Source: a virus
Length of the DNA: 40,227 nucleotides
Reading direction: 5' to 3' (one strand)
IMG/VR virus record: IMGVR_UViG_3300006754_000045
Coordinates: 1 to 40,227 of that record
This document shows, in pieces, positions 1-40,227 of the stretch (positions are counted from its first letter, which is position 1; each line of letters starts with the position of its first letter). The notes beneath the pieces were generated by a model, which did no database searches, was not told the origin of the DNA, and worked only from the letters and a program-made list of their open reading frames with translations. The position numbers and the translations under genes are program-made.

Positions 1-20
1 AAAAAGTATTAAAGGAAAAA

Positions 21-3000
21 ATGAAAGAGTTGGGAATAACTAAAGTTCCTGAAATTGCTGAAAATAAAGCATATGTAGAGGCATTAATACGACAAAATGG
101 AGGCGAAATGGGAGCAGAAATTGTTTCTCCTTTACTTGCAGAAGTTTTAGATGCTAATAATGCTCATAAATTAAAGAAAAATCCTTTCTTTATGGACTTA
201 GCGGAATGGAAAAAGGCTGCTTGGAAAGAGAAAATTAAAAAAACTAAACAGCGTAATTCTTACGAGAATAGTACAAAAGCAGATGATCAAAATATAGTTG
301 AAGGAGATAAAGTGTGGGCTAGATTTGGACATTTAAAAGGTACATATGTAATAAAGAATGGAATAAAAGGTATAGAAAATAGTGATGGATTTCATCCTTT
401 AGATCAGGAAGATTTAAAATTTATGGAGAAACGAATTCTCAATAAAAATAAAGTAAAAGATATAGTTTCTGATTCAAATAAAAAAAGAACTAAAAATAAA
501 TTAAATAAAAACTCAAAAGACGAGGATGCAAAACCAACAAAGGATGCAGAGGATACACAAAATCAAACAAAGAAGCAATTAAAAGAAAATAAAGAAGAGG
601 AAGATATACTTGATAAAGCTCGTAAGGGAGATAAAGACGCTCAGAAGCAATTGGAGAAGTATGGTTTAAGTTGGCTATTAGAGCCTCAATATAGATTTAT
701 AGGTAAGAGCGAAGTAGATGCTTTATTAAATGGAGAAACTATAGAAGGTAAAACTCCATCATTTGGTGTTGATGTAACTAACGATAAGTCTGGTAAAACC
801 ACTCCTTCTACTACACAAGCATATAGAGTTACTTTCAGAACAGATAGAGGTCTTGATGATAAAAAAGAAGGATCTAGGATTCAATCGAAAAACGAGAACG
901 ATGGTTGGATTTCGGATGGTTATACTATAGAAGATGTTGAAAAAATAGAAAAACAAAATGAAGATGGAAGTTGGACAGGTATTTATGGAGATTCTCATTT
1001 AATTCAAGTTTCAGCAGCTCCAGTAGCTAAAAAGACTCAATATGCTTCTAAATTAAAAGAAATATTTGACAGAAGAAAACTTGCTACTAAAACCGATTTA
1101 AAAAATTCTCAACTTATAAAAGATATAAGAGTTGATAAAACTCAATCAAAGGATATTAAACCAAATAAAGCTGATAAGAATTTAGCAAGTATAATGCTTT
1201 ATGGTAAAACTTATAATGAATTACTAGATCAAGGTTTACCAGAAGAAGCATTAGAATCTGAAACATTGGCTTATAGAATTTTAAATGATTTACAATTTAA
1301 TATAAATGATTTACTTTTTTATGAAGAAATAGTACAAATAGATCCGTCAATTGCTGCTACTTTAACTACAAATGAAAACCCTGTTAAAGAATATTTTGAA
1401 AGTGATATATTTGAGCAGGCAGAACAACAAATGAGTGAAGAAGCTCCAGCAGCTCCAGCAGTTACAAAAGAAGGTGTGTCAAGAGTATTTAAAGATAATC
1501 CTGAGTTATCTAAACTTGGTACAGAAGAACAATACTCTTCTTATTTAGAAACTATATTTCCTAATAGTAAAGTTAAAGATATTGTTTATCATGCTGATAC
1601 TATTAAAGATAAAATATTTGATAAAACTAAAGGTTTATATGGAGTTTTTTATTTTGATAAAAAAGCAAGAAAACAACATGGTAATTTTGTTTATAGTGCT
1701 ATACTAAACATGAAATCTCCAGAATTAGTCCCTCCAGTAGTTTCTATGGATAACGTAGATAGAGATTCTGTAAAGCATTGGAAGAAAAGGGGAGCAGATT
1801 CAATATTAGGTAGTTTTGCAGCAGACAATATAGATACAGACATAGTAGGTAAAGAAGAACGAGTAAAATATTTTGATAAGGCATTTTCAGATTTACAAAA
1901 AAGAGGATATTTGAGAGAAGACACTTATGAATATATAGTGTTTGAACCAGAACAAATTCATGTACTAGGTTCTAAACAAGATATACAAGGGTTTACGAAG
2001 TTTGTATCTAAGCCAGAAGCTCCAGTAGCTCCAGATGGAGATTCTAAAACTTCTCCATCTTCTCTTGGGTTCGCCACACAGGCTCAACCAGATGCTTCTT
2101 ATAAACACCACCCTAATATACAAACACATCAGGATGATTCTTCTAATGTTGTAAACAAGTTCATAAATAATAGAAGTAGAAAGGATTTAAAAAACTTAAT
2201 TGTACAGATAATAGATATAGATACTAAGGGTATTCCGTCCTCTCTAAATAAGTTAATAGCTAAAAAAGAGCCTATTGATGAAAAATTGGATTTAGGATCT
2301 ACACAGCTGCGACAACAGTTTGGAGAAAACCTTAAAGTAAAAGTTAAACTTACAGATACTGTAACTAATAAATCTGTAGAGACATACTTATATAACATAG
2401 TTTCTACAAGTAGTTTACAGGAATCAGATAATATTGTTAAGATGTTTAAAAATATCCTAAATGCTAGGATGTTAAATGAGGGGCCTTTATATGGTGCTAT
2501 CTCTTATGTAGACTTTGGTAAGTTTAATAATATTCCTGGACAACAAGCTAAAATATCTAAAATATTTAAAAAAGATAAACCACATCTTGCTGTTAATGAT
2601 GGTAAAGGTATTACTGATGGAATTAATCCATATTATACTGTGTCAGAGAATGGTGAAGGTAAAGGTAGATTATATGCAATATTTAAGGATAAAGTAGATG
2701 GTACTATTATACCTATAAAGCTTAATAATCGTAATATAGATAAGAAAGAGGCTGAGGAACTGTGGGATATAGTAGTAAAATATTTAGATTCTACCACTGA
2801 AGATCCTTTTACATTTACTTCTTTATATAAAGACACAGGTTTAACTGCTTCTCAGTATATGAAATTAATAACTTTTGTAAATGACTCCGTAGATTTAGCT
2901 GAAGATAAGTTTGATTTAGAAAATTCTTCTGGAACTATGTTTGGATTTAAACCTGCTTCAGATACTAGATCTGCGCATTTTCAATTTGGGTCTTATACTG

Positions 3001-6000
3001 TTAATAAAAATATGCTTGATCAGAATAAAGCTTCAGTTAAAACAGCATTTTTAAACCATGTCATGGAGAATAAAAAAAGACAAGCACATGTACATGGTAT
3101 GAATAAATCTTTATTTGATATACCTTTAATATCAAATACAGGTATTGAGACATTCACCTTCTTAGGAAAAGAGTATTCAATAAAAGGTAAAGGTAAAAAT
3201 TATAATTTAGATTTTATAGAAGAGGATAGAGTTTTAACTACTGATGTTGAGGTTTTACCTAATGGTAGAGTTCAAAACAATAGAAGATTAGTAATGGATA
3301 TGTATACTTTTACTCGTAAACCAGAGGTTATTACAGATGATACAAGAAATAAAGAGCTTCCTGATAATTTAGAAGGTGTAAATACTGATCCTATAGATGA
3401 TGAAACATTTAATCCAGACTTATTTGATCAGCCTATGGAAATCACTCCAGAAAATAGTAATCCAAAAGAGGTATTAAATGAAAAAGATGCGAGAGCATTT
3501 TTAGATAGAGTTTTAGGAGGCGCTGTTCCAGTTAGAATAAAAAATAAATTAGTAAAAATAGGAGAGCAAGGAACAGAGGTTTATGGGGCTTTTTCAGATG
3601 GTGTTATACAGTTATCTAGGTTAGCGCCTAAAGGAATAGAATTTCATGAAGCATATCATGTTGTAGAAACAGCGTATTTAACTCCTGGAGAGATCGCTGC
3701 TTTAAATAGAGAGACTGTAGGAAAGCATGGTGAACCTACAAATGCTACTATAAAAAATATAAAAGCTAAGTATCCTAAATGGAAGTTAACATCTAAGGAG
3801 GCTAGGCAAATAGCATTAAGTGAGATTAGAGCCGAGGAATATAGATTATATGAATCGTCTAAAAATGACGAAAGGCTTACTTTTAAAACTTTAGGAAAAA
3901 GAATTATGCGTTTCTTCAGGGAACTAGTTGATTATATAGTTCCTATGTTCTCTACTAAAAATGCTGCTACTATTTATAGTAGAATATCACGAGGACATTA
4001 TAGAAGAAAATCTGTTGCAGAAAATATAGCAAAAGAACTTAGAGGGCTGAGGAATAACCTAAAAGATGAACAAGCGAATGCGGGACTTATACCTGGCACT
4101 CCAGCACTACTACCAAATGACAAGGCGTTTCAACAGAGGACATTAAAGATAATAGAAGCTTTGAACAACAAGATTGAGGAGTTAGAAGCTAAATTAGCAA
4201 AAGAAGAGGCTAATATAGGTAATAAAATACTCTCTATGTCTATAAAAGATTTCTCTAAATCCGTAGAAGAAACAGCATTAGAAGAAGCTGGTTTTAATAT
4301 AGAGGATAGAAGTAATATAGCTACTGCTCTTATTGAGGCTTTAATAACGAATAAAGGAGGCGTAAGGAATATAAAATCTCTTAATGATATTAAGATTAAT
4401 GATAATATTCTTAAAGGATACTTAAGTTTTATACAAAAAAGAAGAAAAGAAGCAGGTAATGTAAATGTTGCTGATAATCTTGAAATAATTAAAGATAATA
4501 TAAAACACTTTTATAATTCAGAAGATAATACAGGTTTAATACTTGATATATTAGAGCAGTACAAGATAAGAATAGAAACAGAGGAGGACGCTAAAGGGAA
4601 TAAAGATGTATCCCAAGCTATGAGTTCACATTTTGAGTATAGTGGTAAAGATAATGCTGGTACTAATACAAAAATTTTATTATCCTTTTTAGTTAAAAAG
4701 AATGAAAAAGGAGAAAATTTAGTTGATGATCGTACAGGTTTAAATAAAATAGAGCGTTTCTCTATAGTGTGGAATGGTCTTGAAAAAGGTCTTTCTGATA
4801 TTACTAGTTATGCAGAATATACTAAAACGGGGGAAGTTAAGATTAATCATGCTTTTGATCTTATGATGAATAAACTAGAAGAGATGTCTTCTTTAGTTCC
4901 TTTATATACAGGACTTGCAGCTAGAATAAAAGGATTAGAAGAGAATGATCAAATCCGATTCTTTAATGCTTTTTCTAAGGCTTCTATGAATTTTGTTACA
5001 GCTATCGTAGATAAATGGGCCTTTCAACAAGAAAAAGAGGGAGAAGGTATTGTTAATATAGAACAATCTAATACACGTTTTATTGATCCTGCTGTACAAG
5101 GTAGAAAATTCATGATCAGAAAAAGATGGTTAGAGAACTTAAAACAAAAAAACTTCTTTATATTAAAAGATGAGGAAGAGAATTTAGATATTGATACAAA
5201 AGTATTAGATACTATATTAGAGTCTTGGAACTCTATAAGTGCTGAATATAAAGCTGAACTTAAACGTATGACTAGAGATATGGATATTAAAGTATCTCAA
5301 GAATATAAGCAAAATTTAATAGAAGACTTAAAAGTTTCTGGTATTACTTTATCTGAAATGGCGTTAGATATATTATTGTCATCTGAAAATACAGAAAAGG
5401 AATCATTAACAACTTTATTTTTAGGAGCGGGCCGTAATTTTGGAGTGCAAGACATATATATTAGAACAGCTAAAAGTAAACGAACGGGTAGAAATCCTTA
5501 TGATTTTAAAAGTATAAAAGTTAGGAGTGAAAATGATGCTATAACTTTAGATTTAAATTTTACTGAAAATAATCCTTTTTCGTGGGCAAGTTCTGCTATA
5601 AATACATTAGCTGAAGCAGAAGCTTTAGTTGATGTTAGTTTAGGACAAAGTAATATATTAGGGCCTCAAGGGAAGTCTTATTGGTTATACTCATTAAATA
5701 ATTACTTATCAAAACAATCTAATAGATTTAATGCTTCAAAATATGAAAGAGACGTTTTATTAAAAGACAGATGGGCGAAAGATTCCAATTGGCTAAAAGA
5801 ATTAATTTCTGGAGCAAAATTAAAAATAAGAACTTTTAATAATCTTAAATTATCTAATTCTAAAGATGAGGGTACAGGAAATACTGATTTAACTCCTTCT
5901 CAAGAGCATGCTTTTAGAATAAATTCTACGTTATTTAATATAGCTAGAGCTAAGGGATTATTATCTCCTCCTACTATGGCAGATAAATCCGTATGGAATC

Positions 6001-9000
6001 TAATAGAAGGAATGAAAACATATGATATTTTCGAAAATTCTGATTCAGGTTTTATATTAAGACCCGATGGTAGTATGAGAGTGGGGCATAATATAGCTAG
6101 AAAATTTGCAATATATGCTGCTAGCGAAATATCTAGAGTACAATCTGTACATGAGGACCTATTCGGTCAAAATGCTTTAACTGACTCACAGCTTATAGAA
6201 TATTATCATTATATGATGGAGAAGGGTAAAAAGAATAGAAGAAAAGCGAATGGTCTTAAATTTATATTATTTCCTTCTTTAACTACTTCTATTTTAAAAG
6301 ATATTGGAGTTATGACTGAGGATGGTGTATTTTTAGATAGTTGGGATTCTGATCTAGTTATTCCAAAATTAACAGAATTTGTTAAACCTATATTAGAGAA
6401 AAGAATTCTTGCAGAAGTAAACTTTGCAGTAGAAAATGGGGTAATAACAAAGACAGTAAATAAAGATACTATAATCTATAAGAATAATACTATTGCAGAT
6501 AGAATTATAAAGTTACATGGAGAAAAATATAAAAATAAAGGGGCACAGTTTAGAAGTCATTATGGGATAGGATTGGCTTTGGCTAATTATACTGTAAATA
6601 ATATGATTTCTTTTATAGAAACTACAAAACTACTCTCGGGAGATCCTGCTTTTTATAAAAATTTAGATGACCTTTCTAAACGTATGCCCGAGCTAATTGC
6701 TCCAGGGCAAGACTTAAAAATAATTGAAGGACATGAATTATTTACAGTTGCTGTAATTAGAGATCAGATTCTACCTAAATCAAAATATTATGATAATTAT
6801 ATTAAGTTTTTAATTGAAAAGAAGGGGTATTCTAGAAAGGCAGCTAAAAAGATATTAAAACCATATTTAAATGTAAATGTAACTGATGCACAAGCTTATA
6901 TAACACTTCCAAGGTGGAGGTCATTAATGCGTATGTTAGGAAAATGGGATGACAAATATGATCCTACATATTTTAGATTATTAAATGGAGAAATTGTAGA
7001 TGATACTAACTTTGATATGTTACTAGCACAACCTTTAAAAGGCATGCATTATGAACTTAGAAAAGGATTGCAATCTAAAGATGGGGGAACTAATCTAAAT
7101 ATACCTACATATTTAAAGTATTCTCAAGCTGTACTTATACCTGCTGCTATTCATGGAACGGAACTTCAAAAGTTATTAGATACTATGAATAGAGAGGGAG
7201 TTGATGAAGTTGTATTTGAATCGGGTATAAAAGTAGGCGCTTTAAGTCCTGTAGATATTATGCAGGATCATCAAACAGGAGAGTTGTCATCTAGTATAGC
7301 TCTTAATAAGTTTGTTTTACGAAATGAAAATTGGAAGTTACAACAAGAATTAAGCCCTCATACAGAAAATGAATCCTTAGAAGGATCACAAATTAAGAAA
7401 AGTATACTATCTAATATAGACTTAAACGCTGATTATATTGTCCCTGCAAAGATAGTAGAGGGTGTACAAGAGACTAAACGTATTTCTGGATATGAATTAG
7501 TAAAAGATCTTCATGAAATTGATAGAGCTTTAAGTGATATTGAAAAAGATGCTATAATTAATGAATGGGGAATAAGTGTATCTAAAGTTGATGATGTTAC
7601 AGGACAAGTAATGTATAATATAGAAGATTATACTAAATTACATTCTATTTTATATTCATCTTTCAAGAGAAAAAAGAATACGCCCGCAAAATTATTAAAA
7701 TCTTTAGCTTTAAATGAAGCTGGATCAGGATTTGCAATAGACATAAGTTCACATCCTTTTATGAGGGATATAGAAAATATGATAGGAGCTATGATAACGG
7801 ATAGGCTTATAAAGTTAAAAATGCCTGGAGGATCTTTTATACAGCAAAGTAACTTTGGTATGCAGCGAATGGCGGCTTGGTCAGATCTTTCTATAAAAGA
7901 TCAAAGAGAATTAAGTAAACAAGTTAATGAAAAAGGTTTAAGTCCTTTATACTATAGTAAAAATGGCACAGTACGAGCTCAAATATTCTTACCGAGCTGG
8001 TTTAAAGAGAAACATGTTCCTGGGCATAAAAAAATGTCTAACGAGCAAATTAAAAAATATATAATAGATAAAAGGTTATTACGAGCAGTTGGGTATCGTA
8101 TTCCAACTCAAGGTATGAGTTCTATAGATTCTTTTGATATAGTAGGATTTTTACCTAAAAGTATGGGAGATACTGCTATTGTTTATGATGAATTTACATC
8201 TAAAACTGGTGCTGATTTTGATATAGATAAATTATATTTACTTTTACCTTCATATGCAGAATCTAAAAAGGGCTTATATTATGTAAATTATGATGGAACT
8301 AAAACAATAGAGGAGAATAGAAAAGCTAGAGGTAATAGAACTAATTTATTCAAAAAATCTTTACGAAATAGAAAATTAGAGTTATATCAATCTATATTAA
8401 GTAGTGTACATACTTTTGATCAAGTAATAAATCCACTTGATTCTGAAGATATAAAAAACAATGCTGCAGAGGTTAGATATTTAAAACTTAAACACACTCT
8501 TACAGATAAAGAAATACAAGAAATTGAAGCTTCGAAAGGAACTGAAGATTTCTATTCTACTGTAAGTGATATTCTTATATCTAAGAATGATCTAGAATGG
8601 TTCTCTCCTAGATACCAAATGGAAACTAAAGAAAAGTTTTTAGGTGGTAAATTTGGTGTTGGACAAGAAGCTAGACATCTATCTGATCATGGAATTTCAC
8701 AATGGTCATTTGAGAAAGAAGTAGAATCTTCTTATTTCTTAAAAGGAAGAGATATTGGATTAGGGCATATTACAGAATTAGGTAATACAGATTTATCTAA
8801 AATATTATCTACTAATGGTTTATTAATATCTGGAATTATGTCGGCTAGATTAGATGCTTATGTAGATATAGCTAAGGATCCATATATATTTTATTTAAAT
8901 AATAATGCTATAACGGCTAATACAGTGGCTTTAATGGATAGAGCAGGCGTTAATCCTGAATGGACCAATAAGTTTATGGGATTAAAAGTTATCACTGATT

Positions 9001-11978
9001 ATGTTAAAACTCAAAAATATATAAATTCTCCAGGAAGTCCTGGTGTTACTATTAATGGTAAGAGAATATATAAAGCAGAAGCTGTATTACGTCATCGTTT
9101 ATTACATGAATATTCAGCTTTGACTGGTACTTCAGTTGAAGATATTAAAATGACAACTTTATTGAAAGAAAATAAAAGAGTTGAATTATATGCTAGACGT
9201 AATAAAATATCCGTAGAGGATGCTATGAAAAAACATACAGAATCTCCTATAAGAATTAATGATATTATAGATATAAATAGATTAGAATACCTCTTAGATT
9301 CCACAAAGAGTAACAATGCTAATAAAATATATGATAATTTACTTCTCTTAGATTTATTTTTAAATCTTAAGAAGACGGCTACATCTCTTAACAAAGCAGT
9401 AACAGCGTCTAAAGCAGATACAGAAGGGGCTTCAGGGGGTATTATAGGTTCTTTTATATCTGATAATGCTATAGATGCCGTTATAGAAGAAGATTTAATA
9501 GGAGGTTTCGAAGGGAGATTTGACAATACAATGCTTGGAAAATATAAAGAGAATGGTCCAAATTTTATGTCTGCTCTTTTTGGAGATACTTTTTTAGCAG
9601 GTAGCACTCATTTTCAAAATATAATGAGAGATTTATCAGAAATAGTTGGTAATAAACGTATATTAGAAGATGAGGATCAATTTAGAAAAATATACTCAAG
9701 TTTTGTTTCTTATTTATTTTCTAAAACTCAATTTTATAAAAATATAGACCTAAAAGAAATTTTATATTCAAAAAATAATGTGGTTAATAGACTCTGGAGA
9801 TTTAAAAATGAAGAAAATAGTGTGATCAAAGATAATTTATTCATTAAATATTTATCTCCTGAATTTTCTAGCACTAAAAGAGGACACGATTACATAATTA
9901 CATCTGCAACAAGTAGAAAAGAAGGTATTGATAAAGATGCTCTTACAGAGGCTTGGAATGATTTATTGACACATGAAGACGCAAAAGTTAGAGACTTCGC
10001 AGAAGATCTTTATAAATTTTCTATAATATCTTCAGGATTTTCTAATACTTTATTTTCTTTTCATGAATTAGCTCCCTTACAGTATGAGTTAGATCAGGGA
10101 ATATATGATCAGTTTGGTTTACAAGTAAGTGAGCTTAAAAGTCACGGTAATTCTTTATTTGATGAAACTGAGATAAAAAAATTCTTAAGAACTCAAACAG
10201 GAAATACTGAATTAATTCCTGAAGCTTTTCCTAAAAAATTCTTACAAACTAAAATTAATGAAACTAAATTTAAATTTATATATCATATTGTACTTCCTTC
10301 GAATAGTGCTATGAGATATATAACTAAGGAGCCTAAAGAAGGGTTTAAGCACTTTGTTCCTTTTATAGAAGTTAATATTGGTAAACAGACGGTATTAATG
10401 GAGCACATTGGATATAATGAAAAGGGAGATGCTATTTATGAGCTTACTGAAAGATTAGGAACTTATAGTAAAGGGAGAAAAATATTTGAAAGTCCTACAG
10501 GAAGAACTCAAGTTAAAGAAAATCAAATAACACAGATATACAAAGGAAAGTTTGTAGGAAATTGGTTAGAACAACTTCGTAAACTGGGGTGGTTGAAAAA
10601 GCATGCTGAAAAAGTAGCTAAAAGTAATGATGGGAAAGGTTTTGTTCCACTAGAAATGGGAGATATGTATAATCATAATGATGAAACAGTTGATATAACA
10701 AAGGAAGAGGATTTTGGAAGTCAAATATCGTCCGAATTGGATCTTAATTTAATGTTGACCCCTGAATTTGTACAAGAAAATGAATTCCCAGTAATGGTAC
10801 AACGTCAGAAAGGGCCTAAATTAGTAGGAGTATTTAAGAGAATTGGTGATGCTATTAATGCGGGAATAGAACCTAAAGTAGCGATTAGAGCAGCACTTAA
10901 ATATAATTTATCTTTATTACAATATCTTAGAAATCTAGGACCTGAGACTTTATATTATGAAAACGAAAAAGGAAAATATATAGGATATGGAGAGGCCTGG
11001 GAAAGTTTTAAAAAGATGTTACATGAATCTGAAATAGATGATATATTTACAGATAGTTATGAAATTGAGGGTAAAGAATATTTCTTTCAATCAGAACCCT
11101 TAACTTATAGATTAGAAGTATTGGAAAGAAATTTAATAACTAATTCTGCACTCACACCAATATTTAATATAATATATGATTTAACTAAAGGTAAAAATAT
11201 AGAAATTGTATATACTGACCAGAAGATGGTTAAAAAATTAGAAGGGCCCCAAACTAGAGCCTTTTATGAAACAAATACTAATAGAATATTTTTACCTAGA
11301 AACATAACAGCTATAAGACCACATTCAAAAGTTGAGACTGAAGTAATGGTAACGTTACATGAGATTATACACCAATTAACTGCTAATTCTTTACATAAAA
11401 ATGTACATAAAAAATCTAAAGAAGAGCAATTATTTTTAAAAAGGGTTCAAAATTTATTAGATTTATATATACAGAATTTTGATACAAAGCGTGATAAAAT
11501 TCCTGAGCAATTAAGAAAAGCGATTGAAAAGTATGAGGGTATGATGGAAAATATGCTTCCTGAAGAGAAACGATCATTTAATTATGGAGAGTACGCAGAA
11601 GAGATGAATAATGTTTTGGATGAATTCCTAGCATATGGGCTAACATATAAGACAGTTATGAAACAATTAGAAGGAGTTAAGGTAATTGAAGAGGGCCCAT
11701 TATTTAAAGGAAATCTTTTGTCTAATATAATAGATGCTATTGTTGATTTATTCTCTTCTCTTGTCGATAAAGTCTTAGGAAAAAATGCTCAAGAATTATT
11801 GACAGTAGCGTTCACAGATTTTGTTAAAAATAGCGTATCTTTGGACCGAACTTTAGAACAACTTTATGATTTCTTAGGGAAAGATATATCTAAACTTAGT
11901 GAAACACAGTTAGAAATTAAAGATTGGTTGGAACAAGTGAGTGAAAAAACTAAAACTAGAGCAAAGAAAAAATGTTAG
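21..11978 (+). CDS. Giant virion RNA polymerase fusion protein (crAss-like), with ADP-ribosyltransferase-like and two zincin-like domains
   Basis: A 3985-residue protein. The motif ADFDIDKLY, with aspartates 2732, 2734 and 2736, matches the DxDxD metal-binding motif of the single-chain RNA polymerase of crAss-like phages, which is carried in the virion and ejected into the cell to transcribe early genes. Other parts seen: a Lys/Glu-rich linker at about 140-215; a segment at about 485-620 with VYH at 522-524 that resembles ADP-ribosyltransferase-like domains of phage polyvalent proteins; a zincin motif HEAYH at 1209-1213; a coiled coil at about 1370-1400; and a second zincin motif HEIIH at 3780-3784. 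It is far longer than the roughly 2200-residue polymerase of Cellulophaga phage phi14:2. The ATG at 21 follows AAAGGAAAAA, but the frame is open to the window edge, so the true start could be further upstream. Polymerase call is firm; the other domains are motif-level. Confidence 0.85.
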   Translation: MKELGITKVPEIAENKAYVEALIRQNGGEMGAEIVSPLLAEVLDANNAHKLKKNPFFMDLAEWKKAAWKEKIKKTKQRNSYENSTKADDQNIVEGDKVWARFGHLKGTYVIKNGIKGIENSDGFHPLDQEDLKFMEKRILNKNKVKDIVSDSNKKRTKNKLNKNSKDEDAKPTKDAEDTQNQTKKQLKENKEEEDILDKARKGDKDAQKQLEKYGLSWLLEPQYRFIGKSEVDALLNGETIEGKTPSFGVDVTNDKSGKTTPSTTQAYRVTFRTDRGLDDKKEGSRIQSKNENDGWISDGYTIEDVEKIEKQNEDGSWTGIYGDSHLIQVSAAPVAKKTQYASKLKEIFDRRKLATKTDLKNSQLIKDIRVDKTQSKDIKPNKADKNLASIMLYGKTYNELLDQGLPEEALESETLAYRILNDLQFNINDLLFYEEIVQIDPSIAATLTTNENPVKEYFESDIFEQAEQQMSEEAPAAPAVTKEGVSRVFKDNPELSKLGTEEQYSSYLETIFPNSKVKDIVYHADTIKDKIFDKTKGLYGVFYFDKKARKQHGNFVYSAILNMKSPELVPPVVSMDNVDRDSVKHWKKRGADSILGSFAADNIDTDIVGKEERVKYFDKAFSDLQKRGYLREDTYEYIVFEPEQIHVLGSKQDIQGFTKFVSKPEAPVAPDGDSKTSPSSLGFATQAQPDASYKHHPNIQTHQDDSSNVVNKFINNRSRKDLKNLIVQIIDIDTKGIPSSLNKLIAKKEPIDEKLDLGSTQLRQQFGENLKVKVKLTDTVTNKSVETYLYNIVSTSSLQESDNIVKMFKNILNARMLNEGPLYGAISYVDFGKFNNIPGQQAKISKIFKKDKPHLAVNDGKGITDGINPYYTVSENGEGKGRLYAIFKDKVDGTIIPIKLNNRNIDKKEAEELWDIVVKYLDSTTEDPFTFTSLYKDTGLTASQYMKLITFVNDSVDLAEDKFDLENSSGTMFGFKPASDTRSAHFQFGSYTVNKNMLDQNKASVKTAFLNHVMENKKRQAHVHGMNKSLFDIPLISNTGIETFTFLGKEYSIKGKGKNYNLDFIEEDRVLTTDVEVLPNGRVQNNRRLVMDMYTFTRKPEVITDDTRNKELPDNLEGVNTDPIDDETFNPDLFDQPMEITPENSNPKEVLNEKDARAFLDRVLGGAVPVRIKNKLVKIGEQGTEVYGAFSDGVIQLSRLAPKGIEFHEAYHVVETAYLTPGEIAALNRETVGKHGEPTNATIKNIKAKYPKWKLTSKEARQIALSEIRAEEYRLYESSKNDERLTFKTLGKRIMRFFRELVDYIVPMFSTKNAATIYSRISRGHYRRKSVAENIAKELRGLRNNLKDEQANAGLIPGTPALLPNDKAFQQRTLKIIEALNNKIEELEAKLAKEEANIGNKILSMSIKDFSKSVEETALEEAGFNIEDRSNIATALIEALITNKGGVRNIKSLNDIKINDNILKGYLSFIQKRRKEAGNVNVADNLEIIKDNIKHFYNSEDNTGLILDILEQYKIRIETEEDAKGNKDVSQAMSSHFEYSGKDNAGTNTKILLSFLVKKNEKGENLVDDRTGLNKIERFSIVWNGLEKGLSDITSYAEYTKTGEVKINHAFDLMMNKLEEMSSLVPLYTGLAARIKGLEENDQIRFFNAFSKASMNFVTAIVDKWAFQQEKEGEGIVNIEQSNTRFIDPAVQGRKFMIRKRWLENLKQKNFFILKDEEENLDIDTKVLDTILESWNSISAEYKAELKRMTRDMDIKVSQEYKQNLIEDLKVSGITLSEMALDILLSSENTEKESLTTLFLGAGRNFGVQDIYIRTAKSKRTGRNPYDFKSIKVRSENDAITLDLNFTENNPFSWASSAINTLAEAEALVDVSLGQSNILGPQGKSYWLYSLNNYLSKQSNRFNASKYERDVLLKDRWAKDSNWLKELISGAKLKIRTFNNLKLSNSKDEGTGNTDLTPSQEHAFRINSTLFNIARAKGLLSPPTMADKSVWNLIEGMKTYDIFENSDSGFILRPDGSMRVGHNIARKFAIYAASEISRVQSVHEDLFGQNALTDSQLIEYYHYMMEKGKKNRRKANGLKFILFPSLTTSILKDIGVMTEDGVFLDSWDSDLVIPKLTEFVKPILEKRILAEVNFAVENGVITKTVNKDTIIYKNNTIADRIIKLHGEKYKNKGAQFRSHYGIGLALANYTVNNMISFIETTKLLSGDPAFYKNLDDLSKRMPELIAPGQDLKIIEGHELFTVAVIRDQILPKSKYYDNYIKFLIEKKGYSRKAAKKILKPYLNVNVTDAQAYITLPRWRSLMRMLGKWDDKYDPTYFRLLNGEIVDDTNFDMLLAQPLKGMHYELRKGLQSKDGGTNLNIPTYLKYSQAVLIPAAIHGTELQKLLDTMNREGVDEVVFESGIKVGALSPVDIMQDHQTGELSSSIALNKFVLRNENWKLQQELSPHTENESLEGSQIKKSILSNIDLNADYIVPAKIVEGVQETKRISGYELVKDLHEIDRALSDIEKDAIINEWGISVSKVDDVTGQVMYNIEDYTKLHSILYSSFKRKKNTPAKLLKSLALNEAGSGFAIDISSHPFMRDIENMIGAMITDRLIKLKMPGGSFIQQSNFGMQRMAAWSDLSIKDQRELSKQVNEKGLSPLYYSKNGTVRAQIFLPSWFKEKHVPGHKKMSNEQIKKYIIDKRLLRAVGYRIPTQGMSSIDSFDIVGFLPKSMGDTAIVYDEFTSKTGADFDIDKLYLLLPSYAESKKGLYYVNYDGTKTIEENRKARGNRTNLFKKSLRNRKLELYQSILSSVHTFDQVINPLDSEDIKNNAAEVRYLKLKHTLTDKEIQEIEASKGTEDFYSTVSDILISKNDLEWFSPRYQMETKEKFLGGKFGVGQEARHLSDHGISQWSFEKEVESSYFLKGRDIGLGHITELGNTDLSKILSTNGLLISGIMSARLDAYVDIAKDPYIFYLNNNAITANTVALMDRAGVNPEWTNKFMGLKVITDYVKTQKYINSPGSPGVTINGKRIYKAEAVLRHRLLHEYSALTGTSVEDIKMTTLLKENKRVELYARRNKISVEDAMKKHTESPIRINDIIDINRLEYLLDSTKSNNANKIYDNLLLLDLFLNLKKTATSLNKAVTASKADTEGASGGIIGSFISDNAIDAVIEEDLIGGFEGRFDNTMLGKYKENGPNFMSALFGDTFLAGSTHFQNIMRDLSEIVGNKRILEDEDQFRKIYSSFVSYLFSKTQFYKNIDLKEILYSKNNVVNRLWRFKNEENSVIKDNLFIKYLSPEFSSTKRGHDYIITSATSRKEGIDKDALTEAWNDLLTHEDAKVRDFAEDLYKFSIISSGFSNTLFSFHELAPLQYELDQGIYDQFGLQVSELKSHGNSLFDETEIKKFLRTQTGNTELIPEAFPKKFLQTKINETKFKFIYHIVLPSNSAMRYITKEPKEGFKHFVPFIEVNIGKQTVLMEHIGYNEKGDAIYELTERLGTYSKGRKIFESPTGRTQVKENQITQIYKGKFVGNWLEQLRKLGWLKKHAEKVAKSNDGKGFVPLEMGDMYNHNDETVDITKEEDFGSQISSELDLNLMLTPEFVQENEFPVMVQRQKGPKLVGVFKRIGDAINAGIEPKVAIRAALKYNLSLLQYLRNLGPETLYYENEKGKYIGYGEAWESFKKMLHESEIDDIFTDSYEIEGKEYFFQSEPLTYRLEVLERNLITNSALTPIFNIIYDLTKGKNIEIVYTDQKMVKKLEGPQTRAFYETNTNRIFLPRNITAIRPHSKVETEVMVTLHEIIHQLTANSLHKNVHKKSKEEQLFLKRVQNLLDLYIQNFDTKRDKIPEQLRKAIEKYEGMMENMLPEEKRSFNYGEYAEEMNNVLDEFLAYGLTYKTVMKQLEGVKVIEEGPLFKGNLLSNIIDAIVDLFSSLVDKVLGKNAQELLTVAFTDFVKNSVSLDRTLEQLYDFLGKDISKLSETQLEIKDWLEQVSEKTKTRAKKKC

Positions 11979-11981
11979 ATT

Positions 11982-14900
11982 ATGGCGTGTGTATTTGTAG
12001 TTAAAGATCCTATTACAGGAGAAGAAGTAGATAGTCTTTTATATAAAGACTTGGTAGAATACTATAATTCTGAAGCTGAAGCAGAGTTAGCGTATAGAAG
12101 TGCTATAGATTCTCCTAAGTTTTTAACTGAGTTTGGAGATTATCATAAATCCCCTTCTAATTATTTGTTAACAGATGAAAAGGGTAAGCCTAGATTAGAT
12201 AAATATAATGAACCTTTTGCATCAGATGTTGTAAAATATTATGCTAATTGGGAATTATCTAAAAAATCTCATAATATTAATGAATTAAAAAATGTTACTA
12301 CCCCTGGTTTAGCTAGACTACAAAAGGTAGTAGATACTCTTACAACACGGTTACATAATTTAAGACGTGTGAAAAAAACAATTCATGAAAAAGAAAAGCT
12401 TAGAACACAAATTGGAAACCTATTAAAACAAATAGGAGAGGCTAACGAAATTAGAGGATTTGTAAATTATACACGGAATGCTGTTACAGAAGTAAACCAT
12501 TTATTAGATTCTTTAATAGAGCATGATAAGTCAGGAACTCCTTTTACAGCAGCGCAATTAGGGCATATGTTTAAAGTAATACAGTCTTATAGAGATGTAA
12601 ATAGAATATTAGGGGAGGCACAACAGTTAGAAGATTCTAAAGACTTAGAATTAGGTAAACAATATTACTTACCCAGTATAGTTATCAAAAATTTAAATAA
12701 TCTTAAAGATACTTTAAGTAAGTTAGAAAATGAATATCAAAAGCGTGCTCTAGAGTCTGTAGCGAATAGTATTATGGGGTCTGATTATCAAGCTAATGCT
12801 AGAGAATTTTATAGAAGATCATATGCAGAGACCGCGGAAGGAAAGAGACGAAAGGATGAAACTAATACTACTTATAGAAAACGTATACAAGAACATGTAG
12901 ATTTGAAAATGCAGGATAATTCTGTAATTATAGAAAAAGATGCTAAAGAACATATTATGCGTTTATTATCTGCAGGAATAGATATTACATATTTAGAAAG
13001 GTGGGCATTAAATGCTAGTAATACAACATCTCCTATACTTAGATCTTTAAATCACTTTATATTAAAAGCTGAGGACATCGCTAGATTGACATGGATTAAA
13101 TTTGCTGAAGAGGGAGATATTTTGTTTCGTAGATATAAAAAGCATATGAAATCTTTAGGAAAGAATGAAAATAACTTATCAGAGTTTTTTGAATTAATAG
13201 GTGAAAGATCATATGATAAAAATGGTAAGTTATCAAAAAAAGGTACTGGATGGGTAACACATAGATGGCATAGTGTTTGGCACACAGATTTAAAAACTAT
13301 AAGACGGGCTATGTCTCAAATAAGAAAGAAGGCTACTCGTAATGCTCTTGGACAAATAGATCCAACAGCATCTATTAAGGATAAAAAATTAAAAAGAGTA
13401 TATGATGCATTAAGAAGATTATACTATGTTAATAAAGATTATGATGCGGATCCTGCTATAGCTAGACAAAAAGAAAGAATTTCTGCGTCTTATGAAGGGG
13501 TTCGAGACTTAGAAAAAGCAATACTTAAAAAACAAAAAATAGTAGATACTTTAAAAAATTTAGAGAATCTTACAATGGAACAATCAAATAGAATACCTAA
13601 ATTAGAAAAGGAATTGTATGAAGCTTTAGAGCAAAGAGCAAAATTATTATCAGATGCTGTATCGCTTGAGAATAATTTAAGAGATGAATTCTTTAATTTT
13701 GAAGATATATATCATGTGCCTAATTTGAAAAGGATAAGAGCGGATAAGAAAGATCTACAAAGATTATTAAAGAGTGTTAATATTAGTTTTGATTTAGCAG
13801 TTTCTACTGAAATGTATAAGTCTCCTCAGTATGAAGAAATACATAATGAGAGAAAAAAAGATGCGCAAAGTCCTGTGTATGAATATTATAAGAAGTTTGT
13901 AATGAAAGGTATGAAAATGCGGGATAGTGTAAGACCAGAGGAATTTAAAACTGGATTTAAATACGATGCTATACGAAAAGTTCTTTGGGAGAGATTTGAT
14001 GATGTGCGACAAGGAGAGAAACCTATTAACAATGCTTGGAATAATTGGACTAAATCTTATTTAAAAGAGATATTTACATATACTAAAGGTAGAGATATAG
14101 AGAGTGGTGTACAGTTAAAAGCAATAGGAGAAGCTATAGATACTAAAATAGATTATGTTCCTATCTTTTTTACTAAACAAATAGATTTAAAAGATCAGCA
14201 AATGCATTTACATCAGAATTTATTAGTTGGTAATTTTGTATCAGTTAATTATAATGAAAAAAATAAGATTTTACCTTATATTGAAATGCTTATGTCTGTT
14301 GTTCAAAATAGAAAAATAATAAAAACTAAAGGGTTTCAAAGAATATTTAAAAACTTATCGGGTGTAGTAGCAGATGCTATTGGTAAAAGTCTTAAAAAAG
14401 AAAAGAAACAAGAATCTAATACATATGCTAATGCTATGGATCTAATAGCATCAAGAATTTTCGGAGAGACAGTTCAGGAGGCAGGTATTACATTACCATT
14501 ACCTTTTACAGAGTCTAGATTATCAATACGACAATTGTGGAATTTATGGTTAAGTGCTACAAGTACTGTATTATTATCTGCAAATTGGATGTCTACTATA
14601 AGTAATAGAGTTTTAGGAGGAACTTTACATCTTTCAGAAGCACTAGCTGGTGAATTTTTTACAACTAAAAGTATGCTTAATGGTCAGAAATATTATATAC
14701 AAGACGATCCACAAATAATTAATGATATTGGTAAGCCCTTTCCTATCTCTAAAACAAATTTATTAGGTATGTTATTTGATCCTTTAAATGATTATTCTAT
14801 GTATGGTCATCAATATGCATACAATAATAAAATGAAAGCTTTATTAAATACAAATACTTTACATGGTTTGAACAATATGGCAGAGCATGCTATGCATCAT

Positions 14901-16058
14901 GTTGTTATGTACACGGTCTTAGCCGAAACAAAAGTTCTAAACAAGGAGGGGGAGTATATCAATAAAAGCGGTAAAGGTATTACGAAGGATAGAACTAAAG
15001 CAATGGATTTAGCATCTATGTATAAAACTGAAAAAAGAGGAGAAGAAGGGCATAGAGGATTAAATTTAGATAACAGAGTTCATCAGATAGAATATAGAGT
15101 AGCAGAAACTTATTATAAAATGCCATTAGTGGGCAAGTTACATACTGATATGAGTATAAGAGCTGAACAAGAAGAAACTAATATGCATGCCATAATAAAA
15201 CTTACGCAACTAATTCAAAAAATAAATGAAATGGAGCATGGTGCGTATTCACAAAGAAACGCACCTCCTGGTAGAAGACACGCTTTATTTCAAGGATTAG
15301 AAACAATGCGAAAGTTCTTTCCTGTAGGTATAAAACATAGATTACAAGGAATTGGAACAACTCTTCTTAATTTATTTACTAATTTTCCAGAGTTTGCAAG
15401 AACTAGGGGAAATGCAGCTTTTTTTAAAGATTCTGCAAAGTATTCAAATGATTCTACTAAGATATATGATCCTATAACTAATAATTTAAAAGAAAGTCAT
15501 TATGTAACTACTTTAAAATATTTTGCTTTTTCTGCATATCATGGTATGAAAAAATTAGGACAATTGTGGGCACGAACTCATGATGACACATATCAAGTTA
15601 AGAAAGGAATTCTATCTATGAGTAAAGAAGAGTGGGGAAATATGTCTAAACATGAAAAAGCAAACATAGTAAGAACTTTTTATGAAATAGGATTAGCAAT
15701 GGTATTAATGCAGGCAGCTCACGCACTTAAAGATCGTGGAGAAGAAAAGTCAGATTATATGTTTGCTTTCTTTATGGCAAGATTATCTACTGAATTGCTG
15801 GCGTATTCTAATCCATGGGAAGCGGCTAGGATATTACAATCTCCTGCAACTACTACAACTTTTATTGAACGTATATGGACTTTTATGGAGCAATTAGGAG
15901 AAGATATCTGGGCTGGTGAGTGGGAAAGATATAAAGCTGGATCTAGAAAAGGACAAACAAAAACTTCTAAGAACCTTGGAGATATAGTTCCTTGGCACAA
16001 AGCAGTTAATCGTCATAAATATGTTGAAGATATTTTAAATTACCATTACAGGGAATAA
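11982..16058 (+). CDS. Large virion-associated (probably ejected cargo) protein
   Basis: A 1358-residue protein starting 3 bases after the stop of the polymerase gene, so co-transcribed and probably translated by reinitiation. It has no enzyme motif I recognise. It contains coiled-coil stretches at about 105-150 and 504-570, an otherwise charged helical character, and amphipathic or hydrophobic segments at about 850-880 and 1231-1255 (LAMVLMQAAHALK) that might contact membrane during DNA ejection. Crassvirales carry very large proteins next to the virion RNA polymerase, and structural work on phiCrAss001 showed such proteins as cargo inside the virion; this gene has the right position and size. 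The role is inferred from context only. Confidence 0.6.
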   Translation: MACVFVVKDPITGEEVDSLLYKDLVEYYNSEAEAELAYRSAIDSPKFLTEFGDYHKSPSNYLLTDEKGKPRLDKYNEPFASDVVKYYANWELSKKSHNINELKNVTTPGLARLQKVVDTLTTRLHNLRRVKKTIHEKEKLRTQIGNLLKQIGEANEIRGFVNYTRNAVTEVNHLLDSLIEHDKSGTPFTAAQLGHMFKVIQSYRDVNRILGEAQQLEDSKDLELGKQYYLPSIVIKNLNNLKDTLSKLENEYQKRALESVANSIMGSDYQANAREFYRRSYAETAEGKRRKDETNTTYRKRIQEHVDLKMQDNSVIIEKDAKEHIMRLLSAGIDITYLERWALNASNTTSPILRSLNHFILKAEDIARLTWIKFAEEGDILFRRYKKHMKSLGKNENNLSEFFELIGERSYDKNGKLSKKGTGWVTHRWHSVWHTDLKTIRRAMSQIRKKATRNALGQIDPTASIKDKKLKRVYDALRRLYYVNKDYDADPAIARQKERISASYEGVRDLEKAILKKQKIVDTLKNLENLTMEQSNRIPKLEKELYEALEQRAKLLSDAVSLENNLRDEFFNFEDIYHVPNLKRIRADKKDLQRLLKSVNISFDLAVSTEMYKSPQYEEIHNERKKDAQSPVYEYYKKFVMKGMKMRDSVRPEEFKTGFKYDAIRKVLWERFDDVRQGEKPINNAWNNWTKSYLKEIFTYTKGRDIESGVQLKAIGEAIDTKIDYVPIFFTKQIDLKDQQMHLHQNLLVGNFVSVNYNEKNKILPYIEMLMSVVQNRKIIKTKGFQRIFKNLSGVVADAIGKSLKKEKKQESNTYANAMDLIASRIFGETVQEAGITLPLPFTESRLSIRQLWNLWLSATSTVLLSANWMSTISNRVLGGTLHLSEALAGEFFTTKSMLNGQKYYIQDDPQIINDIGKPFPISKTNLLGMLFDPLNDYSMYGHQYAYNNKMKALLNTNTLHGLNNMAEHAMHHVVMYTVLAETKVLNKEGEYINKSGKGITKDRTKAMDLASMYKTEKRGEEGHRGLNLDNRVHQIEYRVAETYYKMPLVGKLHTDMSIRAEQEETNMHAIIKLTQLIQKINEMEHGAYSQRNAPPGRRHALFQGLETMRKFFPVGIKHRLQGIGTTLLNLFTNFPEFARTRGNAAFFKDSAKYSNDSTKIYDPITNNLKESHYVTTLKYFAFSAYHGMKKLGQLWARTHDDTYQVKKGILSMSKEEWGNMSKHEKANIVRTFYEIGLAMVLMQAAHALKDRGEEKSDYMFAFFMARLSTELLAYSNPWEAARILQSPATTTTFIERIWTFMEQLGEDIWAGEWERYKAGSRKGQTKTSKNLGDIVPWHKAVNRHKYVEDILNYHYRE

Positions 16059-16059
16059 T

Positions 16060-16365
16060 ATGAGTAAAGAGCTCTATAAACCTCTTCCTACATATCTATC
16101 TATTGGGCCCTCTGATATACACGGAGCGGGGATTCTTGCTAATGAAGATATTCCATCAGGAATAGAAATAGGAATTACGCATATATATGATCCAGATTTC
16201 GAAGACGATCATATAAGAACTCCTTTAGGAGGTTTTATAAACCATTCTGATACGCCCAATTGTGAGATAAGAGATGATGGTGATGATAAAAGAATACTTT
16301 ATACTATAAATCGTATAGAAGCAGGTAAAGAATTAACTGTTAAGTACTCTTTATATAAATTTTAA
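16060..16365 (+). CDS. Small SET-domain protein (putative protein-lysine methyltransferase)
   Basis: A 101-residue protein with the core landmarks of a SET domain: an N-terminal IHGAGILA segment (20-27) corresponding to the S-adenosylmethionine-side GxG, the pseudoknot motif FINHSDTPNC (59-68) with Asn61-His62-Ser63 and Pro66-Asn67, and GKELTVKY ending in Tyr96, equivalent to the catalytic tyrosine region. SET enzymes transfer methyl groups to protein lysines. It is short, with essentially no flanking pre-SET or post-SET regions, as in small bacterial and phage SET proteins. It begins one base after the stop of the preceding giant gene and is the last gene before the terminator, so it belongs to the virion RNA polymerase transcription unit. 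Its substrate is unknown. Confidence 0.8.
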   Translation: MSKELYKPLPTYLSIGPSDIHGAGILANEDIPSGIEIGITHIYDPDFEDDHIRTPLGGFINHSDTPNCEIRDDGDDKRILYTINRIEAGKELTVKYSLYKF

Positions 16366-16389
16366 TTACCCCTACGTTTATAAGGTAAA

Positions 16390-16425
16390 AAAAAGGCTAG
16401 CAATAATAATATTACTAGCCTTTTT
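16390..16425. terminator. Bidirectional intrinsic terminator between convergent gene blocks
   Basis: An 11-bp perfect inverted repeat (16390-16400 and 16415-16425) with a 14-base loop. Each arm has five A or T at its outer end, so the RNA of either strand ends in a GC-containing stem followed by a U-run. It lies between the last plus-strand gene (ends 16365) and the last minus-strand gene (ends 16478), exactly where convergent transcription must stop. Confidence 0.92.
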
Positions 16426-16477
16426 ATGCTGAGTATAGGTAAAACCAATCACAAAACTACCCCAGCTAGGGCCGAAG

Positions 16478-16927
16478 CTATCGCAACTCCCTAAGTTTTT
16501 TTGGTATAAGCCCCATATCATTGACTTGCTTTTCTGCCCAAGTACATTCTATCATATGGTCTTCCCCATAAATTTTCTCTAATATATAACATCTATGATT
16601 ACCATCTCTAACTATATAGTCATAATCTTCATTAAAATATTTAGTATACCTCATATACTTTCCTAAACATCTATTTTTTTCTTTTCCTTCTTCAGGAATT
16701 TCAGAAGTATTAAGTGCCTCAAGTACTTGAATAGGTTTATTAGGTATAGCAGTATTTAATAAATCTTTTTCCAAAGCTTCAAAATCATAAGAATATACTA
16801 AACCTTTTCTTTGCATTTTACTTTTATCATTACAGAATGAGATAGATTTTTGTGTTTGTCTTTCGAGCCAATTCGGTTGTCTAAATAATCCCCAGATTTT
16901 TTTAATAGGAACTTTAAAGGTTTCCAT
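16478..16927 (-). CDS. ParB/sulfiredoxin-fold protein
   Basis: A 149-residue protein. The segment IVRDGNHRCYILEKIYG has the DGNHR box (108-112) followed by a helix, the signature of the ParB N-terminal/sulfiredoxin fold, preceded by a PIQVLEAL strand-helix (about 65-72). Members of this fold include ParB CTPases, nucleases and phage modification-linked proteins; I cannot tell which activity applies here. It has no helix-turn-helix DNA-binding extension, so it is not a full ParB partition protein. It is the last gene of the long minus-strand block and overlaps the upstream 62-residue gene by 14 bases, suggesting translational coupling. Confidence 0.6.
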   Translation of the reverse strand: METFKVPIKKIWGLFRQPNWLERQTQKSISFCNDKSKMQRKGLVYSYDFEALEKDLLNTAIPNKPIQVLEALNTSEIPEEGKEKNRCLGKYMRYTKYFNEDYDYIVRDGNHRCYILEKIYGEDHMIECTWAEKQVNDMGLIPKKLRELR

Positions 16928-17102
16928 CTCTTGATCTAATATATGTTCCCATACCTCCAGGCCAAACTAAATAACCGTGTTTAAGATATGTTCTAATAAT
17001 TGTATTATTATTTTTTCTTCTTTCTTTATACTCTTCACGAGATTCTTTTATTCCACGAGCGGGAGAAAGGTTCATTGGTTCAAATACTTTAGGTCGGTCC
17101 AT
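16914..17102 (-). CDS. Small basic protein of unknown function
   Basis: A 62-residue protein, rich in Arg, Lys and Glu (ESREEYKERRKNNN at about 20-33), with a C-terminal glycine-rich WPGGMGTYIRSRDGN segment. I do not recognise the family. It has its own Bacteroidota-type promoter just upstream (17126-17156) and overlaps the following ParB-fold gene, so the two probably form a short unit. The start ATG is the only one compatible with the promoter. Confidence 0.6.
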   Translation of the reverse strand: MDRPKVFEPMNLSPARGIKESREEYKERRKNNNTIIRTYLKHGYLVWPGGMGTYIRSRDGNL

Positions 17103-17125
17103 TGTTTTATTGTTTAATCAGTGCA

Positions 17126-17156
17126 CAAATATAGTAAAAATTATGTGATTTCACAA
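17126..17156 (-). promoter_or_regulatory. Bacteroidota-type promoter for the 62-residue and ParB-fold genes
   Basis: On the minus strand TTG (17156-17154), a 20-base spacer, then TATATTTG (17133-17126), which matches the -33 TTTG/-7 TAnnTTTG promoter of the Bacteroidota primary sigma factor. The -7 box is about 24 bases ahead of the ATG at 17102. The -33 element lies inside the 3' end of the ribonucleotide reductase gene. The same spacing occurs ahead of that gene (19032-19062). Confidence 0.65.
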
Positions 17157-18994
17157 CTTCCTCCTGCACATGCTAGTTCTCCCTGTAAATCTGTATTATC
17201 TTCTGTTTCTTTTACTTTTGTTAAATCGATTTCTGTTAATTTTCTATACATATTATTAAATCTTTTCTCATCTATCTCTTCAAACGGTGCTTGTATGTAA
17301 GTACCACCATCATATGGTAATACTGATAGCCCATTAAAGGTATCTTTATGTTCCCACATCCATTCTCCTACCATTTTCCATTCATTTTCTTTTATAGATA
17401 CAGTGGCTGATACATTATGTGTATTATTACCTCGAATATGTCCAGGTTTAACCCACTCTGTATTAAATTTCTGTACTCTATCTAACATCTGTTTAGCTGT
17501 TTCAAAATTTCTAGCAATTCCATTTTTCGGAGATCGCTGAGGTAATTCTATAACTGCAGAATTAGGAAGTAATTTCATATCTTCTACTAATTCGGGATGA
17601 TTCTTAGTTAAATATTTATATAACTGCTCATCTTTAGTACACTGCATGCGTCTTATATAGTAAGGCGAATGCCATGCGTGTATTCCTGATGAGGTTCCTA
17701 CCACACAACTAGTTGTACCCGAAGGTTTAACTGTTGTAACTCGTGCAGCAGGGTTAATTCCTATATTACTAGCTACAATTTCATTCATAGCAATTGCATT
17801 AGAAGCTCCCTCTTCTAGATTAAGTGCAAGAACTGTACCATTACAAATTCCTGTCATACCAATTCCCACAAGAGCGTCTTTTTCAGTAGTTTCCTGCCAA
17901 ATACGTCTTAAATAATGAAAATTAGTAAATCCTGCCTGTAGAGTTCCAAAAAATGCTGCTACTTTAGCTCTATTATTCAATTCATTTTGATCTTTTATAT
18001 CTCCTGCATTTATTTCAGTTAAATTACAAAACTGATAAGGGCGCAGCGCGATTTCACAACACGGATTAGTTCCCCAATCTTTATCATTACTAAAATACAC
18101 ACCTGGTTCTCCTGATCCACTAACTTTAATTCTATCCCAAAGTTTCAAAAAGAATCCCTTTGTGACTTTATATCTTAATAAAACCGTTGAATTATTTGAA
18201 CGACCACGTTGTGGATTCTTTTCCCACCAATTGCCTGCTTTACATGAAATCATTTCTTCATCACATGCCGAAAATAAGCTAATTAAAGCAGCTCTACGAA
18301 TACCACCAGCTAATACAGCATCAGCTATATAACAAACTATATCGTGAACTTCAAGAGGAGTTAATTTATCACCCTCTTTCTTTTTTTCTAGTAGCAATTC
18401 CATATTGAATAGACATTTCTTTAATGGATCTGGACCTGGGGCTTTTCCACCTGCTGTAACTAATCGTGATCCTTTTGATCTAATATCAGAAAAGTCAAAT
18501 AAAGGTTTTGTTTTTCTAAACCCAAAGTATGCAGCCATTAAGTGTCTAACTGCATCGGCCCAACCTTCAATTGAATCCCCAATTAAATATTTTTGAGATT
18601 TTCTAGGTTTAACAATTTCGGGCAGTTTTGCTACATGATGTTTCTGAACGGAATAACCCACTCCAGTCCCACCAAGTAGCAAAAACATAGCTTCCGAAAA
18701 TCCCCTGTAATCATCAATTGGTAAATATGCACAGTTATACACACGGGACTCCGATTTTATAATAGCAGGCCCTGCAAACTGTGCTGCTCTCATAGACATG
18801 AGAACCTTTTTATCTATTAAATATGGTTTATATTCTAGGATTTGTTCTTTCTGCTTGGGATATTTAGCTATCATCATATCTGTATAACGAGTTACTATTT
18901 CATCCCAGGTCTCTCTTCTTTTTTTATTTGTTAAATACTTTGCGTACTTATTAAAGATAACAATCTCACTAAGTATTTGATTACTTTTATCCAT
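17141..18994 (-). CDS. nrdJ: Adenosylcobalamin-dependent (class II) ribonucleotide reductase, monomeric type
   Basis: A 617-residue enzyme that reduces ribonucleotides to deoxyribonucleotides using a B12-derived radical. All functional cysteines of the Lactobacillus leichmannii-type enzyme are visible: Cys88 (RVYNCAYLP) and Cys323 as the active-site redox pair, Cys312 with Asn310 and Glu314 in NPCCE as thiyl radical site and proton relay, and the C-terminal shuttle pair Cys609/Cys614. Glycine-rich GGTGVGYSVQ at 108-117 and AGGIRRAAL at 229-237 are also typical. It needs no O2 or separate activase, so it would work in aerobic or anaerobic hosts provided cobalamin is available. It is somewhat shorter than the L. 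leichmannii enzyme (about 740 residues). Its own promoter lies at 19032-19062. Confidence 0.92.
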   Translation of the reverse strand: MDKSNQILSEIVIFNKYAKYLTNKKRRETWDEIVTRYTDMMIAKYPKQKEQILEYKPYLIDKKVLMSMRAAQFAGPAIIKSESRVYNCAYLPIDDYRGFSEAMFLLLGGTGVGYSVQKHHVAKLPEIVKPRKSQKYLIGDSIEGWADAVRHLMAAYFGFRKTKPLFDFSDIRSKGSRLVTAGGKAPGPDPLKKCLFNMELLLEKKKEGDKLTPLEVHDIVCYIADAVLAGGIRRAALISLFSACDEEMISCKAGNWWEKNPQRGRSNNSTVLLRYKVTKGFFLKLWDRIKVSGSGEPGVYFSNDKDWGTNPCCEIALRPYQFCNLTEINAGDIKDQNELNNRAKVAAFFGTLQAGFTNFHYLRRIWQETTEKDALVGIGMTGICNGTVLALNLEEGASNAIAMNEIVASNIGINPAARVTTVKPSGTTSCVVGTSSGIHAWHSPYYIRRMQCTKDEQLYKYLTKNHPELVEDMKLLPNSAVIELPQRSPKNGIARNFETAKQMLDRVQKFNTEWVKPGHIRGNNTHNVSATVSIKENEWKMVGEWMWEHKDTFNGLSVLPYDGGTYIQAPFEEIDEKRFNNMYRKLTEIDLTKVKETEDNTDLQGELACAGGSCEIT

Positions 18995-19031
18995 ATATTT
19001 AATAAATTTTAATTGTTAATTAAAGGGGTAA

Positions 19032-19062
19032 CAAATATAATCATTTTATATTATTAGGCCAA
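19032..19062 (-). promoter_or_regulatory. Bacteroidota-type promoter for the ribonucleotide reductase gene
   Basis: On the minus strand TTG (19062-19060), a 20-base spacer, then TATATTTG (19039-19032). The box is about 37 bases ahead of the start codon at 18994. It is the same layout as the promoter at 17126-17156; the -33 part overlaps the 3' end of the upstream 105-residue gene. Confidence 0.65.
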
Positions 19063-19358
19063 GTTTTAATTTGCTTTTTTACTTTTTTAGCTTTACTTTT
19101 TCTCATAACATAAGAAAACCCCCTTAATTCAGGATGTTCTTCCATGATTTTTCTTCTTACCCGCGTAGCACTTTCCCAATTGGTTAAAGCGCCTGCTGCT
19201 AAAGTTTGAAGTAATCCTACAGCTGATGTAGGTTGTACAATTCCTGTAGTAATATCTTCATTCCACAGTGTAGCCATTAAGATAGTATCATTCTCTCTAG
19301 TTTTAGGAGAATTAGTTAATACTTTCTTAACTCTTTCGTATATCTTTGTTGTTATCAT
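19041..19358 (-). CDS. Conserved phage protein of unknown function
   Basis: A 105-residue basic protein. The pattern NSPKTRENDTILMATLWNE at the N-terminus and SATRVRRKIMEEHPELRG at about 63-80 is familiar from small hypothetical proteins in many tailed phages near replication genes; the C-terminus is Lys-rich (KSKAKKVKKQIK), suggesting nucleic acid contact. The start ATG overlaps the stop of the 33-residue gene upstream in the form ATGA, so it is probably translationally coupled. No enzymatic motif is visible. Confidence 0.75.
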   Translation of the reverse strand: MITTKIYERVKKVLTNSPKTRENDTILMATLWNEDITTGIVQPTSAVGLLQTLAAGALTNWESATRVRRKIMEEHPELRGFSYVMRKSKAKKVKKQIKTWPNNIK

Positions 19359-19456
19359 TTGTTTTTTTTATTAATATGTGTCTCTATTTGGGTAACAAAA
19401 TACATGCCTGTAACGACATCTGCTTCCCAACACATAAAGTGAGTGAAAAATTCCAT
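19355..19456 (-). CDS. 33-residue small protein, translationally coupled at both ends
   Basis: A short frame coding MEFFTHFMCWEADVV... and ending in a Lys/Asn-rich tail (INKKNK). Its ATG overlaps the stop of the DUF3310 gene as TAATG, and its TGA overlaps the ATG of the next gene as ATGA. Without it there would be an otherwise unusual 97-base gap in a tightly packed series. The coupling at both ends is the main evidence; the sequence resembles nothing I know. Confidence 0.55.
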   Translation of the reverse strand: MEFFTHFMCWEADVVTGMYFVTQIETHINKKNK

Positions 19457-19773
19457 TATGCTCTAGGCCCTGTGGGCGCTAAACCTCCAGCAATTGTTGA
19501 ACTCTTTAAGATTTTTTCATTTAGATTTGATAGAGTCAAGTCTTCAGAAGTATCTTTATTTTCAAACTTTATATGTTCTATTTCGAATTCAATATGAGCG
19601 ATTGCTTTTTCTAGACATTCAATAGGAGTGTCATGTTTATTACTATTACGTAGAAGATAACTTACTGCAGTACCTATGTTATAAGTTAATTCATAATCTT
19701 CTATAATCTTATGGGCTTCATACCCATGATGTTTTCCTACATAGTAGGAAGGTACTTTTTCATTTTCTGTCAT
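19456..19773 (-). CDS. DUF3310-like phage protein
   Basis: A 105-residue protein. The arrangement HHGYEAHKIIEDYELTYNIG followed by TAVSYLLRNSNKHDTPIECL and a helix with IEFEIEHI is the pattern of DUF3310 proteins (Y..G..EVID.I.D..L.F..GNA.KYL.R...K....EDL.KA..Y). These small helical proteins are common in phage early and nucleotide-metabolism regions; their function is not established. It overlaps the upstream gene by four bases and the downstream 33-residue gene as TAATG, placing it in a coupled run of small genes. Confidence 0.7.
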   Translation of the reverse strand: MTENEKVPSYYVGKHHGYEAHKIIEDYELTYNIGTAVSYLLRNSNKHDTPIECLEKAIAHIEFEIEHIKFENKDTSEDLTLSNLNEKILKSSTIAGGLAPTGPRA

Positions 19774-20075
19774 TTTTTAATTTGTTGTTTAATAAATTCT
19801 ACTACTGCATTGTATACCTCATCTATTGTACTGAATAAACTCAAGTTAATTAGTTCTTGAGGCACACCCTCGTGTACTTGTTCTATCTTCTCTACTACTG
19901 GCATAAGCCAATCCCAAGAGGTGTCATAAGCTAATTCTTCTACCGCAACTCCATTACCATCAAAATATGCATACCAAGCATCTTCAGAAGTATTATCACC
20001 TAATCTTTCATGTGCCTTCCATATTTCAACTTCAGCACCCATAAATTCTGCTATTAATATATTATTTTCTTCCAT
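19770..20075 (-). CDS. Conserved phage protein with a YDTSWDWLMPVVEKI motif
   Basis: A 101-residue acidic protein. It has a strand-rich first half (EVEIWKAHERL ... WYAYFDGNGVAVEEL) and the segment YDTSWDWLMPVVEKIE at about 50-65, which recurs in small unnamed proteins of Bacteroidota phages, followed by a C-terminal helix. Function unknown. The start ATG is preceded by an AACTAAATAATT leader and not by a Shine-Dalgarno site. Upstream lies a structured, gene-free interval (20095-20240). Confidence 0.7.
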   Translation of the reverse strand: MEENNILIAEFMGAEVEIWKAHERLGDNTSEDAWYAYFDGNGVAVEELAYDTSWDWLMPVVEKIEQVHEGVPQELINLSLFSTIDEVYNAVVEFIKQQIKK

Positions 20076-20094
20076 AATTATTTAGTTTTAGAAA

Positions 20095-20240
20095 TAAAAG
20101 ATGGAAATATAAAGCCCACCCATGCTTTCGCTTATAAGCTTTATATTCCCAGATGATCGCTATGCCAAATTGAAAAGCTGCAAAACACCCAATTTATCGG
20201 CAGTCACGGCGTGTCATCATTCTTTTATTTGTTGGTTAAT
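20095..20240 (-). ncRNA. Structured RNA leader ahead of the 101-residue gene
   Basis: A gene-free interval that folds on the minus strand. Main helix: 20138-20151 with 20102-20115, 14 bp including one G-U pair that is valid only in minus-strand RNA. Its 22-base loop holds a GC-GAAA-GC mini-hairpin of GNRA type. Upstream, AAATTG pairs with CAATTT extended by GCC/GGC across a three-base bulge, and GATGA pairs with TCATC. There is no U-run directly after the helix, so it is not a simple terminator. I do not recognise a riboswitch class. Confidence 0.5.
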
Positions 20241-20244
20241 AAAT

Positions 20245-21573
20245 TTATGCTGCTTCTGTTCGTAAAGATTTAGCAGGTTGTATACATTTACGTCCATTTC
20301 CATATTGTTCATCGGCTATAACTGCTTCAGAAAACTCACCATCATAAAATAATATTTGCTTATTTTCAGCAAACTTTTTAAATGATATATCGGCTGTAAT
20401 ACAATCTAATATCAATATAAAGCAATCTTTATAGTAACAATCTTTAGGAATTCTATCCCAACCATCTGTAACTATAATAGCAGGTCTGCCTGTTTTTTGT
20501 GCATTATACACACATTGAGCGATATCAGTTCCTCCTCCTATATGAGCAGAAAATAAATGTTCATGCTTTATCTTAGTTAAAGTATCATTATGAGAAAATA
20601 AATAACAATCTCTTAATAATTGCATATCTAAAAGTTTAAAAGCTAACATTCTCGCTAAATTTCTGTATACTACAGGAATATCTCCTAAATAGAACCGTGA
20701 ATCCATTGATCCAGAATCATCTATATAGACATCAAAACTAACATTATACTTTTTAGTTCTAGTAGTTAAATCATCATATAAAGCTACATGTGCAAAATTC
20801 TCTATATTTATAAGATCATCTATATTTTCAGAATCAAAAATAGATTCTTCTATAATAATAGCTTTACCACTAATTGATTCTGTAGCTCTATCTATAGTCG
20901 TCTTTAAGAATTCTTTTATGCCTGTCTGTTTAATATTGATTAACTTACTTAATCTAGGATCAATTAACATGTCAATCATTTCAATAGATACTGCATCATT
21001 ACCTTTTCCTGCTGTGTTAGAATTCTTTTCCATATTATCTAAATCCTTTCTAATTCTATTCTTTGCAGAATTAGAAGCAGAATCTAGTTTTTTCTCAAAT
21101 TCTTCGTCAGGTGCAGGTTTTCCGTTTTGTAAAGCTTCATTATATTCCTCTATCTTATCTTTTAAACCATCTCCATATTCTTTATATAATTTATTAATTA
21201 TTTCAATAACATGGGAAGCTGCTGCATAACTAAAACCTGTTTTACCATTAGTTGCAAATTGTAATAGATGATTATCAACTTTCTGTAATAAAGAATGCCA
21301 CCAATATTTATCTGGTTGTATATCATAATCTTTACCTTTCTGATACCAATGATTAAATGCATCCAGCATAAGACTAGATGCCCCATGTTGATTTAGAAAA
21401 CCTTTAGCTGTACTTTTATTATATAATCTTTGATATACTGTACTTGCTACATCTCTATCTACATGATTTTTAATGATAGATCTTGCTTGTGAAGGTCGCG
21501 CACTCATTCCATCGTTTTGATAAAAAGATTGGGTATTCCAATAGTTTCTACCATTGCTTAAACTATATCTCAT
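20245..21573 (-). CDS. VWA-domain protein, partner of a MoxR AAA+ ATPase
   Basis: A 442-residue protein. The C-terminal half is a von Willebrand A domain with the metal-dependent adhesion site DDSGS (285-289), the HIGGGTDI loop carrying the coordinating Thr, and IIVTDGWDRI. The N-terminal half is helical and charged, with a polar linker around 150-180. VWA proteins of this sort (CobT/YehP/CoxE-like) act as substrate adaptors for MoxR-type AAA+ ATPases in metal insertion or protein remodelling. The MoxR gene lies directly upstream with only a 26-residue membrane-protein gene between them, and the ATG overlaps the stop of that small gene, so the three are one unit. The target in the phage cycle is unknown. 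Confidence 0.85.
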   Translation of the reverse strand: MRYSLSNGRNYWNTQSFYQNDGMSARPSQARSIIKNHVDRDVASTVYQRLYNKSTAKGFLNQHGASSLMLDAFNHWYQKGKDYDIQPDKYWWHSLLQKVDNHLLQFATNGKTGFSYAAASHVIEIINKLYKEYGDGLKDKIEEYNEALQNGKPAPDEEFEKKLDSASNSAKNRIRKDLDNMEKNSNTAGKGNDAVSIEMIDMLIDPRLSKLINIKQTGIKEFLKTTIDRATESISGKAIIIEESIFDSENIDDLINIENFAHVALYDDLTTRTKKYNVSFDVYIDDSGSMDSRFYLGDIPVVYRNLARMLAFKLLDMQLLRDCYLFSHNDTLTKIKHEHLFSAHIGGGTDIAQCVYNAQKTGRPAIIVTDGWDRIPKDCYYKDCFILILDCITADISFKKFAENKQILFYDGEFSEAVIADEQYGNGRKCIQPAKSLRTEAA

Positions 21574-21650
21574 TTCATTTCATTTTTAGTTAGGGCTAGG
21601 ACCCAAGCGAGTCCTAGCACTATAATTAATTTAAATATACTTACGCTCAT
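21570..21650 (-). CDS. 26-residue single-span membrane protein
   Basis: The frame codes MSVSIFKLIIVLGLAWVLAL followed by TKNEMK: one hydrophobic helix of about 16 residues with a charged C-terminal tail. Its ATG overlaps the stop of the MoxR gene as TAATG and its TGA overlaps the ATG of the VWA gene as ATGA, so it is wedged exactly between them. An 8-bp inverted repeat (21595-21602 with 21611-21618) lies inside the frame and may also form an RNA hairpin. It may anchor the MoxR-VWA complex to the membrane; that is inference. Confidence 0.55.
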   Translation of the reverse strand: MSVSIFKLIIVLGLAWVLALTKNEMK

Positions 21651-22786
21651 TAGTCTAATACTTCTGCACCTCCAACTCCGTCAATACTATGTAACTTATC
21701 AATTGCGTCTGTATAGTCTCCATCAGCTTTATTCAATCTTCCATAAAGTTCTGCTGCTAAAGCATTTAACTGGTTGCAGTCACTACGAACTGTTTTTTCA
21801 AGAACATCTATAGTGTCAAGAGCTAGTTCTTGTGCCTTTCTAGCATAACTTCCTACAGATCCCATTTCAACAATCGCATCACCAACCTGTCCCATATACA
21901 ATTGTGCATATGCGTCATTATTACCGTTAAGAATATCTTCTAAAGCATTAACTAAAGATCGAACATTGTTCTCTCTTTTAGTCTCTAATTTACTTGATAA
22001 CTCACCTAATTTACCAGGAGCTATTAACTCACAAGTTTTAAGTATTGCTTCAATATCATTTAACTTATAAACTACTTTAACAGCTTTAGTAATAAAAGGA
22101 ACATGAAAAATAGTTCTATCTGATGCAGAAGTATATACTACATTAAGAAATTTCTTCATATGTTTTTTATTCATAGAAGCGTTATTAATTTCTTGTATAC
22201 TAGGTACATCTAGTTCTATTTCAAGCACACCGTGCTTATTATCCCATATTTCTTGCATCTTTTCGGATCCAATTCTAGTTACTTTTTGAGTTAATACAAA
22301 ACGATCCCAAAAAGGATTTTCAAGCTCATCATTAGGAATGATATTACAGGAACCTGCGAAGATTTCCCACGCACATTTCTTAACTTCACTTCCATAAAAT
22401 ATTGCTTTTTCTCTCATAATTGAAAGAAGAGTATTACGAACACCTGAAGTACCTTTATCTACTTCATTGATTAGAATGAACTCTGAATCAGCAATAGGAG
22501 CGTCAAGTTTATATTCTTTATCTTCTAATAAAGATTTCATATTAACACGTCCTTTAATCTCTGATGTTTTTGTTCCTTCATCTAACTCAATGATAAAAGT
22601 ATTTTCTCTAACAGCGTTTCTATTATAGTTATACTTTGAAGCTGCATAATCTAATAAAGCTTGAGTTTTACCTACTCCAGGCTCTCCTAAAAGAAGTACA
22701 GGGAGTTTTGTAGCTTCCCCTAACGCTAACATTTGAAAAACTTCTGTTTTTCCTACTAATCTGGTCTTAATTTTTCTTAGATTCAT
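21650..22786 (-). CDS. MoxR-family AAA+ ATPase
   Basis: A 378-residue ATPase. Walker A is GEPGVGKT (34-41); Walker B is EFILINEVDKG at about 101-111, with the MoxR-type NEVDK in place of the more common DEINR; a sensor-1 asparagine follows in GSCNIIPNDE. A helical C-terminal part (about 230-378) follows the AAA+ core. MoxR ATPases work with VWA-domain partners as chaperone-like remodellers, and a VWA gene follows 77 bases downstream. The start ATG has an A/T-rich leader without a Shine-Dalgarno site. A few phages carry MoxR/VWA pairs, but I know of no established function there. Confidence 0.88.
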   Translation of the reverse strand: MNLRKIKTRLVGKTEVFQMLALGEATKLPVLLLGEPGVGKTQALLDYAASKYNYNRNAVRENTFIIELDEGTKTSEIKGRVNMKSLLEDKEYKLDAPIADSEFILINEVDKGTSGVRNTLLSIMREKAIFYGSEVKKCAWEIFAGSCNIIPNDELENPFWDRFVLTQKVTRIGSEKMQEIWDNKHGVLEIELDVPSIQEINNASMNKKHMKKFLNVVYTSASDRTIFHVPFITKAVKVVYKLNDIEAILKTCELIAPGKLGELSSKLETKRENNVRSLVNALEDILNGNNDAYAQLYMGQVGDAIVEMGSVGSYARKAQELALDTIDVLEKTVRSDCNQLNALAAELYGRLNKADGDYTDAIDKLHSIDGVGGAEVLD

Positions 22787-22800
22787 TTTATAAATTATTA

Positions 22801-23820
22801 TTATTTAAACATATTTAATTCGACTGCGCCCGTATCTTTTATACTAGCTGAGTCTTCGGCTCTCATATTCCAAACGTCTGTTTGTCGATGCCATTTTACT
22901 TCTTCTATAAGCTGTTGAAAGCCTTTGATAGGCGTACCTATCTGGGTAAATCCTCCAAATTCTGATACTTTTAAATCATTATCTGACATTCTATATATTA
23001 TAGGCAAATGCATACATTCCATCTCTGCTACTATAAACATAAAATTCTTTAACTCATATCCATCAAGTTCAGGCTGTGTTGATTGCCATGCTTTTATACC
23101 TGTTTGATAAAAAGCTCCTTGTCTGAAATATCCGAACTTCATAAAGCTATTTCTAAACTCTAAAACAGATTTACCTGTTGTTTTTAAATCTATAGGTTGT
23201 ATAGTTTTCGAATGGTGATCAACTATCACACGATCCAAAAATCCTTTACATTTTACATCATTATAAATAAAATCAACTTTTAATTGATCATATACATCTA
23301 ACATAGTATTGCTTGTACAATCTTTCATATAATATCTTGTATGTTCGCTATTTTGGAGCATACCTACTACATCTAAAGCTTGTTCATATTCATATTCTGT
23401 TATTACTGATTTACCTATAGAGTTTTTTAGGAAATTTACATAAGACTGTATTTCTGGAGTATTGTATTTTTTCCATACTGTTTCTTCTTTTAATTTAAAT
23501 CCAACCTTTTTAAAGGCTACATTAAATAGGGTCTCAACAGGGAGCCCATCGTTGTTTACTTGCATATAGTCATGCATTAATTTACACAGATCTCCCATCA
23601 TACCTGAAGGTCTTGTTGTTTTTATTAATGCAAATTTGTCATTAAATGTACCAGGTTCGGTAATTAGACAATCTACAGCACTACCTTTAACAAAATACGT
23701 AGTTTCTTCCCTCACAGGATGAAGTATATGTTCTCGATAAGCCGCAGGACTTTTAGCAAATAAATTTAAAGATGACACGCTCATTACGTGTTCCAATAAA
23801 GGGTTATTTATATCTACCAT
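22801..23820 (-). CDS. PD-(D/E)XK exonuclease of the RecE/exonuclease VIII-like type
   Basis: A 339-residue nuclease. The catalytic core is GFLDRVIVD with Asp196, followed by PIDLKTT with Asp211 and Lys213, then a helix with the QxxxY motif (Gln234-Tyr238). The N-terminus (SVSSLNLFAKSPAAYREHI) and GSAVDCLITEP (46-56) are typical of the DUF3799/RecE-like group, which resects double-stranded DNA ends for single-strand annealing. It lies next to the RusA resolvase, and a Sak4-like ATPase is upstream, together giving a plausible phage recombination system. Start is 2 bases after the stop of RusA. Confidence 0.8.
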   Translation of the reverse strand: MVDINNPLLEHVMSVSSLNLFAKSPAAYREHILHPVREETTYFVKGSAVDCLITEPGTFNDKFALIKTTRPSGMMGDLCKLMHDYMQVNNDGLPVETLFNVAFKKVGFKLKEETVWKKYNTPEIQSYVNFLKNSIGKSVITEYEYEQALDVVGMLQNSEHTRYYMKDCTSNTMLDVYDQLKVDFIYNDVKCKGFLDRVIVDHHSKTIQPIDLKTTGKSVLEFRNSFMKFGYFRQGAFYQTGIKAWQSTQPELDGYELKNFMFIVAEMECMHLPIIYRMSDNDLKVSEFGGFTQIGTPIKGFQQLIEEVKWHRQTDVWNMRAEDSASIKDTGAVELNMFK

Positions 23821-23821
23821 T

Positions 23822-24403
23822 TTAAATTATTTGAATGTTAAAAACTAATTTTCTCTCATCGGATTCGATATAATTGATTTGTCCTGAGCTTCTTACAAAT
23901 TCTACGCTGTCATCAGGTATTTTACCTAAGTCTGTTAGAGTATCTAAGAACCATTTAGTCCAAATCCATTGATTATCACAATCCCAATTTAATTTATCTC
24001 CAGGTTTATATATATCTAACCATATTCTAAGATGTCTACCGTGAGGTATCTTAATTTTAGGTAATTGTTTTACATATTCTCCTAAATATCCATGAGCCCA
24101 TCTCGTTACTTTAGAACGAGCTGTATAATGTAAAGAACCGTCATAAATTCTTTGTCCATTAATGGTCCAATATCTAGGTTTTCCTGCTGATAACGGATTA
24201 GCTATGACTCTATTCTTACTTAAATCTATAAGAAAATCTTTTTCGTCAAATCGCATTAATCCTTTTTGTATTTGTGCTTGATATTTTTTTGGAAGTTTTT
24301 TGGCCTTGTAATCTTCCTTCTTGTAATACTTTGCCCTTCGTCTTTGACTGATAGGGACTTTATCCTCGTAGTTGGGGATTATTATTTTCCATACTTTATT
24401 CAT
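23822..24403 (-). CDS. RusA-like Holliday junction resolvase
   Basis: A 193-residue protein. The C-terminal half contains LNWDCDNQWIWTKWFLDTL, with Asp141, Asp143-Asn144, Lys150 and Asp154 in the spacing of the RusA motif D-x-DN-x(5)-K-x(3)-D, and then KIPDDSVEF with Asp164/165. RusA enzymes cut Holliday junctions and resolve branched replication products. The N-terminal 80 residues are a basic extension beyond the usual 120-residue RusA domain. It overlaps the end of the primase gene by 8 bases. Confidence 0.78.
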   Translation of the reverse strand: MNKVWKIIIPNYEDKVPISQRRRAKYYKKEDYKAKKLPKKYQAQIQKGLMRFDEKDFLIDLSKNRVIANPLSAGKPRYWTINGQRIYDGSLHYTARSKVTRWAHGYLGEYVKQLPKIKIPHGRHLRIWLDIYKPGDKLNWDCDNQWIWTKWFLDTLTDLGKIPDDSVEFVRSSGQINYIESDERKLVFNIQII

Positions 24404-25400
24404 ATATAAGCATTTTGATTAATATTTTCCCACAGCTTTTTCCATATTTTTGTATATAATCACTAATATCTTTAGTAAAAGGGTCTTTAATAAAAACAGT
24501 TTTAACATTATCTTTATTAAGAAATTCTTTTAAAGTTTTTGCTCCTAATCTTCCTGCTTCATCATTATCATATAGTATAAGTATTCTTTTATATTTAAGT
24601 ATTAGTTCTTTAAGTAAATCAAATTGTGTTCTAGTATTTTCAGATTGTGGAGCAACCGCTTCATACCCTAGTTCAGATAAACACATCACATCTTTTAATG
24701 ATTTTGTAATTATTAACAAATCAGACTTATATTCAAGTTGTTTTAAACCTTGTAAGTCTTCATGCTGTACATTACTCATCCATTTAAATTGAGTTTTATC
24801 TGCAAAAGGCCTATAAATTTTAGTTCTGCCATTAAATTTATAAGCATATATAGGATTATTATCTATGTACTGTAGAATTAATTGTTTGTCTAAAAAGACA
24901 AACTTCGCAGAATATACATCAAACCTATTTAAAGTTTGAGATGATATTCCGAACTGAGTCCAATATTTAGCATCAATATTAGTCCATCGTTGAGGTTTTA
25001 TTTGAATTATTCGTTTTCTTTCAATTATTTTTGGTTTATAGGAAACAAGGGGGCGTTGCAGTGCTTTTACATGCGTGACAACTACTTTACCTATTCCTAA
25101 ATCTAGATCCGTATTTATAATATTAAGAGCCTCCAAAAAGGTAGCTCCAAATAAACTCATAACTAAATCGAAACAAGTTCCTTGTTCCCCATTAAAATCT
25201 TTGAAACGTAATCCACCATCTTTCGTATAATACAATGCAAAGGATGGGTTTTTATCTTCTCGAAATGGACTACTATAAGGTTTACCTACTTGAAAATCAA
25301 ATCCCAAGTAATGCCTCATAATATCTTCTTCAGTTTTTTTATCTAGTATTGCCTGTTTAGATAATTTTTCTGGTTCCTGAATTTTTGATAAATCATACAT
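24396..25400 (-). CDS. DnaG-type primase with TOPRIM domain
   Basis: A 334-residue protein. The N-terminal part (about 40-80: SPFREDKNPSFALYY ... FKDFNGEQGTCFDLV) corresponds to the zinc-ribbon region of DnaG/gp4-type primases but without the CHC2 cysteine set. The TOPRIM domain shows LYDNDEAG and KDISDYI, supplying the DxD aspartates. The first TOPRIM motif reads ITKSLKDVMCL, where the usual catalytic Glu (EG..D) is not present; I recall the same KSLKD form in other Bacteroidota phage primases. It would make RNA primers for lagging-strand synthesis alongside the DnaB-type helicase. A structured leader (25413-25488) ends 13 bases before its ATG. Confidence 0.8.
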   Translation of the reverse strand: MYDLSKIQEPEKLSKQAILDKKTEEDIMRHYLGFDFQVGKPYSSPFREDKNPSFALYYTKDGGLRFKDFNGEQGTCFDLVMSLFGATFLEALNIINTDLDLGIGKVVVTHVKALQRPLVSYKPKIIERKRIIQIKPQRWTNIDAKYWTQFGISSQTLNRFDVYSAKFVFLDKQLILQYIDNNPIYAYKFNGRTKIYRPFADKTQFKWMSNVQHEDLQGLKQLEYKSDLLIITKSLKDVMCLSELGYEAVAPQSENTRTQFDLLKELILKYKRILILYDNDEAGRLGAKTLKEFLNKDNVKTVFIKDPFTKDISDYIQKYGKSCGKILIKMLIYE

Positions 25401-25412
25401 AATAAATAAAAA

Positions 25413-25488
25413 GAAAGCCCATAAAGTTTCGTCCTTTAGGAATGAACTTAATCGTCCTCTAGGGCTCAGTTATCTTTATGAGACTTTC
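25413..25488 (-). promoter_or_regulatory. Candidate RNA switch or attenuator in the primase leader
   Basis: On the minus strand 25488-25474 pairs with 25426-25413 (14 bp with one G-U and one bulge), and the 3' arm runs into a U-rich stretch like an intrinsic terminator, 13 bases ahead of the primase ATG. Inside the loop are two near-identical 12-base units, CCTAGAGGACGA (25463-25452) and CCTAAAGGACGA (25440-25429), spaced 23 bases apart. The loop segment GAGCCC can pair instead with the GGGCTT of the 3' arm, giving a mutually exclusive fold. Function inferred; could also simply separate SSB from primase expression. Confidence 0.5.
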
Positions 25489-25500
25489 TTATTTTATCTT

Positions 25501-26076
25501 CTAAAACGGAAGATCTTCTTCAGTAGAAGCTACTTGTGTTTGGGCAGCTTGAGAAGTCTTTTCCATTTTATCATATGCTGTTACTTTTAAACCACTTGGA
25601 GTTTTATCCATAGATTCAATAAAAGGTGCATAGTTAGGAACTGAAGAGTAGTCTTTGTAGTCATATATAACTTTTAGTCTTACAGGGGTATGTGTATTAG
25701 CATTTGCCATTGTATTACATAAGTTAGTACATAACTCATCAAAACTTTCACCACTTACAACAAATTGATCTTTAGGAACAAATTGTGTGCAAATATGTTT
25801 AATTCTAATAAGCATGTTGTTAATTCTACGAGCTACGGCATCTTCCTTACTTTCGCCTTCTTTAGGAGTTACATAGTCAGGATTAATATCAAACTCATTA
25901 TGAGTTAATTCATTTTCTAAACTATCTGAAAACTTAAAGCTTAAATATGATTTTCCGTTTTTGTCTGTTTTCTTTTCTACACCGTTAAATACAACATTAT
26001 CATTAATGCCGACAGGAATTGGTGATGATCCTGATACTTCGTTTACGTTTAAAGCTTGGTTAATTTGGTACGCCAT
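25501..26076 (-). CDS. ssb: Single-stranded DNA-binding protein
   Basis: A 191-residue protein ending in EEDLPF, the acidic, Phe-terminated tip by which bacterial SSBs recruit partner proteins (E. coli ends DDDIPF). The body has strands compatible with an OB fold (NVVFNGVEKKTDKNGKSYLSFKF at about 28-50; TPVRLKVIYDY at about 128-138) and a Gln/Thr/Ser-rich linker before the tip. Sequence similarity to classical SSB is low, as usual for phages. It is located directly upstream of the primase and near helicase and polymerase. Start ATG has an A-rich leader. Confidence 0.78.
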   Translation of the reverse strand: MAYQINQALNVNEVSGSSPIPVGINDNVVFNGVEKKTDKNGKSYLSFKFSDSLENELTHNEFDINPDYVTPKEGESKEDAVARRINNMLIRIKHICTQFVPKDQFVVSGESFDELCTNLCNTMANANTHTPVRLKVIYDYKDYSSVPNYAPFIESMDKTPSGLKVTAYDKMEKTSQAAQTQVASTEEDLPF

Positions 26077-26108
26077 AATTTTCTTTTTTTATTTGTTATT
26101 AAATTAGT

Positions 26109-26858
26109 TTAAAACATATCTAAAGAATCTAATGATTCTTCTTCGTCTGTTTGTTGTTGTTTTTCATCAATAGGTTCACTATTATCAAATACTTCCTTAA
26201 GATCGTCTATATGATTTTCATCAGTACTTTGATCTTGAATAGCATCTTCATCTATTCGTTGTTGTTCTTCGATAGCATCTTCTTGAAAGTTTTTTTCTAT
26301 ATTACCTTCTACTTTAGGAATAGGCTGTTTTTCTGTTACATCTTCCATACTACTCGGAAATGTTGTATCTGCAGCATGTTCTATTACATCTTCATCTGTT
26401 TGCGAAGATACAAAAGTTTCTACTTTTTCCAAAGTATTTACAGCAACATTATAATCTTCTGTTGCTGTATCTAACATACTTTTAGATTTAATCTTAAAAA
26501 ATCTATATCCAGGAAAGTCTTCATCTTCTGTAGGCTGTTCTGCTACAAATAATTTAACATTATCTGAATTTGATTCTTCATAGTGTGATCTTAAATCACG
26601 ATTGTGTGGTGTATTACTTAATACTCCTTGATTATTTACCGCTACCCCATTTCCATCGGGCGCTATATAAATATTGACAACTTGATCTTTATCATCGGTG
26701 TCTGGGTATGCAAATCCTACTTTATTACCAGAATTAGGAATTCCCATTCTAGATTGTAAAGCTGGACTTATACGCATTCTTCCTTCTTTCTGTAATTCGA
26801 TACATAAGTCATCGCCATAACGATTTAGTCTTTCGACTCTTTTTCCTACTAATCTCAT
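26109..26858 (-). CDS. Acidic-tailed protein of unknown function, possibly SSB-related or SSB-tip mimic
   Basis: A 249-residue protein in two parts. The first 135 residues look folded, with basic N-terminus (MRLVGKRVERLNRYG) and a segment IYIAPDGNGVAVNNQG around 68-83. From about 140 onward it is a low-complexity, Glu/Asp/Gln-rich tail ending in SLDSLDMF. An acidic tail with a terminal Phe resembles the SSB tip, and the neighbouring gene encodes an SSB with EEDLPF; it may therefore bind the same partners or single-stranded DNA. I do not recognise the N-terminal domain. It sits between the Sak4-like ATPase and SSB. Confidence 0.7.
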   Translation of the reverse strand: MRLVGKRVERLNRYGDDLCIELQKEGRMRISPALQSRMGIPNSGNKVGFAYPDTDDKDQVVNIYIAPDGNGVAVNNQGVLSNTPHNRDLRSHYEESNSDNVKLFVAEQPTEDEDFPGYRFFKIKSKSMLDTATEDYNVAVNTLEKVETFVSSQTDEDVIEHAADTTFPSSMEDVTEKQPIPKVEGNIEKNFQEDAIEEQQRIDEDAIQDQSTDENHIDDLKEVFDNSEPIDEKQQQTDEEESLDSLDMF

Positions 26859-26868
26859 AAATTTAGTT

Positions 26869-27552
26869 TTAGTTATAATATTTGTTTATTGCATCTATAA
26901 CAGACTTAATATCATTTGGTATTTTATATTCAGGAAACATTCCTCGCGGACTTTTACCTGTTGTTGTACCATCTGATTGAGTTATAAATGAGTGTTTAAT
27001 ATTACCTTCAGGATCGGGGCTTACATCTGTAAATAATACAACAGTAAACATACCTTCCATAGTGATAATATTATCCACTAATTTTCCAACTGTTTTAAAT
27101 TTAAGTTTTCTATTACCTTGAAGATCAGTTGCAGTTTCTGCATGACCTACCATGACAAAAGTAATATCTTCTCTTAAATCTTTACCAGCTGTCGCTATTT
27201 CCCAAGCGTGTAATCCTATATCAGTGAATTTATCAAATCCTCTTTCGTTTGCTCTACGCATATATTCATTTGCCATTACATATTGAAAATCATCTATGAT
27301 GACAGTTTTTATGTGGGGCATATGTTCATCTATATGCTTAAGTGTAGAAACAATTACTGAGTGATTATCTGATTCTAAATAATTACCTTGTGGGTTTTCT
27401 TTAGATAAAGAACTATAGTTTTTTTTCCACCCTCTAAAGGGCATTGGTTTCTTACCAACATTAACTATAAAAGTTGATTTGGGTTCTAAATGTTCAAAAC
27501 TAGTTGATTTTCCAGAACCCGATTCGCCAATAATTAAAATTTCTTGTGCCAT
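26869..27552 (-). CDS. Sak4-like RecA-fold ATPase
   Basis: A 227-residue ATPase. Walker A is GESGSGKS (9-16); Walker B is KTVIIDDFQYVM at about 82-93; VMVGHAE follows as a sensor-like strand. Size and order of motifs match phage Sak4/AAA_24-type proteins, which are RecA-like single-strand annealing or recombination factors in phages. Position next to SSB and upstream of the exonuclease and RusA supports a recombination role. An alternative is a general AAA NTPase in DNA replication. The start follows the previous stop by one base. Confidence 0.75.
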   Translation of the reverse strand: MAQEILIIGESGSGKSTSFEHLEPKSTFIVNVGKKPMPFRGWKKNYSSLSKENPQGNYLESDNHSVIVSTLKHIDEHMPHIKTVIIDDFQYVMANEYMRRANERGFDKFTDIGLHAWEIATAGKDLREDITFVMVGHAETATDLQGNRKLKFKTVGKLVDNIITMEGMFTVVLFTDVSPDPEGNIKHSFITQSDGTTTGKSPRGMFPEYKIPNDIKSVIDAINKYYN

Positions 27553-27553
27553 A

Positions 27554-27820
27554 TTAATTTAGTTTATCAGTTTGTAAAATTATTACATCGCCACATAAAG
27601 GGTCTTCATTAAATCTATGTAATATAGTAGCTTTATAATTTATAGGCAAGCCTATTATTTTTCCTTCTTCATTACATATAATACTAAGTCCTTCTTGTGT
27701 TGACGGTACTACTTCAATTAATCCTCCTACAATTTTTTGTAGGGGTTTTAATTGCTCTTCCTTTGGCAGTAAAAGCTCTTCTTCACTACCATCTGTTCTT
27801 AAAATTTTTGCTATTACCAT
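27554..27820 (-). CDS. DUF3846-like small protein
   Basis: An 88-residue protein. The series LQKIVGGLIEVVPS, then CNEEGKIIGLPINYKAT, then GDVIIL matches the DUF3846 pattern (IVGGyIEvv..NEeGkl.glp.N..At......GdvIi), a small phage and plasmid domain of unknown function. It lies between the Sak4-like ATPase and the DnaB-type helicase with gaps of one and two bases, so it is part of the replication operon. Confidence 0.75.
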   Translation of the reverse strand: MVIAKILRTDGSEEELLLPKEEQLKPLQKIVGGLIEVVPSTQEGLSIICNEEGKIIGLPINYKATILHRFNEDPLCGDVIILQTDKLN

Positions 27821-27822
27821 AT

Positions 27823-28845
27823 TTATATATTAAAATTTGTTGTACTTGGTTGTTCATATTCATCTACCTTACTATGTTTTAAATTATCAAGCATGCTTAA
27901 TACTATACCTGATTCTCCTTCACGATTTTTAATTATATGCCAATAAATCATTGCCTGTTCGTTATCTAAAGGATTAGTAACAGGTAAATTATTAGGACCA
28001 TAAGTTTGTAAATGCAACATAAAAGGTTTGTGACTTATCATAACTATATCGGATCCGTGAAATACTGCATCGGATCCAAAAATATCTTTTTTCATAGGGT
28101 AATGTGCCATAGGATTTGATAATCGTTCTGGTCTTTCTAAATCACGATTTAATTGACTCAGTACTACAACAACTATTTTTAATTCTTTTTTAATAAGCAT
28201 AAACATTTTATACAAATTAACTAAAATTTCTCTTTCAGATGCACCTTTATTTCCCCGTGTTAATAATGTGTGATCAAGGAACACTACTGTTCCATAATCA
28301 TCTCCCTTTTTTCTTTTTTCATTTGTATAAAATCTTTTTATAGTACTATAAATTTGTTGTACTGACCCTGGAATGTCTACATAATATACTTCATAATCTT
28401 TTATTGTATCTTCTACTACAAATCTAGATCGTTCAAAATCTAAATCTTTTAATGAGTCCCTACCTGAATATAGTTCAGAGGATGTCAAGTCTAACTTGGA
28501 AGATATTTTTCTTCCGACTTGTTTCATTGCTAGCATTTCAAAATTAAATGATAATATAGAAAAATTCTCTTTTGGATTAAAATCAAATAAACTAGTTTCC
28601 ATTTCGTTTGCTATTGAGGATTTACCTGAACCAGACATACCTGCTACGGTAACTATTGTTCCCCATTCCAAACCTCCTGTAATTGAATTATTTAATTTAC
28701 TCCATCTTGTTCTTAATGAACGAATAAGTCCTTTTCGTCTATCATCTATATACTGTATAATTTCGTCACTAGCGGTTTTAATATGTTTATACTTCAAGCT
28801 TCTAGCTGATTTTCCCGCCATAATTGATATTTTTATTTGGTTCAT
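27823..28845 (-). CDS. DnaB-type replicative helicase (RecA-like motor domain)
   Basis: A 340-residue SF4 helicase. After GLEWGTIVTVAG it has Walker A GMSGSGKSS (69-77), FNFEMLAMKQVGRKI as motif 1a, Walker B VVFLDHTLL at about 189-197, and VVVLSQLNRDLE as motif 3. The usual N-terminal DnaB domain is missing; only about 55 residues precede the motor, so it resembles short phage SF4 helicases. It would unwind DNA at the fork with the polymerase and primase. The frame starts at 28845, overlapping the previous gene by 44 bases; an ATG at 28821 (residue 9, MAGKSARSL) with leader AATAAAAATATCAATT is the likelier start. Confidence 0.87.
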   Translation of the reverse strand: MNQIKISIMAGKSARSLKYKHIKTASDEIIQYIDDRRKGLIRSLRTRWSKLNNSITGGLEWGTIVTVAGMSGSGKSSIANEMETSLFDFNPKENFSILSFNFEMLAMKQVGRKISSKLDLTSSELYSGRDSLKDLDFERSRFVVEDTIKDYEVYYVDIPGSVQQIYSTIKRFYTNEKRKKGDDYGTVVFLDHTLLTRGNKGASEREILVNLYKMFMLIKKELKIVVVVLSQLNRDLERPERLSNPMAHYPMKKDIFGSDAVFHGSDIVMISHKPFMLHLQTYGPNNLPVTNPLDNEQAMIYWHIIKNREGESGIVLSMLDNLKHSKVDEYEQPSTTNFNI

Positions 28846-29449
28846 TACTTTCAGTATCCATTATATTAAGAGTGTCTTTCCAAATTTCTTGTTTAAGCCA
28901 ATTTTTAAGTGTCTTAATATAATTCATACCATTTCGTTTTTGTCTGTTAACATAAAATTCAACAGATTTTTGTAGTCGTTGAGGTGAACATCTATTCCCT
29001 TGGATAATACTGAGATACATTTTCTTTATCTCTTTAGTACCTTCCTTTAAATAATCTGTTCTTCCACTAGGCCTAATAGCCTTGGTCGGATAACTAGATA
29101 AAAAGTCATTGAACTCTTTACCGTATACACTATCCGCCAAGTCTACTAAATCTTCATCGCCTAAGAAAGGGTTATCTGATTTCTGATCTGAATAACTATC
29201 TACGAGATCCCGTATAAACACATCGCTCTGATCGGTAGCTTCCCATGTTCCTTCTTTCATAATTAAAAATCCTCTATCTTGAAGATTCTGAACTAATTCA
29301 GAAGTAATTGTGTTAACATTACGACTATAAGATTTAATTAAATCTTTTTTATCATAAACAACACAATAGATAACCGTGTACTCTTCCAACGTTAGTTGGT
29401 TTTCTATCAGTATATCTAAAAATGGTTTGCCAATTGCAATCATACACAT
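28802..29449 (-). CDS. Probable replication accessory protein (initiator or helicase-loader-like), function unproven
   Basis: A 215-residue protein. The N-terminal 70 residues (TLEEYTVIYCVVYDKKDLIK ... NLQDRGFLI) look like a winged-helix domain; the C-terminal part (about 130-200) is helical and basic, with a segment QRLQKSVEFYVNRQKRNGMNYIKTL arrangement seen in phage replication-organiser or helicase-loader proteins. It lies immediately upstream of the DnaB-type helicase and overlaps it, which fits a loader or initiator, but I cannot name a family. Start could be ATG 29449 or the third codon. Confidence 0.6.
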   Translation of the reverse strand: MCMIAIGKPFLDILIENQLTLEEYTVIYCVVYDKKDLIKSYSRNVNTITSELVQNLQDRGFLIMKEGTWEATDQSDVFIRDLVDSYSDQKSDNPFLGDEDLVDLADSVYGKEFNDFLSSYPTKAIRPSGRTDYLKEGTKEIKKMYLSIIQGNRCSPQRLQKSVEFYVNRQKRNGMNYIKTLKNWLKQEIWKDTLNIMDTESNEPNKNINYGGKIS

Positions 29450-29461
29450 TGTATTTATAAG

Positions 29462-30664
29462 TTAATACTCAATTTCGTTTATGTTATCTATCCATTTAAC
29501 TGTGTAATCACTTTTTACTCTCTTTTTAACCCATTTTAGTTCTTGTGTCCCTTTTACATATAAGTTTACATATATTGCTTTTTTGCCGTTTTTTAATCTT
29601 AATGTACGACCTGTTCTTTGAATACTGTCTAGAGCTTTTGAGCTTCCAGCAACACATATTCCTAAAGAACAATCTGGTACATTAAGACCTGCATTTAGCG
29701 CTTTTACAGAACTTAATATTCTAACACCGTCTATATTTCCAAAATCCTCAAGAACATCTTTACGATCTTTCTTGTGCATTTTACTATGAAATACAGAACA
29801 ATCATCTAGTACTGTTTGAATTTGCTCAGCAAACTCAATACTTTCACTAAATATTAATGTTTTCCTATCAGAAAGCATGTCAGTTAATTTTTTAACAATA
29901 ACTAACTTACTAAATGCATTAAAACACATTTGCTTTCTTTTGTTCATCATCTTATAATATATAATAGCGATTTTCTTTTTAGGATGATTACTTGATTTCA
30001 TAAATTTACTTGCATTTTGAAATGCATTAAAATGTCCACCGAGTTCATCTGTACAATCTTGAAAAAGTTTATCAATTCTATTATATTCTAGTGCTTCTTC
30101 AGGTGTGAAACTCACTCCTAAATTATACACTGTGTAAGGGGATACAATCCCTAATTTTCTTGCCTCATTTAAATTAGTTATTTTAATTATAGGGGCATGT
30201 TCATGCAGATACGTAAAATATTCTTCATTTTCAGGAGGAGTTGCTGTAAAGCAATACATCCTTTCCCAAAGATTATTTTCATAGAAATTTCTGTATATCA
30301 TAGACAAAGTAGTGTGTACTTCATCTATAATAACAATATCCCAATGATGTCCTGCAAGTTTATGTGCAGATTGTATGCACATGAATTCTACTTGTGGTAA
30401 TAAATGATCTAAATTCCAAATATGGAATTCTTTGACCCATTCATTGTCTCTAAGATTCTCCGTAGGTACTATTATTACAGCACTCTTCGAAGAGTCTTCG
30501 CCTAAAGTATTCTTAATTGCTAAAATACCAATCCTGGTTTTACCAAGACCTGTAGCTGCAATAGAGGTACCTTTGTAACCGTTCGAGACCCAAGCATTTA
30601 AGTGAGCTTGTTGAAGCTCATCTTTCTGTTCATTAAATAAATTTGTTTGAATTATTTCTCCCAT
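29462..30664 (-). CDS. SF2 DEAD/DEAH-box-like DNA helicase
   Basis: A 400-residue helicase. Motif I is ATGLGKT (37-43), motif II is DEVH (113-116), motif III is FTATPP, motif IV LIFSESIEFAEQI, motif V around VKALNAGLNVPD, and motif VI QRTGRTLRLK. Two RecA-like domains without large insertions place it with the UvsW/RecG-like or Type III restriction helicase-like phage enzymes. It could remodel forks or recombination intermediates. It overlaps the DNA polymerase gene by 13 bases and precedes the initiator-like gene. Confidence 0.9.
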   Translation of the reverse strand: MGEIIQTNLFNEQKDELQQAHLNAWVSNGYKGTSIAATGLGKTRIGILAIKNTLGEDSSKSAVIIVPTENLRDNEWVKEFHIWNLDHLLPQVEFMCIQSAHKLAGHHWDIVIIDEVHTTLSMIYRNFYENNLWERMYCFTATPPENEEYFTYLHEHAPIIKITNLNEARKLGIVSPYTVYNLGVSFTPEEALEYNRIDKLFQDCTDELGGHFNAFQNASKFMKSSNHPKKKIAIIYYKMMNKRKQMCFNAFSKLVIVKKLTDMLSDRKTLIFSESIEFAEQIQTVLDDCSVFHSKMHKKDRKDVLEDFGNIDGVRILSSVKALNAGLNVPDCSLGICVAGSSKALDSIQRTGRTLRLKNGKKAIYVNLYVKGTQELKWVKKRVKSDYTVKWIDNINEIEY

Positions 30665-32505
30665 TTTGTTGTTATTGTTGGTTCTGCTTTTAATAATTTG
30701 TTACCTAGTATATGTTCTGCTGCTTCTTCCATTATCCCTTTTAAAGTTTTTGCCCATTCTTCAGCGTAATCAGCATGACACATAGTATCAATTTGATCAT
30801 GTACAGTCATTACTAATTTAACTGGTAGTTTACATGTTTGTATTCTACCACGTAATAAGACTAATGCATACTTAGTCATATCAGCACCAGTACCTTGGAT
30901 AGGAGTATTTTTAGATGCACGTTCAATTGTGCCTAAAGTCCTCTTATCTGCATAGCTAAATCCCATATTGGGAAACCAATCTTCGAACCATCGGATTCGT
31001 CTGAAAGGTGCAAAAGTTCTAATGTGACCGTACTTTTTTCCGTAATTACCTAGACGATTGAGAAATTTTTTTATTGAGGGAAATACACTAAAATATTTAT
31101 CTATTAGTATCTGTGCTTCATCTGTACTTATCTGTAAAGTGTTTGCAAGTTTAAATGGACCCATGCCATAAGCGAGGCCAAAGTTAATAGTTTTTACGTT
31201 AGTACGCAACTTTTTTTTCTCTTTTTTATCAGCTTGTCTCCATTTTTCTTGAAATACTAGATCAGCACATTCACTGTGTAAGTCGCCATTTTTCTCTAAT
31301 ATGTCTAACCAAACAGGGTCTTTCGATCCTGTCGCTATAATACATAATTCCTGAGAACTATAATCAGCAGACACCAATACTTGGTTTTCATCAGGTATAA
31401 AACAGTGTCTAAATCTATTGTCCGAGGGTATTTGTTGCATATTAGGTGAATTACTAGCAATTCTACCAGTATTTAACACTTGTTTAAAACTAGTATGAAT
31501 TTTATTATCTATTTTAACATTCTTTAAAAATTCTGTACCATATGAAGTAGCAAGTTTTGCTTTCTCCTTATACTTTATATAGTTATCTATTAGTCCATGA
31601 TTTCTATGTTTTATCAGTTCTTTTCCATTTACATTTTCTAATTTAGGTACTAGTTTTTTAAATACTCTTAATACTTGTATAGGACTAGACCATTTAACCA
31701 TAATTTTTCTAATATCTTCTGTTGCTGTAAATAATTGTGTCTGTACATGTGGATTAACAAAACGAGATAGCTTTGGGTTTAACATAACTAATTGGTCTAA
31801 AGTATTTTCATACTGTACCATTTCGTCATGCGAACTCTCCGCTATATCGTTCCATTGATTTTGATCCAATTTAAATCCATTAAATTCTATGTCAGCTAAA
31901 GCTAAGCTAGCATCATTTTCTAATTCTGCTGTAGCTTCTAATTTATGTTTTAAAAGTAATTGCTCTTGAGCTTTTCTTATAAAACATAAATACTCTACAT
32001 CTTTAGCTCCATATACTATTTGATTATCTTTAAAAGGTTGACTCTTTAAACCAATAAATTGATTTCTAGTGTCTTTGTTTAGATCTATTTGCATATATCT
32101 TTTACATAAATCTTTTAAAGAATATCGTGTAGTAAATTTACCACAATGAATAACCTGGTCTATTAACATAGTATCCCAACAATTATTCATAGTAATATTA
32201 CTACACCTTTTAATGAATTTATAATCAAATTTAACATTATGTAGAATCTTAGTTATAGAGTTTGATTCTAATATGTCTCTTAAGGGTTCAATATCTACAT
32301 ATCGTGTATCAATAACAAATTGATTAACATCGTCCCCTATTTGAAGCATTATCATTTTCTCTGTTAGAAAATCTAATCCTTCTGTTTCTGTATCTACTGC
32401 TAGATATTCTTTGTTTTGCAAATATTTTATTGCTGGTTCTAGTGTAGATAGTACTTCGTAATGTTCTGAAAGCTCATCTGCTCCAGGTCCTATAAAATAT
32501 CTCAT
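30652..32505 (-). CDS. polA-like: Family A DNA polymerase with 3'-5' exonuclease
   Basis: A 617-residue replicative polymerase. Exonuclease motifs: AVDTETEGL with Asp38 and Glu40, LHNVKFDY with Asp94, and YGAKDVEYL with Tyr165 and Asp169. Polymerase motifs: A is VSADYSSQEL with Asp381 and Glu386; B is RTNVKTINFGLAYG with Arg434, Lys438, Phe442 and Tyr446; C is VHDQ with Asp570. Phe442 at the position of E. coli Phe762 predicts discrimination against dideoxynucleotides. Motif C has Gln571 where Glu is usual (HDE). There is no 5'-3' exonuclease domain, as in phage T7 type enzymes. The start ATG follows a 1-base gap and an A-rich leader. Confidence 0.95.
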   Translation of the reverse strand: MRYFIGPGADELSEHYEVLSTLEPAIKYLQNKEYLAVDTETEGLDFLTEKMIMLQIGDDVNQFVIDTRYVDIEPLRDILESNSITKILHNVKFDYKFIKRCSNITMNNCWDTMLIDQVIHCGKFTTRYSLKDLCKRYMQIDLNKDTRNQFIGLKSQPFKDNQIVYGAKDVEYLCFIRKAQEQLLLKHKLEATAELENDASLALADIEFNGFKLDQNQWNDIAESSHDEMVQYENTLDQLVMLNPKLSRFVNPHVQTQLFTATEDIRKIMVKWSSPIQVLRVFKKLVPKLENVNGKELIKHRNHGLIDNYIKYKEKAKLATSYGTEFLKNVKIDNKIHTSFKQVLNTGRIASNSPNMQQIPSDNRFRHCFIPDENQVLVSADYSSQELCIIATGSKDPVWLDILEKNGDLHSECADLVFQEKWRQADKKEKKKLRTNVKTINFGLAYGMGPFKLANTLQISTDEAQILIDKYFSVFPSIKKFLNRLGNYGKKYGHIRTFAPFRRIRWFEDWFPNMGFSYADKRTLGTIERASKNTPIQGTGADMTKYALVLLRGRIQTCKLPVKLVMTVHDQIDTMCHADYAEEWAKTLKGIMEEAAEHILGNKLLKAEPTITTKWEK

Positions 32506-32506
32506 T

Positions 32507-32770
32507 TTATTTTCTTATTGTATAACCTATTGAATCGGGATACATAATTATGTAGTCCATATCTTCTAAGTTATGTTTAATTGTAATTCGTGTTAATATA
32601 TCTCCTATTTCTTCATTTTTTTCACGTATTATAGTATCGTTAGCACAATCACTGTACCAATTAATACTATCTTCTGTGATTACATGTGTAGAATAACTAT
32701 ATTCTTGTATCAACTCATTTGAATTGATAGATATAGCTGTGATTAACATAAATATCTTAATTATTTCCAT
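32507..32770 (-). CDS. Small protein with hydrophobic N-terminus (possibly exported)
   Basis: An 87-residue protein starting MEIIKIFMLITAISINS, a short positively charged then hydrophobic N-terminus that could be a signal peptide or membrane anchor; the remainder (about 20-87) is acidic and soluble with one Cys. A longer frame reaches 32794, but the start at 32770 is chosen because a perfect AAAGGAGG lies 4 bases before it (32782-32775), the only such Shine-Dalgarno site I see in the minus-strand block. It overlaps the end of the zinc-ribbon gene, so the ribosome site lies in coding sequence. Function unknown. Confidence 0.6.
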   Translation of the reverse strand: MEIIKIFMLITAISINSNELIQEYSYSTHVITEDSINWYSDCANDTIIREKNEEIGDILTRITIKHNLEDMDYIIMYPDSIGYTIRK

Positions 32771-32963
32771 GGTCCCTCCTTTCATCAGCTTCATCTTCTA
32801 ATTTAGCTTCTTTAGCTGCTTCATTGAACTCATAGTCTTCAATAGGTTCCATGAAAAACTTTCCACAAAATTTAGATGCGCATTCATACCCATCATCATC
32901 TATATTCATTGTAATTTCATTGTATTCATCGTGTCCACAATGAGGACATACCATTTCTGCCAT
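32757..32963 (-). CDS. Small zinc-ribbon protein
   Basis: A 68-residue protein with a CPHCGHDEY motif at residues 6-14 and CASKFCGKFF at about 28-37: two Cys pairs (CxxC and CxxxxC) spaced as a zinc ribbon. The C-terminal half is strongly charged (EAAKEAKLEDEADERRD). Zinc-ribbon proteins of this size in phages may bind nucleic acid or act as transcription modulators; no specific role can be assigned. The 3' end overlaps the next gene by 14 bases. Confidence 0.72.
   Translation of the reverse strand: MAEMVCPHCGHDEYNEITMNIDDDGYECASKFCGKFFMEPIEDYEFNEAAKEAKLEDEADERRDHGNN
32775..32782 (-). promoter_or_regulatory. Consensus Shine-Dalgarno site deciding the start at 32770
   Basis: AAAGGAGG on the minus strand, 4 bases ahead of the ATG at 32770. 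Nearly all neighbouring genes have A/T-rich leaders without such a site, as usual for Bacteroidota, so this is exceptional here. Confidence 0.7.
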
Positions 32964-33058
32964 AATTTTATATTTTAAATGTTATTAAATAGAATAGAAT
33001 TGAGAAGGGATCTCAACCTCACAGGTTACGACAACTGTGTTCCAAAACAAGTATTATG

Positions 33059-33084
33059 ATATGTATTTTACTCATTCTATTCTT
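33059..33084. repeat. 26-bp direct repeat, copy downstream of the mini-tmRNA
   Basis: Identical to 33198-33223 over all 26 bases. Its last base is the final T of the plus-strand TGG that encodes the CCA end of the tRNA-like element, so it abuts the RNA 3' end. On the minus strand its GAATAGAATGAG can pair with CTCAATTCTATTC at about 33004-32992. Confidence 0.9.
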
Positions 33085-33197
33085 GGTGGACAAGGTGAGA
33101 TTCGAACTCACTTCCTGTAGAAATATATAGTGATAAGAACCACTATAGATTATTGTATAAATCGTGATACTAATACAGTCAAAGCCATCTCTTGCCC
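33084..33197 (-). ncRNA. Mini-tmRNA-like RNA: tmRNA-type tRNA-like domain without a messenger region
   Basis: 111 nt plus an encoded CCA. On the minus strand: acceptor GGGCAAG (33197-33191) pairs with CTTGTCC (33094-33088), with a G3-U70 pair and discriminator A, the alanine identity set. A 12-base D-region AGATGGCTTTGA follows, then helix 2 CTGTA/TACAG (33178-33174 with 33119-33115), linker GAA, T-arm GTGAG-TTCGAAT-CTCAC. The full tmRNA at 35158-35581 has exactly the same spacing (7, 12, 5, linker 3, 5-7-5) and D-region ACTTGGATTTGA. Where tmRNA has pseudoknots and tag frame, this RNA has 54 nt with hairpins TATAGTG/CACTATA (33147-33141 with 33132-33126) and GTAT/ATAC. No canonical anticodon arm exists, so it is not an ordinary tRNA. 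Function unknown. Confidence 0.75.
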
Positions 33198-33223
33198 ATA
33201 TGTATTTTACTCATTCTATTCTT
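33198..33223. repeat. 26-bp direct repeat, copy upstream of the mini-tmRNA
   Basis: Perfect copy of 33059-33084. It begins at the base next to the 5' end of the mini-tmRNA-like gene (33197), so the RNA gene is flanked immediately on both sides. This may be a processing signal or the footprint of insertion or duplication. Confidence 0.9.
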
Positions 33224-33241
33224 AATTGTATGCGTTGTAAA

Positions 33242-33778
33242 TTATGCTTCAAATAAATTAGAAAAATTACCTTGATGGGTCTTCATTTGTTCCCCACTAT
33301 CTGTACTTTCATTAATTTTATTTGAATGCTCATACGGTAATAATGTCTTATTCTCTATTTTAAATGTCATAAATTCATTATTATCATTGTCATCTTTTTT
33401 AGACTCAAAGCTTAAAAATAAACATTCTTTTCTATTATTTGTAATCTTTTCATAGTCCGCTCTATTAAGGTCTCCTGATTCTAGTCTTGCTTTTTGAGCA
33501 GGTTCTAAAGATTCAGCATTAATTGCAGATACATATGCTTCTGAGACAAAGCAAAGTAAATCGGCTTTAGATACTTTTAGCATATACTGCATAGTTTCTC
33601 TACATTTATCTCTTAATCTTTTATCTTCCAATAAATTTGGATGAATGGCCATAATTTTATATTTACCTTTGATTGTTCTAACATACATAACAGGTAGAAT
33701 AGTTTTTCCTTCTTTTATTATGTTAGATACATGTTTTAAAACTCTAAGTTTAAAGTTTGCTACTTCAATTGTTCCCAT
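33242..33778 (-). CDS. Protein of unknown function
   Basis: A 178-residue protein of mixed strand and helix. Early part: basic (NFKLRVLKHVSNIIKEGK) with strands PVMYVRTIKGKYKIMAI; middle helical with LEPAQKARLESGD; C-terminal 45 residues polar and probably disordered (KKDDNDNNEF ... NESTDSGEQMK). No family recognised. It follows a 330-base structured leader and is followed by the mini-tmRNA element, so it may be controlled at RNA level. Confidence 0.65.
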   Translation of the reverse strand: MGTIEVANFKLRVLKHVSNIIKEGKTILPVMYVRTIKGKYKIMAIHPNLLEDKRLRDKCRETMQYMLKVSKADLLCFVSEAYVSAINAESLEPAQKARLESGDLNRADYEKITNNRKECLFLSFESKKDDNDNNEFMTFKIENKTLLPYEHSNKINESTDSGEQMKTHQGNFSNLFEA

Positions 33779-34109
33779 GTTATATATATTTTAAGTTAGT
33801 AAAAACACCAATTAGTCCAATACCTACGACTTGCACGCCAAGGTCCACTTTGTCGTAATTCCAAATATGGAATTTTGTACATCAGTTACGATCTGTCAGC
33901 CTATCTATCTTCGAATTAACATAAGTATAGGTATATTTGGATCTAGAAGTTGTGTCTCGAGACAGAATAGATAGTATTGTTAAGCCTCATCGCCACGTCA
34001 AGGCTTGGTGATTGATAAATGAGGTTCAGGACCTGCGTAGCTCTTCGTTATATGTGTCTGCGCAAATGCATTACTTATAATCGGTCGACTATGAGGTCCT
34101 TTTAGTTTC
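33779..34109 (-). ncRNA. Structured 330-nt leader or ncRNA
   Basis: Gene-free and folded on the minus strand. Helices visible: AGGACCT with AGGTCCT enclosing a TGCG/CGCA stem near the 5' end; AAGCCT with AGGCTT; CTATCTAT with ATAGATAG, enclosing the palindrome TGTCTCGAGACA; and TCGTAA with TTACGA enclosing hairpin AATTCCA-TATT-TGGAATT. It ends in TTTTTACTAACT about 20 bases before the next ATG. Could be a 5' UTR regulator or an independent RNA; no known class recognised. Confidence 0.55.
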
Positions 34110-34553
34110 TTAATACGTAAGTACAGCCTCTTTTATTAGAGTCATTGCTTCACGTAATTGTTCATTCTCTTTTTCTAAAGTATCTAATTTAATATGTGCT
34201 ATACTTAACTTGTCATCTATGGATAATATTTTATCAGCCATAAATGGTTGGTCAGTAAAGACATTACTTATAAGATTAAACATTCTTTTATATGTTTTAT
34301 CTACTTTATAGAGATCTTTATGTACTTTACTATAATGTATAATAGAACTATGATCTCTTTTTATAAGTTCTCCTATTTCTACAGTACTTAATAGTAATTT
34401 TTGTCTAGCAATTACAGCAAACATAGTTTTAGCTTCTACATATGCTCTCTTTCTAGTTTTAGATGTCATTTCTTGTTTTGAAATACCAAATACATTTGTA
34501 ACTATTCTAAATAGTTTATTAATGCTTTTGGTTTCGTCATAAATTTTATTCAT
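34110..34553 (-). CDS. DnaA C-terminal (domain IV) DNA-binding protein with coiled coil
   Basis: A protein of 147 residues from the preferred start at 34553. About residues 20-85 match DnaA domain IV: VFGISKQEMTSKTRKRAYVEAKTMFAVIARQ, then STVEIGELIKRDHSSIIHY, whose RDHSS is the DnaA-box-recognising RDHST signature. The AAA+ ATPase domain is absent; a coiled coil (KLDTLEKENEQLREAM) follows at the C-terminus and may mediate dimerisation. It could bind DnaA boxes in the phage origin or compete with host DnaA. The frame extends to 34574, but ATG 34553 with leader TTAACTAAAATAATAACA is better. Confidence 0.85.
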   Translation of the reverse strand: MNKIYDETKSINKLFRIVTNVFGISKQEMTSKTRKRAYVEAKTMFAVIARQKLLLSTVEIGELIKRDHSSIIHYSKVHKDLYKVDKTYKRMFNLISNVFTDQPFMADKILSIDDKLSIAHIKLDTLEKENEQLREAMTLIKEAVLTY

Positions 34554-34567
34554 TGTTATTATTTTAG

Positions 34568-35128
34568 TTAACATATTTGAAATCCACCTGATTCTTTTGC
34601 AAACTTTGCAAACTCTATAGCATTTTCCACACTAAATGGATATGATGCAGCCCACGCTTCACGTTTACCGTCTGTACAAACATTACATTTTCCTTTCACA
34701 TATTTATCATTACGTATTCCTGTACCATTACAATGAGTACAATCTTCTTTTTCCAGTTTAGCAATAGCCGCTGAGTATTTTTGCGCATACTTATCAAGAT
34801 TACCCGTCTTATTCTCTTTCATTATACGTGCAGCTATCTTAATAGCTTTAGTTTTAGATATAATAGCGGCATTATTATAGCCACCTTTTTCCATATCTTT
34901 TTGAGTTAATATATTATCACATATATTACATACATACTCCCATAATGGTCTCCACCACCATACATTGTTTCTAAAATATATACCAGGATTAGCTTTTTCA
35001 TATGTATCGTTAGCTTTCCAGTAATCGTCATGAACATCTTTAGGCATACTGGCCCAAGAATGTTGTTTTAATATTGCAGGTTCTGGCTCGTTAATTTTAG
35101 GAGCCAAACCGTGTAAATCAAATCCCAT
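34568..35128 (-). CDS. Conserved phage protein with zinc-finger-like CxxC pairs
   Basis: A 186-residue protein of a type seen often in phages, beginning MGFDLHGL and having YFRNNVWWWRPLWEYV at about 51-66. A C-terminal pair CTHCNGTG and CNVCTDGK (about 133-156) resembles the DnaJ-type zinc finger CxxCxGxG. An additional CNIC is at about 67-70. The family is widespread but uncharacterised; zinc binding and protein or nucleic acid contact are plausible. It follows the tmRNA gene by 29 bases on the same strand. Confidence 0.75.
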   Translation of the reverse strand: MGFDLHGLAPKINEPEPAILKQHSWASMPKDVHDDYWKANDTYEKANPGIYFRNNVWWWRPLWEYVCNICDNILTQKDMEKGGYNNAAIISKTKAIKIAARIMKENKTGNLDKYAQKYSAAIAKLEKEDCTHCNGTGIRNDKYVKGKCNVCTDGKREAWAASYPFSVENAIEFAKFAKESGGFQIC

Positions 35129-35157
35129 AGTAATTGTTTTTAATAGTTAATAAAAAG

Positions 35158-35581
35158 TGGAGGTGGTGGGGTTCGAACCCACGTCCATACAGTATCCACA
35201 TAAATAGATGTACAAGCTTTTAAGTAATTGAATTAATTTTTAACCAAGGCTTCTGATAGTCATCAGACTCCATATCCGTAGCCGTTACACGCATTACTCA
35301 CGAATGTAACTTGAACAGATCAACCATCGCTATATCTAGCCGCCTGGTGAGATAAATCTCATTTGTATTAAGTAACAAAGTTTGATCATTAAAATACTTT
35401 TGTAGAAACTACCTAAGCAGCTACTGCAAGTTCTACACTTTGTAGTGGTAGAGCACTAGCGACAAAGCTGTTCCCTATTGGAAAGAACTTCGCGACTTTA
35501 GCATAACTATTTTCGCCAGTTAAAAAGCATCGTTGCTTGCCATTTATACTTCTCAAAGTATGTCAAATCCAAGTCACCCCC
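35158..35581 (-). ncRNA. ssrA: Transfer-messenger RNA (tmRNA), phage-encoded
   Basis: A 424-nt tmRNA. Acceptor GGGGGTG (35581-35575) pairs with CACCTCC (35165-35159), with the G3-U70 pair recognised by alanyl-tRNA synthetase and discriminator A at 35158; the CCA is not encoded (CTTTTT follows). D-region ACTTGGATTTGA, helix 2 CATAC/GTATG, linker GAC and T-arm GTGGG-TTCGAAC-CCCAC are all present. A PK1-like hairpin region precedes the resume codon GGC at 35517-35515. Later hairpins include CTGAT/ATCAG and GAGAT/ATCTC of the pseudoknot region. It rescues stalled ribosomes together with SmpB, which is not encoded here and must come from the host. The tag is unusually long (see 35413-35517). Confidence 0.95.
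35413..35517 (-). other. tmRNA tag reading frame, 34 codons
   Basis: From resume codon GGC to TAG. The tag begins GENSYAKVAKFF, whose first residues match the GEN-Y-A type of Bacteroidota tags, and ends SVELAVAA, a hydrophobic -AA ending like the degradation signal of E. coli tag ANDENYALAA. Usual tags are about 8-15 residues; this has 34. No stop occurs at the place expected after residue 9 or so. Confidence 0.8.
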
Positions 35582-35586
35582 GTAAG

Positions 35587-35763
35587 TTATAGTTTAAACT
35601 TATATTTTTTAATTAGTTTATCGCGCATTCTAATTAATGTACTTTTACATGCTCTTGGAATCTCATAGGTTTCATTTTTATGCATAATATGTCCTCTATG
35701 TCCCATTTTACTAATGGTTTGTTCCAAGTGTTTACATATTTCTAGAGCTCTTTTTTTACTCAT
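35587..35763 (-). CDS. Small basic protein of unknown function
   Basis: A 58-residue frame, MSKKRALEICKHLEQTI and ending DKLIKKYKFKL, with high Lys/Arg/His content and two predicted helices. The ATG has an A/T-rich leader (CTAAATTTATTTAA) like its neighbours, and the stop lies only 5 bases before the 5' end of the tmRNA. Basic composition suggests nucleic acid binding; its position next to tmRNA makes an RNA-related role conceivable but unproven. Confidence 0.6.
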   Translation of the reverse strand: MSKKRALEICKHLEQTISKMGHRGHIMHKNETYEIPRACKSTLIRMRDKLIKKYKFKL

Positions 35764-35778
35764 TTAAATAAATTTAGA

Positions 35779-35880
35779 TTAATAAAAACTTATAACAGAG
35801 CCGAAAAGCTTAAACGACAATAGGCCAATTAAAACCGATTTATCTAAGCTTTTCTGCCCCGCTATAAGCGAACAATCGGA
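35779..35880 (-). ncRNA. Long RNA hairpin with loop pseudoknot
   Basis: On the minus strand 35868-35845 pairs with 35812-35789: 24 positions with a single A-G mismatch and three G-U pairs that are allowed only in minus-strand RNA, so the fold is of the transcript and not of the DNA. In the 32-base loop AATCGG (35840-35835) is complementary to CCGATT (35879-35874) just 5' of the stem, giving an H-type pseudoknot. TTTTTATTAATCTA follows. A 49-codon frame overlaps it but is probably incidental. No known class recognised. Confidence 0.65.
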
Positions 35881-35920
35881 AGCTACTAAATTATTAGCTG
35901 CTTCCATCCAAGGGAAATTG

Positions 35921-36298
35921 TTAAACATAAAATTCTTGAACTCTTTCTCCATTTGTTGTCATACCTCCATATCCAGGTATGTGTATACCGTGCTCACTTA
36001 ATGCCCATACTACAATTTGTTCTGCAGTAGCTGGACCAATACCTTTATGACCAAGTATTTGACCATAAGATATCTTCTTTAGATCTTCTACATAATGAAT
36101 ATTTAATGTATTTAAACATTTTTGTGCTCGCATAGATAATGGAGACATATTTACTTGTTCTGGTAGTGTAGCCATTCCATTAGATTTGTGTTTCTCGATC
36201 TTTTCTAATAGTTCAGCATTAGGATTATGTTTTCCCCAGCCTAATCGAAATAAAATAATAATAGTAAAAGTTAATAACCCAATAATTAATAGTATCAT
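35921..36298 (-). CDS. Membrane-anchored protein with RNA polymerase alpha C-terminal-domain-like helix-hairpin-helix
   Basis: A 125-residue protein. Residues 1-18 (MILLIIGLLTFTIIILFR) form one membrane span. Residues 53-105 align without gaps to the alpha C-terminal domain of bacterial RNA polymerase: LSMRAQKCLNTLNIHYVEDL against E. coli [20 protein letters not shown]. Arg57 (E. coli Arg265), Cys61 (Cys269) and Gly88 (Gly296) are kept; Asn268 is Lys60, Lys298 is Ala90 and Ser299 is Thr91. In the host this domain binds UP-element DNA and activators. A generic helix-hairpin-helix is the alternative. It overlaps the upstream gene as ATGA. Confidence 0.75.
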   Translation of the reverse strand: MILLIIGLLTFTIIILFRLGWGKHNPNAELLEKIEKHKSNGMATLPEQVNMSPLSMRAQKCLNTLNIHYVEDLKKISYGQILGHKGIGPATAEQIVVWALSEHGIHIPGYGGMTTNGERVQEFYV

Positions 36299-36780
36299 AA
36301 TAAAGATTTTAATTTAGTTAATAATTGATTGCTGTGTGCTTTGTAATGTTGAAGTAATTTATCAACAATACATAAGAATGTAGAGTTATCTACACCGTCA
36401 AGGCTGGCTTCATAATACTCAGATTCTTTATAACCATCTTTATGGTCATGTATAGAGTCATCTATATTACTTAATGCGTCAACAAATTGACTTGGATCTT
36501 TAGATTCTCTTAAAGCTTTAAGCAAATCTTGGGGTCCTTTTTTGTCTCCAGTTTCTTTATCAACTGGAGGTGTTACTTTAACGAATATTTGAATATCTAT
36601 TTTAGCATCTTCATGTTTAAGTGATAGACGTGCCATATTATCCAATTGTTCGCTATATTTCTCGGTGTTTTCTAAATCTTTTAAAACACTATTACTATTC
36701 TTTAGTATTTTACCAATTCCCCGAACTGTACTGATTGTTTTCTTTGCCATATTGTAATTATTTAAGTTATAAAGATACAA
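36295..36780 (-). CDS. Protein of unknown function
   Basis: A 161-residue frame; the start may be the second ATG (MAKKTIST, residue 11, at 36750), since the first ten residues are Asn/Tyr-rich and look untranslated. The rest is helical and charged with a strand segment AKIDIQIFVKVTPP at about 58-71. A Lys/Leu-rich C-terminus. No family recognised. It overlaps the alpha-CTD-like gene by four bases (ATGA), so the two are coupled. Confidence 0.65.
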   Translation of the reverse strand: MYLYNLNNYNMAKKTISTVRGIGKILKNSNSVLKDLENTEKYSEQLDNMARLSLKHEDAKIDIQIFVKVTPPVDKETGDKKGPQDLLKALRESKDPSQFVDALSNIDDSIHDHKDGYKESEYYEASLDGVDNSTFLCIVDKLLQHYKAHSNQLLTKLKSLL

Positions 36781-36811
36781 ATAATTGTTTAATTATAAGG
36801 GTTAAAATTGT

Positions 36812-37330
36812 TTAAAAATCATTTTCACTATTATTTATGTGTACTAATAGTTTTTCTTTAGATATGAAATCTTTAGGATCCATAGATAAGATACTATTTA
36901 TATGATTTTCGTATTCTTCAGAGTTATTTGTACAACCATCTGCAACACATTCTTTATTGTGCTTCTCTTGCATATCTTTGATCATCTCCTTAAGAGGAAG
37001 ATCCTCAAGATTAAAGCCTTTATCAGATAAAGTAGATGCAAATTTTCGTGCTACAGCTCTAATGGCATCTTTTGTTGCTCCGTCAGAATCTCTTTCTGTT
37101 ATAAATTGGGCTAAGAAGAATGCTGCAAAGAACCCATCGTCTGTATTTTTAATTGTGCCATTCATTTTCAGTTTATTAAGAGTAGCTTCTAATATCTTAG
37201 ATTTAGAAGTGTCTTCATCTGAATTTTGTAAAGCATCATTAAATGCTTCAATTGTTGCTTTTTGTTTTGCTCTTTCAAATCCAACCGCTTTGCCAACGCT
37301 GTCAGAATCGTGATCATACCTGTTTCCCAT
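36812..37330 (-). CDS. Protein of unknown function, acidic
   Basis: A 172-residue, mostly helical, acidic protein: MGNRYDHDSDSVGKAVGF at the N-terminus, a helical core with DGFFAAFFLAQFITERD at about 65-81, and a Cys pair (ECVADGC) near 129-135. No family recognised. It is the first gene after the 1-kb RNA region and has the leader TTATTAATCTAAAAACAATTA. Confidence 0.65.
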   Translation of the reverse strand: MGNRYDHDSDSVGKAVGFERAKQKATIEAFNDALQNSDEDTSKSKILEATLNKLKMNGTIKNTDDGFFAAFFLAQFITERDSDGATKDAIRAVARKFASTLSDKGFNLEDLPLKEMIKDMQEKHNKECVADGCTNNSEEYENHINSILSMDPKDFISKEKLLVHINNSENDF

Positions 37331-37356
37331 GATAATTGTTTTTAGATTAATAAATT

Positions 37357-38399
37357 GTTCTTAACCCTAGTAACTGAATACTAGGATTAAGATAAGAATA
37401 CAGATGACTACTCTGTGTAACAGGATTGAATGCTTCGACTTTCGAAGCTCCCATCTAAGTCTGCGAATAAGTTTAACTTTATTCATAATTATATAATGGG
37501 CTGAGATTACACCACTATACACATATCTTTCGTTGTTTAATTCCTGGTAGGGTTTACAACTTATCCACTATACTCTCGTATAGTAATATGCAATGACGGT
37601 TAGTTAGACTAACCACTTCTAATGTTATTAACTACTCACAATTTACTCGATCAAAATATAAAGCCGCTAAACTCTATATCTGTCTTTTAACTGTAAACAG
37701 AATCACCTTGAGGGATCATCCGCTCTGACTTACCGAAGTAGTCAGATTTAGTCATCTTTCGTCAATAACAAGTCAGCACTTTCTCTTTTGGTTAATGTTA
37801 CCCAGGGAATATCCCTAGGTTTCTCGTCTATTTTGAGCAAGTAGTGGCTGATCCAACAATTGCTTCGTCTCCTTTTGAGAGACAAAATACAATACTACTC
37901 ACGTATACCTTTCCATCGGTATGGTATTAGCCGTGATAATCCTATTCCCTAGGACTACCGTGCGTACTGATTTATACCACTAACTAGATTGGAATCTAGA
38001 TCGCAATTAAATCTACAGTTTGTCTTATTGATGTCACCATCTCACTACCTTAACCAAAAGATAGCACACATACTCTCAGGGATTCCCCCATTGATGCCGT
38101 GTGATATACTGCTTGCCTGGATTGACCAGAAATCTCATTGAGAATTCTAGGCAACATTAATAGCATAAACGTACTATTAATGTCTTTAGGTATATTGCTA
38201 TACTTATCGGGCCAGGCCCCTGTGCTTGATAGAGAAAACCCAAAAGAGGGATTTACAACTCTACACAATCCAAGGTGATATTCAAGTCAACACCTTGACG
38301 CTCTAAGCTTAATGTCTATTTATACTCGCTCAGACGAGTAACTGCTTTCTTTCTCCTAGTCAAGGATTGTGTTACTGATATTTATACTGTCTTAGCACC
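37357..38399 (-). ncRNA. Large structured non-coding RNA, about 1.04 kb, class unknown
   Basis: No credible gene in over a kilobase inside an otherwise packed block, and base composition less A-rich than the genes. Perfect local hairpins include 38155-38164/38175-38184 (about 10 bp), ACTATAC/GTATAGT near 37567-37584, GGTTAGT/ACTAACC near 37598-37614, CTAGAT/ATCTAG near 37984-37999, CTGACT/AGTCAG near 37725-37745, GTCTC/GAGAC near 37867-37883 and TACTCG/CGAGTA near 38322-38340. A 9-bp long-range stem ACACAATCC/GGATTGTGT (38263-38271 with 38364-38372) encloses two hairpins; TTGCCT/AGGCAA (about 38113-38155) closes a three-way junction. Scale and location near tmRNA resemble ornate large phage RNAs such as GOLLD and ROOL. 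Strand is inferred from neighbours. Confidence 0.7.
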
Positions 38400-38651
38400 T
38401 TAACAGTTTTTGCGTCTATTGTGTAATCGCGACATTTTATCGCTATCCCACGCTCTTTGTAACTTATCTGTATATTTACTTAAGTAGATAAATATAATGC
38501 ATGATAACATTGCAATAGCACTTAGTAATACTAAATACTCTTTATGTTCAGGACTTCCTGTAAATACTACTAGAAAGAATCCTATAAAAGCAAATATTGC
38601 TATAAATGCAAACAAATGTGCTACAATCATATAAAATATAACTTTTTTCAT
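38400..38651 (-). CDS. Small membrane protein with two spans
   Basis: An 83-residue protein with two hydrophobic segments, about 4-32 (FYMIVAHLFAFIAIFAFIGF) and about 39-58 (LVLLSAIAMLSCIIFIYL), and a basic C-terminus (RLHNRRKNC) that should stay in the cytoplasm. No family recognised; a holin-like or superinfection-related role is conceivable but nothing shows it. The stop adjoins the start of the 1-kb RNA region. Confidence 0.65.
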   Translation of the reverse strand: MKKVIFYMIVAHLFAFIAIFAFIGFFLVVFTGSPEHKEYLVLLSAIAMLSCIIFIYLSKYTDKLQRAWDSDKMSRLHNRRKNC

Positions 38652-38656
38652 AAGTA

Positions 38657-38767
38657 TTAAATTAAAATGTATTCATAAAAGCCTTGATCACAGTCAAACC
38701 CACGTAGTTGGTAATCTTTACCATTGTATGTGAATGCTGGACCTCGATAATCGCTAAATCTTAACAT
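38657..38767 (-). CDS. 36-residue small protein
   Basis: A frame coding MLRFSDYRGPAFTYNG and ending FYEYILI, rich in aromatic and Gly residues and with one Cys, compatible with a small beta structure. The ATG overlaps the stop of the preceding 67-residue gene (ATGTTAA), typical of coupled phage genes, and the stop lies 5 bases before the next ATG. Not recognised, but the tight fit supports it. Confidence 0.55.
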   Translation of the reverse strand: MLRFSDYRGPAFTYNGKDYQLRGFDCDQGFYEYILI

Positions 38768-38964
38768 GTTGGACAATCTAAATCAGCCCATTTAATATGT
38801 AAACTAAAGCATACTTTTAGTATAATAATATGACAAGCCCAGTTAGTAAGTGATCCATCAAGTATAATTCCACCACCAAATGACCCTCTAGTCCAGTCTA
38901 ATTTAAGTCCTACTCTTATCTTGTTGAAAAGTGTTAAATCTAATAATTCCTTGGTTTTAAACAT
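38761..38964 (-). CDS. Small protein of unknown function
   Basis: A 67-residue protein with basic N-terminus (MFKTKELLDL), a glycine-rich RGSFGGGIILDGS segment at about 26-38, and a Cys-containing C-terminus (DLDCPTC). The hydrophobic middle HIIILKVCFSL could be a strand pair. No family recognised. It is coupled to the 36-residue gene downstream. Confidence 0.5.
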   Translation of the reverse strand: MFKTKELLDLTLFNKIRVGLKLDWTRGSFGGGIILDGSLTNWACHIIILKVCFSLHIKWADLDCPTC

Positions 38965-39006
38965 AATTGTTCTTTTTTAAAGGTTAAATAAAAGTAAACA
39001 TCAAGG

Positions 39007-39033
39007 ATGAGTGTGCTTTTACACACACCCATC
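39007..39033 (-). other. Intergenic hairpin
   Basis: In the gap 38965-39067, GTGTG-CTTTTA-CACAC (39011-39026) is extended by GATG/CATC (39007-39010 with 39030-39033). It lies between the 189-residue gene and the 67-residue gene. There is no U-run, so a processing or regulatory site is more likely than a terminator. The rest of the gap shows nothing. Confidence 0.4.
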
Positions 39034-39067
39034 GTTAATGTATTGGTATTAATCTATCTGTTCTTCA

Positions 39068-39637
39068 TTATCCTAATTCTTCAGGTTTAGAGCCAGTCGC
39101 TACATCGTTCATTTGTTCGTTACGAGTAGTACCACCTGTAACATCTCCTTCGTTACCCATTATCTCTCCAGTATCTAAGTCAATGTTACCTAAATCAGAC
39201 ATATCGTCTTCATCATCTAAATCGTGACCATTAGATTTGAATACAGATGATATAGCTTCATTCTTAAGAACAACTAAAGAACAAGAGTCAACAGTTCTGT
39301 CTCCAACCATATAAGCAGGCACCTGTCTAGTAACGATGTCACCAGGTATTGGTTTACCTATAAAGTTCTTGATTAAAGAAGGGTTACCACTTTTCCATAC
39401 AGGATTGTCTGCTGAATCAGTAGTTTGTGCAATCACTCTAGTTCTTTCAACTCCAAATGGATTTGAAGGGTCTCTAAATGTTGCAATGTAATACTTACGA
39501 CCGTCACTGGTCAAGTTTAATTTTCCGTCAATACCATCTTTATCATCTACAACAGTAGCGTCTGGTTTTGAGGATAGTCTCAGTGAAGTTAATAATAGTT
39601 TAGCTTCAGCTGAAATTGTTTCGAGATTTCCACTCAT
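39068..39637 (-). CDS. Protein of unknown function with acidic C-terminus
   Basis: A 189-residue protein. A strand-rich middle (KYYIATFRDPSNPF, TRVIAQTT, GDIVTRQVPAYMVG) suggests a compact beta domain, possibly OB-like, followed from about 140 by an acidic and polar tail (DLDDEDDMSDLGNIDLD). Strand-rich core plus acidic tail is reminiscent of single-strand-binding proteins, but no SSB tip is present and no family is recognised. The leader TTATTAACTAAATATTTAAATT precedes the ATG. Confidence 0.6.
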   Translation of the reverse strand: MSGNLETISAEAKLLLTSLRLSSKPDATVVDDKDGIDGKLNLTSDGRKYYIATFRDPSNPFGVERTRVIAQTTDSADNPVWKSGNPSLIKNFIGKPIPGDIVTRQVPAYMVGDRTVDSCSLVVLKNEAISSVFKSNGHDLDDEDDMSDLGNIDLDTGEIMGNEGDVTGGTTRNEQMNDVATGSKPEELG

Positions 39638-39662
39638 AATTTAAATATTTAGTTAATAAAAA

Positions 39663-40227
39663 GGTTGATGATTTACGTTAATAAGATATAATAGAACACA
39701 ATGTGAACAGTGACCAACAATGTTGGTGTGTTCAACAGATTATTATTACGAATTTCATGTCCAGTCTTACATCGAAGTGCAGAGTAGGTAACAATTCATT
39801 GGTTCAAATCCGTGTACATTGTGCTATATTATATCAATCAGTGTCTCAGGGAAAGAGATACATAATGTCTTAATTATGGTCTTTGAGACCAAGTGTGTCC
39901 AATCACTCTCAAATTTATCAAAAGATGAGATTATTGTCCAATAATTAGTAAGAGTGATTGAATTTGGATACAATTGAACAAGAATAAGACGATAAACGGT
40001 GGAGTTTCAACGGCAAATACCAACTTTGTCTTTCATAATTGCTCATCCGTATGCAGATAAGTCTAATCATACTAATCGATCGTCAGTTCTATGGTCCTTT
40101 GGATGTGTTGTTCCCACAAGTTTATCATCTTTCCTGTTCTGATTGTGCCTAAGTAATACTTAGGTGATCCCGTTTAGTTATAGAGGTAAGGTTTGTGATC
40201 AGTACACCCTTACTTATCTGACACTTT
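39663..40227 (-). ncRNA. Structured gene-free region running off the window
   Basis: 565 bases without a credible gene. Stems: CACAATGT/ACATTGTG (39697-39704 with 39816-39823), enclosing the two-part hairpin TGAACA/TGTTCA plus CCAAC/GTTGG (39704-39734); CAATCACTCT/AGAGTGATTG (39900-39909 with 39951-39960), enclosing ATTATT-GTCC-AATAAT; CCTAAGT-AAT-ACTTAGG (40148-40164); GGTCT/AGACC near 39879-39890. The strand is uncertain: minus is assumed from neighbours. It may be a second large RNA of the type at 37357-38399, cut by the window end. Confidence 0.5.

Follow-up and report, generated by a model that had tools for sequence, protein, structure and literature searches.

What can a phage do with a tmRNA that carries no message? 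The question is raised by a 114-nt element at positions 33084–33197 of the window analysed here, a stretch of viral DNA of 40,227 nt (IMG/VR record IMGVR_UViG_3300006754_000045), which a preliminary description, made from the sequence alone, had singled out as a miniature tmRNA-like RNA. Features of the window lie on its minus strand unless otherwise indicated.

Anatomy and family assignment of the mini RNA

Read from 5′ to 3′, the mini RNA gene consists of GGGCAAG, AGATGGCTTTGA, CTGTA, 54 nt of insert, TACAG, GAA, GTGAG TTCGAAT CTCAC, CTTGTCC and ACCA; it is unpermuted and in one piece, with the 5′ and 3′ acceptor strands in the usual order. All seven pairs of the acceptor form between GGGCAAG (33191–33197) and CTTGTCC (33094–33088), including G3–U70, and the five pairs of helix 2 (CTGTA, 33174–33178, with TACAG, 33115–33119; evident in the sequence and in the class alignment) and the five of the T-stem are likewise complete, giving 17 of 17 pairs. 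Between acceptor and helix 2 lies an unpaired D-region of tmRNA type (33179–33190), whose TGG.TT.GA is common to all members of the class described below, although it is partly set by the search pattern. Helix 2 is followed by the linker GAA (33112–33114), the GA of which completes a tandem G.A beside that helix, and by the T-arm (33095–33111), which is recognizable both in the sequence and in the alignment to RF00023. The 3′ end carries the discriminator A73 and an encoded CCA (33084–33087), and the mini RNA sequence therefore contains both alanine identity elements, G3–U70 and A73. Position, acceptor with G3–U70, 5-bp helix 2, T-arm and encoded CCA are thus all as first described. The acceptor also has C–G and A–U where most class members have G4–C69 and G5–C68.

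The tmRNA pseudoknots and tag are replaced by the 54-nt insert (33120–33173; 24% G+C), which contains a 9-bp hairpin, TATAGTGGT TCTT ATCACTATA, at 33126–33147 (folded by itself, the insert has z −2.69). The minimum-free-energy fold of the whole mini RNA contains the three expected helices and is better than those of 196 of 200 shuffles (z −2.1). In its three frames the insert is without a tag of the usual type, and there is room for one of a few codons. A cryptic minimal tmRNA, with a very short tag such as TCA CGA TTT ATA CAA TAA, would agree with the stop that follows ...SRFIQ in frame 0 and with the tags of just two residues reported for some bacterial tmRNAs (PMC11915505). We consider this quite improbable, because the hydrophobic or Ala-rich ending of a tag and the pseudoknots are both absent, the insert is without a homologue, and the inserts of many other class members, of 4–30 nt, are too small for a usual tag.

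The tmRNA family RF00023 was the best Rfam family for the mini RNA and the sole one reported in a permissive scan, with a score of 45.3 bits, narrowly below the gathering score of 47 (E 1.8e-16, as computed for a 1.2-kb stretch); the alignment runs over model positions 1–374, skipping the middle. The R1 model scored it at 59.2 bits, a value to be read knowing that its own training set includes the mini RNA sequence. A strict TLD-only pattern, that is, one for a tmRNA tRNA-like domain (TLD) by itself, matched once in the window and not at all in 100 shuffles, and the permuted two-piece tmRNA family RF04321 had zero matches in the window in the Rfam scan. The tRNA model (RF00005) yielded only 12.4 bits (E 0.34; gathering score 29 bits), and ARAGORN called neither a tRNA nor a tmRNA on the mini RNA; the canonical tRNA fold that would have refuted the preliminary description was thus not found. 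An ordinary or degenerate tRNA, perhaps bearing an intron, would account for the acceptor, T-arm and CCA, but the D-stem is absent, and this explanation, refuted at the sensitivity of RF00005 and ARAGORN, retains a negligible probability.

TLD-only RNAs in other viral contigs

We scanned viral contigs with patterns in which D-region and T-arm stand 10–110 nt apart. Only four of the 50 matches to a first TLD pattern were true (the window's contig, L016, and L116, L133 and L155); the false ones were mostly tandem tRNAs, whose T-arm GGGTTCGAC imitates the D-region, or permuted tmRNAs (L154, L128, L130). The exact 16-base D-region pattern gave chance matches, except in a contig near-identical to the window. 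In a second scan, 51 of 55 matches had all seven acceptor pairs, with just two acceptor bases fixed by the pattern. Those retained, all with perfect acceptors, amount to 29 unique sequences from 55 loci: the window's, 26 others from viruses and two from bacteria (L213, L215). Candidates of Wenzhouxiangella type (L212, L214, L216, L217) were rejected, having unpaired acceptors, and the ARAGORN 'tmRNA' call on L161/L202 was judged spurious, since the tag was read through the TLD itself.

The TLD-only RNAs range from 63 to 140 nt, and their helix 2 arms are sometimes closed by a GNRA tetraloop. Most of the viral members tested score 43–79 bits with RF00023; L166 went unreported even at E 1e-6, the sole match in its record being a neighbouring tRNA (18.1 bits). 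In Blast searches, the mini RNA region retrieved only T-arm or low-complexity matches from phage records, and the collected mini RNAs, compared with 50,697 such records at a threshold of E 1e-9, retrieved none. Several members lie 4–8 nt from tRNA genes, and one sits exactly between tRNA-Tyr and tRNA-Met. On the bacterial side, L213 and L215 are both on the assembly contig CAMZDX010000002.1 together with a full tmRNA, with a further tmRNA elsewhere in the assembly. A genome from the same bacterial family contains a 42-bit match to the TLD model (L232; G118:C52:6195-6292).

Pair conservation was evaluated in 17 distinct TLD-only RNAs with equal spacing, the window's included; unequal D-region lengths made MAFFT misplace the acceptor, and the counts are restricted to rows of equal length. 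Paired cells made up 98.3% of the total, versus 72.6% in shuffles, and the covariation score was 0.712, versus 0.167 in shuffles (reached in 0 of 500); acceptor pairing was a criterion for inclusion, and the search patterns themselves fixed A73 as well as portions of the D-region and the T-arm. Double changes occurred at 11 of the 17 pairs, compensatory changes appeared in all three helices, and the covariation signal was lost when the structure was shifted by 1–3 columns. Helix 2, which except for its first base was not selected for, covaries at four of its five pairs. G3–U70 is invariant in all 17 aligned RNAs, U70 having been fixed by the pattern in the genome scan only.

The acceptor and helix 2 pairings are therefore kept in relatives through compensatory change, as the preliminary description had required of a real structure. 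Because the tmRNA model outscores the tRNA model, no canonical tRNA fold was found and these pairings are conserved, we conclude that the mini RNA is a complete tmRNA TLD without a normal messenger domain, and that such TLD-only RNAs form a class that recurs across viral contigs. Conservation of the acceptor and T-arm, the halves that tRNA enzymes use, could also be expected of an SmpB-independent sponge for alanyl-RNA or tRNA-processing factors (AlaRS, EF-Tu, an RNase or the CCA enzyme). A sponge, however, would not need the tmRNA-specific D-region and the tandem G.A beside helix 2, both of which are retained, and we regard this explanation as very improbable.

Genomic setting and the full-length tmRNA

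About 2 kb upstream of the mini RNA, the window contains a full-length phage tmRNA (35155–35581; RF00023, 75.2 bits). Its tag frame, AKFFPIGNSFVASALPLQSVELAVAA followed by a stop (35413–35493), is readable in translation and encodes 26 residues ending in AVAA; the resume codon, by analogy, is probably GCG. In the relative L026 (DNA polymerase 80% identical), the 3′ end of this tmRNA recurs at the same place, where the end of the contig interrupts it. The two sequences are near-identical across the last ~70 bases and more diverged further in, a pattern as would be expected of a functional tmRNA. The mini RNA had been said to copy this tmRNA spacing for spacing, which is correct for the 12-nt D-region and the 3-nt linker but not for the CCA, because the full tmRNA ends in CCTCC-A-CTT and, unlike the mini RNA, does not encode it. 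Among the mini-bearing viral records searched, many of them fragments, only that of the window's phage has a full tmRNA beside the mini RNA.

Both RNAs and the neighbouring genes are on the minus strand, so that the mini RNA is co-directional with its neighbours. In both L003 and L026 the corresponding upstream gene runs straight into the DNA polymerase gene, from which we deduce a lineage-specific gain of ~735 bp in the window (32506–33241), comprising the mini RNA and two ORFs, one of 68 residues that is zinc-ribbon-like and one of 95 residues. Homologues of both ORFs, 84–86% identical, occur in L102 in a different order and place; there, a small tRNA-like hairpin element (L102:13174-13237, plus strand) lies upstream of the 95-aa and 68-aa homologues. 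Quite different sequences, which look structured, precede the 68-aa homologue in related phages.

The mini RNA is bordered at each end by one copy of an exact 26-nt direct repeat, present only twice within the window: the last base of copy 1 (33198–33223) adjoins the mature 5′ end (5′ G), and copy 2 (33059–33084) begins on the last A of CCA. Copy 1 contains TAAAAT 6 nt before the 5′ end of the mini RNA; the repeat was rejected as a sigma-70 promoter, since promoter-like sites in the region do not exceed chance level. The stretch right after the mini RNA (32985–33058), possibly a terminator of the transcript, has two small hairpins and then TTCTATTCTATT, which is complementary to the repeat.

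Among close relatives of the window, the mini RNA was found only in the near-identical contig L002, which contains both RNAs. A search for the tmRNA family in 78 records with polymerase relatives (at least 55% identity) gave nothing above 8.6 bits; many of these records are fragments, and that of L026 does contain the truncated tmRNA end. A non-functional tmRNA remnant, originated by internal deletion or acquired with the insertion, would be compatible with the location of the mini RNA inside a recent, repeat-flanked insertion and with an Rfam score slightly under gathering, and one intact copy is no proof of selection in the window's lineage. Against this, all 17 pairs and the CCA are intact, the TLD is closer to the mini RNA of another phage (46 of 60 positions identical) than to the phage's own tmRNA (37 of 60), and the same architecture, with compensatory changes, appears in 26 other viral sequences; we therefore hold a remnant to be improbable.

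The window shows other structured elements. A ~330-nt intergenic stretch (33779–34109) has an AGGACC...GGTCCT closing helix, with a fold no better than that of shuffles, and L026 has a similar closing helix at the matching intergenic place (L026:1260-1503) with otherwise little similarity. There are also a GOLLD RNA (37498–37902; 215.9 bits over the full model length) and a Pistol ribozyme (38264–38339; 69.4 bits), and another Pistol ribozyme occurs in the mini-bearing contig L133 (10932–11017). Two ORFs on the plus strand, of 3985 and 1358 aa (21–11978 and 11982–16058), had zero Pfam or PHROG matches. The initial assignment to the crAss-like phages was confirmed by none of the tools applied.

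A proposed role in ribosome rescue

Phage tmRNAs, full-length and two-piece, are well known (PMC9004378), and the statement that no phage RNA like the mini RNA had been described has to be withdrawn: mycobacteriophage DS6A is listed as having a 'TLD only' tmRNA in two papers (PMC4131195; PMC11915505), both citing Mao et al. 2009. Compared by description only, the DS6A RNA is similar in being phage-encoded and containing little beyond the TLD, but it is grouped with forms of ~65 bp, whereas the mini RNA has 114 nt, with a hairpin-bearing insert of 54 nt, and shares its genome with a full tmRNA. Likewise, the message-less mitochondrial tmRNAs of jakobids and oomycetes (RF02544) are without tag frame and pseudoknots; they are, however, organelle-encoded and usually permuted, and the mini RNA is viral, unpermuted and one-piece. 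The CDS-less tmRNAs of ~65 bp from plastids of Mallomonadaceae (PMC11915505) are also TLDs lacking the coding part, although shorter and of plastid origin. With the standard one-piece tmRNA (RF00023), the mini RNA has in common the TLD structure, G3–U70, D-region, linker and T-arm, and it differs in the lack of the usual tag frame and of pseudoknots and in its size, 114 nt versus ~350–430.

We favour, with a probability only slightly above one half, that the mini RNA acts as a competitor of host tmRNA that depends on host SmpB. It would mature as tRNAs do, receive alanine from the host AlaRS by way of G3–U70 and A73, and associate with SmpB and EF-Tu of the host. A search of 26 viral records, the window's among them, gave no SmpB gene, and any SmpB partner would therefore be the host's. 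The charged mini RNA would then vie with tmRNA for SmpB and stalled ribosomes and, because it lacks the usual resume codon and tag frame, would be unable to finish trans-translation, so that, on balance, this process would be inhibited or retuned in the host during infection. We prefer this mechanism because a TLD-only-like molecule is reported to inhibit tmRNA in E. coli (PMC4131195; PMC11915505), strongly and irrespective of its being chargeable, perhaps by SmpB titration (PMC4131195). The decoy or inhibitor role initially put forward thus has a direct precedent, and its course in this phage, from transcription of the mini RNA through charging, SmpB and EF-Tu binding and A-site entry to inhibition, is what we infer. 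The main difficulty is that the phage's own full tmRNA would face equal competition, which would be resolved by separate timing or if host tmRNA were suppressed in favour of the phage's own. The departures from G4–C69 and G5–C68 in the acceptor, the restriction of the mini RNA to L002 among close relatives and the room for a very short tag in the insert also weigh against a competitor role.

The main rival is a tagless rescue, in which the charged TLD and SmpB would take the nascent chain onto alanine and the ribosome would be released without tagging. This has been suggested for the message-less mitochondrial tmRNAs, which are kept alongside a mitochondrion-targeted SmpB and are thought to be useful against incomplete mRNAs (PMC11915505), and the mini RNA retains the parts expected to be necessary for charging and A-site entry. 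Nevertheless, the phage is already equipped with a full-length tmRNA, the release step is not evident, and the TLD-only RNA was an inhibitor in E. coli in the account given in PMC4131195; we consider tagless rescue unlikely.

We have not found described either the commonness of TLD-only phage RNAs or the pairing of full and mini tmRNAs. In the tmRNA website papers cited here (PMC4131195, PMC11915505), a message-less phage tmRNA was a lone curiosity, that of DS6A; the 26 further viral forms, their compensatory evolution and their placement in tRNA clusters point to a recurrent viral strategy overlooked by ARAGORN. Tentatively, many environmental phages may carry a dedicated class of message-less mini-tmRNAs that counteract or retune ribosome rescue, and the window's phage might suppress host trans-translation and run its own. 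The inhibition or redirection of host ribosome rescue by phage RNA becomes a testable question, for which a phage with both a full and a reduced tmRNA is a natural two-part experiment.

Follow-up and report, generated by a model that had tools for sequence, protein, structure and literature searches.

What positions 37357-38399 of the virus record IMGVR_UViG_3300006754_000045 encode, and how their product would be set free from the phage transcript, are the questions raised by this locus. The whole record (40,227 nt) is referred to here as the window. In a preliminary description the interval was said to be filled by a structured RNA resembling the GOLLD/ROOL type, which was matched to no class and assigned to neither strand, and to hold no credible gene. 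The phage itself is crAss-like according to protein matches: its 1358-aa protein (11982-16058) resembles those of crAss-like phages, including Bacteroides crAss phages and Cellulophaga phi14:2. Searches against Rfam detected three RNAs in the window (GOLLD, Pistol and tmRNA), all on the minus strand, and a permissive RNA scan of 34900-40227 returned nothing further credible inside the interval and no other large RNA family. The interval is a GOLLD RNA with an adjacent, probable processing element. This composite nature had been missed at first, as had the Pistol and a 39-aa frame. The features are as follows.

35155-35581, minus: tmRNA (Rfam, 75.2 bits)
37359-37392, minus: terminator-like hairpin of 14 pairs where the 39-aa frame ends
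37367-37486, minus: reading frame immediately past GOLLD for a single-pass membrane peptide of 39 aa, kept in L004, L005, L007 and L008
37498-37902, minus: GOLLD 3' domain, the part modelled by RF02032 (cmscan 215.9 bits, E 6.6e-60, model positions 1-416 of 416)
37661-37674, minus: hairpin with a 4-nt palindromic loop in relatives (alignment columns 572-577)
37791-37836, minus: variable linker of the 3' domain (alignment columns 395-440, strong length variation among relatives)
37903-38219, minus: GOLLD 5' domain of the window's lineage, from the first conserved helix on (aligned relatives)
38115-38217, minus: first 5'-domain helix, GCCUGG (38217-38212) with CCAGGC (38120-38115) (covariation)
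38220-38268, minus: leader of ~49 nt remaining on GOLLD after the predicted Pistol cut (sequence comparison)
38264-38339, minus: Pistol self-cleaving ribozyme (RF02679, 69.4 bits, cut-off 34.5)
38400-38651, minus: frame for an 83-aa membrane protein upstream of Pistol and GOLLD (weak Pfam match to 8xMP, 22.7 bits, below the cut-off of 30)

The match to RF02032 covers the whole model and exceeds the curated cut-off of 150 bits, and the earlier guess is thereby given its class. Ahead of the modelled part lies a 5' domain, the helices of which occupy the first ~330 alignment columns and covary among 14 relatives. What the window contains is hence a complete two-domain GOLLD RNA, running on the minus strand from ~38219 to 37490 amid small genes of the same strand; both the elaborate conserved structure of 5' and 3' domains and the phage setting of the family were found. 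For the minus strand of 37490-38268 the folding energy is -230.2 kcal/mol compared with -189.6 +/- 8.0 kcal/mol for 20 shuffles (z -5.05), whereas the plus strand of the GOLLD region gives a weaker z of -2.75.

Relatives were gathered by GOLLD-pattern scans, one neighbour-protein scan and one flanking-element scan, which led to 44 IMG/VR GOLLD records including the window. Two 640-kb phage records with confirmed GOLLD (LR756502 and LR745206) brought the total to 46. GOLLD scored above the Rfam cut-off in L001-L010 and in 16, 9 and 5 further loci, and L056, L069 and L070 were recognised by whole-core homology. The close lineage, defined by the window's 5' domain, comprises 16 distinct sequences (17 records), L009 being identical to the window over 1805 nt and counted once. 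The locus L047 matched the 5'-domain pattern but resembles coding DNA and was excluded before counting. A GOLLD pattern scan of bacterial genomes produced four stretches, none of which was confirmed by cmscan; likewise, GOLLD was found in none of 148 genomes of one bacterial phylum under strict filters and in none of five crAss-like records searched, two of these with a named host.

Covariation was assessed over the whole RNA in 14 of the 16 close-lineage sequences, L069 and L070 having been found later. RNAalifold proposed 168 pairs, 79 of them with compensatory changes. After 5'-3' closing pairs had been swapped for a local first helix, the final structure consisted of 166 pairs in 26 helices, with 97.3% of cells paired. 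Changes on both sides were seen at 83 pairs, as against a shuffled mean of 48.2 +/- 3.3, a number reached in none of 500 shuffles. When partner columns were slid by 1-3 positions, pairing fell to 35-43%, although this comparison is favoured by a structure built from the same alignment. The first helix is paired in all 14 sequences (100% of cells), four of its six pairs being changed on both sides, and it marks the 5' boundary common to the RNAs of the close lineage. A coding explanation for the core was ruled out, since the longest stop-free run in six frames of the 16 cores amounts to 87 codons and no reading frame is conserved across them. Two of the conditions named in the preliminary description as refuting it, missing covariation and conserved reading frames, were not borne out for the core.

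The absence of a credible gene thus holds for the RNA core but becomes doubtful at 37367-37486, and the last ~130 nt of the interval, with the 39-aa frame and the terminator-like hairpin, probably do not belong to GOLLD. Five of 16 loci, among them the window, have the frame. Comparison of its codons with those of L007 gave 2 silent and 10 replacing changes, by which purifying selection is not shown. It may plausibly be a real gene. Of the 15 close-lineage sequences with downstream DNA, 11 have a frame for a small membrane peptide behind GOLLD.

At the other edge, the Pistol lies ~50 nt ahead of the first GOLLD helix. With 69.4 bits in the window and in L002, and 67.6 bits in L007, all three score far above the cut-off of 34.5. 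In the Rfam alignment P1, P2, P3, the P1-loop pseudoknot and the 2-nt junction are all intact in the window. The two nucleotides of this junction are variable while its length is strict, as stated in PMC4604425, and by the rule given there the cut is predicted between A38269 and U38268, in the junction between P3 and P2. An A precedes the predicted cut in the window and L002, in place of the consensus G of Pistols. The pseudoknot reads CUGAGC/GCUUAG in the window and CAUAGC/GCUAUG in L007, and the innermost P2 pair is A-U in the former and U-A in the latter. Such compensated changes indicate selection on the Pistol fold. In L007 the stop codon of the upstream gene and the first GOLLD helix are separated by 78 nt, of which the Pistol fills 67; a separate promoter would not fit into this gap, and only ~6 nt lie between the predicted cut and the helix. 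Across the 46 GOLLD records (3,503,121 bases) there were four Pistol matches from three distinct phages, all at the GOLLD 5' edge; none was found in the 29 records outside the close lineage. Pistols are also present in other phage contigs without GOLLD.

The strand of the cut site (38263-38271) has a 9-nt perfect complement upstream of the Pistol (38364-38372), which may represent an off-state or chance; about two such matches are expected by chance (1043^2/2/4^9), and it was not seen in L007 by eye. This may be the 9-bp long-range stem reported in the preliminary description. The conserved closing helix is, however, the one formed by 38212-38217 and 38115-38120.

The 5' edge of GOLLD is not occupied by the same module throughout the close lineage. 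Among its 16 sequences, three carry a Pistol (window, L002, L007), five a candidate HDV-like element, one a doubtful hammerhead-like motif and seven no recognised ribozyme (L004, L005, L008, L010, L055, L069, L070), where 3/16 and 5/16 come from scans with patterns of the window and its kin and are not a census. In trees of both domains L007 clusters with the Pistol-less L004 and L008 (support 97/99 and 99/96), away from the window and L002. At least seven module changes are required on the 5'-domain tree and at least six on that of the 3' domain (16 rows). The GOLLD 5' boundary is a site of module exchange while the core stays. The window and L002 are 97% identical in their 5' domains and 80% in their 3' domains, which points to recombination between the domains. 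In L004, L005, L008 and L010 a homologue of the gene at 39068-39637 lies directly upstream of GOLLD with no ribozyme; between them a hairpin and a T-rich tract were noticed by eye, so that GOLLD may have its own promoter there. One might expect every GOLLD that has no promoter to itself to come with a ribozyme, but L069 and L070 led us to abandon this rule: their GOLLDs begin 15 and 28 nt past a stop codon, respectively, neither with a recognised ribozyme.

The HDV-like element, first spotted by eye beside GOLLD, adjoins its boundary in L018, L048, L049, L050 and L056. The last 60-odd nt follow the helix order P1-P2-P3-P1'-P2' in a nested double pseudoknot, with CUAA or CCAA ahead of P2' and a C at the place of the catalytic C. 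In an alignment of seven sequences all 17 pairs are held in every one, six of them being double-changed, a result reached in 0 of 500 shuffles. A descriptor scan of the loci revealed 7+7-bp forms only in those five and in L063 and L066, two records without a GOLLD match, and a weak 6+5 form in L014. An Infernal model, which leaves the pseudoknot helix P2 unpaired, hit ten places at E <= 0.01: five adjoin GOLLD, two are a copy 3.9 kb off in the window and in L009, and the remaining three (L057, L063, L066) have no GOLLD shown adjacent, L057 lying outside the GOLLD search. Judged from its sequence, the element is a candidate ribozyme. Membership in the theta ribozymes was rejected, since P1 begins with C in all seven sequences, G1 thus being absent, and no HDV-type match was returned by Rfam up to E 10 for L018, L048, L049 and L050.

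In L063, where no GOLLD accompanies it, the element (4380-4446) directly precedes the start codon (ATG) of a protein gene; other settings for it therefore exist. The copy in the window (33962-34024, minus) is a partial core (29.1 bits, E 0.0066) with no clear P2 partner, located immediately behind a fold of tRNA size with AGGACCU/AGGUCCU as its closing stem. The hammerhead cleavage triplet follows the NUH rule. At the same GOLLD boundary L051 has a hammerhead-like core, CUGAUGA...GAA, with a non-canonical cleavage triplet; a firm hammerhead was rejected here, as the pair preceding the cut has the opposite orientation to that rule and Rfam gave no hammerhead up to E 10.

The model to which we assign a probability of roughly three in four as a whole is that the adjacent Pistol cuts GOLLD out of a longer transcript. 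It is built on the identity of the GOLLD RNA, its covarying structure, the intact Pistol, the fixed adjacency of the two in three distinct phages and the exchange of 5' modules, all of which were directly observed. GOLLD would be co-transcribed with the upstream small genes on the minus strand, and this co-transcript would be cleaved by the Pistol in vivo between A38269 and U38268. The cut would free GOLLD with a defined 5'-OH end near its first helix, presumably for maturation of the RNA, and would at the same time remove the upstream coding RNA. The released RNA might then assemble into cages like its family. With an intact Pistol directly at the front of GOLLD, the phage probably trims its giant RNA by RNA catalysis alone. 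Several observations count against the model. To judge from L069 and L070, GOLLD can do without a ribozyme within a run of genes; a Pistol accompanies GOLLD in only 3 of the 16 close relatives and in none of the 29 other records; A rather than the consensus G stands before the scissile bond of the window; and the upstream 9-nt complement of the cut region could hinder cleavage.

Elsewhere, tRNA processing could free GOLLD in like manner. Outside the close lineage a tRNA-Met was located by ARAGORN 9-18 nt downstream of GOLLD in 8 of 27 IMG/VR loci. In LR756502 a tRNA was likewise reported 9 nt downstream, a tRNA-like gene being visible by eye upstream too, and in LR745206 ARAGORN placed a tRNA-Met upstream of GOLLD.

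The Pistol might instead act for the upstream genes, leaving a 2',3'-cyclic phosphate end on the small-protein mRNA or lowering its level, with GOLLD merely located behind it. In keeping with this, the window, L007 and L049 have related upstream membrane-protein frames (E 2e-6 to 0.008 in pairwise comparison), the order of small frames, Pistol and GOLLD is conserved in the window and L007, and Pistols occur in phage contigs lacking GOLLD. However, the Pistol keeps to the GOLLD 5' boundary in each of the three distinct phages, with only ~6 nt from cut to helix in L007, and in L018, L048 and L050, where the upstream genes are others, that boundary is taken by another structured element, so that this explanation seems improbable. 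RNA islands of phages often contain ribozymes, and these phages do carry a tmRNA and further structured RNAs; Pistol and GOLLD could thus be unrelated passengers of an RNA-rich region, their adjacency being historical. To this we give very little credence, as all four Pistols in 3.50 Mb lie at a GOLLD edge, the compensated changes argue for selection on the Pistol fold and another candidate ribozyme substitutes at the same place. That the interval belongs to some other giant RNA class, ROOL or a new one, is scarcely credible in view of the whole-model GOLLD match (E 6.6e-60) and the lack of a rival large RNA family in the permissive scan, even though the 5' domain is outside every Rfam model and the window's lineage scores ~100 bits lower than most other IMG/VR GOLLDs.

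Excision of GOLLD by the adjacent Pistol may be one instance of something wider. It is conceivable, though we advance it only tentatively, that unrelated ribozymes (Pistol, HDV-like and perhaps hammerhead) have repeatedly been recruited to the GOLLD 5' boundary for an RNA-only excision of the cage RNA, with tRNA genes doing the same in other loci, and that GOLLD forms a self-maturing, membrane-linked compartment tied to translation, comparable to OLE RNA with its membrane partner. This reading of GOLLD draws on the adjacent small membrane peptides and on the tmRNA present in half of the GOLLD records.

The tmRNA of the window, the proximity of which had been noted correctly in the preliminary description, was identified by Rfam; neither a tmRNA nor a tRNA was reported in the window by ARAGORN. 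Over the Rfam cut-off, tmRNA occurs in 23 of the 46 records, a count taken in GOLLD-bearing records only, and a link of GOLLD with translation is possible from this co-occurrence. Several further RNAs were observed in these phages. A 114-nt RNA of the window (33084-33197, minus) has a tmRNA-type tRNA-like domain and little room for a tag frame; it scores 45.3 bits with RF00023 (cut-off 47) and is flanked by copies of a ~26-nt direct repeat. The tmRNA tags AESHSSALPLQSVELAVAA and VESHSSALPLQSVELAVAA come from L010 (746-1158) and L008 (10790-11199), and a frame of the window, 35413-35556, has the same letters, ALPLQSVELAVAA, at its end. In the GOLLD-bearing contig L042 a tmRNA (7880-8474) is overlapped by a group I intron match of 96.2 bits. 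Tracts resembling tRNA ends were seen by eye at 39680-39830 of the window, a stretch with no Rfam or ARAGORN match.

The cage structures of GOLLD are known. An adjacent ribozyme would provide an exact GOLLD 5' end and allows one to ask whether cage assembly needs a defined end. For Pistol ribozymes, the maturation of a large noncoding RNA would be a concrete candidate role. Among the matches listed in our literature search, from which subscription-journal papers and a 2014 Yale dissertation were outside the scope, there was no report of GOLLD with a Pistol, hammerhead or twister ribozyme. GOLLD and Pistol are each known; among the papers listed, none described their combination or the exchange of 5' modules with a candidate second ribozyme class.

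Several features are shared with the env-38 GOLLD, the cryo-EM structure of which is described by Kretsch et al. 2025 (PMC12286853). The 3' domain of the window matches the whole Rfam model (RF02032), a separate, less conserved 5' domain precedes it in both RNAs, and the RNA of the window is phage-encoded like known GOLLDs, a family whose function is not known. Unlike env-38 in that description, the window has a self-cleaving ribozyme at the 5' edge and no tRNA by ARAGORN. The env-38 RNA forms 14-mer cages in vitro, with a disordered linker at 497-538 and, between the half-shells, a symmetric kissing loop, L21a on P21a (PMC12286853). A length-variable linker is likewise found ~70 nt into the 3' domain in the window's lineage, whereas the hairpin that should correspond to P21a with its kissing loop L21a (13 model positions, linked by position arithmetic and not by a structure) is deleted from the window in the Rfam alignment, so that its half-shells would have to meet through a different contact. 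A palindromic loop (GATC, CTAG or GGCC) was seen in four of five distinct versions of the hairpin at 37661-37674, the window's version having none (binomial 0.004, the loop having been chosen among 16), and its changing palindromes are suggestive of a self-kissing contact.

With theta ribozymes, as described in PMC10879173, the HDV-like element shares the helix order and the CNAA stretch before P2', but its P1 starts with C instead of G and its partner is GOLLD in place of a tRNA. A precedent for ribozymes as RNA-maturation signals in phages is provided by the theta ribozymes located next to tRNAs (PMC10879173). The Pistol of the window agrees with its family (RF02679, PMC4604425) in a match to the whole model with twice the cut-off score, the three stems, the pseudoknot, a strict 2-nt junction and the phage setting. 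Its junction is AU instead of the consensus GU, and it differs from the Pistols described there in its location, where it probably serves to process the 5' end of a giant noncoding RNA.
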